Part shown: positions 1 through 64,000 of the stretch, piece by piece
Position numbering within the stretch: the first letter of the stretch is position 1
How the letters are laid out: each line of letters starts with the position of its first letter
Assembly: GCA_020809705.1 (NCBI GenBank)
Contig: CP085829.1
Location: forward strand, 5,828,001 to 5,892,000
DNA: 64,000 bases
Direction of reading: 5' to 3'
Source of the DNA: Calonectria ilicicola
Lineage: Eukaryota > Ascomycota > Sordariomycetes > Hypocreales > Nectriaceae
The notes under the pieces: model-generated
Seen by the model: only the letters and a program-made list of their open reading frames with translations
Database searches by the model: none
What the model was told of the DNA's origin: nothing
Position numbers and translations under genes: made by a program

Positions 1-395
1 TCCAGGCCTCCGAATCTTGATGCCCGATGGCGCGCGGCGAGAATTGAGGGTGCTAGCGCGTCGTCCTCCACCATGTGCCGAGTGGGCATCTGGAGGTCCG
101 ACCCGGCGGCGTGGAGGATGACTCTCTCGTAGGCTTTCGAGTAGGCGCCGGTGCTGACGCCTTCATTTCTGTCCAGGCGGTTTTCGTCGTCGATATTTAC
201 TTTGTAGATCAGGCCGTGCACGTTATAGCCGCTACACGGGATGACGTTTGCGTAGCCTCTTTCATTGATCTGCCACCGGTAGTCGGGCAGGATAGCGCGT
301 CCGATGTAGATGCTGCCGGGGCATCTGGCGGCCATCTGCTGCACCCAGAGGTTGCTGCCGTAGGCGAAGTAGAGCTGCTCCCGTGGACGGGACAT
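1..395 (-). CDS. gamma-glutamylcyclotransferase-like protein, 3' end beyond window
   Basis: The first 131 codons of a gene read leftward off the window edge. The protein starts MSRPREQLYFAYGSNLW; YFAYGSNL near residues 9-16 is the hallmark phosphate/substrate-binding loop of the gamma-glutamylcyclotransferase (GGCT/AIG2-like) fold. It is followed by the usual small beta-barrel pattern (GRAILPDYRW, NVIPCSGYNVHGLIYKV, LDRNEGVSTGAYSKAYERV). Family members cleave gamma-glutamyl amino acids to 5-oxoproline, acting in glutathione turnover or repair. The frame is fully open from the ATG at 393-395 to base 1 with no stop and no obvious intron. The family's catalytic Glu lies at about the EG of the NEGVSTGAY stretch. 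The assignment rests on the motif; the substrate is unknown. Confidence 0.8.
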   Translation of the reverse strand, partial: MSRPREQLYFAYGSNLWVQQMAARCPGSIYIGRAILPDYRWQINERGYANVIPCSGYNVHGLIYKVNIDDENRLDRNEGVSTGAYSKAYERVILHAAGSDLQMPTRHMVEDDALAPSILAARHRASRFGGL

Positions 396-1575
396 GGTTG
401 TGGTTGTGGTTGTGGTGTGCGCGGATAGATAGATAGATGGATGAATGATGGTTTGCAGTGCAGTGCAGTGGTGGATAACTGGACAGACAAAGACGTGATG
501 TCGGGTGTATGCTGGGGCGATGATGACAATGACGTGGCGTTTCAGATCGCAACCCGAGATCTAGTGTTTGGAAAATGGTGTCGTGGAGAAATTGCATCCC
601 GCACTGACCCAAGGCCAAGGGTGTATTTAAGGCTGGGATGTGTGCCAGGCCAGGCCAGGCCAGACAGGGGACACAAGCGCCTGATGAAAATCTCTGCAGG
701 TCGCACATCACGTTTCGTCATCGATCAACGTGGGAGCGAAGAGTCCAGTCAGCGCGTCTCAGGATTGCGCAACTGCCTGATAAAAATACCGGGATCAATT
801 GGAAATATTCCACATTCCAAAATGTACAGAACATCCTTTGAGGCCTCAAGGCACAATCAACAGACATGGGTGTCCCTTGTTTATCCGACCGCCGCCGCTG
901 TGCAGGGGGCGGCTGAAAGGTGACCAGGCCAGATAGGCGGTAAGCCGGAGACAGTGCGAATTTTACCCGATCGGCGTCTCACTCGAGTGAGTAGACAGAC
1001 AGGCGATGAACCAGGAAATGCGACAACACAAACTCACGAAAAAGAGGTTTCTATCGCAGCAGTACCCACTCGGTCATGTCTGGGGTCGGTTTTGAACTGC
1101 ATATTGCCTATGGTGGGGCAAGATGCAGGAAAAAAAGACCCTGCAGTTTTTTGTCACATTTATGCAAACTGGGTGAACTGCACACACTGAAATCATAGCG
1201 ATGGATGACGTATTTTGCTATTCCCATCTATCATCTTTTCTACAACCGGAAAATTTAATCTTAATGACATAGAGTTCTTTCCCGCTAGAATTGTTAAATA
1301 AATCGGGCTGAAAGCTCAGCACGTGGACCTTCACACAGGCCATCCAGATCTGCAGCCTGATGGTGTAACAATGGCGATTGGATGGCTGTCACAGCCTTCT
1401 CCATCACAAGGCTGAATTTCTAGGCATCTAATAACAGAGGTGGCCAAAGCACTCTCCTCACCCTTCTTCGACTTAAATGCCACAGTTGAACCTTTTGCGT
1501 TCATTCTTCCAATCAGTATAGCTGCTCAACGCTCTTGTCTCCAAGATCTCTAGCGCCCGCCTCCAATCCGACATA
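396..1575. other. intergenic, divergent promoter region
   Basis: This 1.2 kb stretch separates the divergent GGCT-like and HET genes. Apparent reading frames here have no recognisable domain and look non-coding. A short 5-bp tandem (CCAGG units, about 647-665) and GT/GATA-type short repeats (400-440) are visible. No RNA gene seen. Confidence 0.5.
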
Positions 1576-4022
1576 ATGACTGGGCCTATTGCCATACTCT
1601 TAATATTCGTTTTTGTCATCGTGCTGTGTGTTATATTGATGATATGCGCAAGATGGCATAACGTGCCACCCGGAGCGTACATTTCTCAAACCGTTGCTCG
1701 ATATTTGCGCTCTGTTACATTTCTATTTACTCGCCTTTGCCTTTTCCGCCTTCCTAGATATCAACAGCCACCATGCATAGAGGGTTGCAGGACGGGAAGA
1801 GGGCGTTTATGCGAACTTTGTGACATGATGGTTGAAAAATCGCATCTGCTCACAGGCTCTACTTGGCCACGGATTAGACGACCCGAGAATTATGCTCATC
1901 ATAAAATAAAGGACCTGGATGTCTCATCTAGAAATTGTCAATTGTGTTTGGTTCTTTTGCGCTCATGGTCTTCGCGGCTGACAGAATTGCCGTCTTTTCC
2001 GACCGTAAACGGCAACCCAACCACACACATTGAGGGTACGCGATTGATGGTCAGAATAGAAGAAAACGTGAAAACGGGTGAACTTCTGATGGGTATTGGT
2101 GATAGAAAAGAATTATTGAATCTTACAGTGAGTGAAGGTAAGAAATGTCGACAACTAAAAGTGCAATCATTTGTTGATATCACCTAGAGGTAACAACGCA
2201 TGAATGCGATACATGCGAAAAAACATATTCCTCAGCTGTTATGAAATTGGCCAAATCTTGGATAGCAGCTTGCCAACAACACCCGATCTGTAAAGCCAAC
2301 TATTCCCCCCACTCTAGCACAGGATTTACCCCAACTCGCCTTTTAGCAGTCGGGAATCCTGGAGAACCAACGATCCGTCTTTGCGCCCAGCTAGAATTAC
2401 CAAAAACAGATGAGATACAATATACGGCGCTGAGTCATTGCTGGGGAAACGGGGTCCCCACGACACTAACTTACGAAAACGCAAATGATCTGATGAGCTC
2501 GATTCGGCTCAAGGACCTGCCTAAAAGTTTTCGAGATGCTGTTCTGATCACAAGAGATCTGGGGATTCCGTATCTTTGGATAGATTCGCTATGTATCATC
2601 CAGAGCTCTAGCGAAGATTGGATGGCTGAATCTACCAAGATGGGTCTGGTATATGCCAAAGCTGTTTGCGTTCTCTCCGCAACAAGCTCGGATAATTTTC
2701 TTGGAGGATTGTCTCATGACAAAACACCATTTCAACAAGATTCCCAGTGCGTACTAAGGAAACAGAATGACCGACTTCTTATCGTCCGACCAAAAGATTT
2801 CGGAGGTCAGCAAAGAGAGGCATTAACAGAATTATTTGCAAATTATGTCGAGAAAGCCCCAGTAACGACAAGAGCTTGGACATTTCAGGAGCGAATGCTT
2901 TCTTCTCGTGTCTTACATTTTTCCAAGGGATTTGTTTTGTTCGAGTGTAACACGGTGCAAGCATCAGAATATCACACAAATGGTATCGTGTACTCTTTAA
3001 AAAAGAACCTTCAAGCCAACGGCACAGCTCGGTCAAGAACTGAGCAAGTCAATTTAAATCAAGAAGATGAGGAATTCATTACAGTACTTCATCCTTACTA
3101 CACGCGTTACCCAAGAAGCCTACTCACAGGACGGCATCGGTTCATGGGCAAAGAGGTGTATCGTAACCCAGCGTATAAGAGCTTGGAACAAAAGAGAATG
3201 GATTTTTTCCACTCTTCTGCATTGATGGGAATGCGAGGGGAATTCCAGTTGCTTCTCAAGTCAGGAAAAAAGTCCTTCCAAGAGAAATTTGAATTTCATC
3301 ATAGTTGGTACCAGCTTGTTGAACAATACTCCCAGAGAAATTGGACAAAAATAACAGATCGGATCCCTGCGATTCTTGGGGTTGCAGAATTTATTACAAA
3401 CAGTTCTGGATCGAGATTTATAGCTGGCTTATGGGAAGATAATCTGGAACTGGATTTACTATGGAACGTTCCACAAGGGTGCTTAGGTGAGAGAATATCT
3501 CCAAAAACGCCAACTTGGTCGTGGGGATCGTTGAATGGAAGAATTGGATCACGAATACTGCGGGATTCTAAAGCCGTATCAGGCATGTTAGTAAGCCACT
3601 TTCTTATCGCAGATATGCGCATTCGGACTGCAGAGGATGGGAAAGTAGTATCCAGTGGTACGCTGGAGCTATCTGCTTATATTTGTGAGTTCTCTCATTT
3701 TGAAGTGAACTACATCCCGGACACTACATCGTCATCACAAGACTCTAATTTGGTGCTTCTTCCAGTCCTTGAATTGAGCTCTAACCTACAGATAAATTCG
3801 GAGACTGCCTTAATCCCTAGACAGATCCACTGGATAGTATTTCTTCGGATGACGAATTGCCAATTTTCACTAGAGCGGGATACTTTTGGACAGACACGGC
3901 TAAAACAACAAACGGATTACAGTGAGGCATTCAAGTCCAGCCACAGCAGCAAATTACTATTTTTTAAAAACAATAAATATCAATTTCCTATTATCCACAA
4001 GCCTAGGGATTTTTATTATTAG
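1576..4022 (+). CDS. HET-domain protein with N-terminal transmembrane segment
   Basis: Two exons, 1576-2137 and 2236-4022, joined by a 98-bp phase-1 intron (GTAAGA...CCTCAG), giving 782 residues. The HET domain (about residues 225-345) shows the canonical blocks YTALSHCWG, LPKSFRDAVLITRDLGIPYLWIDSLCIIQ and YAKAVCVLSATSS, then the downstream RAWTFQERMLSSRVLHF block typical of these proteins. HET domains trigger cell death in vegetative incompatibility between fungal strains. Unusually, residues about 4-26 are a strong hydrophobic helix (AILLIFVFVIVLCVILMI), so the protein is probably membrane anchored with the HET part behind it. A Cys-rich stretch (CIEGC..CELCD) follows at about residues 68-83. 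The stop falls in an AT-rich tail. The splice assignment is inferred from phase; a longer or shorter C-terminus is possible. Partner genes are not evident nearby. Confidence 0.85.
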
Positions 4023-4869
4023 TTTTCTACTGTTTATTCTATGAGTACAATTGGCGTTTTGGCTTAGTGTGCACATGCGATTGCGAGCAAAGTCCATCTG
4101 GAGAGACTCTCTCAGTCCTGTAAGCATGAGAATCAGCATTGGGACCGATTCAAAGTACCATCCATTACAATACTAAACGTTCCTTTTTCCAAAATAATTT
4201 CTACCAACGCTTCCTTCAATTTTTGTTCCGTCATGAATGAGCGAAAGTATGCTGAACTGATTGGGTGTGTCCTACTAATCGATGTCTTCGTCAAAAATAG
4301 ATACCAAATTCCCCCGGATATTCAAAAAATCCGTGAGAATAACAAATAACACTACAGTTAACCAATCAATGCTTATCACCAGGCATGGAATGCTGGTAAC
4401 TTGCGGACCGACCTTTACATTCCAACGTTCTCGGGTTCACCCTGCTTGGCTATTCTTGAACTTTTCTCCCTCGCACCTCCATCTCTCGTCTTGGACAAAT
4501 TCGACGGTTCTTTAAAGTACACAAAATAGAATAGAATTTCGATTGTTTAGAATGAAAATACAATCTTTGAAGCTGCATGGAATGTGGTCATCATGAGATC
4601 ATTGCTACTACTTTAACTTTGGTGGCTTTTTTATTTCAACGCCACTTTGTTACGCTGGATGTAGCATTGTATTTTCTCAAGATGGAGCTCAAATTCTCAA
4701 AGCTCATTTTATTCTTAATACGGTGCACACAAATGGGTCTGATCGACAGGTTTCGAGGCGTTGACATGATGCGACACACAGATCGAGACGTGGTTGGATC
4801 AACTCCAAGACATTTTAATCCCACGGAATTATTGGTGAAGTATGGCATGTTTACTTTATGAAACCTTAG
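4023..4869. other. intergenic
   Basis: AT-rich spacer between the HET gene and the ABC transporter. Small open frames here (for example 4282-4515 and 4577-4861) show no domain, no codon pattern and no splice partner, so I see nothing functional. Confidence 0.5.
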
Positions 4870-4905
4870 CTAGTTCATAATATCTAACTAGTTCATAATA
4901 TCTAA
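4870..4905. repeat. perfect 18-bp tandem duplication in the ABC promoter
   Basis: The 18-bp unit CTAGTTCATAATATCTAA occurs twice head to tail (4870-4887 and 4888-4905), about 155 bp before the ABC transporter ATG. It may duplicate a regulatory site or simply be replication slippage. Confidence 0.9.
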
Positions 4906-5060
4906 TCTGAGGGAGGCCACGCTTGCTATTTCACTCATACTCCGCACTTCAGCATTACCACCCTCCCTCAGCAGATTTTCTTCTTTGCTCTCCTATTTTC
5001 ACAAAGGCAGTGCGAAGCTCTCGTGCCTCCCAGTTGCTGTGATAAGTTTAATGTTGCAAA

Positions 5061-8000
5061 ATGAGCCACTCACCAACAGATGACAACGACATCAGCCCGA
5101 CCGGATCGTCGCCTGGAGATGATGTGGGCTGCTCTGAGAAGGGGCCGATAACTGAGCCCAGCCAGATTTCGGTCTATGGGCGCACGAATGAGACACATGA
5201 TGAAGAAAGCGAGCATTCATGCCGAAGCAATGATTTTCAGACTCCATACTCGAGTCGACGCCCGACCTTTTTTCGAGACCGACGGGAATCCGTGCCCGCA
5301 ATTGAAGCAAGCGACAGAAATGAATTAGTGCGGATTGCGACAGCTCTCTCTCGCCGTCAGACTGCCTCTGGTGTTCACACCCTCGCCGTTCAGGACCAGG
5401 CGTCTCCTGAGCTAGATCCTCTGAGCGACTTCTTCAATCTGGAAAAATGGCTGCAACATTTTGTCAGAACTCTGAGCGAGCAGGGAATCACTGCCAAGCA
5501 GACCGGTGTGGTGTATAAGGATCTCAATGTTACTGGATCTGGGGCTGCTGTGCAGGTCCAAGAGACTGTGGGATCGATGCTGTTGACCCCGCTGAACTTG
5601 GGTGAAAAGTGGAGGTCGAGAAAAAAGGTTCATAAGCAAATATTGCGAAATTTCGATGGCCTAATTCGAAGCGGGGAGCTTTTGATTGTCCTCGGAAGAC
5701 CAGGATCTGGATGCAGCACTCTTTTAAAAACTCTGTGTGGAGAGCTTAACGGGCTGAGTATTGACCATGGATCTACCGTTCATTATAATGGAATCCCTCA
5801 AAAGTTGATGATCGAGGAATTTAAAGGCGAGGCCATTTACAACCACGAGGTTCGTACGGGAGGCGATTGGAGTAGGCTCATGCTGACAATGGCCAGGTTG
5901 ATAAGCACTTCCCCCACCTGACAGTAGGCCAAACCTTGGAGTTTGCGGCATCTGTCAGGACACCCTCTCACCGCATCAATAACATGAGCCGAAAAGATTT
6001 TGTTCATTACATCGCTCGTGTCATCATGGCAGCTTTTGGTCTCAGTCATACTTACAACACAAAGGTAGGAAATGATTTTATTCGAGGTGTATCTGGTGGT
6101 GAGCGAAAGCGAGTGTCCATTGCTGAGATGGCTTTATCTGGATCTCCATTTTCCGCTTGGGATAACAGCACCCGTGGCCTTGATTCTGCCACTGCCTACA
6201 AATTTATTTCATCTATGAGAATGGCCGCCGACATGGGCAAGAAAGCCAACGCCGTGGCAATTTATCAGGCCAGCCAAGCAATGTACGACCTCTTCGACAA
6301 AACAGCAGTCCTCTACGAAGGCCGGCAAATCTACTTTGGCCCCGCAGGCCAAGCTCGAGATTTTTTTGAGAGACAGGGCTGGCATTGTCCCACTCGCCAA
6401 ACAACTGGCGATTTTTTGACGTCAATCACGAATCCTGTGGAAAGAAAACCTCAAGTTGGGATGGAACAAAAGGTCCCGCGAACTCCAGAAGAGTTTGAGC
6501 GCTACTGGCATGAGTCACCCGAGTACGAAAGCCTGAAGAAAGAAATTGCAGAATATGAAGAGGAATATATGGTAGAAAGAGAAGGTGAGAGCATTGCCCG
6601 ACTCAGAGAGCAAAAGAGCAAACAGCAATCCAAACACGTTCGACGAGGTTCACCGTACATGATTAGTATCTGGATGCAAGTCCGCCTTTGCACGAAGCGG
6701 GCTTATCAGCGAATTTGGAATGACATGTCAGCTACGGGAACCCAGTGTTTTGTTCAACTAACAATGGCACTAATTATCGGATCGATTTTCTACGGAACTC
6801 CGGATGCAACTGCTGGTTTCTATGCAAAGGGCTCTGTACTCTTCATGGCCATTCTGCTCAATGCTTTGACAGCCATATCAGAAATCGGCAATCTGTATGC
6901 CCAGAGACCAATTGTGGAAAAACATGCTTCATTTGCATTCTACCATCCGGCTTGTGAGGCCGCCGCAGGCGTCATGGCTGATATCCCAATAAAATTTGTA
7001 ACGTCCACCGTTTTCAACGTTGTCCTTTATTTTATGGCAGGATTACGCCGAGAACCGGGTCCTTTTTTCCTCTACTTTTTGATCACCTACATATCCACCT
7101 TCGTCATGACCGCTGTATTCCGTACCATGGCTGCAGTCACAAAGACTGTTGCACAAGCCATGACTTTATCAGGCGTCATGGTGCTAGCTCTCGTTCTTTA
7201 CGTTGGATTCACTATTCCGGGGCCCGAAATGAAACCGTGGTTCTCTTGGATAAGATGGATAAATCCAATCTATTATGCCTTTGAGATCCTTGTCTCTAAC
7301 GAATTTCATGGTCGCCAATTCACTTGTTCGAGTATCATTCCTCCATACACTCCTCTTGTCGGAAAATCATGGATTTGTGCCAGCACTGGGGCAGTAGCGG
7401 GCGAGCACACTGTGAGCGGCGATGCCTTCATTGCTGAAAACTATCAGTACTACTACCATCATGTTTGGAGAAACTTTGGGATTCTTATTGTATTCCTGGT
7501 TGCGTTTATGGCTATTTACTTTGTCGCTATCGAGCTGAATTCTTCCACTGAGAGCACCGCAGAAACGCTAGTGTTTCAAAAAGGAAAGGTCCCTAGTAGA
7601 TTGCAAAAGAATAATGGTCAGACGCAAGAAGAGGAAGGCATGTCCATACCCTCAGCCCCTCTGAAAAGTCCTGAAGGCGGAGACGTGAGTGCGATTGAAC
7701 CTCAGACGGATATCTTTACTTGGAATGATGTGGTATACGATATTGAGATAAAGGGCGAGTGGAGAAGGCTTTTGGATTCAGTGTCTGGTTGGGTTAAGCC
7801 GGGAACATTGACCGCCCTGATGGGTGTTAGTGGTGCGGGGAAGACAACTCTCCTTGATGTGCTCGCGCAGCGCGTGAGTACTGGCATCATTACTGGCGAT
7901 ATGCTGGTCAACGGAAAACCATTAGATGCCAGCTTTCAGAGGAAGACGGGTTATGTTCAACAACAAGGTATGGTTCATGAGGTTTCAACTTGACATTGCT

Positions 8001-8888
8001 AACATTTGTTTAGATTTGCACCTTCAAACCGCGACTGTCCGGGAAAGCTTGCAGTTTAGTGCGTTGTTAAGACAACCCAAATCTGTGAGTAAACAGGAAA
8101 AGTACGCATACGTTGAGCAAGTGATCAAAATGCTTGGAATGGAAGAGTACGCAGACGCTATTGTTGGCGTCCCTGGCGAAGGTCTCAATGTCGAACAGCG
8201 GAAACTTTTGACTATTGGAGTTGAGCTGGCTGCCAAGCCAAAGCTGCTTCTTTTCCTCGATGAGCCTACAAGTGGCCTTGATTCGCAAAGTTCATGGGCC
8301 ATCTGTGCGTTTTTGCGAAAATTGGCCGACTCCGGACAGGCTGTGCTTTGTACAGTCCATCAACCAAGTGCTATCCTGTTTCAACAATTCGACAGGCTGC
8401 TATTCCTAGCCAAGGGTGGAAAGACACTATATTTTGGTGACATTGGAAATAATTGCCAGACCATGCTCCGCTATTTTGAGTCAAATGGTGCTCGATTGTG
8501 CGGTGAAGAAGAGAACCCGGCTGAATATCTACTGGAAATCGGAAACAGTGGCTTCAACAATTTCGGGAAACCGTGGTACGACATTTGGAAAGAGAGCAGC
8601 GAGCTTTCAGCTGTGCAATCCGAAATTAGGAGAATCCATGCCGCCAAAGGCACAGAACCGGCACCCGTCGAAAAGGGCTCTGTTTCTGAATTTGCAATGC
8701 CCTTTTGGACTCAACTTCTGGCTGTGACCCGTCGAGTCTTCCAGCAATACTGGAGGATGCCTGGCTACATCTTTGCCAAATTTGCTTTGGGTATTGCCGC
8801 AGGTCTGTTCATCGGGTTTTCATTCTATAAAGCGGATTCTACGCAAGCTGGAATGCAATTTGCCATCTCCACCTTTTCCAATCGCTGA
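5061..8888 (+). CDS. PDR-type ABC transporter, truncated in the second membrane domain
   Basis: Exons 5061-5849, 5897-7967 and 8014-8888, with 47- and 46-bp introns (branch sites CTGAC and CTAAC), give 1244 residues; full PDR/CDR proteins have about 1450-1500. Order NBD1-TMD1-NBD2-TMD2: NBD1 has the PDR-typical degenerate Walker [10 protein letters not shown] (about 212-220), signature [10 protein letters not shown] (about 329) and [15 protein letters not shown]1 follows with FHGRQF near its end; NBD2 has intact Walker [10 protein letters not shown] (about 907), degenerate signature LNVEQRK (about 1011) and [14 protein letters not shown]. Such pumps export drugs and toxic lipophiles at the plasma membrane. 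After the first TMD2 helix ([19 protein letters not shown]) homology stops at about 8858 and the frame ends at once in sequence antisense to an MFS gene. The remaining five or so helices and large loop are absent, so transport function is probably lost. Catalytic NBDs themselves look undamaged, suggesting a recent break. Confidence 0.93.
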
Positions 8889-10027
8889 GTGCATTGAACC
8901 CGATGTTTGTAATAATGCTAATAGCATATCCCCCAAGCGGAATCAGGTTCACGGTATACACTGAATAAAGGGCATCGCCGTTTGAGTCCTTTAATCCCTT
9001 GAGGTAGAGTAGGAAATATGAGTTTGCACGCTGGCTCCAGGCAAATTGAAGGTAAGCAGCGAGGAAGAGGTAAGAGATTGGACTCTTGACAAGAAGCTTG
9101 AGCTTTTGGATCAGAACCTTGAACGGAATGAGCTTGGACGTTTTTGTTCCAGTGTCCTCCATTCGGGAACGAGAGAGATCCCTTTCTTGCTCTGTTAAAT
9201 AGAGAGCCCGCGTAATCGAAGGAGAGTCAGGGATGGCGAAAAGACCGACAAAGCCCCAGAAAATTGTCATAATTCCAGACACAATGAACAGCCACTGCCA
9301 TCCTGCAAGGCCTCCAGCTCCATTAAGATTCTTGTATAGTGCTGCTTGGACAATGCCCAGAAACATGCTTCCAGCAACCCCACTGACACCAAATATTGCC
9401 AGCCGCTTACCTAATTCCTTGGGATTATACCTGCTCACGATCAGTAAAAATTCCAAAATAGAATATCTCGATTGTACCAGTTTAGAATCAAGGAGACGAT
9501 GCCGGGCCATGATGTAGACTCAAATACTCCAAGAAAGAATCGCAATACGTAAATAGTTCGAGCATTTTTGGCCTTGTACGTGACCAGAGTGAATGTTCCC
9601 CAAATTATCTCACAGATTGGAAGAAATATGGACGGCCGAACTCTGGTTTGGATGATTTGGGAGGGCACGATGAAAAGAGCATAGCCGATCGAGAAATAAG
9701 TTGTGAATTCCACCAGCTCATTTCCATATAGCTTTAAGTCCTCCTTCATTCCTGAGACATAAGCTGCGGTCGTGGCGCTCTGATCCATGTCTTTGAACAG
9801 CTGAGATTGAGATTAGACAAGACATTAGGATGAAATGAGTAATCGAGACTTACACCAGCAATAAAAGCCCATGATAGAAGCAGCAAATCCAATTTGAGTA
9901 CCAGTACGTGATTTGGATCCTTGAAGTAGGGATGAATCTTAGCAAGCCATGATGTGGACTCATTAATCCCCTCAACAGATTGCACTAGAGGGCTCGCAGG
10001 GCCTTTGAGGCTCGATGTCGGCGACAT
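8839..10027 (-). CDS. MFS permease of the Dal5/allantoate (ACS) type, C-terminally truncated
   Basis: Exons 10027-9854, 9800-9478 and 9430-8839, with 53- and 47-bp introns, give 362 residues against about 500 for the family. The start MSPTSSLKG has a good context (ATAACCATG). Typical blocks follow: [81 protein letters not shown] and [16 protein letters not shown]. Family members import organic anions such as allantoate, nicotinate or sulfonates. The protein ends at [15 protein letters not shown], just where the last three or so membrane helices should begin; the end lies inside the 3' end of the convergent, equally truncated ABC gene. It is divergent from a TauD-type dioxygenase, suggesting an original sulfonate or related uptake role (inference). 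Probably non-functional now. Confidence 0.9.
8853..8862. other. probable rearrangement breakpoint joining two broken genes
   Basis: Reading rightward, PDR transporter homology runs to about ATGCAA (8853-8858). Reading leftward, MFS homology ([10 protein letters not shown]) runs to about 8857. A few shared bases mean the exact join could be shifted by microhomology. Neither gene's missing part is found on the other side, so this looks like an inversion, translocation or deletion end point. Confidence 0.75.
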
Positions 10028-10711
10028 GGTTATCGGCCCCGAAGACTCGTAATGATCGTCGGGTTTTTTATGTACCAGCCCGTTTGACACAGGAACCAAG
10101 GTTTCGCTGATGCAGTGAAGCGCAGTGCATTTATAGAATAGGCAGCGCCGACCAATCTTAATACATAAGTGGCGGGTTACGATGTAGAAGGGACAATTAT
10201 ACAATTTTAGATAGAACAGAAAATCCGGTCAGTGGCCTTGAATATCATCAAGGTTCATATGACGAATCTTGTTTAGCAATTCCAGAAATGGCAAAAACTT
10301 AGTCGTTGTCCGATCCAAGACTGATGGTCTTCGCTAATAATCGAGGTGGTCCTCCCCGCCACCGTTAAGGTGATTCAATTTAACTCTCGTTTATTGGGAC
10401 GTGCACCAAGAAAATCGTAATGGCGTCTTCGTGGTTAGAGATGATGCTCAGCTTGTTCCCTGCACTAGCGCGCTTGGCTTGATGGGCTGCAGATGACGAC
10501 ATTGGATATTTCCAATTCAGTAAAAAATCGTCGGACCATAGCCGATGTCAGCCATTCGGAAAGCCCGATTTGTAACTGTGCGACACGCTGCAATCAAGAG
10601 TCTTATTATCTGTCAAAGCCGCTCAAGTACTTGGTTTTGAAGCACAGACTTGTTCAATTGCCATCCCACACCAGAGATTCCGTCATCGCGACTCAATACT
10701 TCCAGGGCACC
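10028..10711. promoter_or_regulatory. shared divergent promoter of MFS permease and dioxygenase
   Basis: A 684-bp region between two start codons pointing outward. In-frame codons upstream of the dioxygenase ATG (10493-10711) do not resemble the family N-terminus, so I treat them as leader. Co-regulation is inferred from the arrangement only; no factor site was assigned. Confidence 0.5.
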
Positions 10712-11813
10712 ATGTCTTCTGAGCCACTTTATCCTACATATCTCCCCACACGATCGGACGGATATGTCGCACCGGAAAAGGTGCCCTTGTTTGAAGCTGA
10801 GGAGCCCGGGAACCGTGCAAACCCAGCTAAGCCAAACCTATTGAAAGCCGGGGGTGAAGTGACAAATATCACTCCCAGGATTGGAACCGAAATCCGAGGT
10901 GTACAGATCAGCAAGCTTAGTAAAGAGGGTCTCGATGAGGTGGCTCTTTTGGCAGCAGAAAGAGGCGTCGTTGTTTTTGTCAGTGTCCCCGATCATGAAA
11001 AGCGCGCATTCGTTACTGACGTCTCAGATTAGCGAGACCAAGATTTTGCAGATGTGGGATTCGATAAACAACGTGAAATTGTAAAACATTATGGTCCGCT
11101 CCATCACCATCCCACAATGGGGTATCCCAAAGGGTCAGGGCCTGAATTTCACGTTGTCTACGCCGATGAGAAATCGTAAGGGCCTTGGTTTACCATGCCA
11201 CGATGCAAGCTAATGTCGGATTAGGGGCAATTTGAGAACACTGCTTGGGCCGAGAACTACGTATGATCTTTGGCATATCGATCAAACTTTTACTCCAAAT
11301 GTCCCCTCGACAACATTTTTCTGGGTTCTTGAGATGCCCAAGTCGGGAGGTGGCGATACCGCATTCACATCACTCACAGCAGCTTATGAGAGCCTATCGC
11401 CAGCTTTTAGGGAGACCTTGCTATCACTGAGATTGCTCCACACCTCAGCTTCTGAGGGTGAGGTACGAAGAGTCGGTACTGAGCGTGCACTAAAGGAAGC
11501 CATCAATGCCTCACACCCACTTATTATCAAGCACCCTGTCATCAGAAAGCCTGTGCTTTTTGTCAATCCTGCGATTGCACGTCAAGTGGAGGGGTTCTTG
11601 CCTGAAGAATCTCAGCAGCTTTTGTCGTTCCTTCATAATCACATCAAAAGCTTAGACTTCACTTGCCGTGTGAGATGGGAGAAGGGTACAGTAGTCGTTT
11701 GGGATCAGCGTTCATGCGCGCATTCTGCTGTGCCGGATTTCCAGGAAAATGAGAGACGGCACATGGTGAGAATCATTCCCTATGGTTCCAAGCCGGAGGC
11801 ATTCTCCAAGTAA
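10712..11813 (+). CDS. TauD/TfdA-type Fe(II)/2-oxoglutarate dioxygenase
   Basis: Exons 10712-10978, 11033-11175 and 11225-11813 (introns 54 and 49 bp, branch sites CTGAC and CTAAT) give 332 residues, normal for fungal sulfonate/taurine dioxygenases. The iron site is visible: His154 and Asp156 in DLWHIDQTF and the distal His303 in SCAHSAVPDF; the 2-oxoglutarate-binding Arg is near 315-319 (RRHMVRI). Other family blocks are ITPRIGTEIRGVQIS, ERGVVVFRDQDF and HHHPTMGYPKG. Such enzymes release sulfite from organosulfonates, letting the fungus use them as a sulfur source; alpha-ketoglutarate-dependent alkylsulfatase or herbicide-type activity is possible. It appears intact, while its divergent transporter partner is truncated. 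The start at MSSEPLYPTYLP was chosen because homologous sequence begins there. Confidence 0.92.
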
Positions 11814-12820
11814 CCGAGGAAGCCTTGCGAGGGGAGGTCAAGATGGGTTCAATAGGCTATACAGTCATGGGAATGTGCATCGCATCCTGTTAACACCCAG
11901 ACTCATAGTGATTTGCAAAGTGAACCTTTGAAGGTTAAAACAGCCCAATATTGGTTTCTTGATTAGCCAAGACCAGCCGTTATCTCTTTCCATGTCCGCT
12001 TGTCTCGGGGTAGCTAAGAGGGGCTGTTGCAAGTGCTTTATGGTCACCGTTTCAATGCCCCTGACTACTGGAATGTCTAAGGGATGGAATGCTCGGCCCA
12101 CCAGTCCCGAGTGGTGTAGGCAAATGGACTCTTGGAAAGTAAAACATGTGAAATTACTCCTGAGACAGAGGGTCATATCGGTACTCGGATGCGCAGAACT
12201 ATTTTATTTGTTGCCGTGTTGCCTCTCGGACAATGCGATTCATACCTTTCCGATCACCTTCCTCCAATACCGACCTCTCCTACATATGCAAACTCTAGTA
12301 CTGAAACTCTGAGACACGTTTTTCTTACCAACCTTACAAACAGATTCTAATCCCCTTAAACAATAACGAACAACTTCAGCTATCGAATGCTACCCAACGG
12401 CTAGGTGAATGTAAAATAGTTCGATAGTATAGTGGCAATGAAAAACTAGGCTAATTAATCACTATCCGATCTACGCGCGTTGTAGCCAACAATGGATTGA
12501 TATAGATGCGGGGCATCGCCTGGCCTCACAGGGTGTGCACAATCCTCCTAAGTGAGACATGACGTTTCGTGGCCAAGCAACTTTACTGGGGCAGGAATGC
12601 ACTCTCCATAATTAAATGATTGAAGCCGGCTAAAAACCTGTCGTCAAGGGGTTTCCTCGTTGGAATGTACTATCAAGGGATTAAGCAGAATACAAAAACC
12701 AGCCCTATCCCGTCATTAATCTGGTATTTGATTGCGACGAACCCTTTTTGTCGACTCTAGTGCCAATTTCATTTGTCCCATTTTTTTTTTCTTTTTATTT
12801 CATCCTTCAATTCTATCAAC
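11814..12820. other. intergenic
   Basis: About 1 kb with no supported gene. The last 45 bases before the next start codon form a pyrimidine-rich tract including T and CT runs (12775-12815), common just upstream of fungal transcription starts. Confidence 0.5.
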
Positions 12821-14194
12821 ATGCGGTCCGCGATAGCTGTCGCAGTCCTAGCACTGGCAGCTTCTCTCGATCTTGTTACGGCCAAGAAGAGCTGCAAACC
12901 CAAGTCCAAGACTAAGACAAGAACGCCAGCAGCCGCTACAAGCACGCCTGGTCCCGTGGTCGTGAAGAACGATGTCAGCAATGGGAATTTCGCCGTTGTT
13001 TCTTCATCGCCCAATGAGATCCCCGACTATGAGGTTCAAGGAGATGCTAGCATAGTCGTAGGAGCGGGATACACTGGGGACAACAGCCCAGAGGAGAACG
13101 CAGTTTCACTGGCCGCTGCAAACGGTGGAAAGAAGCGCGACACAGAGCCTGCAGCCTCGGTCGCCCAGACTCTCAGAGACCTCGACACGAGCAAGGATTA
13201 CACCATCCGCTTCTTTTACACGGTCGCGTCCAATGCAGTATCGAATGCATGCACTCTAGAGAGCTCCCTTGGTGGACAAATATTTGACTCCAGGGCCATA
13301 GATGCAGTGGTCATGCCATCGGACAACGATGATTTTCAGTGGGTACCCGTACTGACTGCAGTGCCTGTGAAGAAAAGCACCGCGGATATCGCGATCGCAC
13401 TCCGATGCGAACCAGGAGGCTCAGCCGACGTGTACGTTGATCAAATCTTCGTTTCTGACGACGTCACTCCTGAAAACATTGGCAACTTCTTCCTCTCTTA
13501 CGGTCCAGGTGATGCTGCAGATATTCAACCCCCATCTGCTGGCCCTACGAGCTTGGTAAACAGGGCTTCTGCTGCTTCGTTTACATCAGTTCCCTCCACC
13601 GTGGCTCCGGTTCCAAGGACTACCACGTCAAGCTCCAGATCGAGGTGGACCACGAGCTCGATACCACCTACTACGACTATTCCTTCAATGGCTAGTATAG
13701 CAGCGATACCGGTTGTTGTATCTCAGCCAAGCAAATCTAAAGCAGCCCCCTCATCCAAGTCTAGTAAAACCACCACCACCACTACCACCACCACCACTCG
13801 CTCGACCACGACCAAAAAGCCGCAGCCTTCCGCCACTGTTAAGGCTTGCCCTGCCGACATTGATCCTCCTGGTATCTGTACCCTCACAAAGACCGCCGCC
13901 CCAGGCTCCATATGCAACCAGCTTGGCACGGTAACAGGCGTGCCTTATCAGCTTGACCTCGACACTTTTCCTGAGCAATACCGAGAGAGATTCTGCGCGT
14001 TCCAGTGCCAACTTGACCCGACATGCAAAGGTTTCGGCTTTGATTGGGATCAGTTCCCTTACACTTGCCTCTTCATCTCGACAAGTGTCACCAATGCTGG
14101 TTTCGTCAAAACCACGAACGCATCAGCATACTGGTACGACCTGGGTTGCTATACTTGCATCAACTGTGGAGGTAGCGGCAATTTTAATTCATAG
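12821..14194 (+). CDS. secreted protein: jelly-roll domain, Thr/Ser linker, apple-like Cys-rich domain
   Basis: Single exon, 457 residues. The start at MRSAIAVAVLALAASLD gives a clear signal peptide (cleavage about residue 21, VTA|KK). A basic low-complexity patch (KSCKPKSKTKTRT) follows, then a beta-rich region (about 45-235) resembling fungal CBM4/jelly-roll modules, with a Kex2-type KKR site at about residue 105. A Ser/Thr/Pro linker (about 255-345, including a Thr run at 13770-13800) is probably O-glycosylated. The C-terminal about 105 residues carry eight or more Cys (CPADIDPPGIC..FCAFQCQLDPTCKGFGFDW..CLF..CYTCINC), a PAN/apple-like pattern. A wall or matrix role is inferred from architecture. 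It shares this style with the genes at 39120 and 51084, and with the decayed gene just downstream on the other strand. Confidence 0.85.
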   Translation: MRSAIAVAVLALAASLDLVTAKKSCKPKSKTKTRTPAAATSTPGPVVVKNDVSNGNFAVVSSSPNEIPDYEVQGDASIVVGAGYTGDNSPEENAVSLAAANGGKKRDTEPAASVAQTLRDLDTSKDYTIRFFYTVASNAVSNACTLESSLGGQIFDSRAIDAVVMPSDNDDFQWVPVLTAVPVKKSTADIAIALRCEPGGSADVYVDQIFVSDDVTPENIGNFFLSYGPGDAADIQPPSAGPTSLVNRASAASFTSVPSTVAPVPRTTTSSSRSRWTTSSIPPTTTIPSMASIAAIPVVVSQPSKSKAAPSSKSSKTTTTTTTTTTRSTTTKKPQPSATVKACPADIDPPGICTLTKTAAPGSICNQLGTVTGVPYQLDLDTFPEQYRERFCAFQCQLDPTCKGFGFDWDQFPYTCLFISTSVTNAGFVKTTNASAYWYDLGCYTCINCGGSGNFNS

Positions 14195-14468
14195 TAAGTG
14201 GGAGTCACCTGGGGCGTTGGAATTTACGAGATGGTGCTACTTTTTACGTTTACTTTTTTTCAATTCGCTTCTTCTTTTTTTGTTCACAGTTTTTGTATTA
14301 GTACTTTTAAACCAATATATCCATGTAGTCCTGCAGGGCACTAGCACGCAAAAGTGGCGTGAAGAAGATAGAATAAAAGCTAGATAGATCTCAATAAATC
14401 CTAATTTAATGAGTAACCGATATCATATCATACACTAAGTCGTTAAATAGTCCTGCTCATTTTATCAT

Positions 14469-15069
14469 TCAACAAAGCTGCTCAAAGACGGCATTGTCAA
14501 AATAGTTGATAAATAGGTTGGTACCAAATGGTCTCCGTTAGCACTCAACCAGGTAAATCAGATCAATCGAGCCTGCCGCCGATGGAGTGATAGTGCCGCT
14601 GACCGTCCGCCAATACGAGGTATCTCAGCTCACACTGACAAATCCAGTGCTAGCAATGTAGTTCGCGAGAACAAAGGAGTCATGATAAATGATGAAGTTG
14701 CACAGATTAGATCCAGCGACAGTGGATGAAATCCAGGGCTTCCAATCCATGGTGGCGTTGTACGTCATGCCGGCGTCAACAGTGATAGTTTGGCTAACAC
14801 TAGCTGTGAATACGCTAGTTGTTGGGAATCCCCTGTATCTTGTTAGTCCTAGTAAAATCTAATCGAGAATTGTATACAACTTACAAACAATACTCGCCAT
14901 CTAAAGGCGAATCGGTGGAAATCATGGGAGTTCGCGAGACTGTCCAGTTGGTCGTTCCAGATTCGAAAGATGGGTTGGCAAGCAGATTAGATCCACAGGT
15001 TTGCCCAACTACGGAGGATGCCATAGCACCAACCATAACGAGCACAGAAGCAAATGATAATCGCGCCAT
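14469..15069 (-). pseudogene. decayed small secreted jelly-roll protein
   Basis: Exon 1 15069-14885 encodes a signal peptide (MARLSFASVLVMVGAMASS) and CGSNLLANPSFESG..NWTVS, the start of a CBM4-like jelly-roll. A 52-bp intron (14833-14884) is followed by exon 2, which continues the fold (FTASVSQTITVDAGMTYNAT, SNLCNFIIYHDS) until an in-frame TGA at 14627-14625. The same frame then resumes family-like sequence (DTSYWRTVSGTITPSAAGSIDLI), meets TAA at 14540-14538, and continues GTNLFINYFDNAVFEQLC to a TGA at 14471-14469, which resembles the normal last strand and terminal Cys. Without readthrough the product would be 130 residues lacking the final strands. No intron of plausible size removes either stop. 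A pseudogene with two nonsense codons is the simplest reading; a shortened functional protein is possible. Confidence 0.65.
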
Positions 15070-17814
15070 GATTTAGACTAATTGAATAAATTATTGTGGT
15101 AAAACGAGAGCGAAAACAAGCAGGCTGATCTTTTGTGTTTTATAAGTCTCGAAAGTGGATCATCTTGGCCAAGCTTGGGGCATTATAGCGGGAGATCAAC
15201 CCGCGCGTCAAGGATGTTTCTGCAAATTTAGCTAATAATTGAAGAATCGGACGCAGAGATGGGATGACTAAAGGAAGCAATGGGGTTGACATTGGTCCAA
15301 AACCGAAAATGGTTCATCCGACTAACCCACTTCTGTCATGAGTTATATGTATTTTACTGGGTCTCTTGCCGCAATTCCGATATTAAGGCGGGATGAAAAC
15401 AAGAAAACCCGCGTAACCTGACCAATTGAGAGACCCACGGTGGAACGATTAACATCAAGATGTTATTCCCGATGTCGGCGAGTGGAATAAACGAGAACGA
15501 CGGGCTCGGCGTGGGGGTTTGTGCCATTTGCCATCTTATCTGATTGATTGATAAAAAATTAAAGATTTACCTTCTTCACACGTTACATTACTTTCAATTC
15601 CCATTACCTCAACCCCCAGTGGAGTTTTTAGGTGCATGGACACGACGTGTTAGGATCCTATTAATTCGGAGGACAGAGCCCCAACTCGATGGTAAAATCA
15701 ATATGAGCAAAGCTTACGAAATTAGTGAGATTTATTTTTGATACTTCATCGAGCCATTGTCAATGCCAAGGGACCTCGCGCTTGCTATCATTCGCTTGCA
15801 TCGGTCGTTTAGTAATTTGGGCATTTGCTCATTTCTCGCTGACTACCCTGTAGTCACCACCTCTTAGTTGACTAACACTCTCAACTCTATGTGTTTTAGG
15901 ATACGTCGCTTGAATAACAGTAAAGTCGTATTTAATTGAATACTGTCGTGTTGGAAACCTATTCAAGTGTATAATATTATAAACCCTTCAGGAAACAAAC
16001 CACCATAGGTAGTGCAACACAATCATTTGTAAGACGCAAAACAATCGCGTTGCTCAATTTCGCCTAAACCCTTGAGCTAGCTCAAGACATAAAAACTAAC
16101 CAACCTCTAAGTATTTGCTCTGCCGCTCGATATGATTAGTGAGATATTTTGCCACGACTGGTGTTGGTTATTATGGGAGAAGTCCTGAGGAGGAAAGGAA
16201 AGGTGACGGGATCTACCCGTTGAGCCGGGATTCTTTTACATCGCTGGCTAAGCTAAGTTAGGAAATCGATGGATTAGCCTTAGTTAATTCATTGTGGGTA
16301 ATTTAATTAATAATACACACACATTGGGCTTCGACGCCAGTAATCCCATAGGCCCAGCCCGCTCCAGCCCATTCCAGCCATAGCCCCGGTCCCTCGCTCA
16401 GCGCTAATCGGTACATCGGCGCGTGATCAAGTGGAAATCAAGTCAGTCCTTGCCAGCGACCGCAAGCATCGACCGATTAGAAATTTTTTTTTCGAAGCGG
16501 CTCTTTATTGTTAATAACGTATTTGCATTAATTTTTTCTAAATAAACAAATTTTTTTAGGGTTGGGTCTTTTTTTTTTTTTTTTTTGGTATCTTGCTGTA
16601 GATGGCCGGGCGCGTTCCATGTGACGAAGGCGGGGATCGCGTCTCTCTGTACGTACGGACTGTATTTGCAATGTACTTCAGCCTGGCCTAAGCCATGGCG
16701 CTGTGATGAGTCTCGGACATGCGTGAATGGTCTTAGCTGTCAGCTGTGGCGTTGCCTACTGCGGAGTGGTTGAGCGATTAACTGCTGGGTCGGCTGGGTC
16801 ATCCGAATCATTGTGTTGAACCTTGTTTACCATGCTTATTATGCTTAAATCTTAATGCTAAGAATCCTAACTTTGCGAATGTTCTTTGTGCTCCAGCTTA
16901 TGGCAGGATTCACACCGGTTTGCGGCCATTTCACACTACTTACAGCTGGACGACAGCGGCCCGCATTCTGGCCTGCTTGCTTGCTTCCACACCTCTATTG
17001 TAACTTGGTGCTGTTCTTGAGTATCCGTGTATGGCAGGGTGGCGTCGCGATTATTGACACTAGCCCTCTAAGCGTACACCACATCGGCTTGGCAACCATG
17101 AACAGCAAGCACGAGGCAGACTTTTTTTTTTCTTTTCAAATGTATCCCCTGTAGTCTGGCGGCATGAGGTTCATGTCTGTTGGGTGCGGTGAAGTGGACT
17201 TGAGAGAGGGCTTGCCGCTAAAAACGACCATTTCGGCAGCCTACTTAATAGCTGAATCCTTGCCTTGCGCCACATCTGATCCTTCCGGGGAATGGCCAAG
17301 CTGCATCCGTTTTTGGATGATGGAAACTCATTTGGTTGGACAAGCCAATTGGTAACCTGCAGGTCAATACGCGGAGGCTCACAGGGTGAATGCTGCTGGG
17401 CTGCGTTGGACGGGCCTCCACCTTGGAGATGGTCTGTTGGTGGCTCTAGCGGCATGGTGGCTTTCATGTTACTGTCACTAGCTGCTGTCTAGTGCATTTC
17501 GGCTTGCTGGGGTTGTGCTTCGTAAAGGCAAGTTGGGTGAGAGTCGGGGTCCTGGACTGCAGAAGGGAGCGGCTGGACGTGGCAAGTCTTCATTTTCTGC
17601 TCCTTTTCCTCCGACCGACAAAAAATTACAATAACAGGCTTGGCCCAGTCTGGTCTTTTATAGAACCTGGTTGTCCCGGCATAGTCAATCCCAGAATCCT
17701 CGGGGCGCATCCTCGCCTAACTCCCTCGTTCGTTCAGTCTCGGTTACAAAAGTAAGGGACAGCATCCTTAAAATCCGCACCAGCAAAGTTTTTGATAGGC
17801 CGATATTGCCTGAC
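15070..17814. other. long intergenic region, nothing recognised
   Basis: About 2.7 kb with low-complexity stretches, including an 18-T run at 16569-16586 and AT-rich DNA near 16270-16320 and 16490-16560. No domain, RNA gene or repeat with a second copy in the window was seen. The part after about 17600 is presumably promoter and leader of the next gene. Confidence 0.5.
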
Positions 17815-19410
17815 ATGCTGCCCCGCCTGGCAAGCTCCTTGGCCTTCTGGTCAATACTTGGATTGACGACATCCAATTCAGACTTGGGCGCTGCGCCCCA
17901 GAAGCTTATACTTAGACTTGGTGAAATTGGAAACGGGAAACCATCTCTACTTGGCAGCAGCAACTTTATCAACTTTGCTGCCTTAAATGACTGCGGCAGT
18001 GGTAAAGTCGAATGCAAAGGTGGCTGCATGCCCGTCAGCGGTACATGCTGCGAGTCTGGAGTCGGCTGGTGCGAGGCGGAAAAAGAGTGTGTGGATACTG
18101 GATGCAGCTCTGACTCCAACAGTGACAGCGATGGCGACGGCTGTGACGATGGAGAAGAATTGTGTGGTGAAGGATGTATGCCTGAAGGAATGGTGTGCTG
18201 TGACACAGGTTATTGTCCAGCAGACGAGGAGTGTGCCGCCAACGGAAAATGCCAAGTGCCTAATCCTTGTGACGACGGCGAGGAGCAGTGCGGCGATAGC
18301 TGCATGCCCGAAGGAAAGGTGTGCTGCGATACCGGATATTGCGACGAGGACGAGACATGCGCAGCTAATGGCAAGTGCCAAAAGGTCAATCCTTGCGGCG
18401 ACGGAAAAGAGCAATGCGGCGATAAATGCATGCCCCAGGGTAGCGTTTGCTGCGATGGCGGGAAATACTGCAAGTCGGGACAGACTTGCAACAACTCTGC
18501 TGGAACCTGCGAAGACCCAAACCCTTGCGACGATGGCGAGGAGCAATGTGGCGACAGCTGCATGCCCGCAGGCAAAGTATGCTGCGATTCTGGATATTGC
18601 GACGGGGACGAAACGTGTGCAGCGAATGGAAAATGCGCAAAGATTAATACTTGCAGCGATAAGCAAGAAAAATGCGGAGATGGCTGCATGCCAAAGGGCA
18701 ATGTCTGCTGTGATACCGGTGACTCCTGCGACAGCGGCTGGGAGTGCAAGGCCAAGGGCTGCCAACCCAAGGGTGCCGTTGATTGCGGAAACGGAAGCTA
18801 TTGTCTTGCTGGAAATGAATGCACCAACGATGGCAAATGCAAAAAGGCCAGCGCGTGTAATGACGGCGAGGAAGAGTGCAATGGCGGCTGCATGCCCAAG
18901 GGAGACGTCTGCTGCGATGGTGGCGGATATTGCGGCAGCGACCTAGAGTGCAAGGCCGATAGCTGCCAGCCCAAAGGCGCCGTTGATTGTGGAAATGGGA
19001 GCTATTGCCCTGCTGGCAGAGAGTGCGACACCCAAGGCGACGAAACTGTTTGCAAGAAGCCGGGAAGCTCAAGCAACAATGATGATGAAACCAAGACTGC
19101 CGAAGTCGACAAGCCAACTACTATCGTGGCAACTGTGACAGTCGACTCCGAGTCTGAAACGGCACGGCCCGATGCAACCACCGCAGGTGCAGACACTGGT
19201 TCTGATAGCACAGCGACAGAATCAGTATCGCCAGGTGGTGATGGAGGTGCTCAGATCGGGTCTGGTGGTTCCTCCACCACTGGAGACTCGTCTGGCGAAT
19301 TTGACGCTGGCTCAGGTACTAATAATTCAGACAACGGCGCTTCGGATATTAAGATCCTCAATACTTCTATCCTTATCGGGCTGGTTCTGATTGTTGCTTT
19401 ATTGCTTTAG
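17815..19410 (+). CDS. GPI-type cell-surface protein with tandem Cys-rich modules
   Basis: Single exon, 531 residues from ATG 17815; an in-frame upstream extension exists but the hydrophobic leader MLPRLASSLAFWSILGL favours this start. Residues about 60-420 hold seven full repeats of about 38-42 residues with the pattern C-x5-E-x-C-x2-x-C-MP-x-G-x-V-CC-D-x-G-x-YC-x5-C-x-x-NG-x-C (for example EEQCGDSCMPEGKVCCDTGYC), plus two shorter half-modules beginning VDCGNGSYC. An acidic Ser/Asp stretch interrupts after the first module. The last about 110 residues are Ser/Thr/Gly-rich and end in a hydrophobic tail (SILIGLVLIVALLL) preceded by small residues, as in GPI-anchor signals. The disulfide-rich repeats recall granulin or chitin-binding-like knots, but I do not assign a family. 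Adhesion or wall function is inferred. The high-Cys composition opens long antisense frames that I consider artefacts. Confidence 0.88.
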   Translation: MLPRLASSLAFWSILGLTTSNSDLGAAPQKLILRLGEIGNGKPSLLGSSNFINFAALNDCGSGKVECKGGCMPVSGTCCESGVGWCEAEKECVDTGCSSDSNSDSDGDGCDDGEELCGEGCMPEGMVCCDTGYCPADEECAANGKCQVPNPCDDGEEQCGDSCMPEGKVCCDTGYCDEDETCAANGKCQKVNPCGDGKEQCGDKCMPQGSVCCDGGKYCKSGQTCNNSAGTCEDPNPCDDGEEQCGDSCMPAGKVCCDSGYCDGDETCAANGKCAKINTCSDKQEKCGDGCMPKGNVCCDTGDSCDSGWECKAKGCQPKGAVDCGNGSYCLAGNECTNDGKCKKASACNDGEEECNGGCMPKGDVCCDGGGYCGSDLECKADSCQPKGAVDCGNGSYCPAGRECDTQGDETVCKKPGSSSNNDDETKTAEVDKPTTIVATVTVDSESETARPDATTAGADTGSDSTATESVSPGGDGGAQIGSGGSSTTGDSSGEFDAGSGTNNSDNGASDIKILNTSILIGLVLIVALLL

Positions 19411-19702
19411 GCGATGGCTAAGGCCTGGAGGAGATGCTACTTTCGTTGTCTACTTCACTTTATGAACTGAAGGCATGTATGTTGTTTATGTGGGAATAAT
19501 TTAATTGGTATTTTTTATTTTGATGGATAATGAGAGAAGAAGAGGTCAGTTTGTAACTTTACATAATGGATAAACTGTGAAGAGCAAAATAGCATTGGTA
19601 CATTCTGTGTATTTTCCAAGACCCGCCTTTGAGAAACCCTGTGCATTTCCAACCCACCTTTTTCAACACATTGAAGTATCAATTTAACAACCTTCGATAT
19701 GC

Positions 19703-21067
19703 CTATGAATAACGAGAGTAGTGTTCAAATTTTGATCCAAATTCATTCTTGATTTTCCTGAATACTTCGCGGCGAAACTGGACGCCAATCAGCCTCTCTT
19801 CAACAGCCAGTTTTTCCGACCATTGATGCTTTGTACGCAAGGTAGATATGTCAGCTGTCCTTGCCTCGAGTAATTTTTCCTTTACTGAGGGGCTCATGAT
19901 TCTTTCGGAATCCCAAAACACGTATCCCAATTCTTGCAGGGGAATGTGTGCATACCCGATGTTATCTCGGCCGTCGTCACCGTCGATGCGTTTAAAATTC
20001 GAATAACCTAGGTTGGCATGTGACGGGTCGTTGTCGACATCATGGCTCCTGGGAGGGACGATTTCGGGTGCAAGGCACCACGCATCAAAAAGGAAGGCTC
20101 GCTCTGAGGGAGAATTTGCTCTAATTAGATCGTTTCGCGTTGCATCATCCCCATGCACAAGTTGGTGGAAAAAGTCCATGCCCAAGGAGGCTATATAAAT
20201 GAGATAAAACTCAAACACATCCCTTGCTGGCTCGGAGAACATGCCGAGATAACTTTCCTGCAAGAAGGTAAATGAAAACAATGGTTTTTTGTCTTCAGGG
20301 TCATAATGCCTGTTTACAATCGGCTGGCCGAAGGGGCCGGTGGTGCGAGTAGGCAGTATTGTACCAGGTGCAGAGAGAATGGTTTCTACCACCCGATCCT
20401 CGATTTCAAGGACAAAGCCGCCAATGGCAGAGATAAAGTATCGGAGGACGCAATTCATCTCTTCAACCTCCCAGCCGGATAGTCGTTCCAAGAGAAGAGT
20501 ATGTTGTTGATCGGCAGAATAAAGAGAATAAATCCGATTTTGAAAGTCGACAGGGACCACTCTGCAATATAAATCATAACGTAGCAATGCTCTCTCCATT
20601 CGGATGCGTTCAGATGTAGAGAGCATACTCAGTGCTGTTTGTGGATCGGATTTGCAAGCGGGCTGGTCTAGACTTCCCAACGCACGCAAAGTAGTGCTAG
20701 CAAAATGGCCCACCAAGTCGGTGAGGTGGTTGTGAAGACGGCACATCTTGACAACGCCATCCTTCGTTTTAGGTATATCGAAACGGGCTCCATCAAAGTA
20801 TTGGTTGAGGAATCGTTCGACATCTGTCTTTAGAGGGGGTTTCCCAACAGCCTCCCCAGAAGGAGCAGCCAAAAGTGCAGTCAGATGACGAATTGTCTCT
20901 GGCGAAGATCCGTTCTTAATGACAGATACGATAATCGTCTCGGGTGACAGGGAAAATACTCGAAAGCATGCGGGCGATGCTGCGATCAAGTGGTACAAGT
21001 CGCGAGGCGAGCTGCAGAATTGTAAAATGAGAAAAAGGAGCTCGCTGGGTATTTCGTCGAGCCCCAT
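19703..21067 (-). CDS. F-box-like protein, 454 residues
   Basis: Single exon. The N-terminus MGLDEIPSELLFLILQF followed by SPRDLYHLIAASPACFRVF is a standard F-box (about residues 4-45), which binds Skp1 in SCF ubiquitin ligases. The remainder is a helix-rich fungal region without a named repeat: FYLIYIASLGMDFFHQL, AFLFDAWCLAPEI, LQELGYVFWDSERI. Proteins of this layout are expanded in filamentous fungi and usually uncharacterised. It converges with the Cys-rich surface protein upstream on the opposite strand (292-bp gap). The target is unknown. Confidence 0.8.
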   Translation of the reverse strand: MGLDEIPSELLFLILQFCSSPRDLYHLIAASPACFRVFSLSPETIIVSVIKNGSSPETIRHLTALLAAPSGEAVGKPPLKTDVERFLNQYFDGARFDIPKTKDGVVKMCRLHNHLTDLVGHFASTTLRALGSLDQPACKSDPQTALSMLSTSERIRMERALLRYDLYCRVVPVDFQNRIYSLYSADQQHTLLLERLSGWEVEEMNCVLRYFISAIGGFVLEIEDRVVETILSAPGTILPTRTTGPFGQPIVNRHYDPEDKKPLFSFTFLQESYLGMFSEPARDVFEFYLIYIASLGMDFFHQLVHGDDATRNDLIRANSPSERAFLFDAWCLAPEIVPPRSHDVDNDPSHANLGYSNFKRIDGDDGRDNIGYAHIPLQELGYVFWDSERIMSPSVKEKLLEARTADISTLRTKHQWSEKLAVEERLIGVQFRREVFRKIKNEFGSKFEHYSRYS

Positions 21068-21954
21068 GATTGCAAAGTAGATAATGGTGATGATGAAGAT
21101 GAAAAAAAGGGCCCGGGGGAGGGGTAAAATATTTCATCAAACGCGTTGGATGTGCATGATGCAAAACAAGGGGTGCCGGATTATTTAGGCAGCAATCTCA
21201 GCCGCATCAGTCAGACGCCGCCAATAACTGGAAGAAAGGTTTTAGGAGCAGTTATATTCCAACTTAACATCAAGACATCAGTCTAAATTAATAAAAGAGC
21301 GCCTGAATACGTTGTCTGCCCTACAAATTTTCCATTGACGCTATCACAATCATGGCATTTGAAATATACCTTTACAGTGTGTGGGTTTTGGAACTTAAAT
21401 CCACTTCACCGACTCAGGTTAGCTGGATTTCAGAAATTGTGCTACTCGTCACAGAATGGTACGGGTGATATCAAAAACACGCAGACAATGGTCCAGATCG
21501 CATACAGGCTGATAATGGATTATCGAAGACTTTCCTGGTTCTAGAACTTCTCGTACATCAATCCAGTGCTCCACTATGATAGCCTGATAGGTCGCGGAAA
21601 AGGCCACTATTGAAGCTATCATTCAGCCCGGCAGGCAACAATACGCCACTCACAACACAAGTGGATGCTAAAGGCAGCTAGTCCTATTTTATAACCTATA
21701 AGCGCCAAACTACTCTGTACAGCTTAGCTACTACGTACAGTGTCTCACATCGCCATGTTTGTGGCTAGCTGAGCATCCGAATACGAACCACAACGTCCAA
21801 TATAAATGAGGGAATTTCTTCAATGCCAAATCTAGAATTACCATGGTTTGAAGCCCTTTTCGTTTTTATTAACATTTCTATGAATTCTTTCATTTTTATC
21901 ATCTCGCATCAATCTATCTCCTTAGATACAATCACCTCGTGGCTTCTTGTTGAA
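21068..21954. other. intergenic, divergent promoters
   Basis: Separates the F-box gene from the next gene. An open frame at 21823-21954 is in phase with the next gene but reads as hydrophobic low-quality sequence, so I take it as leader. Nothing else seen. Confidence 0.45.
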
Positions 21955-23901
21955 ATGAGCGGGCCAAAGGCACCCAACTATGGCTTTGACTTTGTGGTAT
22001 CAACCACTCAGGCTAGCATGAACTTGGGATTATTGGAATATCTGGCTCAAGCCTCTCAACAGCCTAGCGATTATTATTGTTTCATAATGGTATGTAATCT
22101 TGGAGCTTCTACGCATCTCAGTTTCCTAGAATATGGTGTTGTCATGCAAAGAGCGACACCTGAATTGTTTGGGGTACACTCTGATGGAAATATGATCCCC
22201 CAAAACAAACTCTCTTTTTATTCGCTGCTTCAAACACGTTGTTGACCAGAATTATGTTAGGACGCTGCTGGAATGAATAGTGTCATGATCAGTCTGGATG
22301 ATCTGCTCACAAAGACGGGCGGGGTCAACCCATTTGACATTCCAGCTGGCACACCAACAACCGACTCCAGGTTTCAGGCGCTTCTAAACGCTCGTTTTAC
22401 CGTCGGAATAAAGCTTCGCATTGGCTTGCCATCGGACATGGCGGCGCAGACTAACCCATCGGTTGTGAAGCTGCATTCAACCGCGAATTATGTAATATTA
22501 GACATGTATTTCGCTGATTTTGAGGTTTTCGAATACACACCAGCAGGTGGATGGAGCCCTCAGGCAATGTGGAACGTCTGGAGCCAACCAGCCAGCTCAC
22601 CATGGGTGGTCTCAACAAGAGTTCCTGTCGTTAGCAGCCCTCTCGGCAATACCCTTGACACACCGTTCTTTAACCAGAATCAAGACAAGAAAAATCAAAT
22701 CCTAGCTCGGCTAGGGAGTTGGAACAGCACCGCCTACACCCTTTCGCAGCTCCTCCTTGATTTGGACAACGCAGCTATGTACTCCGCTCCAACATTCGAA
22801 GAGGCCCTAAGCAGCAGTAGCAAGGCACTAGCTATCTTAGAGTCGAACTTTATAAGTATTTGGACTGCTTCCGCAAGTAAAATTGGCCAGCCATTGATCG
22901 CAGTTGCTACCGTTTTCCAAGATCTCGATGCTTCTCAATTTCAAATCACATCTTGGGAGACAGCGATTGACCAGTACAATGAGACGACTGGTTCCCTGGT
23001 ACAGCTTCCGCTTTCCAACCAACAGACTGCTGTAACCACATATGACTATTTATGTATGGTCAACAATAATAAACTCACGGACCCTACCCAGTTCACCTGG
23101 AATTGGGTGCAACCGCAAGACATCAATAGCAGCTACGGTGTTGTCGGGATCAACCGACAATCTTTTTTCCAATATATTCTTGACAGTGTCATGAACCAAG
23201 TGAAACAAAACTGCATTACCGCTGATGTCACCCTCAATCTCGATACGGGCAATCCTGGTTATGGCTTACAATTAATACCTGGTCAAACGCCGCAGAAATG
23301 TATTAGAACAGACCCCAAAGAAGGAAAAGTGGTGATCCATATAAGCTATTTATCAGAAAACGATCCCAATACGAAAGTCTCAGCCAATAGTGGGGGGTCG
23401 ACCTACAGTTTATGTGTTCAACCAAGATATACCTGTCACATCAGTGTTGAGAATAGCACTACGATCTGCGTCACCCAACGTTTATGGGCAACGATGGACC
23501 TGCAATGGCCTCCCGATATCTCCGACACTGCAATCAGGCCATACGACGTCACTTTTTACGATTACTACGACTTGACATGCGGCACAGACGGCAGTGTAAA
23601 TCTCACCATAGACCCTAGCAAGCATAGCGAGGACGATAGCTCTACGACCGCCGCTGAACTTGGTCAAACTGGTGTTCCAGCTGATGTGATGAATAACATT
23701 GAGTCGCAAATGCAAAATCATACCACTTTTGACTTTAGTTCCATCGAGCTGGGAGTGCCGAGAGATTTCATTTTCCCTGGCGCTAATGTGCTATCTTATA
23801 CTGCGGCCGGATTCTCGACGGACCAGGGTTTACTCTGCGACTTTTCTTATGCCAATACGAACAGCACTCCATCTTCAGCCGGACCATCTCAGTCCGCATA
23901 A
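21955..23901 (+). CDS. hypothetical beta-rich protein, 591 residues
   Basis: Two exons, 21955-22089 and 22261-23901, with a 171-bp phase-0 intron (GTATGT...TTAG), longer than its neighbours' introns. The N-terminus MSGPKAPNYGFDFVVSTTQASMN has no signal peptide. The splice restores YYCFIM-DAAGMNSVMISLDDLL. The body is rich in alternating hydrophobic residues (HSTANYVILDMYFADFEVFEY, VVIHISYL, YDVTFYDYYDL) and Trp/Tyr, suggesting a large beta structure. Many N-x-S/T sites occur but without an export signal. I do not recognise the family. The first-exon start could lie further upstream (in-frame ATG at 21823). Both exons have good coding character and consistent phase. Confidence 0.75.
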
Positions 23902-24551
23902 GCCGGGGAGACTACTTTATGGCGGTACGAGATCAAAACCACAGCACTAGGCATTTGCACTCTATCAGGCTATACTTTGTAGAGAGGCAGACATTCTGGT
24001 GTCTGCTTGGTTGATCGTCATGTCGATTCGGTAGTGTATATTGCGTTGTCGGTCCACGTAAAAAAAAGATAAAAGTTTTATCATGTCCAATCCCTTCTAA
24101 CTTTGTTAAATGGTTTTCGGAAGTGGGAGAGTATGAGTTCTTGAAAATCATGCAGCTGGTCAGGAATGGTGAAGGAAGACAACCAGTGCCCCTGTAAGAG
24201 TTCTAACAGAACAAAATCCTATCCGATATCCCTTCATACCACCGCGCCTTGTTTAAAAAGCAAACTTGATTGTGTCTTAACACGAGTTCTTAAATTGTCA
24301 ATTTTTACCAAGAAAGACACTTTCGTGAAATCTGAAGCTCCCACAAATTCTTTTATTAAATTTTCTAATCTCCATTTCTATCTCACCCACATTGACCCTC
24401 AGTCTATTTTCTAACCCCCCCTCGAGAATATTACAAAACCATAATCACCAAGGTCCACAGGTGTCTTGAGACTCATCTGGACATCCAAGTTGTTTTGGAG
24501 AAAGAAAAAAATTGTAGTCACCTGTCTTGTCCACTATCAACTTGCAAAAGC
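23902..24551. other. intergenic between convergent genes
   Basis: Holds the 3' ends of two convergent genes; AT-rich, no supported gene. Confidence 0.5.
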
Positions 24552-25472
24552 TTAAATCTCTAATGATCGTCTTGTCACTTCGACTGTGGCTCCGCTCTCC
24601 ACTGATCCATCGTCCGAAGGCATGGTCTGCTTCAATTGGCTTGGGTACCAGACGAAAAATGCCATCATGGTCAGTGTCATCAAAGCAGCATCAAAAACGA
24701 ACACGCCCCATTCGTGACCCAACAAGTATCCATTGCTACCCATCGCGTATTCGGCTACTCGATAGATGTTTCGGGTCAAGACAAGTCCTGATGTTCCATA
24801 CAGCATATACAAGATCTGCTCCCATGGCAAACTCTTGGCCTTCGAAGCAACGGATTGCTTCTTGAAGGCCTGATGAAACCTCATGGCGGTGACAATGAAC
24901 ACCGCAAACACGGCAATTTGAAAGATCAGACCACCGACAATGACGTAGGATCCCAAGTTTGGATTCATCTTGTTCTTGCCTTGACCTGCGTGCACACGCA
25001 GACCGGCACCGCATGCTTGGACGAAGAAGCTGAAAATGTCTCCAGCAACAAAGATACGAGTAAGCCAGTGTGTGGGAATAATCGAGTAGGATTCGCCATT
25101 TACTGATCGAATGACTCTGCTGAGGGTCATATACAGAGATGCAGCAAATAGAATCGGTGCGAGAAGGAGGAAGATGGATTGCAGAACATAAGGAATGACT
25201 TTGCCAGTAGAATCGTGTGCAAGAGCTCGTCCAACATAGCCCACAACTTCAACTTCATTCAAGTTAGCATATCGGACAGAAATAGAACTGCGATGTTTCT
25301 CACATATGCCTCCTACAACAAATGGGATGCAGAACCAAGTTCTGTGTCGGAACAATCTCCAAAAGTGTAATAAGGTCAAGACTCCAAAGACCGCAATGAA
25401 GACAATGGCAGCGGGAAATGATGGGATGTAACGCCACAAGTAGTGGCCTTTGTACATTTCAAGGATCGCCAT
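24552..25472 (-). CDS. RTA1-like seven-transmembrane protein
   Basis: Exons 25472-25304 and 25252-24552 give 289 residues. A 51-bp intron (25253-25303, GTGAGA...CTAAC...AAG) is in frame and stop-free, so a naive reading would include 17 false residues; splicing restores FVVGGIFEVVGYVGRALA, the first family signature. Further RTA1 blocks are YVLQSIFLLLAPILFAASLYM, FVAGDIFSFFVQACGAGL and RNIYRVAEYAMGSNGYLLGHEW. Seven hydrophobic helices are visible. Fungal RTA1/Rsb1 relatives act in resistance to 7-aminocholesterol or in sphingoid base (phytosphingosine) export; the exact substrate here cannot be told. The terminal tail (VESGATVEVTRRSLEI) is presumably cytosolic. Confidence 0.9.
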   Translation of the reverse strand: MAILEMYKGHYLWRYIPSFPAAIVFIAVFGVLTLLHFWRLFRHRTWFCIPFVVGGICEKHRSSISVRYANLNEVEVVGYVGRALAHDSTGKVIPYVLQSIFLLLAPILFAASLYMTLSRVIRSVNGESYSIIPTHWLTRIFVAGDIFSFFVQACGAGLRVHAGQGKNKMNPNLGSYVIVGGLIFQIAVFAVFIVTAMRFHQAFKKQSVASKAKSLPWEQILYMLYGTSGLVLTRNIYRVAEYAMGSNGYLLGHEWGVFVFDAALMTLTMMAFFVWYPSQLKQTMPSDDGSVESGATVEVTRRSLEI

Positions 25473-25992
25473 GTTGAACGTGGGGGAATGGAAAAGAATT
25501 CAGATAGCTCAGATGCAGAAACGAGACTGGTATTTGGTGATGAGAAAGGAAGATGATTGACAAATTTAGAGGAGATGGGAGGTTATTATACAGATTTGAT
25601 CTAGATATCATTATCTTGATACATATAGGAACGTATCTTAGATCAAAGCGCCGATACGAAGACATGTGCGCAAATTTTGCTACTGGTCATAGTAAGACGA
25701 CTTTTTAGGTGATATCTCGGTCCATCCCGAAGGGTTCTGGAATTCAGTGGCGAACGTTGCACTTCTGTGGTGTCTAGATCAGAGTGGGGTGCGAGTGCGG
25801 AAGCGAGCGCGGCTATTAACCCGGAAGGTGGGCGGTCTCTGCCCACATTCCTTCATGAACCATCCACACTCACCATTCAATGAAATTCTGGTTAGATAGT
25901 GATTATACTCTTCACTTAGTAGAATGGGGCTTCCCAGATAACCATGCACCTAGGCTCCAGATTCGTATGTAAAATACAATTGATCAATCTGG
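25473..25992. other. promoter of the RTA1-like gene and spacer
   Basis: Contains CT-rich leader sequence immediately before the RTA1-like start. No gene supported. Confidence 0.45.
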
Positions 25993-26415
25993 TTAGTGTG
26001 AGACAATCATCAACGCGATTCCAGATGAGCTGATCATGAGAAAACAACAGAAGCAGCAGAAATGGTCTAGTGCCTTGAGTGCACTGTGCTCCTCAATCCT
26101 CCAAAGTTTCTCCCCTTCCCCAGTGTTGTTTTGGTCTTCCCAAATTGCGACATTGATAAAGCGCCTTGCATTATCCATTTTTCGACATAGAATATGCGAA
26201 GGAAGTATAGAAAAATCATCCGACCTCCTCCAATCGAATTTTACTTTGATAGGAATCCTATTGTAGTTTGGCGTGAATATCACAGTAGCCCAGTGCCCTG
26301 GATCTTGATCGAGGGCTACCCATGTTACTCCCAAGGTAGGATCATTTCCACATTTGAAAGCTTGATATTTACTATAAAGCCCCACATGTTCACACAGACG
26401 ACGACAAAGTTCCAT
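25993..26415 (-). CDS. small hypothetical protein, low support
   Basis: An uninterrupted 140-codon frame starting MELCRRLCEHVGLY. The middle (VTWVALDQDPGHWATVIFTPNYNRIPIKVKFDWRR) has ordinary protein-like composition; the end (FCCFCCFLMISSSGIALMIV) is hydrophobic and could be a membrane tail or an intron read as protein. No family recognised. It could be one exon of a larger decayed gene. Confidence 0.35.
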   Translation of the reverse strand: MELCRRLCEHVGLYSKYQAFKCGNDPTLGVTWVALDQDPGHWATVIFTPNYNRIPIKVKFDWRRSDDFSILPSHILCRKMDNARRFINVAIWEDQNNTGEGEKLWRIEEHSALKALDHFCCFCCFLMISSSGIALMIVSH

Positions 26416-28239
26416 TTAATTTCATGCCGAGATTGCCGTCGATGGTGGCTCCCTGCTAGTCAAATTCCGAGCATTAATAAGCGGGATAGATTTGCACGAA
26501 GACCGATTCTAAGTTCATGAATATTCGGTTAATCATATTCGTTTAGCCTCGCTTATCCCAGTCTAACGCCATTGCATGAAGGTTCCAGGGTAGCCAAACA
26601 AATGATCAGTTGGTGATCAAATCAACTCAATGAGACATTACGATGAGGCTCAAGAACTCGATACCTTGGTAAATTCTAAGGAGGCAAGGCCTGCCATATC
26701 ATTTCGAAGTTTTCTGGTTCAATCATTATTTGAAGAGCTAAAGGATGTGGAGTTAAATGTAGCATGTTATTTGTATCAGAATAGGTCTTTATGGGTAGGC
26801 AAACTCGACCAGTATCTCAAATAACGGTCATCTAACAAAAAGACAACAAAGGTGGAATTTTATGAAAAGTTTATCTGTACTTAAATGTCTACTGGAGAGA
26901 TTTTGCTATTGTTATCGACTTAGGCAACGGGCTGTTCATAGTGCAAATAACCTACGCCGATTTATTACCCTCACATTGTTACCAATATTGGAGGCTCAGC
27001 CCTTGTGTATCTCTTGGTTGATACAGAATGAATTTCCATGAGATGAGATTTTTTCATCTTTACTTTATAGTCGCTTTAACTCAAAAGGATTTATTTGGTG
27101 ATTTTGGATGCACGGTGCAGCCATAAGCTCACCGGAGAAATGGAGCAATCCATGGATACCAACCACTCACCCACCCACTCCTTCATAAATGGAGGGAAAT
27201 GAGGAATAAAAATTTTAAGCTAGTTTCAGGCACAGGAATAGAGCCTCATAAGGCTTAGGGTGTGGGTGCTGTCGTCGGTAACATCCGACGAGTATGGAGG
27301 CAACAGGGTTACAGGGGCAACAGAAAACATTAAAATCTACCATTGTGGGCAAGATTCGCCGCCTGAAGAAACTTGGCATGTGCACTTACTTGAATAAGTA
27401 GGTATAATCGGATCGCCGTCAGAGCAATGGTCTTAATCGCCCCTATAAAATCCCCGACGTCACAGGCCACCATGAAGTCAATCCTGCGCCCCAAGATCAT
27501 TGCAAAAAGTCCATGTGCTGCCGAGAAAAAACCTTAGATTATGTTGTCCTGCCCCGCAATACGGATGTTGGAGCCAATCATACGCGGATAGCTACGGCGC
27601 CCCCGAACTGACCGCGAGTGCGAGCGCGAGTGCGAGACCGAGGCTCGATTGGGAAATTGGAGCCGCTAAACACGTTGGTTGTCGATATACGGAGCAAGAA
27701 TATACAAGTATCTTGAGTAACTATTCGCAAAACGTCAAAACTATTCCATGGGCAGAGATGTAACGTTCCGTCGTCCTAATTTGGGAGAGGGAGACGAAAT
27801 GCCTCCTGTTTTTTTTATTCACTGAGGGCTTTGGAAGGCACTGCACAGTAGGATTTTTGAGTTTTACAGTCGTAGATATTGGGATTTTTATTATTCATTT
27901 ATTTCTAATTAATAGAGAGTACACAATGGGTTCAACTGGAATTCCTGAGGAGTTCTAGAGCCATAAGGCTAACAAATGCTAGACAATGTGTTGTATTGAT
28001 TGTTTTCTTAAAAAAAAAAAAGGCACCCCGAGATGGGACACTCTGTATGGCACAAATTTGACTTGTGTTCTATGGAAATTATAGTGCTAGTACACTAATT
28101 GGATGATATCGGAATTGGATACCATAAAGCCTTGAGAAAATACAATAGCAGCTTCAATCAAAACTATTGGAATTGGCTGGCTCTGATCATTTTCATGAGA
28201 TATTCAAGTTCCTTTTATCTATTAGCTAAGATGTAACAT
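26416..28239. other. intergenic, nothing recognised
   Basis: 1.8 kb of AT-rich DNA. Short frames (26630-26824, 27500-27763) lack domains and splice partners. An A-run lies at about 28010-28020. Nothing supported. Confidence 0.5.
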
Positions 28240-29622
28240 TCATTTAATTCCGTCAATCATACTTAATGGCCATTCAAGTGTCTCCCTCCAACATGAGTCC
28301 ATGCCCTCAGCGATTCCCGCTATCAGATTTCGACCTCTGTCTTCCATGTACCAAAATTTTGGGCCCACATCATGTAAGATGACTCCAATATGTGCTACAA
28401 TGCTCAAAGCGATAGGGTGGTGTTGCCGGATGAGGTCAATAAAACTGTCTGTAAGACATATGGGCCAACTCATGGCGATCCGTAGCTCAGGGTACTCGCT
28501 TTCCCTGATTGCTTTTTCCGTCCAGTTTATGATCAAACTGATTGACTCTTGGCACAAATTCTGTTTATCTGTGTCACTCTCGCCAGATACTGGTACCTGA
28601 TTTAGTTTTTCAATAAAGGTAGTTAATAATGGTGTTGTCTGGTTGCTTGTCTTGTTAACGAAATTGTTGCCGAGAACGCCGGTTTCGAGAGTACGGATGA
28701 ACGAGCGTAATACCGAGTTGACGCCTCGAAAAATGGACACAACCTCTAAAATGTCATCGACAACGGACTGGTCAAGCTTGTTTTGCTCACGGGATAAAGT
28801 AGCGAACCCGCAAATCGACAGTAGTTGTGAAGTAGCGAAAACTGCATGGCAGTTCTCTTCATTGATTTCTTTCAAGGCAGACCGGAGCCCGGAGAGAGCT
28901 TCTTCCTGATGCGATGAGGCGTAAATCAAGTAGTGATTAGATCGGGCTGGGTTCAAGTAGGCGAGGTGGCGAGCCGAAGTCGCCAAAAGTTGATGTAATA
29001 GATATGGATTAGACAGAGCGAGGCGAGGGAGCTCAACCTGCCATATCCGTTGCATATCAGTTGCCCGTGGAAGAGTTGCACATGTGATTGCGGTGTAGTG
29101 GTGTATAAGCTCTATGGTTGTGATCCAAAAACTGGTTGGATCTGTGGCTTGATCTGCAGCGACAAGCTTCATAATTTTTGAGGGTGGCTCAAGATCTGGT
29201 GGAAAGTACGGATCATGCAGATCATAGGATGCTGGGCTGTTAAAGTCGAATGGGAGATCTGCACTGCTTGCAGGTGAGTTGCTGGCACTCAACGGTACGG
29301 ACCGCGGAGTTCCCTGTAGTCAAGTTTCAGACAACGAGAAACGAATACAGCGCCAAGAGAGAAGGGTACATACCATGACGTTGGCGGGTCCCGGAGCAGG
29401 CTCCAGTGGCTGCGGTGTCGTCGCAGTAGGGGATGGAAAGAGAAATATGCACTCTAAGCCATGCCTACTGCAAGCTGTGCATGGCCGCTTTTCATCGCAC
29501 TTTCAACCTTTAGCTCGGCATGCTTGTGAGGAGGTGGTGGCGGATGGGTGACAAACCTTGACACGCCTTTGCTTGCACTTGGTACAACCTGTTCTGGTCT
29601 TCCTATACCCCAGTCGAGTCAT
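28240..29622 (-). CDS. Zn2Cys6 transcription factor, UPC2-like
   Basis: Exons 29622-29557, 29499-29374 and 29313-28240 (introns 57 and 60 bp) give 421 residues. The zinc cluster is C13-x2-C16-x6-C23-x5-C29-x2-C32-x6-C39 (TGCTKCKQRRVK + CDEKRPC); the first intron falls exactly between Lys22 and Cys23, so the cluster exists only after splicing. A Pro/Thr-rich linker and an acidic SSADLPFDFNSP stretch follow, then a helical regulatory domain (about 110-421) with LIHHYTAITCATLP, WQVELPRLALSNPYLLHQLLATSARHLAYL and HQEEALSGLRSAL, the pattern of fungal sterol-uptake-control (UPC2/ECM22)-like regulators. It binds DNA in the nucleus; whether it senses sterol is not known. No target is implied by neighbours, though the RTA1-like gene is the nearest gene downstream. 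Confidence 0.9.
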
Positions 29623-30915
29623 GGCGCTAGAGATGATGGCACCCTTTATTGGGGCTAATAGAGAGGCATCTAGTGCGATTGAGGCTGAATGTCGAGTTGT
29701 GCGACTGGGCGAGAATCGAAAGCAGATGCGACAATAACGGGCGCCACCTGGACGAGAAAGAGAACCAGGAATGCTGAAGACCTCGCGGATTAATGAACGG
29801 CTCTGAAAGATAGTCGAGTTCTATTGGAGATTGACCCACTACGAAATAGAGATTTGACAGGCGGCAGATAGGCGAGAGAGGTCCTTTTTGCCACGAGGTC
29901 ATTAGGTTGGAAGAGGTCAACGGCAGGGCAGGGTCACGAAGCCAGTGAAAGGCGAAACCACAAAGCCACAGGGGGCGAGGCGGCGAGAAAACCGGGGTTG
30001 ACCCGAGTGGGTAATCCTGGTGGCCACAGCTGGACAGGCCCTAGAGCACGCCCTAGAGCACGCCGCTACGCAAAGTTACTGGTGCACAGCGTGTTCTTCC
30101 ACCATTCGATGCAATCTTGGAGGCGTCGAGCCCCCGCTCGGATTCATTTCCATGCGCAACAGCCCACTAATTTAGCTTTCCGATGTTGGTCTTGTTACAT
30201 TCCGGAGGCCCTGTGAGGCCCTGTGAGGCTGTCAACCCAACGGCCACGACGATCTCTGTCAGGGCCAATCTCGGCCATACGAGAGCCGCACGGACGAGAG
30301 CCGGCACATCCAAGCGACGTTACAAAACGCCTGCAAAGCGAAGTGCGACGTCTCGCAGGGATCTGACCGCGTATAAATCCTTCATCACCGTACTCTTCTT
30401 CTTTTTTTACTTGACCAATTGACAGGTGGCCGCGCCGCGGCTCTAATAAGCACAGACGGGTTTGCCCGCGCTTGGACAGTCTTAACCCAGAATTTATGAT
30501 CGCTTCAAGCCTTTGCATCATTTACATATAAAATTACATCTATATGAAAGCATGTTAATGGACTACCAGCAAAAACCTGCCTTCAAATCGGACATCTAGG
30601 TTTACTGATGGTTGCACGCTGTGACAACACACATTACTCGCCGAAACTGTTCCCATGCATATTTTGCCGATGAAGCACCGCAGCCCATCCCTATCATCCA
30701 ATACTTATAAATGGCACCTGTGTTCATACTACGCCGCGATCCTCTTTGTCACAGCCACATGCAACAGCCAGGCTATAAATAAACCAACAGCACGTAGCTC
30801 CATTTTCCGGTTATCTACATCCTTACGCATTCAATGTTACTGAAGAAACATAAAAAACTGAATATTTAACTTAATACATATAATTACAGAGCTATTAAAT
30901 ACCTCCGCCCCACCC
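29623..30915. other. intergenic, partly GC-rich
   Basis: About 1.3 kb. The middle (about 29930-30470) is conspicuously GC-richer than its flanks and carries two short tandem duplications: an 11-12-bp unit CCTAGAGCACG at about 30040-30063 and GAGGCCCTGT at about 30205-30225. No gene or RNA recognised. Confidence 0.5.
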
Positions 30916-33249
30916 TTAAGACTGCCTCTTGATCCACTGGTGGCTGAGCTTCTCCTTGTCAGCCACACGTTTAACTTCATCATACACCCTCGCCGTTAGG
31001 TATTTGTAAATATACACATCAGCTCCGTTGTAGTTGATGCTGTGGTCGCTATCGGTAAAGGCAAACATCTTCATTTGCTCTGGTGAAACACCTTCTCCCA
31101 CAAGCAAGTCGATCAGGGCTGCTGCATGCTGGTAGTGCACATTGTCGTCACCAGTGCCGTGCAGAATGCTGAAACCGCCAGCTACATTCTTGAAGCCGTC
31201 AACCTTGTGCACGGCCGTCTCAAGATAACCAGCATTGTTTCCTTCCAACGTCTTCATGTAGCGTTCTGTGTACATGGAGTCGTAGAAGCGCCAATCAGAT
31301 ACTGGTGCGGTGATCAACCCAAAGGTGAACACACCAGAGTCGACTTCAAGAGTTTTGGCTGTGAGATATCCACCGTAGGACCATCCCCACATTCCAACCT
31401 TTTCGGGGTTGATGTAGTCAAACTTTTTAATCAACTCCTCTGCAGCCCAAATCTGGTCCAAAGGCTCAAGCTTGCCCAGCTGCGAGGCAACAGTGGAGCG
31501 GTAGGCGCGTCCCCGGTAACCAGTGCCACGGTTGTCAACCGTGTAGGTGATGTACTGAAGCTCTGGATCAGAGCTGATATACTGTTTCCAGTTGTATGTC
31601 TGGAATCTCTTGTAAACGTACTGTGAGTTGGGTCCTCCGTAAGGGGTAAATAGGACCGGGTATTGCTTTGATGAATCGAAGTTGGCAGGCAGGTTTTGCA
31701 TAACGTTTAGTTTGTAACCATCTGGGTGCTCGAGTTCAAAATAGGTAATGTTCGGCAGTTTGTATTCAGAGATTTTTTCGTAAAAGGCCTTGTTGTCTTC
31801 CACAACGCGCAACGGCTTGGAAGTGGAGTTGGACGAATAGAGTTCCTGATAGGGGACATCTGGGCCGAGGTAGTTCAGGACATAGTAGCCTCCATTCGAA
31901 GAGAATGAGGCTGACCAATAAGCGGAAACACTATCATCGACAAGGGGCGAGATCTTTTTGTCAGCCCAAGACACCTTGTAAATGTGACGTTCGGTTGAGT
32001 GACGAGTTGTGGCTTGGTAGTAGATGAGGCTTCGTGTAGTGTCGATGTACAGGATAGCAGAGACCTCCCATTCTCCCGAGGTGAGTTGAATGGACTCTCC
32101 ACCTTTGACAGGATACAAATAAATGTGGTTCCAGCCATCCTCATCAGAGAGATCAACGTAGTATGAGCCATTGCTCGAGCCCTTGAGGGGGCCCACGTAT
32201 GAAATGGCCACTGTGTTTTCCAACCATCCGTCAGTGCCGTCGCGTTCACGGACAACATTAGAGGTCAAAGTAGTTGGGTCAACAACGACATGCTTATCCA
32301 AATCTTGGACGCGATTGAAGGCGCGATAAATGAGCGCAGTGTGAGTATCGGTGACCCAAGAAACCTCACCAATAATGAGATTGTCAGGCTCAAATGCATC
32401 AACGGGCACAGTCTCATATTCGCCAGTGGAAACGGTAAGCAGGTTGAGTTGGACAGTTGGGTTGGTGGACCCGACCTTGGGGTATCTCAGATCCAGCTCC
32501 TTGGGATAAGTAGGAGCCAATTTTTGTCCATCCATGTAATATGGAATGGTAAAGGTGTCGACTCCAGTCTCGTTGAAGCTTAAAAAGGCGACATACTTGG
32601 CATCTGGGGAAAACCACAAGGTGTAACGATCACCAAAAATCTCCTCTTCATAAACCCAGTCGGGTACACCGTGAAACATATCCGGCCCACCATCTGTCGT
32701 GATTTGGCTGATTTTACCCGTGCTTTGGTCCAGCAGGAAGAGGTTGTTGTCGCGGACAAATGCTACAGCATCACCACTGGGAGCAAGCGCGGCGTATTGG
32801 ATATCTCCAACTTGGTTGTCTGTAAGAGGCGACAGCTCTCCGGAATTGATGTCAAGAATGAAATAATCCGCAAAATAAGAGTGGCGGTATTGCTTAGTTG
32901 CGTTGGCAGCAATGAGCATGCGACCGGTGCCGCTGCTAATCCAGTACTCCTCAACATCCGCAGGAAGTTTATCAGCGGCGACGAGGGTTTTCGTGCTCCC
33001 AGAAACAACGTTGCCCAGGACTATATCACCAGCCGAGTTTGACGTAAAGTATTGGCCATCATCGCCAGCAGAATACCAATCAAAGCTTGAGCTTGAGGGT
33101 CTGATCTTTGCACTGGGACTGGTCTCATTGAATGTCAAGAGTCGTTCACCACTGCCCACAGGTTGATATGGGTTGCGAGGAGGATCAATCGCCGAAGCGA
33201 GATGTGAGAGAGATAAAAGGGCCTGGACGGCGTACTTAATTGTCGCCAT
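30916..33249 (-). CDS. dpp4: secreted dipeptidyl peptidase IV (S9B)
   Basis: Single exon, 777 residues, the full family length. The start is the ATG at 33249 (MATIKYAVQALLSLSHLASA, signal peptide); codons upstream lack an ATG. The N-terminal beta-propeller contains the substrate-anchoring double Glu in DWVYEEEIFGDR. The alpha/beta-hydrolase domain holds the triad Ser624 (GWSYGG), Asp701 (GTGDDNVH) and His736 (DSDHSIN), all intact. The enzyme removes X-Pro or X-Ala dipeptides from peptide N-termini outside the cell. Multiple N-x-S/T sites fit secretion. It lies 840 bp downstream of an M14 carboxypeptidase on the same strand; together they would trim peptides from both ends. Expression control is not visible. 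Confidence 0.97.
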   Translation of the reverse strand: MATIKYAVQALLSLSHLASAIDPPRNPYQPVGSGERLLTFNETSPSAKIRPSSSSFDWYSAGDDGQYFTSNSAGDIVLGNVVSGSTKTLVAADKLPADVEEYWISSGTGRMLIAANATKQYRHSYFADYFILDINSGELSPLTDNQVGDIQYAALAPSGDAVAFVRDNNLFLLDQSTGKISQITTDGGPDMFHGVPDWVYEEEIFGDRYTLWFSPDAKYVAFLSFNETGVDTFTIPYYMDGQKLAPTYPKELDLRYPKVGSTNPTVQLNLLTVSTGEYETVPVDAFEPDNLIIGEVSWVTDTHTALIYRAFNRVQDLDKHVVVDPTTLTSNVVRERDGTDGWLENTVAISYVGPLKGSSNGSYYVDLSDEDGWNHIYLYPVKGGESIQLTSGEWEVSAILYIDTTRSLIYYQATTRHSTERHIYKVSWADKKISPLVDDSVSAYWSASFSSNGGYYVLNYLGPDVPYQELYSSNSTSKPLRVVEDNKAFYEKISEYKLPNITYFELEHPDGYKLNVMQNLPANFDSSKQYPVLFTPYGGPNSQYVYKRFQTYNWKQYISSDPELQYITYTVDNRGTGYRGRAYRSTVASQLGKLEPLDQIWAAEELIKKFDYINPEKVGMWGWSYGGYLTAKTLEVDSGVFTFGLITAPVSDWRFYDSMYTERYMKTLEGNNAGYLETAVHKVDGFKNVAGGFSILHGTGDDNVHYQHAAALIDLLVGEGVSPEQMKMFAFTDSDHSINYNGADVYIYKYLTARVYDEVKRVADKEKLSHQWIKRQS

Positions 33250-34088
33250 TTTTCCTGTCAAAGAACCCAGACCTTATTCCAGTCGGCTATTCAGACATGA
33301 ACAACTGCCTGCATCAATTGCGAAAAAGTTGGTAGAGGAGCGATCGTCTTTTAAGCTACTCGATGAGCAAATAGGTGGTCCCTTTGCCTAGACTCCATAA
33401 TTTAGAATCATCATCCGCAGGTGTATCGCCTTCCTCTCAGGGTACACGGACCTGCTGCTTTTGGATACTTGGAAAAAGTTCCCGCCAAGACTGCAACCAA
33501 TTTCCTGCAGGGGTTAGCCTCTCAATGGCACGTCCAACAGGAACAGGAAAAGCTGCATGAGACCTCGTAATTCATCGCTAGTAGGGAGCGAGAAAACAAG
33601 ACGGGATAAATAGACGCGGAGATTGGCCAGGGTGAAAGAGATGTCGTGATTAAGGATGGAGAGTTCGCGTTTTGGGTTATGCCGTGGAACATTTGAATGC
33701 ATACCGGGGTGTGGTTGATCATTGATTGCAGGGTATGCTGCAGAGGGTGATCCCCCTGTAACAAGAGGAGGGGGAAATACTATCGGACATCAATAAATCC
33801 TAAACATTGTCTCACTCAATTACGACTACTCCTTCAATCGATAAACACGCAAAAGCAAATCTACAAAGAATGATTCTCGTATGGCCAGAATTTTTGTCTG
33901 GCGTGGTCGGCCACTCTAGGCCCGAGCTCCGATGTGCTCTCGTGGGGCAATCCCAGCATAAAAGCCTTGGCTTGAAGATCATTGCAAAAGGTCCAGACAC
34001 TAAGTTGATCGTTTAAATATTACTATACAGGGAAAGAATTAACCTGTTTTTAGCATATTTTGCATATTGGAATTGTCTCATTACAATA
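33250..34088. other. promoter of dipeptidyl peptidase gene
   Basis: Spacer between two same-strand peptidase genes; short frames here show no domain. Confidence 0.5.
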
Positions 34089-35746
34089 TTAACCCAGAAT
34101 GCGGAATATAGGATACTCGTCGCCTGCGCTCAATGGGATAATGTTTGTGCTAGCGTACGAATCCTCGCCTTCGGGCTCTAGCGCGACTATTGCGAGCCCT
34201 GCATTTTTCTGCCTTGTGCTGACCAAAAAGCTGCCCTTGGGGAATTCCTTTTGTTCGTTTGCTGCACTTGTCACTACGGTGGCGAGTACTGAACCCTCAT
34301 AGTATTCGCCTTGGAATGAAACCGAGTCGACAGTAAGCACTTCGACTTTGCCGTTCCACACCTTGTCAAGTTTCTCGACTTCGACACCCGATGAGCGGAG
34401 CTTTTCTGCCACATCGCCCCATCCCGATGGGATCAGATAAGTCTCAGGTCTTGTTCTGGTGAAATTGGCCGTCTTAGGTGTAGATGGGCGGAATCGAATG
34501 GGTGCCTTGACGACGGAGCCGTTGTTCACGTCAATCATGGTAAATGTTCGGTCGACCAATTCAGAATAGTCTGTGATGATGATATCTTCCTTGGATTGGA
34601 TAAAATCCTCCACGGCGGTATCGATGGTGGAAAGGACCTTGTCGGCATTGTCAGCCGCAGTTTGAAGGATACTAGACGCCATGGTGAAAGCTGCAGCAGT
34701 GCGACGTTGAAATTCTTGGTCCGCTAGACGGATACCACGAGTTTCAATTAGGAAAGTGACACATTGGGTCAGTCCCATGGCGTTTCGGCCGATTCGAGCA
34801 TCGCTGCCGGCTTCAGCAAAAATAATTTCGTAACCAGGCTTGGTGCTAGAGTCAACCTCGCTCTCGATGTACGGTTCCCATCGCAGGTCACGGGCCTCCA
34901 TCGCCTCGCCAATGTTTTTAGCGAACAGATCTTCGGACAAATCCCGGATGTCGGGGTGAATGTTCAAATTTTTGGCTGCGGAGAAGAGGCCATCAGAGCC
35001 ATGCTTGTATGTTCCGTACTGGCGGTTAGCGGTGTATTCATGCATATCAACAGCGATGTGTGGGTTGAAGTCGTTGAAGAGAGACTTGATGCTTCGGGTT
35101 TGTTGGCGTGCCAGCTTGACATGATCGCGATTCGGATCAAAGTTGGTGGCCAGTGTCCGCTGGAAATAGAACACGCCGTCAGGGTTATAACGCGGCAAGA
35201 CGAAAATATCGAGCTTCTCAAGCAGTGATGTAGCCCATGTCTCGTTTGCGCTGAGAGCGCCTAGCAATGCCAATAGCGACTGGTCGCCAGCGGGTTCATT
35301 GCCGTGAACGCCGCCCTGCATCCAAACCCGAATCTTGCCATCCTGCTGATCAGAAGATCCTGAATACAGTCGCGCATAGGGAAATGAGCGACCCTCCTCC
35401 GAACCAAATTCGGCAGTATGATAATGTATCCAATCATTCTCATTGGCCAGGCGGCGAATGTAATTATCTATGCAGCCTATCAGCAAGCGTTCGCTCTTGT
35501 TAATTATTCTAAGCCCTTACCCAGAACCTTATCAGAGGTCGGTCCGCTGGTGCCATTCGAAAATCCAGCAGGAATTTTCTTGTCGGTGAACGCGGGTGAG
35601 AGCAATTTTAGCCCCTCGACATCTTGGAAATTCTTGGCGACAATGTCGCTATCCTTGTCGGTCTTGAGTTGATTGTACCCATATTTCGCTGCTTGGGCGG
35701 CTGCGATCATTGACAGGCCCACAAGGCCACTACAAGTCACTCTCAT
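34089..35746 (-). CDS. secreted M14 zinc carboxypeptidase
   Basis: Exons 35746-35521 and 35476-34089, joined by a 44-bp intron (phase 1), give 537 residues. The signal peptide is MRVTCSGLVGLSMIAAAQA. The M14 zinc site is visible as His and Glu in GGVHGNEPAG and the third ligand His in AVDMHEYT; the catalytic Glu is in TFLIETRGIR. Substrate-site residues appear in RYNPDGVFYFQR and NFDPNRDHVKL. The last about 170 residues form an extra C-terminal beta domain (FRPSTPKTANFTRTRPETYL and on) seen in fungal secreted members. It trims C-terminal amino acids from peptides outside the cell. A TATA-like stretch (about 35833-35840) lies about 90 bp upstream of the start. Specificity (A- or B-type) is not deduced. 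Confidence 0.93.
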
Positions 35747-36228
35747 GTCGAAAATCGGCCCACGTCACCTGAGACTATCGCTCACAAAAAAAGACAGAGC
35801 GTCAAAGAACGCATAGGAAATGATTTCCCATCAATATATAGTTATGGCGTGCGGGGATGCCTGTCCTTGCTGTGCCCCGAGTGCAATTTGGATAACTCCA
35901 ACAATGCTTCTACAAGGATGAGGCTGTGGAGAAGAATGCCGATCACATGAAGTGGCTCTTATCAATGGTCCGCAGCGCACTAGTTTACATGAGGAAGTCA
36001 ATTAGGGGAGCAGAACAAGCTTGCAGGGAAGCTTAAATACCGCGGACAATGCCAAGCTCGGAGGGCATCCTAAAAAGGGCATGGAAAAGCCGGCAGTGTT
36101 CACTCATGCTACCTTATCAACTGAGACAACGTTAGTCACCTGATTGCCCTTGGGATGGAGTAATTTTAACCCCGCGAAAAGCGGGTTGATCGAACAAGCC
36201 CGTATTCATCCGGATACTCCGATGCCTA
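35747..36228. other. carboxypeptidase promoter, then transposon flank
   Basis: Upstream region of the carboxypeptidase, ending at the TA dinucleotide (36229-36230) next to the Tc1-type element. Confidence 0.5.
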
Positions 36229-36230
36229 TA

Positions 36231-36273
36231 CAGTGGGTGGCAACAAGTTTGAATCCAAAGCCGGGTACCGGGG
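36231..36273 (+). repeat. left terminal inverted repeat of Tc1 element
   Basis: 43 bp, exact reverse complement of 37470-37512; the next base pair inward differs. Confidence 0.95.
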
Positions 36274-37469
36274 GGGTAGTCATCGGGAAATTAGACCTAT
36301 TTTCAGCGCTGCTTTTAGCCCCCTTTCCTTTTCACTTACTAAAACACCACAATAACCAAGATGGGCTGTGGCTATGAACTATCCTCTTAATTATAGTCAT
36401 GCCTTTGCGAGCTTAGAAGTTATGATCTTTCTTATAGCAAAATTAAAGCCCTCTATCTAGAAGTCCCTCTTGGGACCATTAAAACTACCCTTTGTTGCGA
36501 AAAAGAGCGCCTAAATTGCTGTAGCAAACCATGGTCAGGCACTCCTTGAAAGCTCTCTCTAGAGTAGCGCAATTTAATATACAATACAATTACACACACC
36601 AATCCTTACATTCAAATGCGAGACCTACTTGATATAGTAGATAATGCCTGCAAAAAGCAATCTTTTTGATATTTACTGAGAGAAATAAATAGACGAAAGT
36701 AATTATAGTGTAAAAGGATCCTCCTTAAGCCAGAGCATGTGGAAAAGAGGCGGCAGTGGGTATTACAATATAAGTATTTGGATTGGAAGTGTGTGAAATG
36801 AAGTGATAAGTGCCGTGTTGTTTGAGGTGTTGGGGCCTAACTAAAATGGACCTTTCTTTTCTCTCATAAGCAGCTTCAAGAAGGAAATGTTTATGAGGTC
36901 CGGCGGCAAGGTGCTGTTGATCAGATGCTTTAGGCCCTCTTTGGTTGGGATATTCGGTCTGGTCTTTTCCCTCTTGACAGCAGGGTCAATTTGTAGTATA
37001 TTATTGATCTTTATTGTATTGTTCTTTCTGACTTTATCCAGCCTAGTAATATCTTCATGCACGATAATGCTCTATCATATATAGCAAAGATAATAATAGT
37101 AGCATTAAAAAAGCTAAGAATAAAAACAATAATCTAGCTGCTATACTTACCGGACCTCAATCTAATTGAGAACCTTTGGGCCCTGATGAAAGTAAAAATC
37201 TATTGTGCCCATCCGGAGCTGGAGACTGTAGATGATACTATTTAAACCTAGGCAGCATTAGTAGCAGCTGCTAAGGAAGCTTAGCATGCAATTGAAGATA
37301 ATATCCTCCAAGAGCTAGTAGAATCTATGCCTCGACAAGTAGCTGTAGTAAAGCAAGCCCAAGGTTGGTATACAAAATATTAGTAAAATTAAGCATGATT
37401 TACCTACATAACTTAAGGCAGCATGAATCTTCCTGCCTCTTTAGGCTAGGTCGAATTTTGTGGTGATAG

Positions 37470-37512
37470 CCCCGGTACCCGGCTTTGGATTCAAACTTGT
37501 TGCCACCCACTG
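37470..37512 (-). repeat. right terminal inverted repeat of Tc1 element
   Basis: 43 bp, exact reverse complement of 36231-36273, ending CCCACTG before TA. Confidence 0.95.
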
Positions 37513-37514
37513 TA

Positions 37515-39119
37515 GTCGCTAACGACGAAGGATAATAGTCCGACACAGTCATTGGACTAAGAATGGCCTAACATTCATATTCTTAAGAAGGACGCATCTC
37601 AGGATTTTTCGAAGTGCTCTTGATGTTTTCGGTAAAATTTAGGTTAGAAAATGTTTCATCACAATTTGCTAAATATTTTGACGAAAGAGGTCAATTTCCG
37701 GCTATCCTGGCGATTAGTCAACGCATCTAACAATTTTCAAAATCACAACTATAATCACAGTGATAAATTTTTATATGAATCTGAAGTTCAATAGCGAAGT
37801 TATCCTCTAATTCTACTTGGCCGAAATTAGGCGTGACATCCGGTTGCAGTTCGCGAGGAGGGCACATACGTTCTCCTACTAACCGAATCAATACATGCAC
37901 CATGGGATGACCCTAAACGCGATTCAAATCAGCTACCAAGTAATAATTCTCACATTCTAGGAAGTAAGAAGTCTTTACATCTCTTTCTACGACCATTCTA
38001 TCTCCCTTTTGTGCTGGCGACGCGCTCAGCTATTTTCAGTCCTTTCTTCCCCCTTGCTTACCCTATAGCATGTGTCGAGTCGTTTGTAATCTAGACTAGA
38101 GCACAATTGGGTAGGAGCTTCGTAGAGACTGACTCTTAAAGGGCTTGGAAACTGCCATTAGCATTGAATTTTCAAGGTAGTGGCTTTGATTGTCGCATTC
38201 ACAGCTAGAAGCAGTCCCTCCAGCAGATCTGAGTCGTCTGCCGCTTGTCTAATCCCGGCTTGAATTTATTGGGACCTGGTAGCGCTAGTCAAGTTCAGGC
38301 ATAGTTAGCCACCAATTTCCTCTAGGATGTCGCGAATGCCGGACCCCTAACACTAAGTGCTGAGGGCTGATTTAGGCCACTCATGATATGAATCCAACAC
38401 GCGCCACCATCGAACAAAATCGGGCGAGGGAAGCCGAGGCCCAACCAAGAGCACATTTGCGGGCTCAATTTAGGAGAGAACAAAGTATTTTTTGAACCCA
38501 CTAGGTCAAGCTTGTTTCGAGGCTCCATGAAAGAGGTCGCAGGCCTTGGCTAACTGCCGCTTGGTATTGGCTAGAACCATTTTGTATCACAGCGTCGTGC
38601 CACTTCCCTCTTCCACATCACCGATCAAGCAGGATATGCTAGGAAACATATCGGTAGGATTGAATTTAAGAAGACAAATGTGTTTTATTTGTTTATAGAT
38701 TTATCTGAATTGGTGAACAGTACGTTGCAAATTTAGTTTGTGTCGATGATAATGTTAGCCATTCACATTTTAAACTCGCATGCATCACCTCCTTGCCGCC
38801 TGCACTATTTTAGCTAGCCGCACCCCCTTTTGCATTATAGGCGACTTGAATCATCCACTTTGAGTACTATGCCAGTTCGTACTTACTGCGACGTGAGCCC
38901 AAAGATGCCGTATTCCGAGAACTTCTGCTGGGCTATGCCGTACTCCGAGAGTGAGAGCTAAGCTAGGGAATGAGCGCTGGGTTTTGCATGGCCATCCTGC
39001 CAATGCGCCTGAGCGCATCGAGATAACCCCTATATGTTTATTTAAATAAATTGTCAATCGTTGCACTTCTTTGTCCTGATTTCCTGCCCCCCCACCACTC
39101 TTGGCAGCCGCATCACAAG
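37515..39119. other. intergenic, nothing recognised
   Basis: 1.6 kb between the transposon and a secreted-protein gene. A 68-codon minus-strand frame (38322-38528) has no domain. Possibly degraded repeat DNA. Confidence 0.45.
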
Positions 39120-40438
39120 ATGGTGGCCTTCAAAATATTTATCTTTCTCTCTCTGGGAGTCGAGGGCATTATCGCCCAACAGCCCGAAGTAACCTGCATT
39201 ACTGAGCTTGGCCCTCTTGCGGCTGTCCATCCCATAAAAATGACATCGACCAAGACACAGACGATTACTTTAATAAAGAAGGTCATTAAGCAGCTGGAAA
39301 GAACCATAACACCGAATGCAAAGACAACTACTTTGACCGATTATGATACTATTACTGTCACGGAGACAGCAGGGCCTGAGATTAAAACCGCTACTACTAC
39401 TCTAATAGGTATGAATGTTGTCTTTTGTTGAAATATTCCTTGTTGACATTGCCAAGACACCTACACGATCACTGCTACCGATATTTTTACACAAACCGAG
39501 ACCGACACCGTTACTGAAACAAGCACTTCAACTTCGATCTCCACCATATACCCAGCCCCATCCGGTTTTGTCCCACTACTTGATAATGGAGACTACCGTC
39601 CCAAGGTCAAAGCTCGCGAACTTGGTGGAGAAGGAGTCAAACCTAAAAAGTTGGACATGTTTTGCTCCGATGGAAAGATATACCCGAAGCAGTATCCCCA
39701 GCGGATTAAATGCGTTGAAATTATCTTCAAAACCCTGGCTAAGACTATCACCAGCACTGTCAGGGGCGGAGCCACTACACTTGTCCCTCCCACTAAGACC
39801 GTGACAACCATCAAGACAAAAACAGAGACCACAACTAAATATCCTGCGGAAGTTTCCACCACCATTACGACTAGGTATGTTTGGAAACAGGGACCCCTGA
39901 ATGGTCTTTCGAGGCATCCAAGTCTGATTCGCAACAGCACGGACACAACCATTACTACTACTGAGGATGTTACCACGACAACTACAACAACTACCACGTG
40001 TAAGATAGATATTGCTTGGGCTTTGATTATCTTTTTACTGATAAAAACATAGCAACGACTCAGTATGTGTTTCCAACCGACTTTTACGCTGCTTGCGCTT
40101 CCGAAAACCTCGTTACTACTGCGAATGGAGGAATAGAGATCAACCACTGGGGAGGCTATAACGGTGTTGGCACCCACCAATTGACTGCTGCAAATGCCTA
40201 TGAATGCTGTGTTTCATGCTTTACTACCAATTATGCAAATTGCATAGGTGGAGCTATGGACAATTTGAATTGTTACAATTTATACCGCGATGACGGGACA
40301 TGCGTTATGAACCGTTGGAATGGAGGCACATACTCGACTAATGATCCTCCCAACCAGGATGACTATGATAGTGGCTACAATCTGCCTCAGTTGATTTCAG
40401 TATTCAATGGTCCTTGTGGATCTATGGGAAATGATTGA
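39120..40438 (+). CDS. secreted Thr-rich protein with C-terminal apple-like domain
   Basis: Four exons, 39120-39408, 39457-39874, 39938-39999 and 40053-40438 (introns 48, 63 and 53 bp), give 384 residues. The middle intron is in frame and stop-free but has a good donor (GTATGT), branch (CTGAT) and acceptor (ACAG), and its removal joins two Thr-rich segments. The signal peptide is MVAFKIFIFLSLGVEGIIAQ. Alternating Thr/Val segments (TITATDIFTQTETDTVTET, TKTVTTIKTKTETTTK, TTITTTEDVTTTTTTTT) are typical O-glycosylated stalks. A conserved block around MFCSDGKIYPKQYPQRIKCVEII precedes them. The C-terminal domain (FYAACASENLV..ANAYECCVSCFTTNYANCIGGAMDNLNCYNL) has the Cys spacing of fungal apple-like/PAN surface proteins. 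Function is likely at the wall or in carbohydrate/protein binding (inference). Confidence 0.85.
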
Positions 40439-40543
40439 AATGACGAATCTGGTGCAAAAAGGACATTGTGATTAAGAGATCAGGATCTAATTAATAAAAG
40501 TAAACCTCTTACTACTATGGCAATGAAATTCAGCCCAAAATGT

Positions 40544-41637
40544 CTACTTGGTACCATCTTGTACCGCTCCCGACGCCTCCGCCTCCAAGACAACCACCAT
40601 CTTTGCTCCACCGCCACCTTCTTCCATAACCTCATGAGCATTCCGGATCTCGTCGAAACTGAAGATTTTGATCGGAACCTTGATATGTCCGTTTTCAATA
40701 TCTAGAAGAAGCTCTTTAAGTGGGACAGTGTGTAGATCGACAGGCCCACCACCGTATGCACAAAGTCTGACCCTGTTTGGCAACCCAAGGAAGAATGGGC
40801 AGAATCCTTCCATGGTCCATGGACCGCCACTTTGGTTGCCAACAACGCATACTGTTCCTCTCTCTTGTGCACAAAGTATGCTATCCTGAAGCGTGGATGT
40901 ACCAACAAGCTCCATGACTTTGTGGAAGCCGGGGTTTCCCTTGAGATCTGTAGAAATTTCCCCGCCATCGATGAACACTTCATCGGCGCCGGTATCCTTG
41001 AGCATTTTGAGTCTATCTGGATTCCTAGTTGTTGCAGCCACGTGCGATGCTCCCAGATTACGCGCCAATTGTGTAGCACAGAGTCCGATTGAGCTGGTCG
41101 CACCGCGAATCAGCACTCTATCACCGGCTTGAATGTCCAATCCCGCTGTTAGGGCTCCCCATGTCGTCTGGAGCATCTCGGGCAAAGCCGCTAGCTGTGC
41201 CACAGAGATGTTGTTCGTAGGAACTGTTCGAATATTCTCTATAGCAGCACAGGTGTATTCGGCGTATGACCCGGGCGAAGTGCGACCAAGGCCTCCCATG
41301 CAGGTGAAAATATGTGAACCGATCGGGACGGGCTTGTGTGTTTCAGACTTGTGATACCCAGCAACCACGCCATAGCACTCGATTCCAAGAATCTGAGGAA
41401 GTTTCATGTGACCTTGACCAAGACGAGACAGCATTTCTAAATTTTAAAATATTAGGAATCTTAAAAAAAAGGGGCTTGGATAACTTCTTTACCTCCACGA
41501 TTCAGGCCAAATCCTAGAATTTTGATGAGCGCCTGTCCAATTTGTGGCTCCGGCAGAGGAATTTGGTGCTCTACAAGAACGGATGCAGGCCCTGCAGCCT
41601 CACAAATAATAGCTTTCATTGAACTGGGAAGCTCCAT
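40544..41637 (-). CDS. zinc-independent quinone oxidoreductase-like MDR enzyme
   Basis: Exons 41637-41493 and 41436-40544, with a 56-bp intron, give 345 residues, the usual medium-chain dehydrogenase/reductase length. The GroES-like N-terminal half shows MKAIICEAAGPASVLVEHQIPLPEP and ILGIECYGVVAGY. The Rossmann half shows GDRVLIRGATSSIGLCATQLARNLGASHVAATTRNPDRL (nucleotide-binding loop with a Ser-Ser in place of the usual second Gly) and GADEVFIDGGEI. Zinc-ligand Cys clusters of true alcohol dehydrogenases are absent, placing it with NADPH-dependent quinone oxidoreductases/enoyl reductases. Likely cytosolic; substrate unknown. The start at 41637 (MELPSSMKA) was chosen; the inner Met at 41619 is also possible. 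It converges with the secreted protein at 39120. Confidence 0.9.
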
Positions 41638-42133
41638 GATCAAGCAACAGACGGGTCGAGATTGGTGCCAAGTAAATTGAGGTTTTCGAGATGATCGAGT
41701 GCAAAGAACTCCGGGGGATGGATCTATTTGTATTTATAAATACTGATTTAGTGTCTCATAATTTTCTATCTCAAATTCAATGAAATCTAATGTGCCTTGG
41801 GTGTTGATTGCCCGTTCCGATTACCATTTCGGTCGGATTTACAGCTTCGGGCTGACCGAGGTCCGTAAAGCCGTCGATGCCCCACACGGCGGCCGGTAGA
41901 GGAGTAGCGCTCTAATAGTTCTGTGGCTGCAGTAGGGGTCCTTTCGACGTCATTTCCAAAATCTGATCAGATGAAATGATTTTCAGTATTAGAAATATTT
42001 TGGGGAAATCGGGAAGCCTGGTAGTTCCGCCCCACCTTGAGACGGCGTTGTTGCGAAAGTAGTTGGGCCCGAGTATGGCTGCTTTGTCTAATCGCATTGA
42101 ACTGTAAATTTCATTTATTCTACTTAAAATAAA
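41638..42133. other. intergenic
   Basis: Promoter of the oxidoreductase and 3' region of the next same-strand gene. Nothing else seen. Confidence 0.5.
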
Positions 42134-43518
42134 CTAAGCACCATGGCGCCCGTAGTTCTTATATCTAGCTTCTAGCATCGTAGCATCTTGGGCGGAAACT
42201 GTGAATTCCACCTCTTTTTTGATCCCAGATCCAGATGGGATAATCTGCTCCGCGCTACCATCCTCTGATCGGATGTAAATATTACTCTCAGTGTCTCTTG
42301 ATTTCGAATGAATCGTAGACTTGTTAGATTCACCGCGCCATCCACCGGCGCTCTGCTCCCTAAGTCTAAAACTGCCGGGGCCGGGGTCATTTTGATACCC
42401 TGAGGCCTTGTTCGAGGATACCAGGGATCGGAGGTACGGGTGCAATTTCTGTCGTACCCAGCTCCACGTCATGGGGAGGTTGGTAACCACAATAGTAACA
42501 AATAATTCTCGAACTGCCCAAGTTGCTGCCATCCGAGGGCCCGTTTTTTCGTTCTGATAAGACTGACTTAGCACGAGGCGTTGAAATTCACGATGGTGGA
42601 TACATACCTCAAGGATAAAAAATGAACGAAGAAGACCGGCCACAATAATAAAGATTCCACCGGAGAAAAGGACCAGTAGACTCGCCTTTTTTAACTTTGG
42701 GATGCGCGCACCCCAAACTAAAGGCAATGGAATTAATAGCAAGTAGACATCAGTGACGAGATTGGTAATCATTGTCATGTAGGTATTAAGCCGATTCACA
42801 GCAGGCTGGCAAAGATCTAATAAAAGAACCGCGTGAGTAAATACTTCTCGATTAAGATGTAAATGCCGAAGAGACTTACTGCCAGGATCGGGATTGATTT
42901 GCCAGAGCTTATGCCTCGGCTGACAACTGAAGAGAATACAGATTAGGCAGGCAAGACAAGAAAGAATAATTAAGCCGTATCCAGCCCATATTCTGTACTT
43001 GTATTTTGCAATACCGGCCTGATTTGACCAAGTTAATTACATATCTGTCTACTCGTAGTGTTCAGTACTCACCGTCAATCGCGCGTAGAAGGCACACATA
43101 GAACCCTTGATGGCGAAAATTACCACGGTAAAGAGAGACCATCCCGCAACCGCGTTAATTGAACCTCCAACTCTGTAATCGTATAGGTCAGTAAATTCTA
43201 GACCAAACACCTCCTCATTCCCACGGCGTGTACCCACCTCATCTTGTATTCTTCACTGTCTGGTGATAGTGATTCACGTTCCTCGGGAGTCATGGCGCTG
43301 TTGGCAAGACCATGATAAAGCATGCCGACCGTGTAGGACAGACTCGTTTCCGCAGCGTACGGTATCAATGTGACGGCCATGATGTAATCATCGGCTGCAA
43401 GGCTGCGAAAGCCTCCAGCTTTAACACGGCAGTATAACCGGAAGGCGACGAGAAGTATACTGATGCCGAGGTAACAAAATGCCTCGATGACTAACGGATC
43501 CATTGGTTGGTTGGCCAT
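42134..43518 (-). CDS. fungal rhodopsin-domain (Pth11-like) seven-helix membrane protein
   Basis: Five exons, 43518-43238, 43172-43073, 43018-42880, 42816-42608 and 42553-42134 (introns 65, 54, 63 and 54 bp), give 382 residues. The last intron is in frame and stop-free, so it is easily missed; removing it joins FFILE to NEKTGPRMAATWAVRE. Typical blocks are FRLYCRVKAGGFRSLAADDYIMAVTL, AGWSLFTVVIFAIKGSMCAFYARLT, FSCQPRHKLWQINPDPGNLCQPAVNRL, NTYMTMITNLVTDVYLLLIPLPLVW and FVTIVVTNLPMTWSWVR. About seven membrane helices and a cytosolic Ser-rich tail with charged residues follow. Members with an extracellular CFEM domain sense surfaces; this one lacks CFEM. It may be a receptor or scaffold at the plasma membrane (inference). 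The splice set was chosen by phase and family continuity. Confidence 0.88.
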
Positions 43519-44603
43519 GGTGATTGAAGACCTGCTTTCGCATGATCGAATCAATATTAACAATAGAGGACGGGCCGCCCTGTTTATTAGATGTTTATAT
43601 AACTATTTATGGTAATCACCAGGACCCCTCATTTTACAATAAGGAGTGCGTGGTCGAATGGTGCAAGGACAACACCAAAACAGCGGCCAGAGCACCCTGT
43701 GCCCTGAGTGGCAGCACAATAGCCTCCGGGGCTGGCGGCTTCCCGCGCCACAGTTTGAACTACGAGGACAAGGGGCGGTTAGGCGAAACGCTTGGGCTTT
43801 AGCATGTCCTATTACATCGATTTCCCCTCGTCTGGACATTTTAGCGGAAAGCTTATATGACGGATAAAGGGTCCGAGACACGGTGCGGTTGGGAGGTGCT
43901 AAGATTCAACTGGCCAGATTTTCTGCTTCAGCCTTGCGGAAAATATTTCTTCGCGTATGATCGACAGCCATATTGAAGGGCTCGGGTGCTTGTGCATCTG
44001 AGACTGCCGTGCACAGGCCGCACAGGGTCGGATCTGCATGAATATGCGACGATCCGATGTGCCAGAACATGGAATTACGCCGATTGGCAGGCCAGTATCC
44101 GAGCGTTTGCAAAGAGGCACAGGATCAAGAAGCCAAGCGAGGTGAGCTGAACAACCAGATCATCCCTTAGGCCAAAGGCCACGCAATATGGTGATGACGG
44201 CGTTGGTGTGGTAAGTTGGTCGATTGGGTATAGCCCGATGGAGCTAAACGCCACTCTTGCATTCCCTAGGTCAGCCGTGGATTATGATCCGATGAGTCGA
44301 AATATCTAGTAAAGCTCGTTTTATTGCAATGATTGAAATTTGCACTATCAGCCGTTTGTGCTTTGGGTGCCTTTGTAAATGGAGAAAGGGGCGAGGGAGA
44401 GGGTGGGTAAATTTCACGTTGCGCATAAACAGGCTTTTGCCAGTTTGAGTAGCCCTGAAAAAAGGTGGTAACCGATGGCGTACAACATAAACGAGAATGA
44501 TAACGTTTTGGCTTGGCTGGTAGGATGGGCTAGGCCACAGCTAGAGTGAAGTACTAGGCACAATCGGTCTTTTCTCACATGCAACGATGACTAAATCTGG
44601 AAG
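43519..44603. other. intergenic
   Basis: About 1.1 kb upstream of the rhodopsin-domain gene and tRNA. Small overlapping frames at 43524-43881 and 43899-44120 have no domain. Confidence 0.45.
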
Positions 44604-44699
44604 GCTTCCGTAGCTCAGTTGGTCAGAGCTTCGTACTAATACTTTGACACACAAGTGTTGGTGATGCGGAGGTCGCAGGTTCAAGCCCTGCCGGGAGCA
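44604..44699 (+). tRNA. tRNA-Ile (anticodon AAT) with 22-nt intron
   Basis: A complete cloverleaf: acceptor stem GCTTCCG / CGGGAGC with discriminator A (44699); U8-A9; D-arm GCTC/GAGC with AGTTGGTCA loop; anticodon stem TCGTA / TGCGG; anticodon AAT at 44638-44640 in loop CTAATA-A; T-arm GCAGG-TTCAAGC-CCTGC. The 22-nt intron (44642-44663) sits at the canonical position one base after the anticodon. Internal A and B boxes are present (TAGCTCAGTTGG, GGTTCAAGCC) and a T-rich stretch (about 44727-44735) follows as a Pol III terminator. After wobble deamination it would read ATT/ATC/ATA codons. CCA is not encoded. Confidence 0.88.
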
Positions 44700-45870
44700 A
44701 GATTGTCTCAAGACGCCATCCAATTTCTTTTTGCTCCTTGCCAGCCAATCTTTATGACTGGTCATTTCTGGCTAAATCCCAGGGTATGAATTCGAAACTT
44801 CCATCAGATCATGGGAATCTGCATGAAGAGAATCAAGGCAGAGGTAGCCGAGTGAGAAAATCTCGTTTTGCGGGTCGGACGACCCACAACAGAACTGGGA
44901 GACGAGTCATGACAACTCCGAGGTGCATTATTGTAGTAATGTACAATTGTTTTCTTTTATTTATTTCTCGTTAGCTATCAGCCCGAGGATTGTACTTCTA
45001 GGGTCATAATTTTTAACCGAGAAACAAATTAGCGTGTTGCCGCAAGTTTGGTTTGCTCTCCGAGACCTGTTTCGTTGCCCTATGTATTAACTCTCGACCA
45101 TGTTATCTACTTGTATCTGGAGCATCGACCCTATAGCGTATTCTCCTCCCGCTGAGACCCGATGTTATGTGCAGGTATACATTTCCGGAAAGTGTCTACT
45201 AAGAGCAGGTCGCTCCTGGTCAAGAAAAGGAGGAGGGTGGCTGCAACTACATGAGTCCCACTGGAAAATCACTATTCGTAAAAAAGGATTTACCACAAAA
45301 TTGCCATATCAGCACATCAAGAATTTGTGCGTTGGCCATTTTGAGAACTTCTCATGGACAACCAGGGTCCCTCACGTGCACGGGACAAAGCCGAGATCGA
45401 ATAGGTAGATGGCAAGAGCAGACCGGCTTGAAGCCTGCGGTCGGGAAAATAGAATCTCGCCGACATCCCCAATAATGCGAAAATATGGTAATTGGAGGAT
45501 TTGAGAACGGGACGAGATTGCGGGGTAAATGCGGCGGAAGGCTAATTTGCCGATGAGTAAGATGCCTATTCTAACCTCGACGTAATTGTGGCCGAGTTCG
45601 TAGCGTCGTACTCGGTATTAGAATAGTCCGGCATTTTCGGGGAGACAAAATTTCTACTTCGGCGATCGGTATTGTAAACGACGAATTGCAATTTTGGTAA
45701 GCGTTACATTTGGCTCACAGGTAATGGAACAAGTAGATAAGCCTTGAAGATGTTTACCCAAAGCAAAGTGCCCAAAATCAGCATCAATCCTTTACTCTTC
45801 ATGTCTGTCGACACCTCTAAATTTATTCGCATCTGAGTCTGGATTCTACCAGGTCTCTTCTCGCAGGATT
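44700..45870. other. intergenic
   Basis: About 1.2 kb between the tRNA and a secreted-protein gene. A 102-codon frame (45100-45408) has no domain. Nothing supported. Confidence 0.5.
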
Positions 45871-47988
45871 ATGCGACTACTTGCTTGTCTGCCACTGGCA
45901 GCAATTCCTGTGGGGGCAGTTAGCCTTTCCGGCCAGTCCTTTAATATCGAGCTTGACGACACCACTGGAGCAGTGGTGAAGCTCAGTGACCGAAATGGTA
46001 GTGGCATGAATTGGGTCAGTTCATACGAGAATGCTCCATGGCTACCCTTAGGAAGTCGATGGGGCCTTGGATTCGCGGATTTGGGCGCAAGTCTACTCCA
46101 TCGCTCCTTCTGGACCAACGCTAAAGTCTTATCAAAAGACCGAGGCTCATACACGGCAGCTTACTCTATGGGCGACCTGGACCTCACTGTTACGAGAAAG
46201 GTATCTGATGGAAGAAATGCCTTTTCGGAACGATATACATTTACAAACAAAGGGTCAACCGCGTTGAACTTAGCAAGCCGTGGTACTACATCTCTGGCTA
46301 TATACACTCCGTTTAATGATCATTACTCGAATACGACCGATGCGCTCAAAAGTAGAGCCCATGCCCATATTTGGGCCAATGGGGGCACTAACGGCTGGGT
46401 AAAAATGAACCAGATGGGAGGCAATGGCCGTAATCTAGGTCTTGTTCTCAACGAGGGCTCATTAGCAGGGTACAGCGTTGAATCCCGCGACCCTATCACG
46501 CTATCAAATACTCGCGGTGCAATTCTCTTGCACACCACTATCCCGGAACTCAGCCCTGGCCAATCTGAAAGCATTGAGTGGGAGTTGTTTTGGCATGGAG
46601 ACTGGGATGACTTCTTTTCCGAGTGTTCCCGCCGATCAGACCAGTTTATCCAATTTGATATCAAAAACCATACACTTATTGAGGGTGAAAGCACCATTAT
46701 CAGTATGAAAGGAGGTGTAAACTCAGAATCAACAATTAATGGGGAAAGATTGAACTGCAGTAAATCAAGCTGCACCTTTACCCACAACTCTGGTCAAGCG
46801 GGAAAAAAGACTCTTGTTCTCTCAACACCTACCAACGGCACCACAAAAACTGCAAATATTTACCTCAATACTGTTCCTGATTTGCAAGATCTAATTTCTA
46901 AGCGAACACGCTTTATTGTTGACAAACAGCAAATATCTGCGCCCGGTAATTCTACTGACGGCGCTTATGTTGTTTTTGATACTCAAGCTCAGGTTGTAGC
47001 GTCCTGGGAAAACAGCTCCGATCGCAATGCTGGCCGCGAACGTGTGGGTATGGGAATTTTGATGGCCCGATGGCTAAAAAAGAATCCAAATGATGATGTC
47101 ATTCGAGAATCACTAGAAAAGTATTATTCTTACGTCAGTCTTGAGCTCCAGGACGAAAATGGTTATGTGTTTGACCGGCCATCAGGGACAGGCCAGAGCC
47201 GTAAGCGACTCTACAACTGGCCCTGGGTTCTGCAGCTACATATTGCTGTAGCTTCCTTGGATCTCAAACTTACCGGAGAGGTTGCCCAAAAAACACCACT
47301 TGAGAGATTCATGTTGACTCTAGAAAACTTTTATTCAGAGGGTGGGGCGGAACTTTATGCCATCGGCCTCCCAATTCTGGAAAGTCTGCGGTATCTGAAG
47401 GCGCATGGTGACGACGAAGACTTTCAGCGTGCAAGGTCTTTGTTCATTGCGCATGGTCAAAATATCCTCGACCGAGGTCTAAACTACCCGGCTTTCGAAG
47501 TTAACTTTGAGCAGTCAATTGTGGCACCAGCTGCAGTCATGATGCTTGAACTACATCGTTTCACGGGGAACAAAACTTGGCTAGAAGCAGGAGAGCTTCA
47601 ATTAAGCACATTACTTCGCTTTGAGGGCAAGCAGCCGGATTACCGTCTTCACGATGTTGCTATCCGCCACTGGGATGGGTATTGGTTTGGTAAGGACAGA
47701 CACTGGGGTGATACATTCCCACATTATTGGAGCACTCTGGACGCAATCGCACTGCACCATTACAGCAAAGCGACTGGTGATGAAGCTTCAAAGAGGAGAT
47801 CAGAAGGTATTATACGAGCTAATCTAGCACTTTTTGATGCTGATGGGAAAGCGGGGTGTGCTTGGATCTACCCAATATCAGTTAACGGGCGTAGTGCGCA
47901 TTATCGCGACCCATATGCCAATGACCAGGATTGGGCTCTGAATCATTTGTTATTTCTTCAGGAAGACGATGCATATGTTTCCACCTGA
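45871..47988 (+). CDS. secreted glycosidase-like protein (possibly DUF5695, six-hairpin type)
   Basis: Single exon, 705 residues. The signal peptide is MRLLACLPLAAIPVGAVS. The N-terminal half is beta-sandwich-like (FNIELDDTTGAVVKLSDRNG, ERYTFTNKGSTALNLASRG, SPGQSESIEWELFWHGDWDDF), with a small Cys pair (NCSKSSC) in an Ig-like part. The C-terminal half (about 370-700) is helix-rich with repeated Trp/Asp motifs (YNWPWVLQLHIAVASLDL, EGGAELYAIGLPILESLRYL, IRHWDGYWFGKDRHWGDTFPHYWSTLDAIALHHY, YRDPYANDQDWALNHLL), as in (alpha/alpha)6-barrel glycoside hydrolases or polysaccharide lyases. I think it matches DUF5695 but cannot confirm. It probably acts on extracellular polysaccharide; substrate and catalytic residues are not assigned. 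The context ATTATGC is acceptable and the open frame has no introns. Confidence 0.75.
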   Translation: MRLLACLPLAAIPVGAVSLSGQSFNIELDDTTGAVVKLSDRNGSGMNWVSSYENAPWLPLGSRWGLGFADLGASLLHRSFWTNAKVLSKDRGSYTAAYSMGDLDLTVTRKVSDGRNAFSERYTFTNKGSTALNLASRGTTSLAIYTPFNDHYSNTTDALKSRAHAHIWANGGTNGWVKMNQMGGNGRNLGLVLNEGSLAGYSVESRDPITLSNTRGAILLHTTIPELSPGQSESIEWELFWHGDWDDFFSECSRRSDQFIQFDIKNHTLIEGESTIISMKGGVNSESTINGERLNCSKSSCTFTHNSGQAGKKTLVLSTPTNGTTKTANIYLNTVPDLQDLISKRTRFIVDKQQISAPGNSTDGAYVVFDTQAQVVASWENSSDRNAGRERVGMGILMARWLKKNPNDDVIRESLEKYYSYVSLELQDENGYVFDRPSGTGQSRKRLYNWPWVLQLHIAVASLDLKLTGEVAQKTPLERFMLTLENFYSEGGAELYAIGLPILESLRYLKAHGDDEDFQRARSLFIAHGQNILDRGLNYPAFEVNFEQSIVAPAAVMMLELHRFTGNKTWLEAGELQLSTLLRFEGKQPDYRLHDVAIRHWDGYWFGKDRHWGDTFPHYWSTLDAIALHHYSKATGDEASKRRSEGIIRANLALFDADGKAGCAWIYPISVNGRSAHYRDPYANDQDWALNHLLFLQEDDAYVST

Positions 47989-48282
47989 AATATTTAATTT
48001 AGTTCACGTTCAAGACTCCGACTTTTAGTAGCTACACACCTCTTCAAGGTACTCTTACCTTAAAAGACGACTGTTTTCCCCTTCATTTGAAAGACTGAAT
48101 TCCAAAGAAACTCTCAAAGCGTGATTAGTTAGAGTACTAAAATTGCTGCTGAATCGCTGGTATGGGCATGTTACCTTCAACCGTTTTCAAACATACTCTA
48201 CAAGATTGCGTAGAAAACCATCACAAGACTCAAACAAGATATTTATTTATCCTATCCTTCGGGGTCTCTCAAATCTTTACAA

Positions 48283-48579
48283 CTATGATACCTGTCTACA
48301 AGAATAGCAATAGTCAGAAACCGAATCTTTATTCCCGTCGAAACATCCCTGACATATATCTTCCTCGTCACGATGTATCTCGCAATAGGAATCGTTGTAC
48401 TTGTAATCGTACTCGTCGTTGTCATCTGGGTCGTCAAACTTGTCCCGGACACATCTTGTGTAGGTTTTAGGATTGTTGTATGCACATCTGTGGGAGCCAC
48501 AGAAATCAGACCCTGCGGTCTTCAGGTTTTGGCATCCCTCTTCGACCTCGCAATTATATTCATACATGCTTGAAGACAT
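48283..48579 (-). CDS. small Cys/His-rich protein, putative zinc-binding
   Basis: A 98-codon frame starting MSSSMYEYNCEVEEGCQNL. Cys and His recur in a regular pattern: C..GC..FCGSHRC, YTRCVRDKF, YCEIHRDEEDICQGCF and DYCYSCR. Such C-x-x-H-x-C spacing is met in uncharacterised intracellular fungal Cys/His proteins. The acidic middle (DDPDDNDEYDY) is low complexity. There is no signal peptide. A further exon after YSCRQ is possible because GTATCA follows. Confidence 0.6.
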   Translation of the reverse strand: MSSSMYEYNCEVEEGCQNLKTAGSDFCGSHRCAYNNPKTYTRCVRDKFDDPDDNDEYDYKYNDSYCEIHRDEEDICQGCFDGNKDSVSDYCYSCRQVS

Positions 48580-49672
48580 CGTTAGCAGACTGTATCTAAG
48601 AAAGGACCAGCTGAGGACACAGTAAAGGCTACACTAACATTGAATTTCAGTATCAAATGGAGACTTGCAAAGACGGGATAGAGAAAAGGTGAACATGTAG
48701 GAGGAAAAAAGGATGGGTATTGCGGGAGACCGTGAAATATCTGAGAGCCCAGCCTCATTCTCCGTCACATCCGAATTCGGGCGGGGAAGCTGATGTTGTC
48801 TGGCGCAGTCAGTCACACATTTCTGTCTGTGATTCGACGCCACGCACTGCACAATGCCAATGATGTCACTAGAACAAGTCTCGGGAAGGCTGCAGCACCT
48901 AGTGTCTCACAGTATGAGCCTTATAAGAGCATGAGGTGTCTGCCATGAAGGATATATCGACAATGAATGCCCAAACTTCTGTCTAGATATCGAATCTTTC
49001 ATGATATAGGAAGGGGAATTGCTCCATAGGCCGAAAATGCCGTGCTTATTCTTTTTAGTTGGGTGATTTCTCGTCCATATTCTTTTACTTTTCCTCTCCA
49101 GCTGTACAGTGGCTATTTTAGCCCTATGCAGCCGTGTCTCACTGCCTGGGAAGGAGCACGCCCATTATTAAGATTCAAAAATTCCGACAGTGGATTTTTG
49201 GGATTGGCGAATCCTCATGCCATTCGATCTTCCTACGAATTCAACCCCCTGACAACCTTTGGTTCGACTTCTGTGTTACAAGGGTTCTCGAAATTTATTT
49301 AACTCGCGGCTCTGACGTTCCCTTCCGTTAATCAATTAATTCTAACTCCGAACTTGGCTATCTGAACCAGTGAGGTCGCGGTGTCTTTTTGGCCTCCTGG
49401 CAGAACTTGGTTCTGTGTGCTCGACTAAAGAAGCTCCTAGTTTTGCCGGTTCAATCCGTCATTGATACATTTCCTCTCCTTACTAAGATATAACACAGAC
49501 ATCCCGATGAATCCTGCTCCTTCAACGAAGCCGGAGCGAAACTCGATAACAAACGCCTTAGGTTTGTATCTCTTGCACAGGGCGGTTCATATGCCCAGGA
49601 CTTTCAACTATGTGGGGATTCCGTCAAATATAATATCACAGAACCTCTTCCACGGTTCGTTTACCTTCATCT
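48580..49672. other. intergenic
   Basis: Upstream region of the small Cys/His-rich gene. Frames at 49042-49331 and 49462-49716 show no domain. Nothing else supported. Confidence 0.45.
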
Positions 49673-50317
49673 TCATCCCATCACAGTGCCATCAGGGAAA
49701 GCCCTCCAAAAACTAGATATGAACAATACGGAAACTTCTCCCCCTACCTCTTTCTCTACATCTTTCTTAAACTCTAGGCCTTTGGTGTAGCTAAAATCTC
49801 CACATAACATGACATGAGAGAGTTGATCTCCCTCGGGCCCCTCATATTCGACCGACGTTTCATTTGCACATGCGATGGACCGAGCAACGTATTGCAAACT
49901 TTTCTTGTCCATCAAAAGGCCAATGTCAGTCTTTGGACTACAGCAGACATAAATCACGGCCAGCCAGACACATGCTACATTTTAGGGAGACGTGGCTAAT
50001 TCGTAAGCCTAAGATATCTGCTCAGCTAGTATTTCGCCGCGTACGAAGGTGCAAAGTACCTGTCCATGATATTCGTGTTTTGAACGCGCTTCACGCGACG
50101 CCTCCTCCTCCCGCGGAACCTTCCACTCCCGCGAAGGAGTGTAATGGTCGTTCATCAAGTTGACACCCTGACTCACCAGGTGGGTAGCTGGCGAGATTAG
50201 CTCCTTCGCTGAGATTTGCCAATCCAAGCGTTGCCGCAGGTTTTCAGACACTATTGCGTATTGAGCCCAGGGGTCTTGGACACCGCGCCACGGTTGGGTT
50301 TCCTGAAAACATCGCAA
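49673..50317 (-). other. possible exons of an unrecognised or decayed gene
   Basis: Two minus-strand open stretches with protein-like composition: 50317-50009 (QPWRGVQDPWAQYAIVSENL, LISPATHLVSQGVNLMNDHY) and 49957-49673 (SPKTDIGLLMDKKSLQYVA, EGDQLSHVMLCGDFSYT). Neither begins with ATG. A plausible 51-bp intron after HEYHGQ would give a short ending AYELATSP. No family recognised. It may be a pseudogene fragment. Confidence 0.3.
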
Positions 50318-51083
50318 ATCTTCGCCGTAACAATTATTTCGACTATAGGGGGTTCCTTAGATCATTTCAAGGAAACTCCATACCCTGGGTCTCTTTTTCA
50401 CACTACCGTAACAACTCGTAAATTGGGATTTGGTCGTGGGTCTTGACCCCCCATGTCAGACTAGTGAAATGCGCTCTCCATGGCTAACAACCGGCTAGTG
50501 GTTTGACCAAGCAGCTTTTCGAGAAATCTCGTTCTTTGGGTATGGTACTGACAAGGGTATCAAGACCCACGGAGAAATCCGGATTTACCGAGTTTTTATG
50601 GTAAAAGTGAATCAGGCTCAACTTAGGCTCAACCACACCAAGCGTTTTCTGCATCCATGTCGCAGGCTAAAATCAATAGTCATAACGATTTTTCAGCCGC
50701 AGGCAAGGGTTCGGACCGAACCTGTCAAGGTACATATGTCGTTATTCTCTACTGCAAAGTAGGGGTACTCCACTTTTGCTAGTCAGTACGACAGAACCCG
50801 CATCACTAGAACCGGATTATGGGTCTCTCTTACAAGAGAACTCGGAATGTCCCTGCTAGCATGACGATCCACTAACCATTCGGAGGGGCAAAATGGCGAC
50901 TATTGACGCACTCCTGGAACAAGTGCAGGTCAACCAAATTAAGACCCACAAAAGAACAACCAGTAATCAGCTATATTTCATCACCATGTTGAAGTATAAA
51001 GATCTACCGCTTGTTGCCGCTTCTACAGCCACTTAGTTCGCTTAGGCTCTCGAGGACTGTCGAAATTGCTTTTGAACGCAGGC
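50318..51083. other. intergenic, promoter of the repeat-rich secreted protein
   Basis: No supported gene. The phrase AAGACCCAC recurs near 50560 and 50940 but not as a clear repeat. Confidence 0.4.
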
Positions 51084-52593
51084 ATGAAGATGCACATCCA
51101 AACATCATGGTCGCTCTTGGCGCCCCTGCTCGCAGCCCAGCTCGCGGCGGGGAAACAGTGCACGCCGCGAATCAAGTCATCAGAACTCGCCAGTGCCATC
51201 ACTTATCCCAGTACCGTGTCCACCGTGCCCACGATCACCACGGAAGCCATTGCCGGGACATTGTCCACAGACCAAAATGAATACAGCTCAGAGACGTCTA
51301 TCGCGACGACCTCATCAACCGAGACTTCATCAGCAGAAGCCTCATCAACTGAGACCTCATTGACAGATAGCTCAGCAATCGAAACCTCAGCAACCGAGAC
51401 CTCAGTAGTCGAGACTTCAGCAATCGAGACTTCTGCACTCGAGACTTCTGCAGTCGAGACACCAATCGAGACGCCGATCGAGACGCCCATTAACACGCCA
51501 GTTGAGACGCCCATTGAGACTCCAATCGAGACGCCCATTGAGACTCCAATCGAGACGCCGACCGACACTTCCATTAACACACCAATTGAGACTCCCATCG
51601 AAACTCCCATTGAGACTCCCATCGAAACTCCCATTAACACACCAGTTGAGACTCCAATCGAGACTCCCATTAACACACCAGTTGAGACTCCCATTGAGAC
51701 TCCCATCGACACGCCAATTGAGACACCAATCGAGACTCCCATCGACACGCCAATTGAGACACCCATCAACACACCAGTTCAGACTCCCATTATCACACCA
51801 GTTGAGACTCCAATCAATACTCCCATCAATACTCCTATCGAGACTCCCATCGAGACTCCCATTAACACACCAGTTGAGACTCCCATTGAGACTCCAATCG
51901 ACACTCCCATCGAGACCCCAATCGAGACCCCAATCGAGACCCCAATCCAGACGCCCACCGCCAACTCACCAATCGAGACCCCAATCGACACACCCATCAT
52001 CACGCCAGTTGAGACACCCATCACAACAGCTGCTCCGACTGCAGCCTTGGCTTGTGGGACGAACATAATCGTCAACCCAGGCTTTGAAAATGGAGACTTC
52101 TCATGGAAGTTGGTCAACGCTGTTCCTGTCAACGGAGGGGGTCTTGTATCCTATGGGGTTATAGCTGGGTAAGTTGATCACCTATCTGTAGCATGTCTAT
52201 TAGCTAACACGTTTTAACAGGTATGCCTACCTGGATGATGCTAAGCCGGCAGCCTCCTTTACCCAAACCATTTCCGGCCTCCGAACCGACGGCGCAAGTT
52301 ATACTATCGGAGTGTACTACGCCCTTGGATATATTCAAGGATATCGAAGCCAGCCCCCAACGACTTGCAAATTGGCAATCTCGTTCAATGGCCAGCAACT
52401 GGGTGATGATGTCCCCATTCTGCAGGGGCCAGCCGCCTCGTACTCGCACGTAGAGAGGACTGTCACCCCCACTGCAAATTCTGGAGATTTGGTATTCGAT
52501 GTTTCTTGTACTGGAAGTGATGGAATCGTGATCCTTATAGATGATACATCTATGATCACTCCTTGCCCTGGCATCTCTATATCGACTGAATAG
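51084..52593 (+). CDS. secreted protein: long Thr-Pro-Ile-Glu repeat stalk plus jelly-roll domain
   Basis: Exons 51084-52168 and 52221-52593, joined by a 52-bp intron (branch GCTAAC), give 485 residues. The ATG at 51084 gives a signal peptide (MKMHIQTSWSLLAPLLAAQ). A Ser/Thr/Glu-rich segment (ETSATETSVVETSAIETS) leads into about 185 residues of a 4-residue repeat, mostly IETP with INTP, VETP and IDTP variants. The C-terminal about 165 residues begin CGTNIIVNPGFENGDFSW, the start of a CBM4-like jelly-roll, with later strands FTQTISGLRTDGASYTIGVYY and GIVILIDDTSMI. A rod-like, probably O-glycosylated stalk carrying a carbohydrate-binding head on or outside the wall is a reasonable inference. 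There is no GPI signal. The repeat is likely to vary in length among strains. Confidence 0.87.
51460..52023 (+). repeat. 12-bp coding minisatellite (TPIE repeat)
   Basis: About 47 units of 12 bp, near-consensus ACTCCCATCGAG / ACGCCAATTGAG, in frame with the surrounding gene. Higher-order blocks (ending in INTPVETP) recur, a sign of unequal exchange. The regularity opens long frames on other phases and the other strand that are not genes. Confidence 0.92.
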
Positions 52594-52885
52594 AGCATGT
52601 AGAGGCGCCACTGCATCAACCAATAGAGAAATCCACCGCATTATTTTGGCCTTTCGTTAGCCAGAAGGACCGACACATATGGGCATATTTTCTGTTCGCT
52701 GTATATATGTTGTAGCGATCCAATTTCAAGTAGAATACTTCTCCAAGTTTAAAGCTAGTTTTTGGTATTTGCATATAGTCTCCTTGTGATTTATTGATCA
52801 TCAAGGTTGGCTATCTGTTAGATTTACGTTTAAAGTGATGCTAGCTAACTGGCTTAATGAGTCTAGCAGGCAGATATTTACCATA

Positions 52886-55036
52886 TTAACAGCCAAATCC
52901 TTTGAAAGCACCCCATAATTTTATAAAGTCGTTCCAGAAACGAATAGACAGCGGCTCATGTTGGCCCCTGGTGCTCTCGGAAAGTAGCATGAACTTTTTC
53001 CATGCTTCAAAGTCGTCTGAGCCGCAAAATTCTATCATTTGATTTGACTCCTCACTAGTCAGGTTTAATTTTAGAAGGTGCGATGATACATGACACGCTG
53101 CATAGTTGAACAGCGGATACCGACTAGATAGGACGTCGGGCAACTTGGTCCAGTTGGACCTTTTCCAGTTTATGTGCTGCAGGTATCTCAGGCTAGCCAT
53201 ACCAAGTGCTCGGTGGCACCTCTTTAGATCAAGGCGAAAATACGCGATCCGCTTGTCTTGGCCATACCACCTATGAGGAGGCCGAAATAAAAAGTCTCGG
53301 ATTGAGGTATGTGCAAGGTGAACACGGTCTTTCTTGATAGTGATGAAATCCCCACATGTGTTTATGACATCTTCTTTGGTGATAAGATTCTCGCTGCACT
53401 CGTCAATTGGTGATTGCTCGGGGAAAGTCATGGCATAGGCCAAACAAAGCTCAGTGAAAGTAAGAGGCCTAAAAGAGGCTATAATGAGACTTAAAAGTGT
53501 TCTTGACCGTACCATTCCAATAGAAGGGTTATCGGGCTGTCCGTTTAACCGCACCATGAGCATTGTGAAGAGTCGATGGTATTCCCAATCCAGTTGGTCG
53601 GGCAAACGGCTCAGGGTGAGCTGGAGTTCTGCTAGACTAGAGCACAGACGTAGCTCTTTGAAGATAAATTCAATCCTTAAAAATGTCAGAATTGGTTTAG
53701 ATTCCAACTCTTTCCGAATTTCTTCACGAATCGCCAAATCCGTAATGTGGGGGCAGTTGTCCAACTCGAATGCAATGAGCTTGAATATGTCATTGCGGAC
53801 CAAATCTCTCGTGATGTCAATCGTAAGAGACCACAGTTGGAGGGCCATTTCTAGGCTGCTCCATCTTCCGATTAAAAGCAGGTGCATTTTGCGATTGCAT
53901 TCAAGCAATCGAGTCATAACGGCCAGCGGACCATGCTTGACATCGTTCCAGTCGTCGGCAGATTCTTGAATGCCATCGACGATGCAAAATACGTCATATT
54001 GCTGCATCACGCCTAATTTTTGAATCTCAAAGACGAGACTATCATGATCCGTTAGGTTTTTGTGGTTCTCCAACAGGCGTTCGATCTGATTGTTTCGCTC
54101 TTCATCAGGTAGTTGCAAGACAAGCTGCCACAAAAGGTTTCGCAGCATTCCGTCGATGCCTCTTTCTTGACCATGAACTGTCCAAAAAGAGAAAAACACT
54201 GATATTTTATGCCTCTTCCGTAACCCATAATCTATGGATGCTGCAAGGACAGATTTGCCGCACCCCTCCACACCGCAAAGTAACAACACTCTGTCATCGA
54301 TATCGGACGCATCGGCAATTTCTGTAAACGCAGGATCCGCAGGACTCATTGTAGGCTTTTTAACCCAGTATTCGAATTTGGGGTGAGACCAAATCCATTC
54401 CCCCGTGCCTTTTAACTTCTCGGGAATAAAGTTGGCTCTCGCAGGCTCAAGCGAGTTCTGCAGCCGACTCCGATTCCGCAACTCAACGGCTGCCTCTTCA
54501 AAAGAAGCTTGTAAATGAGTTCTTAGTCTCCCAATTCGTGCACTGCATTCCTCAGCCTCCTTCTCATATCCTGCTATTGCAAGCCGAGCTCTCCTAAAGA
54601 GCTGAGGGCCTCCGTGAGAGCCTTCAACTCTATGGATTAAACGCTGCACATTGGACAATTCGTTATCGACGCTGTTGAGAGACTCAAACCGACTGTTGTC
54701 TCTTACGCGAAATTCCTTTTCGTGTTGTCGGATGTCTCCTATGAGCTTTGCAAGCAGATCAAGCTGGACCTGAATTTCCTCGAACAGCTCCTTGCAGCGG
54801 GTCTTTGCACTGAGCTGTCCCACCTTGGTGCTGGCGTCCCTCACGCGGTCGCCGATCTCAGCCATCGAGACACAGTCAGGGTCTAAGAAAATGTCATTCC
54901 CATGCATTGCTTGGTGAGTTAGGCGTGGCCTATAGTCGACTTGCGAAGTTTTACTGAGAGGAAGTGGCATCAGGCAGAAGTACCTCGACGCGCTTTGACA
55001 CGCGCAAATCAGATGATGAGGCGCTAACCCCACCAT
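52886..55036 (-). CDS. NACHT-type NLR-like protein without C-terminal repeats
   Basis: Single exon, 716 residues from the ATG at 55036; downstream Mets (MHGNDIF, MAEIGD) could be the true start, since homology-like sequence begins near LDPDCVSMAEIGDRV. An N-terminal helical/coiled-coil region (about 60-200) is followed by the fungal NACHT lead-in IPEKLKGTGEWIWSHPKFEYW, Walker A GVEGCGKS (about 255), FFSFWTVHGQERGIDGMLRNLLWQL, a Walker B-like YDVFCIVDGIQE and the winged-helix-like part LSRLPDQLDWEYHRLF, ending VHLAHTSIRDFLF and LFNYAACHVSSHL. Fungal NLRs act in allorecognition and immunity, usually through WD40, ANK or TPR repeats; none follows here and the protein stops at FKGFGC. The N-terminal effector type is not recognised. 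ATP binding looks intact. Confidence 0.82.
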   Translation of the reverse strand: MVGLAPHHLICACQSASRYFCLMPLPLSKTSQVDYRPRLTHQAMHGNDIFLDPDCVSMAEIGDRVRDASTKVGQLSAKTRCKELFEEIQVQLDLLAKLIGDIRQHEKEFRVRDNSRFESLNSVDNELSNVQRLIHRVEGSHGGPQLFRRARLAIAGYEKEAEECSARIGRLRTHLQASFEEAAVELRNRSRLQNSLEPARANFIPEKLKGTGEWIWSHPKFEYWVKKPTMSPADPAFTEIADASDIDDRVLLLCGVEGCGKSVLAASIDYGLRKRHKISVFFSFWTVHGQERGIDGMLRNLLWQLVLQLPDEERNNQIERLLENHKNLTDHDSLVFEIQKLGVMQQYDVFCIVDGIQESADDWNDVKHGPLAVMTRLLECNRKMHLLLIGRWSSLEMALQLWSLTIDITRDLVRNDIFKLIAFELDNCPHITDLAIREEIRKELESKPILTFLRIEFIFKELRLCSSLAELQLTLSRLPDQLDWEYHRLFTMLMVRLNGQPDNPSIGMVRSRTLLSLIIASFRPLTFTELCLAYAMTFPEQSPIDECSENLITKEDVINTCGDFITIKKDRVHLAHTSIRDFLFRPPHRWYGQDKRIAYFRLDLKRCHRALGMASLRYLQHINWKRSNWTKLPDVLSSRYPLFNYAACHVSSHLLKLNLTSEESNQMIEFCGSDDFEAWKKFMLLSESTRGQHEPLSIRFWNDFIKLWGAFKGFGC

Positions 55037-55182
55037 GCGCAAAAAGCTGAGACAGAGAATGAATCATGATTGAGCGCATACGCGTAAATAAGGAGACAAA
55101 AAATCATTTTATGAACAGTTTTTTTTATCCTGTAATATATCCAGCCTATCAAATCGGCGCGTCTATGTCAATGTTGTGATGA

Positions 55183-56167
55183 TCAATATGTGTTTCCCTC
55201 ACCGGTCCTGCCCCAGTCACCTTCGAAGCGACTCCAGCCTCCGTACTCGGGCTCGTCGGCCAAAAACAAGGTGCTGACGACCATGTCGTAATAGCCATCA
55301 GCGGGTGTCTTGCCTTGGCAGACATTGCCTCCCATGGCGACGTTGAGTAGAATCGTCATTTCTCTCATCGGTCGGGTGCCCGCTGGGATGTTTCCCCTCA
55401 TGACGGGCCTGCCGTCAATGTACCAGAGCATCCTTCCCTGGCCTGGTTGGCCATTCGGCTGGTCCCAGACGAAATCATATCTCACTGGGCGAGCGTGCAT
55501 GTCGGGGATCTTGGTGGCCAGGACGCGGTGCTTTTGGGGCTCATGGTGGAATCCCCAGTGCAGGCATGACCTGTTCTCGTGGTCTCCGTTCCAGGTTTCG
55601 GCAATGTCGATTTCACCGTCGGTGGGCCACGAAAACGGCTCCTGGGGGAGAAGCCAAAAGGCGGGCCAGATGCCCTCGGCACAGGGCGAGAGGATAACCG
55701 CAGTGAGGACGCCACGGTCGCGAGCCAGCGTCTGTCTGCTCACGAGGCGAGCAGAGGTGTAGCGCTGATCAACTGAAGGTGCCGCATTGTTTGCCAGTGC
55801 TCGGATCACCAAGCGACCGTCTGGGGTGCTGTGAAACTTGGGTTAGTCATTTTTTTCTTTTTTTGATAAGACAGAAAAAAAGATGGGATTCAACGTACTG
55901 AAAGGCGTTGGCAGGGTTGGCAGTATAGTGCTCTAGCTCCTGGTTTCCCCAGCCGTCAGGCCCGTTGCCCAGCTTGGCGTCCCAATCGACCGTGACAGGA
56001 ATGTCGGGCTGGAAGCGAGGCTGCCAGTATGGCTGTGGGGGAGGGCGAGACTGTGGCGGGGGCACTGGTGGCTGACCATGGCCCTGACCCTCGTCCTTTT
56101 TGTCGGGATCCGCGATGAGCTGCTCAATTTCCTGCTTGGCGCGCTTGAGGTGATCTTTCCAGCCCAT
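55183..56167 (-). CDS. GH16 family endo-beta-1,3-glucanase-like enzyme lacking a signal peptide
   Basis: Exons 56167-55899 and 55828-55183 (70-bp intron, phase 2) give 304 residues. The catalytic GH16 motif is DGEIDIAE, with nucleophile Glu162, Asp164 and acid/base Glu167. Other laminarinase-type blocks are WPAFWLLPQ, CLHWGFHHEPQKHRV, GRMLWYIDGRPVMRG and MTILLNVAMGGNVCQGKTPADGYYDMVV. The N-terminus MGWKDHLKRAKQEIEQLIAD is an amphipathic helix, then a Pro/Gln-rich linker (GQPPVPPPQSRPPPQPYWQ), with no hydrophobic leader. So either the protein is cytosolic, or an upstream exon is missed, or export is unconventional. Its likely substrate is beta-1,3(4)-glucan of fungal walls. It is adjacent to and on the same strand as the NLR gene. 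Confidence 0.9.
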
Positions 56168-57489
56168 TGTGACGGTATTTCAATTATTCGTGGTTGATGT
56201 TGATGAAAAATAAAAATAAAAAAAGAGGGAACCGCGATAAGCTTTCAACGGCTTCGTCCCGCCTTTTTGTTTGGCATTAGCATTGGGATTGGGAGATGAG
56301 GTGGCCCAGTGGATTTCAATACGATGCAGCTTGGCGTGACGTCACCCTGCCATGAGGCTGTGCGTCTTGGGAGCATTGAAAAGCACCCAAGAGCAGTCAA
56401 TCGAGAGCCACTCAAGAGCCACGCCACTTGCTAGCCCGCCCCTGCATCTCTGCTCTGCTGTTCGGTTGGTTCATTGAGTCGTAAATGCCGGAGAAGCGGC
56501 ACTTTGCCGAGGGGGCCAAGAGCGATACTGCGCTTGGCGGCCACTCTTTGGACAAGGCACTTGAAGAATGGCCCAATTCGTCCAAAATTAATCCCAACAA
56601 TTTGCTGCACAGCCACACTAAATCACTTCATCTTGTGTGTATGTATCAATCAATTCTCGCAGTCATGAATCACATTCGAGCGCGGATCAGTCAGCCAGCT
56701 TCCGCGTCCTCAACCCCACTTCACCAATTGGCGGGGTTCATCCCACCTGCGCAGGGATACTGATAGTAGTGCCCTAGAACTGGGGAGGATGAAAGTTCAA
56801 CAAATACATACGACATCCGTCTGTATATATTTCATATACTTCATCCTTAAAATTATGTGAATGATTTCCTTTCCCATGGTTGATTGGTTGATTGATGATG
56901 TTCAACGACGAGACATTCCTTTGATGCCCTTGGGATATTCCCCATTTCAAGTGTTTTTGGTGTCGCCCCACCCTAGACCACGATCCAGATTATCACGTTG
57001 CGGACAGCTAGCATCCGAACTGGTTCTCTAGCTTGACGACTGACAATTTAGGCAAATCGATGGTCTTCATCTGAAAATACCAATAATAACACCCTTTCTG
57101 CGTGGCCCCCAATACTGCTTCATTCCTACAATACGACACACATTCGCGATGGCTTGGTCAATGAGCTCGACCTCATCCAATGGTGGCGAGACCTTATAAT
57201 CCGCTGACATGTTTCATCCGTTTCATAGGTGATCAACTCAAATTATCCGTTCGTCGCTTGCCATTTTGGTCATTTCTCACCATCAGTGATGCTTACTTGG
57301 TGTGAAGATGATGATGCAGGAGCCAACCCCGCAAGTGAACTCAGTAACCCCGATAAGCCTGCATCCTAATGCAGCCCCGATAGAGCGCCATGCCTCAAAA
57401 CGTCGTTCGGTCACCGACTTCGTCTTCATCCACCGACATCCCTCTTGTGATTCCCCTCTTATTTCTGGGATAGATTTCCACCAAAAAAA
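56168..57489. other. intergenic, divergent promoters
   Basis: 1.3 kb between the GH16 gene and the next gene. A 92-codon plus frame (56485-56763) has no domain. Nothing supported. Confidence 0.5.
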
Positions 57490-59359
57490 ATGACAACTGT
57501 AGAATTGTACTGCGTGGCCCGTCGATGTGGCCTCTGTCGCTTTCACTTCACCAAGGGTGAGACCATCATCGCAGGTGAGCACGCCACGTTTCCGGAGTTT
57601 CCATGTGATGATGCCACCTAACAATCGCAGTAAAGCAAAGCGGCGAGCTATCCGAGTCCTTCGCCTGCGAGACCCCCGTAGACTTCAAAGGAAATACATT
57701 TTACATCGTGTGCCACGGCGCCTCTACCCGAGAATGCTACCACGACAAGAGAGCGGTCGGGTGCCATCTCGACTGTCTTAACTTACTACCCAAAAAGTCG
57801 CCTTGGGAGTTTATGAATGCCGTGTCCTACAACTTTGAACCCCCAAAAACTCTCGACAAACCACGCTTCAAAAAGCTCCACCATCAACTTGCGGAAAATT
57901 TAAAGACGCCTGTATACCTACCTCTAGAACTGCGGTTTAAGACGGCTGAGCATTTGCTTTACCAATATGCTGCCAGTCTGGCCACCACCTTGCCGTTTCG
58001 CGACAAGGCAACACTGTTCCAGCTTAAGAGTTCCAAAGATGTTTGGGCCTCAACCGTTGAGTTTGAGGGGACCAAATACATTTCATCTTTGACAAACAAT
58101 TACATTCCCGAGCAGCACAAAGCTACGACTGAGAAAATTCTATCGCCGAATATGACAAACGAAATAGATGCAGTATATGTATGTGAAGACCAATGGGGCC
58201 TACAAAAAGTTATTTTCGGGCATTCGGAAAGAGCTCCAGTCGTCGATGAATCGCCAAATGTGTGGTGGAAGACACTGTCGATTCCAAACTCAAACTCCAC
58301 GCTGGAGGCTCACAGCGACGTAGGTCCCGCCTTGCAAGTGCTAGTAACCGACTAATGGAAATAAAGGGCATTAAAATACACAGTTTAATAAGCGTTAATG
58401 GCCATGAGCGTATCTCTAGTAACGATGTTGTATCATGGGCCATTCCTCAACCAGTTGTCCACCGACTCCACATCCATCAATTTTACCGAGATTTTCGATC
58501 CCACCCGCCCCCAGTTCGAATGGCCTTGTTCGAATACAACAGTCCAAATATTATAGGTTATTCTGTATGCTGTAATCCTGCTCCTACTGCAATACATGCC
58601 CATGTTGCAGGTGAGGATATGTCGTTTTATGAATCGGGATCAGATTCGTCAGTCTGGGTTTACATGCCGCTTAACCCATCCGAGCTCCTCTCAGAGATTT
58701 GGATGCGCACACATGGTACGAGCCATAACAAACTTGCCCTCCTTCTAAAGACCAACCAACAGCGATCTTGTTTGATGGGTGGCCGATTGTCTCCAATCGT
58801 CTCGCATGCCTCGTGGACTCTACTAGATATATCAACGGGAAAACCCAGTCGATTCTTCTTCGACAGCTGCCCCCAAGGAATTAGAAGTCTCGCATTTGAA
58901 AATTCTGTGCAGCCCGAACCAAACGAGAATGAGCCATCGCTCGCGAGACTAATTTCGGCATTCCCCAGGAATAAGCATCGGGATATCCTGTTCTGCTCCT
59001 CAGCCTCACTCGAGGGCGTTAAATCGTTAACAGTGTGCCGACGTAAGATCCAGTATCAACCATCTATCATTGGATTGCTTATCCACTATCTTGATGGGAG
59101 AATATCAAGTGTCGGGCAAATCCGGTTGGACTCGCTTGACGACCCGAATTTGGTGCAAGACTCAGAGGGCCTTTGGCTTGGATTCTCATTCACAGATTCA
59201 GGGCACCCTTATGTGGCTAATGTTGCCTTTAAAAAGCCACCTGAGGATAGTGATTATGAATGGCTCGACATGACTTGGGACGGAACACTGGAATGGTGGT
59301 TCTCCAGTTACGACTGTCAGGTATCTTACAAGGGCCGGAGAAGTCCAATAAGCCAATAG
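57490..59359 (+). CDS. uncharacterised fungal protein with N-terminal Cys motif, 588 residues
   Basis: Exons 57490-57574, 57631-58319 and 58367-59359 (introns 56 and 47 bp; branches CTAAC and CTAAT). The N-terminus carries YCVARRCGLCRFHFTKGETIIAV, a Cys cluster common at the start of fungal F-box-like/orphan proteins, then YIVCHGASTRECYHDKRAVGCHLDCLN with more Cys/His. The second intron repairs an apparent frameshift: removal joins LEAHSD to GIKIHSLIS, matching the family phrase. Late blocks are GYSVCCNPAPTAIHAH, EDMSFYES, VWVYMPLNPSELLSEIWMR and LKTNQQRSCLMGG. This architecture occurs in expanded, functionally unknown families of ascomycetes. Likely cytosolic or nuclear. An F-box is not clear. 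Confidence 0.82.
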
Positions 59360-59593
59360 AACGCATCGCTGCACTTCTTTGTATTTGTGGACCAGATCAA
59401 ACTGACACTACTGTCCCTATCAGGGCACTTCTTTTCGTACAGCAATTGACCAATATTTCGGGTTCGGGTTGTGTGTGCGTGTGCTTTTTGTGCTATACAT
59501 AATTTTTGCCCCATTTCATTGCCTTGATGTTCCTGATCATAATCCATCAAGAACAATCACTCCCAAGGACAATGAGTGACTCATATTTTATCA

Positions 59594-59637
59594 AGAGTCT
59601 TGCTGCGCGCACACATACATTTTGCTAGGTGCACACA
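59594..59637 (+). repeat. left inverted repeat of MITE-like element
   Basis: Pairs with 60088-60131, one mismatch (G at TTGCTAG versus the complement TTGCTAC). Confidence 0.9.
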
Positions 59638-60087
59638 TCAAACTATTTAGCTAGGGCTTTTCTGGGAAATTATAAGACATCCAAAGAAAATACTAAAGGC
59701 CTAATTTATTTTATCATAAATAAGTTTAGAATATATATAAAATTATTTATTTTATTTTTATTTTTTTATTTTGATGTTAATTCTCTTTTTACTTATACAC
59801 AAGTCTAGTTATCCAGCAAGGTCAATACACCAAATAAGGCTTGCAGATACAAACCCAAAACAAGAAAGTTACCAAACGTCGTGATAACCTAGAAATGTCA
59901 TCTCCAATACCTTGATAGAAAATTCTAATAGAGCCCAGTATTAAAATGCATTCCCTGCCCCAGCTCAAGCCGTCCGATTCGACCCATCTTTCCACATCTT
60001 TCTCAACCTCAACCGCCCGACCAAAAAAAAAATGAGCTACACTCGCACGACCATCAATATTTTGATGTTAAATGCAGATGTTTTATG

Positions 60088-60131
60088 TGTGTGCACGTAG
60101 CAAAATGTATGTGTGCGCGCAGCAAGACTCT
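60088..60131 (-). repeat. right inverted repeat of MITE-like element
   Basis: Reverse complement of 59594-59637 with one mismatch; followed directly by TTATCA. Confidence 0.9.
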
Positions 60132-60137
60132 TTATCA

Positions 60138-60566
60138 ATACCCTGTGGTTGATACGCAAACTCAATAGAGGATAAAGCTTTTGAAGAAGTCACTTGATGT
60201 GAAAGTTTTAAATAACCTTGATCAGCTTGATGTGGCAGCCATAGATATCCCAGGAATAAAACGGCGCTCCTATCCACTGAAATTATTTGAGTTTTTGTTC
60301 TTCTGAAAACCAAAAAGTTCTGGCAAGGCACAAGCTAAGGGGTAACCCAATATATAGACTTTCAAATACTATGGTTACCCAATCTTCAACCTCGCAGCCT
60401 AGAGGCAACGGAGATACAAAACTTAGATAGAAATCACCATAAAAAAGCCTGCTTTCATCAGTCCACGGGTCCAGAAATATGACCTTGAATCTTTCGTCTT
60501 TCAAACCACAACCTCCACCCGGTTCTCGTTCCAAAACGAAAGGTCTTCAATAACACCTCAGACACT
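60138..60566. other. promoter of the F-box gene
   Basis: Spacer between the MITE-like element and the F-box gene; no gene supported. The MITE insertion lies within the probable regulatory region. Confidence 0.45.
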
Positions 60567-62165
60567 ATGAGCAAACATCGGAATTTGGCTGAATTCCTCA
60601 GCGATATATTTTTTCGCAATTCCGATAACAACCCTAGTGGACCGCAGCATCGAAACAGACGGTCCCCTGGTTCTTCTTCTGATTTGCCGCCCACTTACGA
60701 GGATGCTACCGGCGCCAATCTTAGGAAAGCTGGGATAGAGCTTCTTGTCAAAGATGGCATGAATCCCATTGTGGCACGGGCTTATTGGAATCAGACACAG
60801 AGCCCTCTAGTGCGACTTCCTGATGGGCTAATGGTTGTTATTATGGAGCAGCTGGACCTGCACGATATACTGCGTCTTCGGCATGTCTCGCGAGACTTTA
60901 TGCGCTTGTTCAGTCAGTCCCAAGCATTCAGGAAGTATCATCTTACAGATGCACAAGATATTAAGAAGCGTAGTCAGTTGGCCAGAATCTGGGCCACCCC
61001 ACTACATTCTTTTCCAAGCCAACATCAGCGAGCACAGCATAACTCAGGCTTGTGCCATTCCTGTACTAAGTTCAGGGAGCAGCGAGGCTATGCGACAGAT
61101 CGAGATGTTCTCGAAGGCGTGCCTTTTATTTACTGCGCTGGATGCAATATGGAACACCGAGCCTTCTACTTCTCATCTCAGCAACGCCACCAATCAAATG
61201 ATGATGAGAGGATTTGTTTAGGGCGTGAGGGGTTTATCTCATTATGTGAGCATATATCAATCACTTGGGATACAGCTCAGCGCCTTATAGATGCGAAAAA
61301 AAGCGGTCCAGTTTTTATTAACTGCACTCATCCCCACAGCGAGGCTTCCCCGTGCAGGCATATTAGGAGGGAAACTTCAGAGACTTGCTACAACAACGAC
61401 CAGCCGCAAATCAAACTTTATAAAGATGAAGATCGAAAATTGGTTTTTGAGATCTCAATTACCACACACCTTCCGTTTCCGCGGCCGCGAGACGCAAAGC
61501 AGGGTAGTAAATTAAACGCTACTGCCTTTCAACGCAGTGTGAAAGAGCTTGTTTTCAACAGGCTACACGGGGCATCATTTCATTGGTTACCAACCAATAT
61601 ACGCCTACAAGACGTGTCTCGATGTTTTGATCCCAACATCTGCAGTTGCCTTGACTGGGGGGAATCGGTCGTACCAAAGAGATTCAATGCGCAAAAGCCG
61701 TCTGCGGAATGCAAATTCGAATGGAAACTTTGCCCAAACCCCATTAGACCGTGGCGAGTCAGGCCATATATCGAATCCGACTTCGCCGGCAAAAATGAAC
61801 TACTGCGCCAGCACCAAGACAGATGCGCAGGATTGAGTCATAATCTCGAGGTTCGGCAAGGGCATGGATTATGGTCTTGGAAGTTTAGCGAGTGTCCCGA
61901 AGACAAAGGTTTCTTAGTTTTTAAGCAGACGATAGAGTCTAGCGCTAACTCTCCGGGCGACTATAGGTGGAACTGGTTCATTAATAAGAAATTCAGCAAA
62001 CTGAGGCAGGATGGTGAAATGATCCATACTACATGGTGCCCTGAGCTGACTTGCCGTTTGGGGGCAATAGATGCAATACGGGGGCTGCTCTCTGATGGCG
62101 AGGGGAAAGTAGTACACCATAGGGCCAGCAAGTCGAATAGTTATTTTGTGGATACAGAGAAATAA
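60567..62165 (+). CDS. F-box protein with PY motif, 532 residues
   Basis: Single exon; start ACACTATGAGC, MSKHRNLAEFLSDIFF. Residues about 38-46 contain LPPTYEDA, a PPxY motif that binds WW domains of Rsp5/Nedd4-type ligases. An F-box follows at about 83-125 (LVRLPDGLMVVIMEQLDLHDILRLRHVSRDF). A Cys-rich segment (LCHSCTKFREQRGY, YCAGCNMEHRAFYFS) could bind zinc. The remainder is a fungal-specific region with TWCPELTCRLGAIDAIRGLL near the end. Predicted to be a substrate receptor of an SCF ubiquitin ligase; target unknown. Coupling of PY and F-box motifs is the notable point. Confidence 0.83.
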   Translation: MSKHRNLAEFLSDIFFRNSDNNPSGPQHRNRRSPGSSSDLPPTYEDATGANLRKAGIELLVKDGMNPIVARAYWNQTQSPLVRLPDGLMVVIMEQLDLHDILRLRHVSRDFMRLFSQSQAFRKYHLTDAQDIKKRSQLARIWATPLHSFPSQHQRAQHNSGLCHSCTKFREQRGYATDRDVLEGVPFIYCAGCNMEHRAFYFSSQQRHQSNDDERICLGREGFISLCEHISITWDTAQRLIDAKKSGPVFINCTHPHSEASPCRHIRRETSETCYNNDQPQIKLYKDEDRKLVFEISITTHLPFPRPRDAKQGSKLNATAFQRSVKELVFNRLHGASFHWLPTNIRLQDVSRCFDPNICSCLDWGESVVPKRFNAQKPSAECKFEWKLCPNPIRPWRVRPYIESDFAGKNELLRQHQDRCAGLSHNLEVRQGHGLWSWKFSECPEDKGFLVFKQTIESSANSPGDYRWNWFINKKFSKLRQDGEMIHTTWCPELTCRLGAIDAIRGLLSDGEGKVVHHRASKSNSYFVDTEK

Positions 62166-62730
62166 TAAGATGTTAGCAAGTTAACACTAGAAGTTATATC
62201 TCGGTTATTTTAGCAAAGCTCTGACGTACAATACCAAGCCGTGTCAACAAGACATCCACGTTCTAAGAATCAGCACGATCGACCGAAGGCTACCTACAAC
62301 CCACCTTCGGAAAAGGGGACACTCCCTAATCCCTAGATAATACCCACGAAACAAATGAAAGAGAAAAAAGAAAAGTAAAGTACGCGAATCTCGACTCGAT
62401 TTTAGATTCGGAACGACAAAACTGTCATCATTGCAGCGTGTCATTGAACAAATTCAAGCAGTAGAGATTTGCAGCTATTGACTTCATTTGCTCTTCCTTG
62501 TTTGGAGATGTAAAACATCAATTCTCCTGGCTTTGGAGGGATAGAGCACTCATTATTGAAAGACCTAATATTGTATTGGAGTTACAGCAACTTAAACTAG
62601 ACTATTTCCTCATATATTAACTCCTCTTTTGACTGATATTGTCTGTGTTGGCTATACGTATTATTATCACCTCATCCACCACTAAAGGCACTTCCCTGAC
62701 TCCTTTCCAAGCTATAGAAAGCCATTTATC
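62166..62730. other. intergenic
   Basis: 3' region of the F-box gene; nothing recognised before the degenerate repeat array. Confidence 0.5.
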
Positions 62731-63975
62731 CCCTCCTTGGTAAGAGGATAAACTGCCTAAGTACAGTATTTCCCGCTGATCTAGTTTAACTCTAGAGTAT
62801 TGTTTTTCTTTTGGACCTTTCTTGCAGCCACTCTAACCTCCTCCATAAACTTGGGAAGTGTTGGGTTCTTAGCACCCTCCAGTCTCTTTAATTTTTGGAA
62901 GGCTTCCCTCCTTGGCAAGAGGTTAAACTGCTTGCTATTGTACAAACAGCCTATTGCATCCCCTTCTGATATCTTCTTTCCTTAGCCTCCATCACTAGTT
63001 CCTCTGTTCCCCTTGAAAGCTGGATGGCATTTATGCCTTTCCTGCCCTTGCTACTGAGGCGCTCTGGTAAGGCTGAGGCATTGATCCGATCACGCATTGC
63101 TGGCGTGATGTCCTGCTCAAGCAGCCACCTGAGCATGTTTGTGGGGGCATGCAACTGTTGATGGAGAAGGAAGAAATTTTCCTCCCCCTCACAGGCAAAT
63201 TCGCCTTTTTGTCATTGTTGCCCTCCTTGGCAAGAGGTTAAACTGCTGGTCACTGTCCCAAAAGATATACCCTCCTCCGCCATCCTCCTTTCTGCATCCC
63301 TAAGGAACTGTTGGGTATCGACTGAAAGCTTAGGTGGGCGGCTTCTCTTCCCCTTCTTGGAAAGAAGCCCCTCGATTGCGTAGCTTAGTTCCCTGTGTGT
63401 CTTAGGATCAATAGCCTCTTATTCCCACAGCCAACGGAGCTTTGCTACCTCAGTATATAGGTTGCTTAGGGCTATCTTTCTGAGCAGGGTACGTTAGGTT
63501 GGTAGGGAGAGCGTGTGTGTTTGTGTGTATTTGTCTGCGTGTGTTGACGCTCTGGTTGGTTAGCTACTAGCTGAGGCCAGGCTGCCGAGGGATGCACTTA
63601 CTGTTCTGTCGAGGCGTCGAGTCTTCAGCCAAGGAGATGGAGCTTGCAGCTGTTGATGAGGAAGGAAGAAATTTTCCTCCCCCTCACACAGGCAAATTCG
63701 CCTTTTTGTCATTGTTGAAGCTTTTGCGAAGTTTCGTTCTGTTGCCCATTTGGGTATCTCAGGATGTATCTTGAAACAAAGGATAAATTGAATGCCCCTC
63801 CTAGGTTCGGAGAGATAAAACACCCCCCTAGACCTGGCTAGCCCGGCCTGCCTCCCTCTACTCCTCAGCCTTGCAAGCTTCCTCTTTTGGTGGCTCTGGC
63901 TTTTGTTCCCAATATATGTAATTAGCCGCTGTCTCTCTTATTGATCTTCCCTCCTTGACATGAGGATAAACTGCT
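62731..63975 (-). repeat. degenerate array of related coding units
   Basis: A 27-bp motif (consensus CCCTCCTTGGCAAGAGG + TTAAACTGCT) occurs four times, at 62731-62757, 62906-62932, 63221-63247 and 63949-63975. Read on the minus strand in one frame it gives SSLTSCQGG or variants (LGSLSSYQGG, SSLSSCQGG). A 70/72-bp block (63151-63220 and 63647-63718; CEGEENFFL.HQQL) is duplicated too. Between motifs the minus strand holds related open segments: LRWLLEQDITPAMRDRINAS..ERLSSKGRKG and LRWLWE(stop)EAIDPKTHRELSYAIEGLLSKKGKRS, each followed by a basic/acidic helical stretch (EELVMEAKERR; QQFLRDAERRMAEEG). Stops interrupt each unit. It looks like a decayed internally repetitive gene or transposon-derived sequence, continuing past the window. 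No family recognised. Confidence 0.6.
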
Positions 63976-64000
63976 TTCACATTGAAATCCTAGCTGATCC

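Follow-up and report, generated by a model that had tools for sequence, protein, structure and literature searches.

A deletion very probably joined two convergent, truncated transporter genes in Calonectria ilicicola

Genes of the locus and their relatives

The window analyzed here is a stretch of 64,000 nucleotides on contig C5 (bases 5828001-5892000) of a 69.9-Mb Calonectria ilicicola genome in 12 contigs. Three of its genes are the subject of this report. A PDR/ABCG-type ABC transporter gene on the forward strand (1244 aa; exons 5061-5849, 5897-7967, and 8014-8888) converges with a Dal5-type MFS permease gene on the reverse strand (362 aa; exons 10027-9854, 9800-9478, and 9430-8839). Divergent from the permease gene, and again on the forward strand, is an open TauD/TfdA-type dioxygenase gene (332 aa; exons 10712-10978, 11033-11175, and 11225-11813). 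The term Dal5-type is a label from the initial annotation; among the names that source records give to homologues are "pantothenate transporter liz1" and "vitamin H transporter."

Homologues were searched for with each of the three proteins, and the best 120 matches were listed for each. The best relatives were mostly Nectriaceae, the family of Neonectria, Ilyonectria, and Fusarium, to which Cylindrodendrum, Cosmosporella, and Thelonectria were assigned by taxonomy look-up. Top identities among the 120 listed were 76% for the ABC transporter, 83% over 98% of the length and 87% over 83% of it for the permease, and 87-88% for TauD, so no close strain is among the matches listed.

Elsewhere in the window, a frame for a HET-domain (heterokaryon incompatibility) protein lies upstream of the ABC gene (2181-4019). 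A frame at 52889-55063 matches NPHP3_N and, below threshold, NACHT, a combination that we take to be as in fungal NLR-like proteins. A DPP IV-type peptidase frame (30919-33273) adjoins a frame (34092-35516) whose match to an M14 carboxypeptidase domain is limited to the initial part of that domain.

Two truncated transporter genes

The ABC gene product has the domain order NBD-TMD-NBD-TMD, with TMD2 incomplete. ABC_tran was matched in both halves, giving the two nucleotide-binding domains that a functional PDR/ABCG transporter needs. The second of these is split by an intron, its exon-3 piece alone scoring 20 bits against a cut-off of 25, and both domains retain conserved motifs (read by eye). 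The gene product falls short of the two complete six-helix membrane domains that are likewise needed: the ABC2_membrane match of the second half spans only positions 1-51 of 211, and hydropathy found 7 helices where the homologue P0122 has 12. Five helices of P0122 lie at or after the break, the first one spanning it. The exon-3 part (290 residues) aligned to Cdr1-type chains up to residue 282-283 in a search of solved structures. The orthologue P0126, from Cylindrodendrum, is PDR-like by TIGR00956 (NCBIfam), with a score under the model cut-off. It reads STQAGMQNVIFSVFLL at the place where the window has STQAGMQ, then FAISTFSNR and a stop, and goes on GMQNVIFSVFLL past the break. Homology thus stops at STQAGMQ, and the last nine residues, FAISTFSNR, are the permease gene read antisense.

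The permease gene is cut before its last four helices. Its homology extends as far as WRWQI or WRWQIA, the I codon being 8859-8857 and the A codon 8856-8854. In the window, WRWQIA is followed by FQLA and a stop at 8839; orthologues have WRWQVAVAVAALQ or WRWQVSVGAA at this place. A functional MFS permease requires 12 helices and a full MFS_1 domain, and here the MFS_1 match ends at 273 of 347. Four helices of the homologue P0001 lie at or after the break, the first one spanning it, by a simple hydropathy method that detected only 10 helices in that protein. The last exon gave no match to solved structures up to an E value of 1.

The lost parts are somewhat longer than the initial annotation had estimated (about 240 residues for the ABC transporter and 120-140 for the permease). 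P0126 has 264 residues past the break, and 118 of the 120 listed ABC homologues have 257-307, the exceptions being P0136 (155) and P0141 (240). For the permease, P0001 has 159 residues past the break and 117 of the 120 listed have 128-197; P0061 (73, labelled partial), P0075 (118), and P0076 (17) are the exceptions. Relatives with equally short proteins, which the initial annotation had named as a finding that would refute it, are thus not seen among the 120 listed for each gene apart from these five.

A shared breakpoint in an antisense overlap

The two homologies end together at 8854-8859, within a 50-base overlap between the two stop codons of the convergent gene models (8839-8888, the very span marked in the initial annotation). 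The final conserved Q codon of the ABC gene occupies 8856-8858 and the last conserved codon of the permease gene 8857-8859 or 8854-8856; the homologies therefore touch or share at most 5 bases. This agrees closely with the initial annotation, which placed the end of ABC homology at about 8858, after the first TMD2 helix, and the loss of the last permease helices at about 8857, with a few shared bases encoding both ends antisense to each other. Each truncated gene runs a few codons into the antisense strand of the other and then reaches a stop (8888 for the ABC gene, 8839 for the permease gene).

Starts and splice sites are intact, and the spliced frames of both genes are open, their 1606 codons being free of stops and frameshifts, as had also been claimed. 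The bases TGCAA at 8854-8858 are compatible with conserved residues of both genes. A microhomology of 0-5 bases at the join is possible, the number of shared bases being an estimate from the aligned codons, and up to 5 shared bases would suit end-joining repair. The only repeats found near the join are of 10-16 bases, and repeats were rejected as its cause since only these short ones are present.

Could the join be an assembly error connecting two places? It was judged from assembled sequence alone, which leaves such an error a slim chance, but several observations oppose it: the shortness of the nearby repeats, the absence of any N in the window of a genome assembled into 12 contigs, and a DNA search with 8000-9800 that returned only the region itself and diverged relatives (68-83% identity). 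The joined genes are moreover near neighbours in two relatives, which would be unexpected for a random misjoin.

Gene order in relatives

Those two relatives were found by reading gene order from locus tags and contigs. Cylindrodendrum hubeiense has the ABC gene (g4087), the permease gene (g4093), and the TauD gene (g4094) on one contig (length 153381), with five tags between ABC and permease. Cosmosporella sp. VM-42 has them as 044640, 044660, and 044670 on one contig (length 4076699), with one tag between ABC and permease. In both, the order ABC, permease, TauD is collinear with the window. The neighbourhood is not universal among relatives. Stylonectria has its listed ABC gene on one contig and its listed permease gene on another (lengths 62018 and 45392), as does Dactylonectria macrodidyma (lengths 1378466 and 7196004, with the ABC gene outside the window clade), and ABC and TauD are separated by 31 tags in Fusarium nematophilum.

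In a tree of the window ABC protein and 25 of the 120 listed homologues, the window falls in one clade with Cylindrodendrum g4087 (100/99). The Cosmosporella gene falls outside that clade and may not be a strict orthologue, so Cylindrodendrum is the only clear orthologous case. The ancestral neighbours in the same order, as expected for a deletion, are thus found in two relatives, one of them with a clear ABC orthologue, and other relatives differ or are ambiguous. The TauD tree places the window sister to Cylindrodendrum g4094 (95/94), and the permease tree places it, with weaker support (81/85), sister to Thelonectria olida P0035, which has 143 residues past the break.

Search for the lost tails

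The lost ABC tail was sought in the assembly with the tail of a paralogue on contig C4 (42 matches) and with the P0126 tail (48 matches). The top match to the P0126 tail genome-wide was the C4 paralogue (71%), which overall is 62% identical to the window ABC protein. With all 65 nucleotide-binding-domain matches used, 44 of the 48 P0126-tail matches had such a domain at most 3 kb upstream on the same strand, and three (23-26% identity) had it downstream, the arrangement expected of first membrane domains. The remaining match is a 53-residue piece on contig C3 (45%) with a nucleotide-binding domain on neither side. We rejected this piece as the missing tail and interpret it as the terminal part of a PDR gene that has diverged (46% over 52 residues against P0126). 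A move of the lost tail into the C4 paralogue was also rejected: the best matches of the C4 tail (Colletotrichum) lie outside the window clade, and with this tail alone as the query the ten members of the window clade ranked 17th to 118th of 120. The lost permease tail matched a paralogue on contig C2 at 53% and 14 other sequences, of 15 in all, at 19-35%; when the C2 tail was the query, 12 of 13 matches were at 23-32% and the remaining one was C2 itself.

Several other PDR-like ABC loci of the genome give fragmented matches, in some cases interrupted by in-frame stops (C6:498476-500392, C6:3797720-3799489, C6:3237418-3239235, C5:92057-93869, and C5:1268754-1270631). This fragmentation may reflect introns or decayed copies.

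Neither tail was found elsewhere in the 69.9-Mb assembly, which may be incomplete; the searches gave paralogues only. The missing C-terminal parts, predicted to sit together if an inversion or reciprocal translocation had occurred, were thus found neither together nor apart, and the tail queries revealed no reciprocal junction. An inversion does give tail-to-tail joins, as the initial annotation argued in proposing a single inversion, translocation, or deletion, and the homologues on different contigs in some relatives are in its favour or in that of a translocation. Against both are the missing other halves, a C4 paralogue that did not receive the tail, and the collinear order in two relatives. 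Inversion of a permease-TauD block would put TauD nearer to the ABC gene, whereas a deletion keeps the order and so fits what is observed. We therefore keep the single event and consider a reciprocal rearrangement, with the other halves elsewhere, very unlikely. Because the tails are absent from the assembly and the order is collinear in two relatives, a deletion fits best among the three.

Age of the truncation and rate of change

The initial annotation judged that the event looks recent. The open frames make this plausible, though the ABC protein sits on a long branch. The end branch of the window ABC protein measures 0.36, compared with distances of 0.14-0.25 between the same node and the ten other members of its clade; for the permease the branch is 0.14 and that of its sister 0.09, and for TauD the two values are 0.078 and 0.09. 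Three-point differences give a milder contrast than the tree branches: 13.7% for the window, 9.7% for Cylindrodendrum, and 14.0% for Cosmosporella in the ABC protein, 8.8, 8.3, and 13.6% in the permease, and 6.3, 6.9, and 10.3% in TauD. At columns invariant in the other sequences, the window is altered at 12 of 524 in the ABC protein (25 sequences; leave-one-out median 4, maximum 13), 4 of 198 in the permease (20 sequences; median 1, maximum 6), and 7 of 199 in TauD (15 sequences; median 2, maximum 9). By this measure TauD, although intact, has accumulated no less change than the cut genes, an argument against strong decay.

Under neutral decay of both genes, divergence since the cut would be at most about 1.6% (95% upper limit) when nonsense changes alone are counted, and at most 0.5% with frameshift indels set to 8% of substitutions; this indel rate and the transition weight are both assumptions. 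Most likely, the cut is recent and hit an ABC gene whose rate of change was already somewhat high.

Selection for short forms is the bolder alternative. It would follow if the faster evolution of the ABC gene postdates the cut, because such change under neutrality should leave stops. In its favour are the 1606 codons without stop or frameshift and the motifs kept in both nucleotide-binding domains, presumably Walker-type and signature-like. The ABC protein, however, is without most of one membrane domain and the permease without four helices, the ABC branch is the long one while that of TauD is no longer than its sister's, and no listed relative shares the short forms, the few short exceptions given above aside. 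We consider it very improbable that the truncation is adaptive, with the short proteins retained in use, perhaps in the role of a regulatory half-transporter, and give equally little credence to continued expression of both frames under selection for short proteins whose antisense 3' ends overlap.

A probable single deletion and its consequences

Taken together, we consider it very probable that a single deletion between two neighbouring genes cut the ABC and permease genes at one point; within the limits of the assembly, the lost parts are absent from the genome, as this reading predicts. In this lineage, the deletion would have removed the DNA from inside the ABC TMD2 to inside the permease gene, together with the intervening gene or genes. 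The two genes would already have been tail to tail in the ancestor. The ends would then have been joined, probably by end joining through a few shared bases, so that each open frame would run a few codons into the antisense strand of the other gene before stopping. The resulting products, each without most of a membrane domain, would most likely be non-functional.

Permease and TauD genes have consecutive locus tags on one contig in at least 11 of the listed genomes, from Colletotrichum to Aspergillus (by eye, 120 matches each), and apparently form an old conserved pair. The protein P0241 is taurine-dioxygenase-like by NF007104 (NCBIfam), with a score under the model cut-off. PMC5303821 describes Soa1 and AstA as members of the Dal5 family and reports that in Basidiomycota and Eurotiomycetes JLP1 orthologues co-localize with a transporter gene, the yeast JLP1 and SOA1 genes being on different chromosomes. 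That the permease may have carried out sulfonate transport of the Soa1 type is suggested only by the TauD neighbourhood. The window pair fits the fungal transporter-dioxygenase pattern, so the truncation may plausibly have abolished sulfonate uptake. The TauD dioxygenase is probably left without its neighbouring transporter; the paralogous permease on C2 (57% across the part that remains) could compensate.

Comparison with known systems

The event gives a clean, well-delimited example of gene loss of the ordinary sort, not of a novel kind of system, and it leaves general understanding unchanged. One step would have cut both a PDR-type transporter gene and a permease paired with a TauD-type dioxygenase; a sulfur-source phenotype would be expected from this, and with sister-strain sequences the open frames could serve to date the loss. 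Abstract openings on microhomology, deletion, pseudogenes, and convergent genes in fungal genomes, and on taurine dioxygenase with allantoate permease clusters, contained nothing specific.

The ABC protein shares its domain order with PDR (ABCG) transporters such as Cdr1 and Pdr5. Its exon-3 part aligns to CDR1 chains and to structure 7p03, which we take to be Pdr5, up to about the break; unlike these transporters, its TMD2 stops after the first helix and about 264 residues are gone. The permease resembles the Dal5-family permeases found beside TauD/Jlp1-like dioxygenases (the Soa1 family) in being an MFS_1 protein and a divergent neighbour of TauD, a likeness of family and neighbourhood, but it differs from them in having lost the last four helices. 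Truncated gene pairs created by deletion are a general class, belonging to ordinary pseudogenization. The window is like them in its one breakpoint, with both genes cut and the lost parts not found in the assembly, and is distinguished by having both cut ends in coding sequence and two open frames that overlap antisense by 50 bases.
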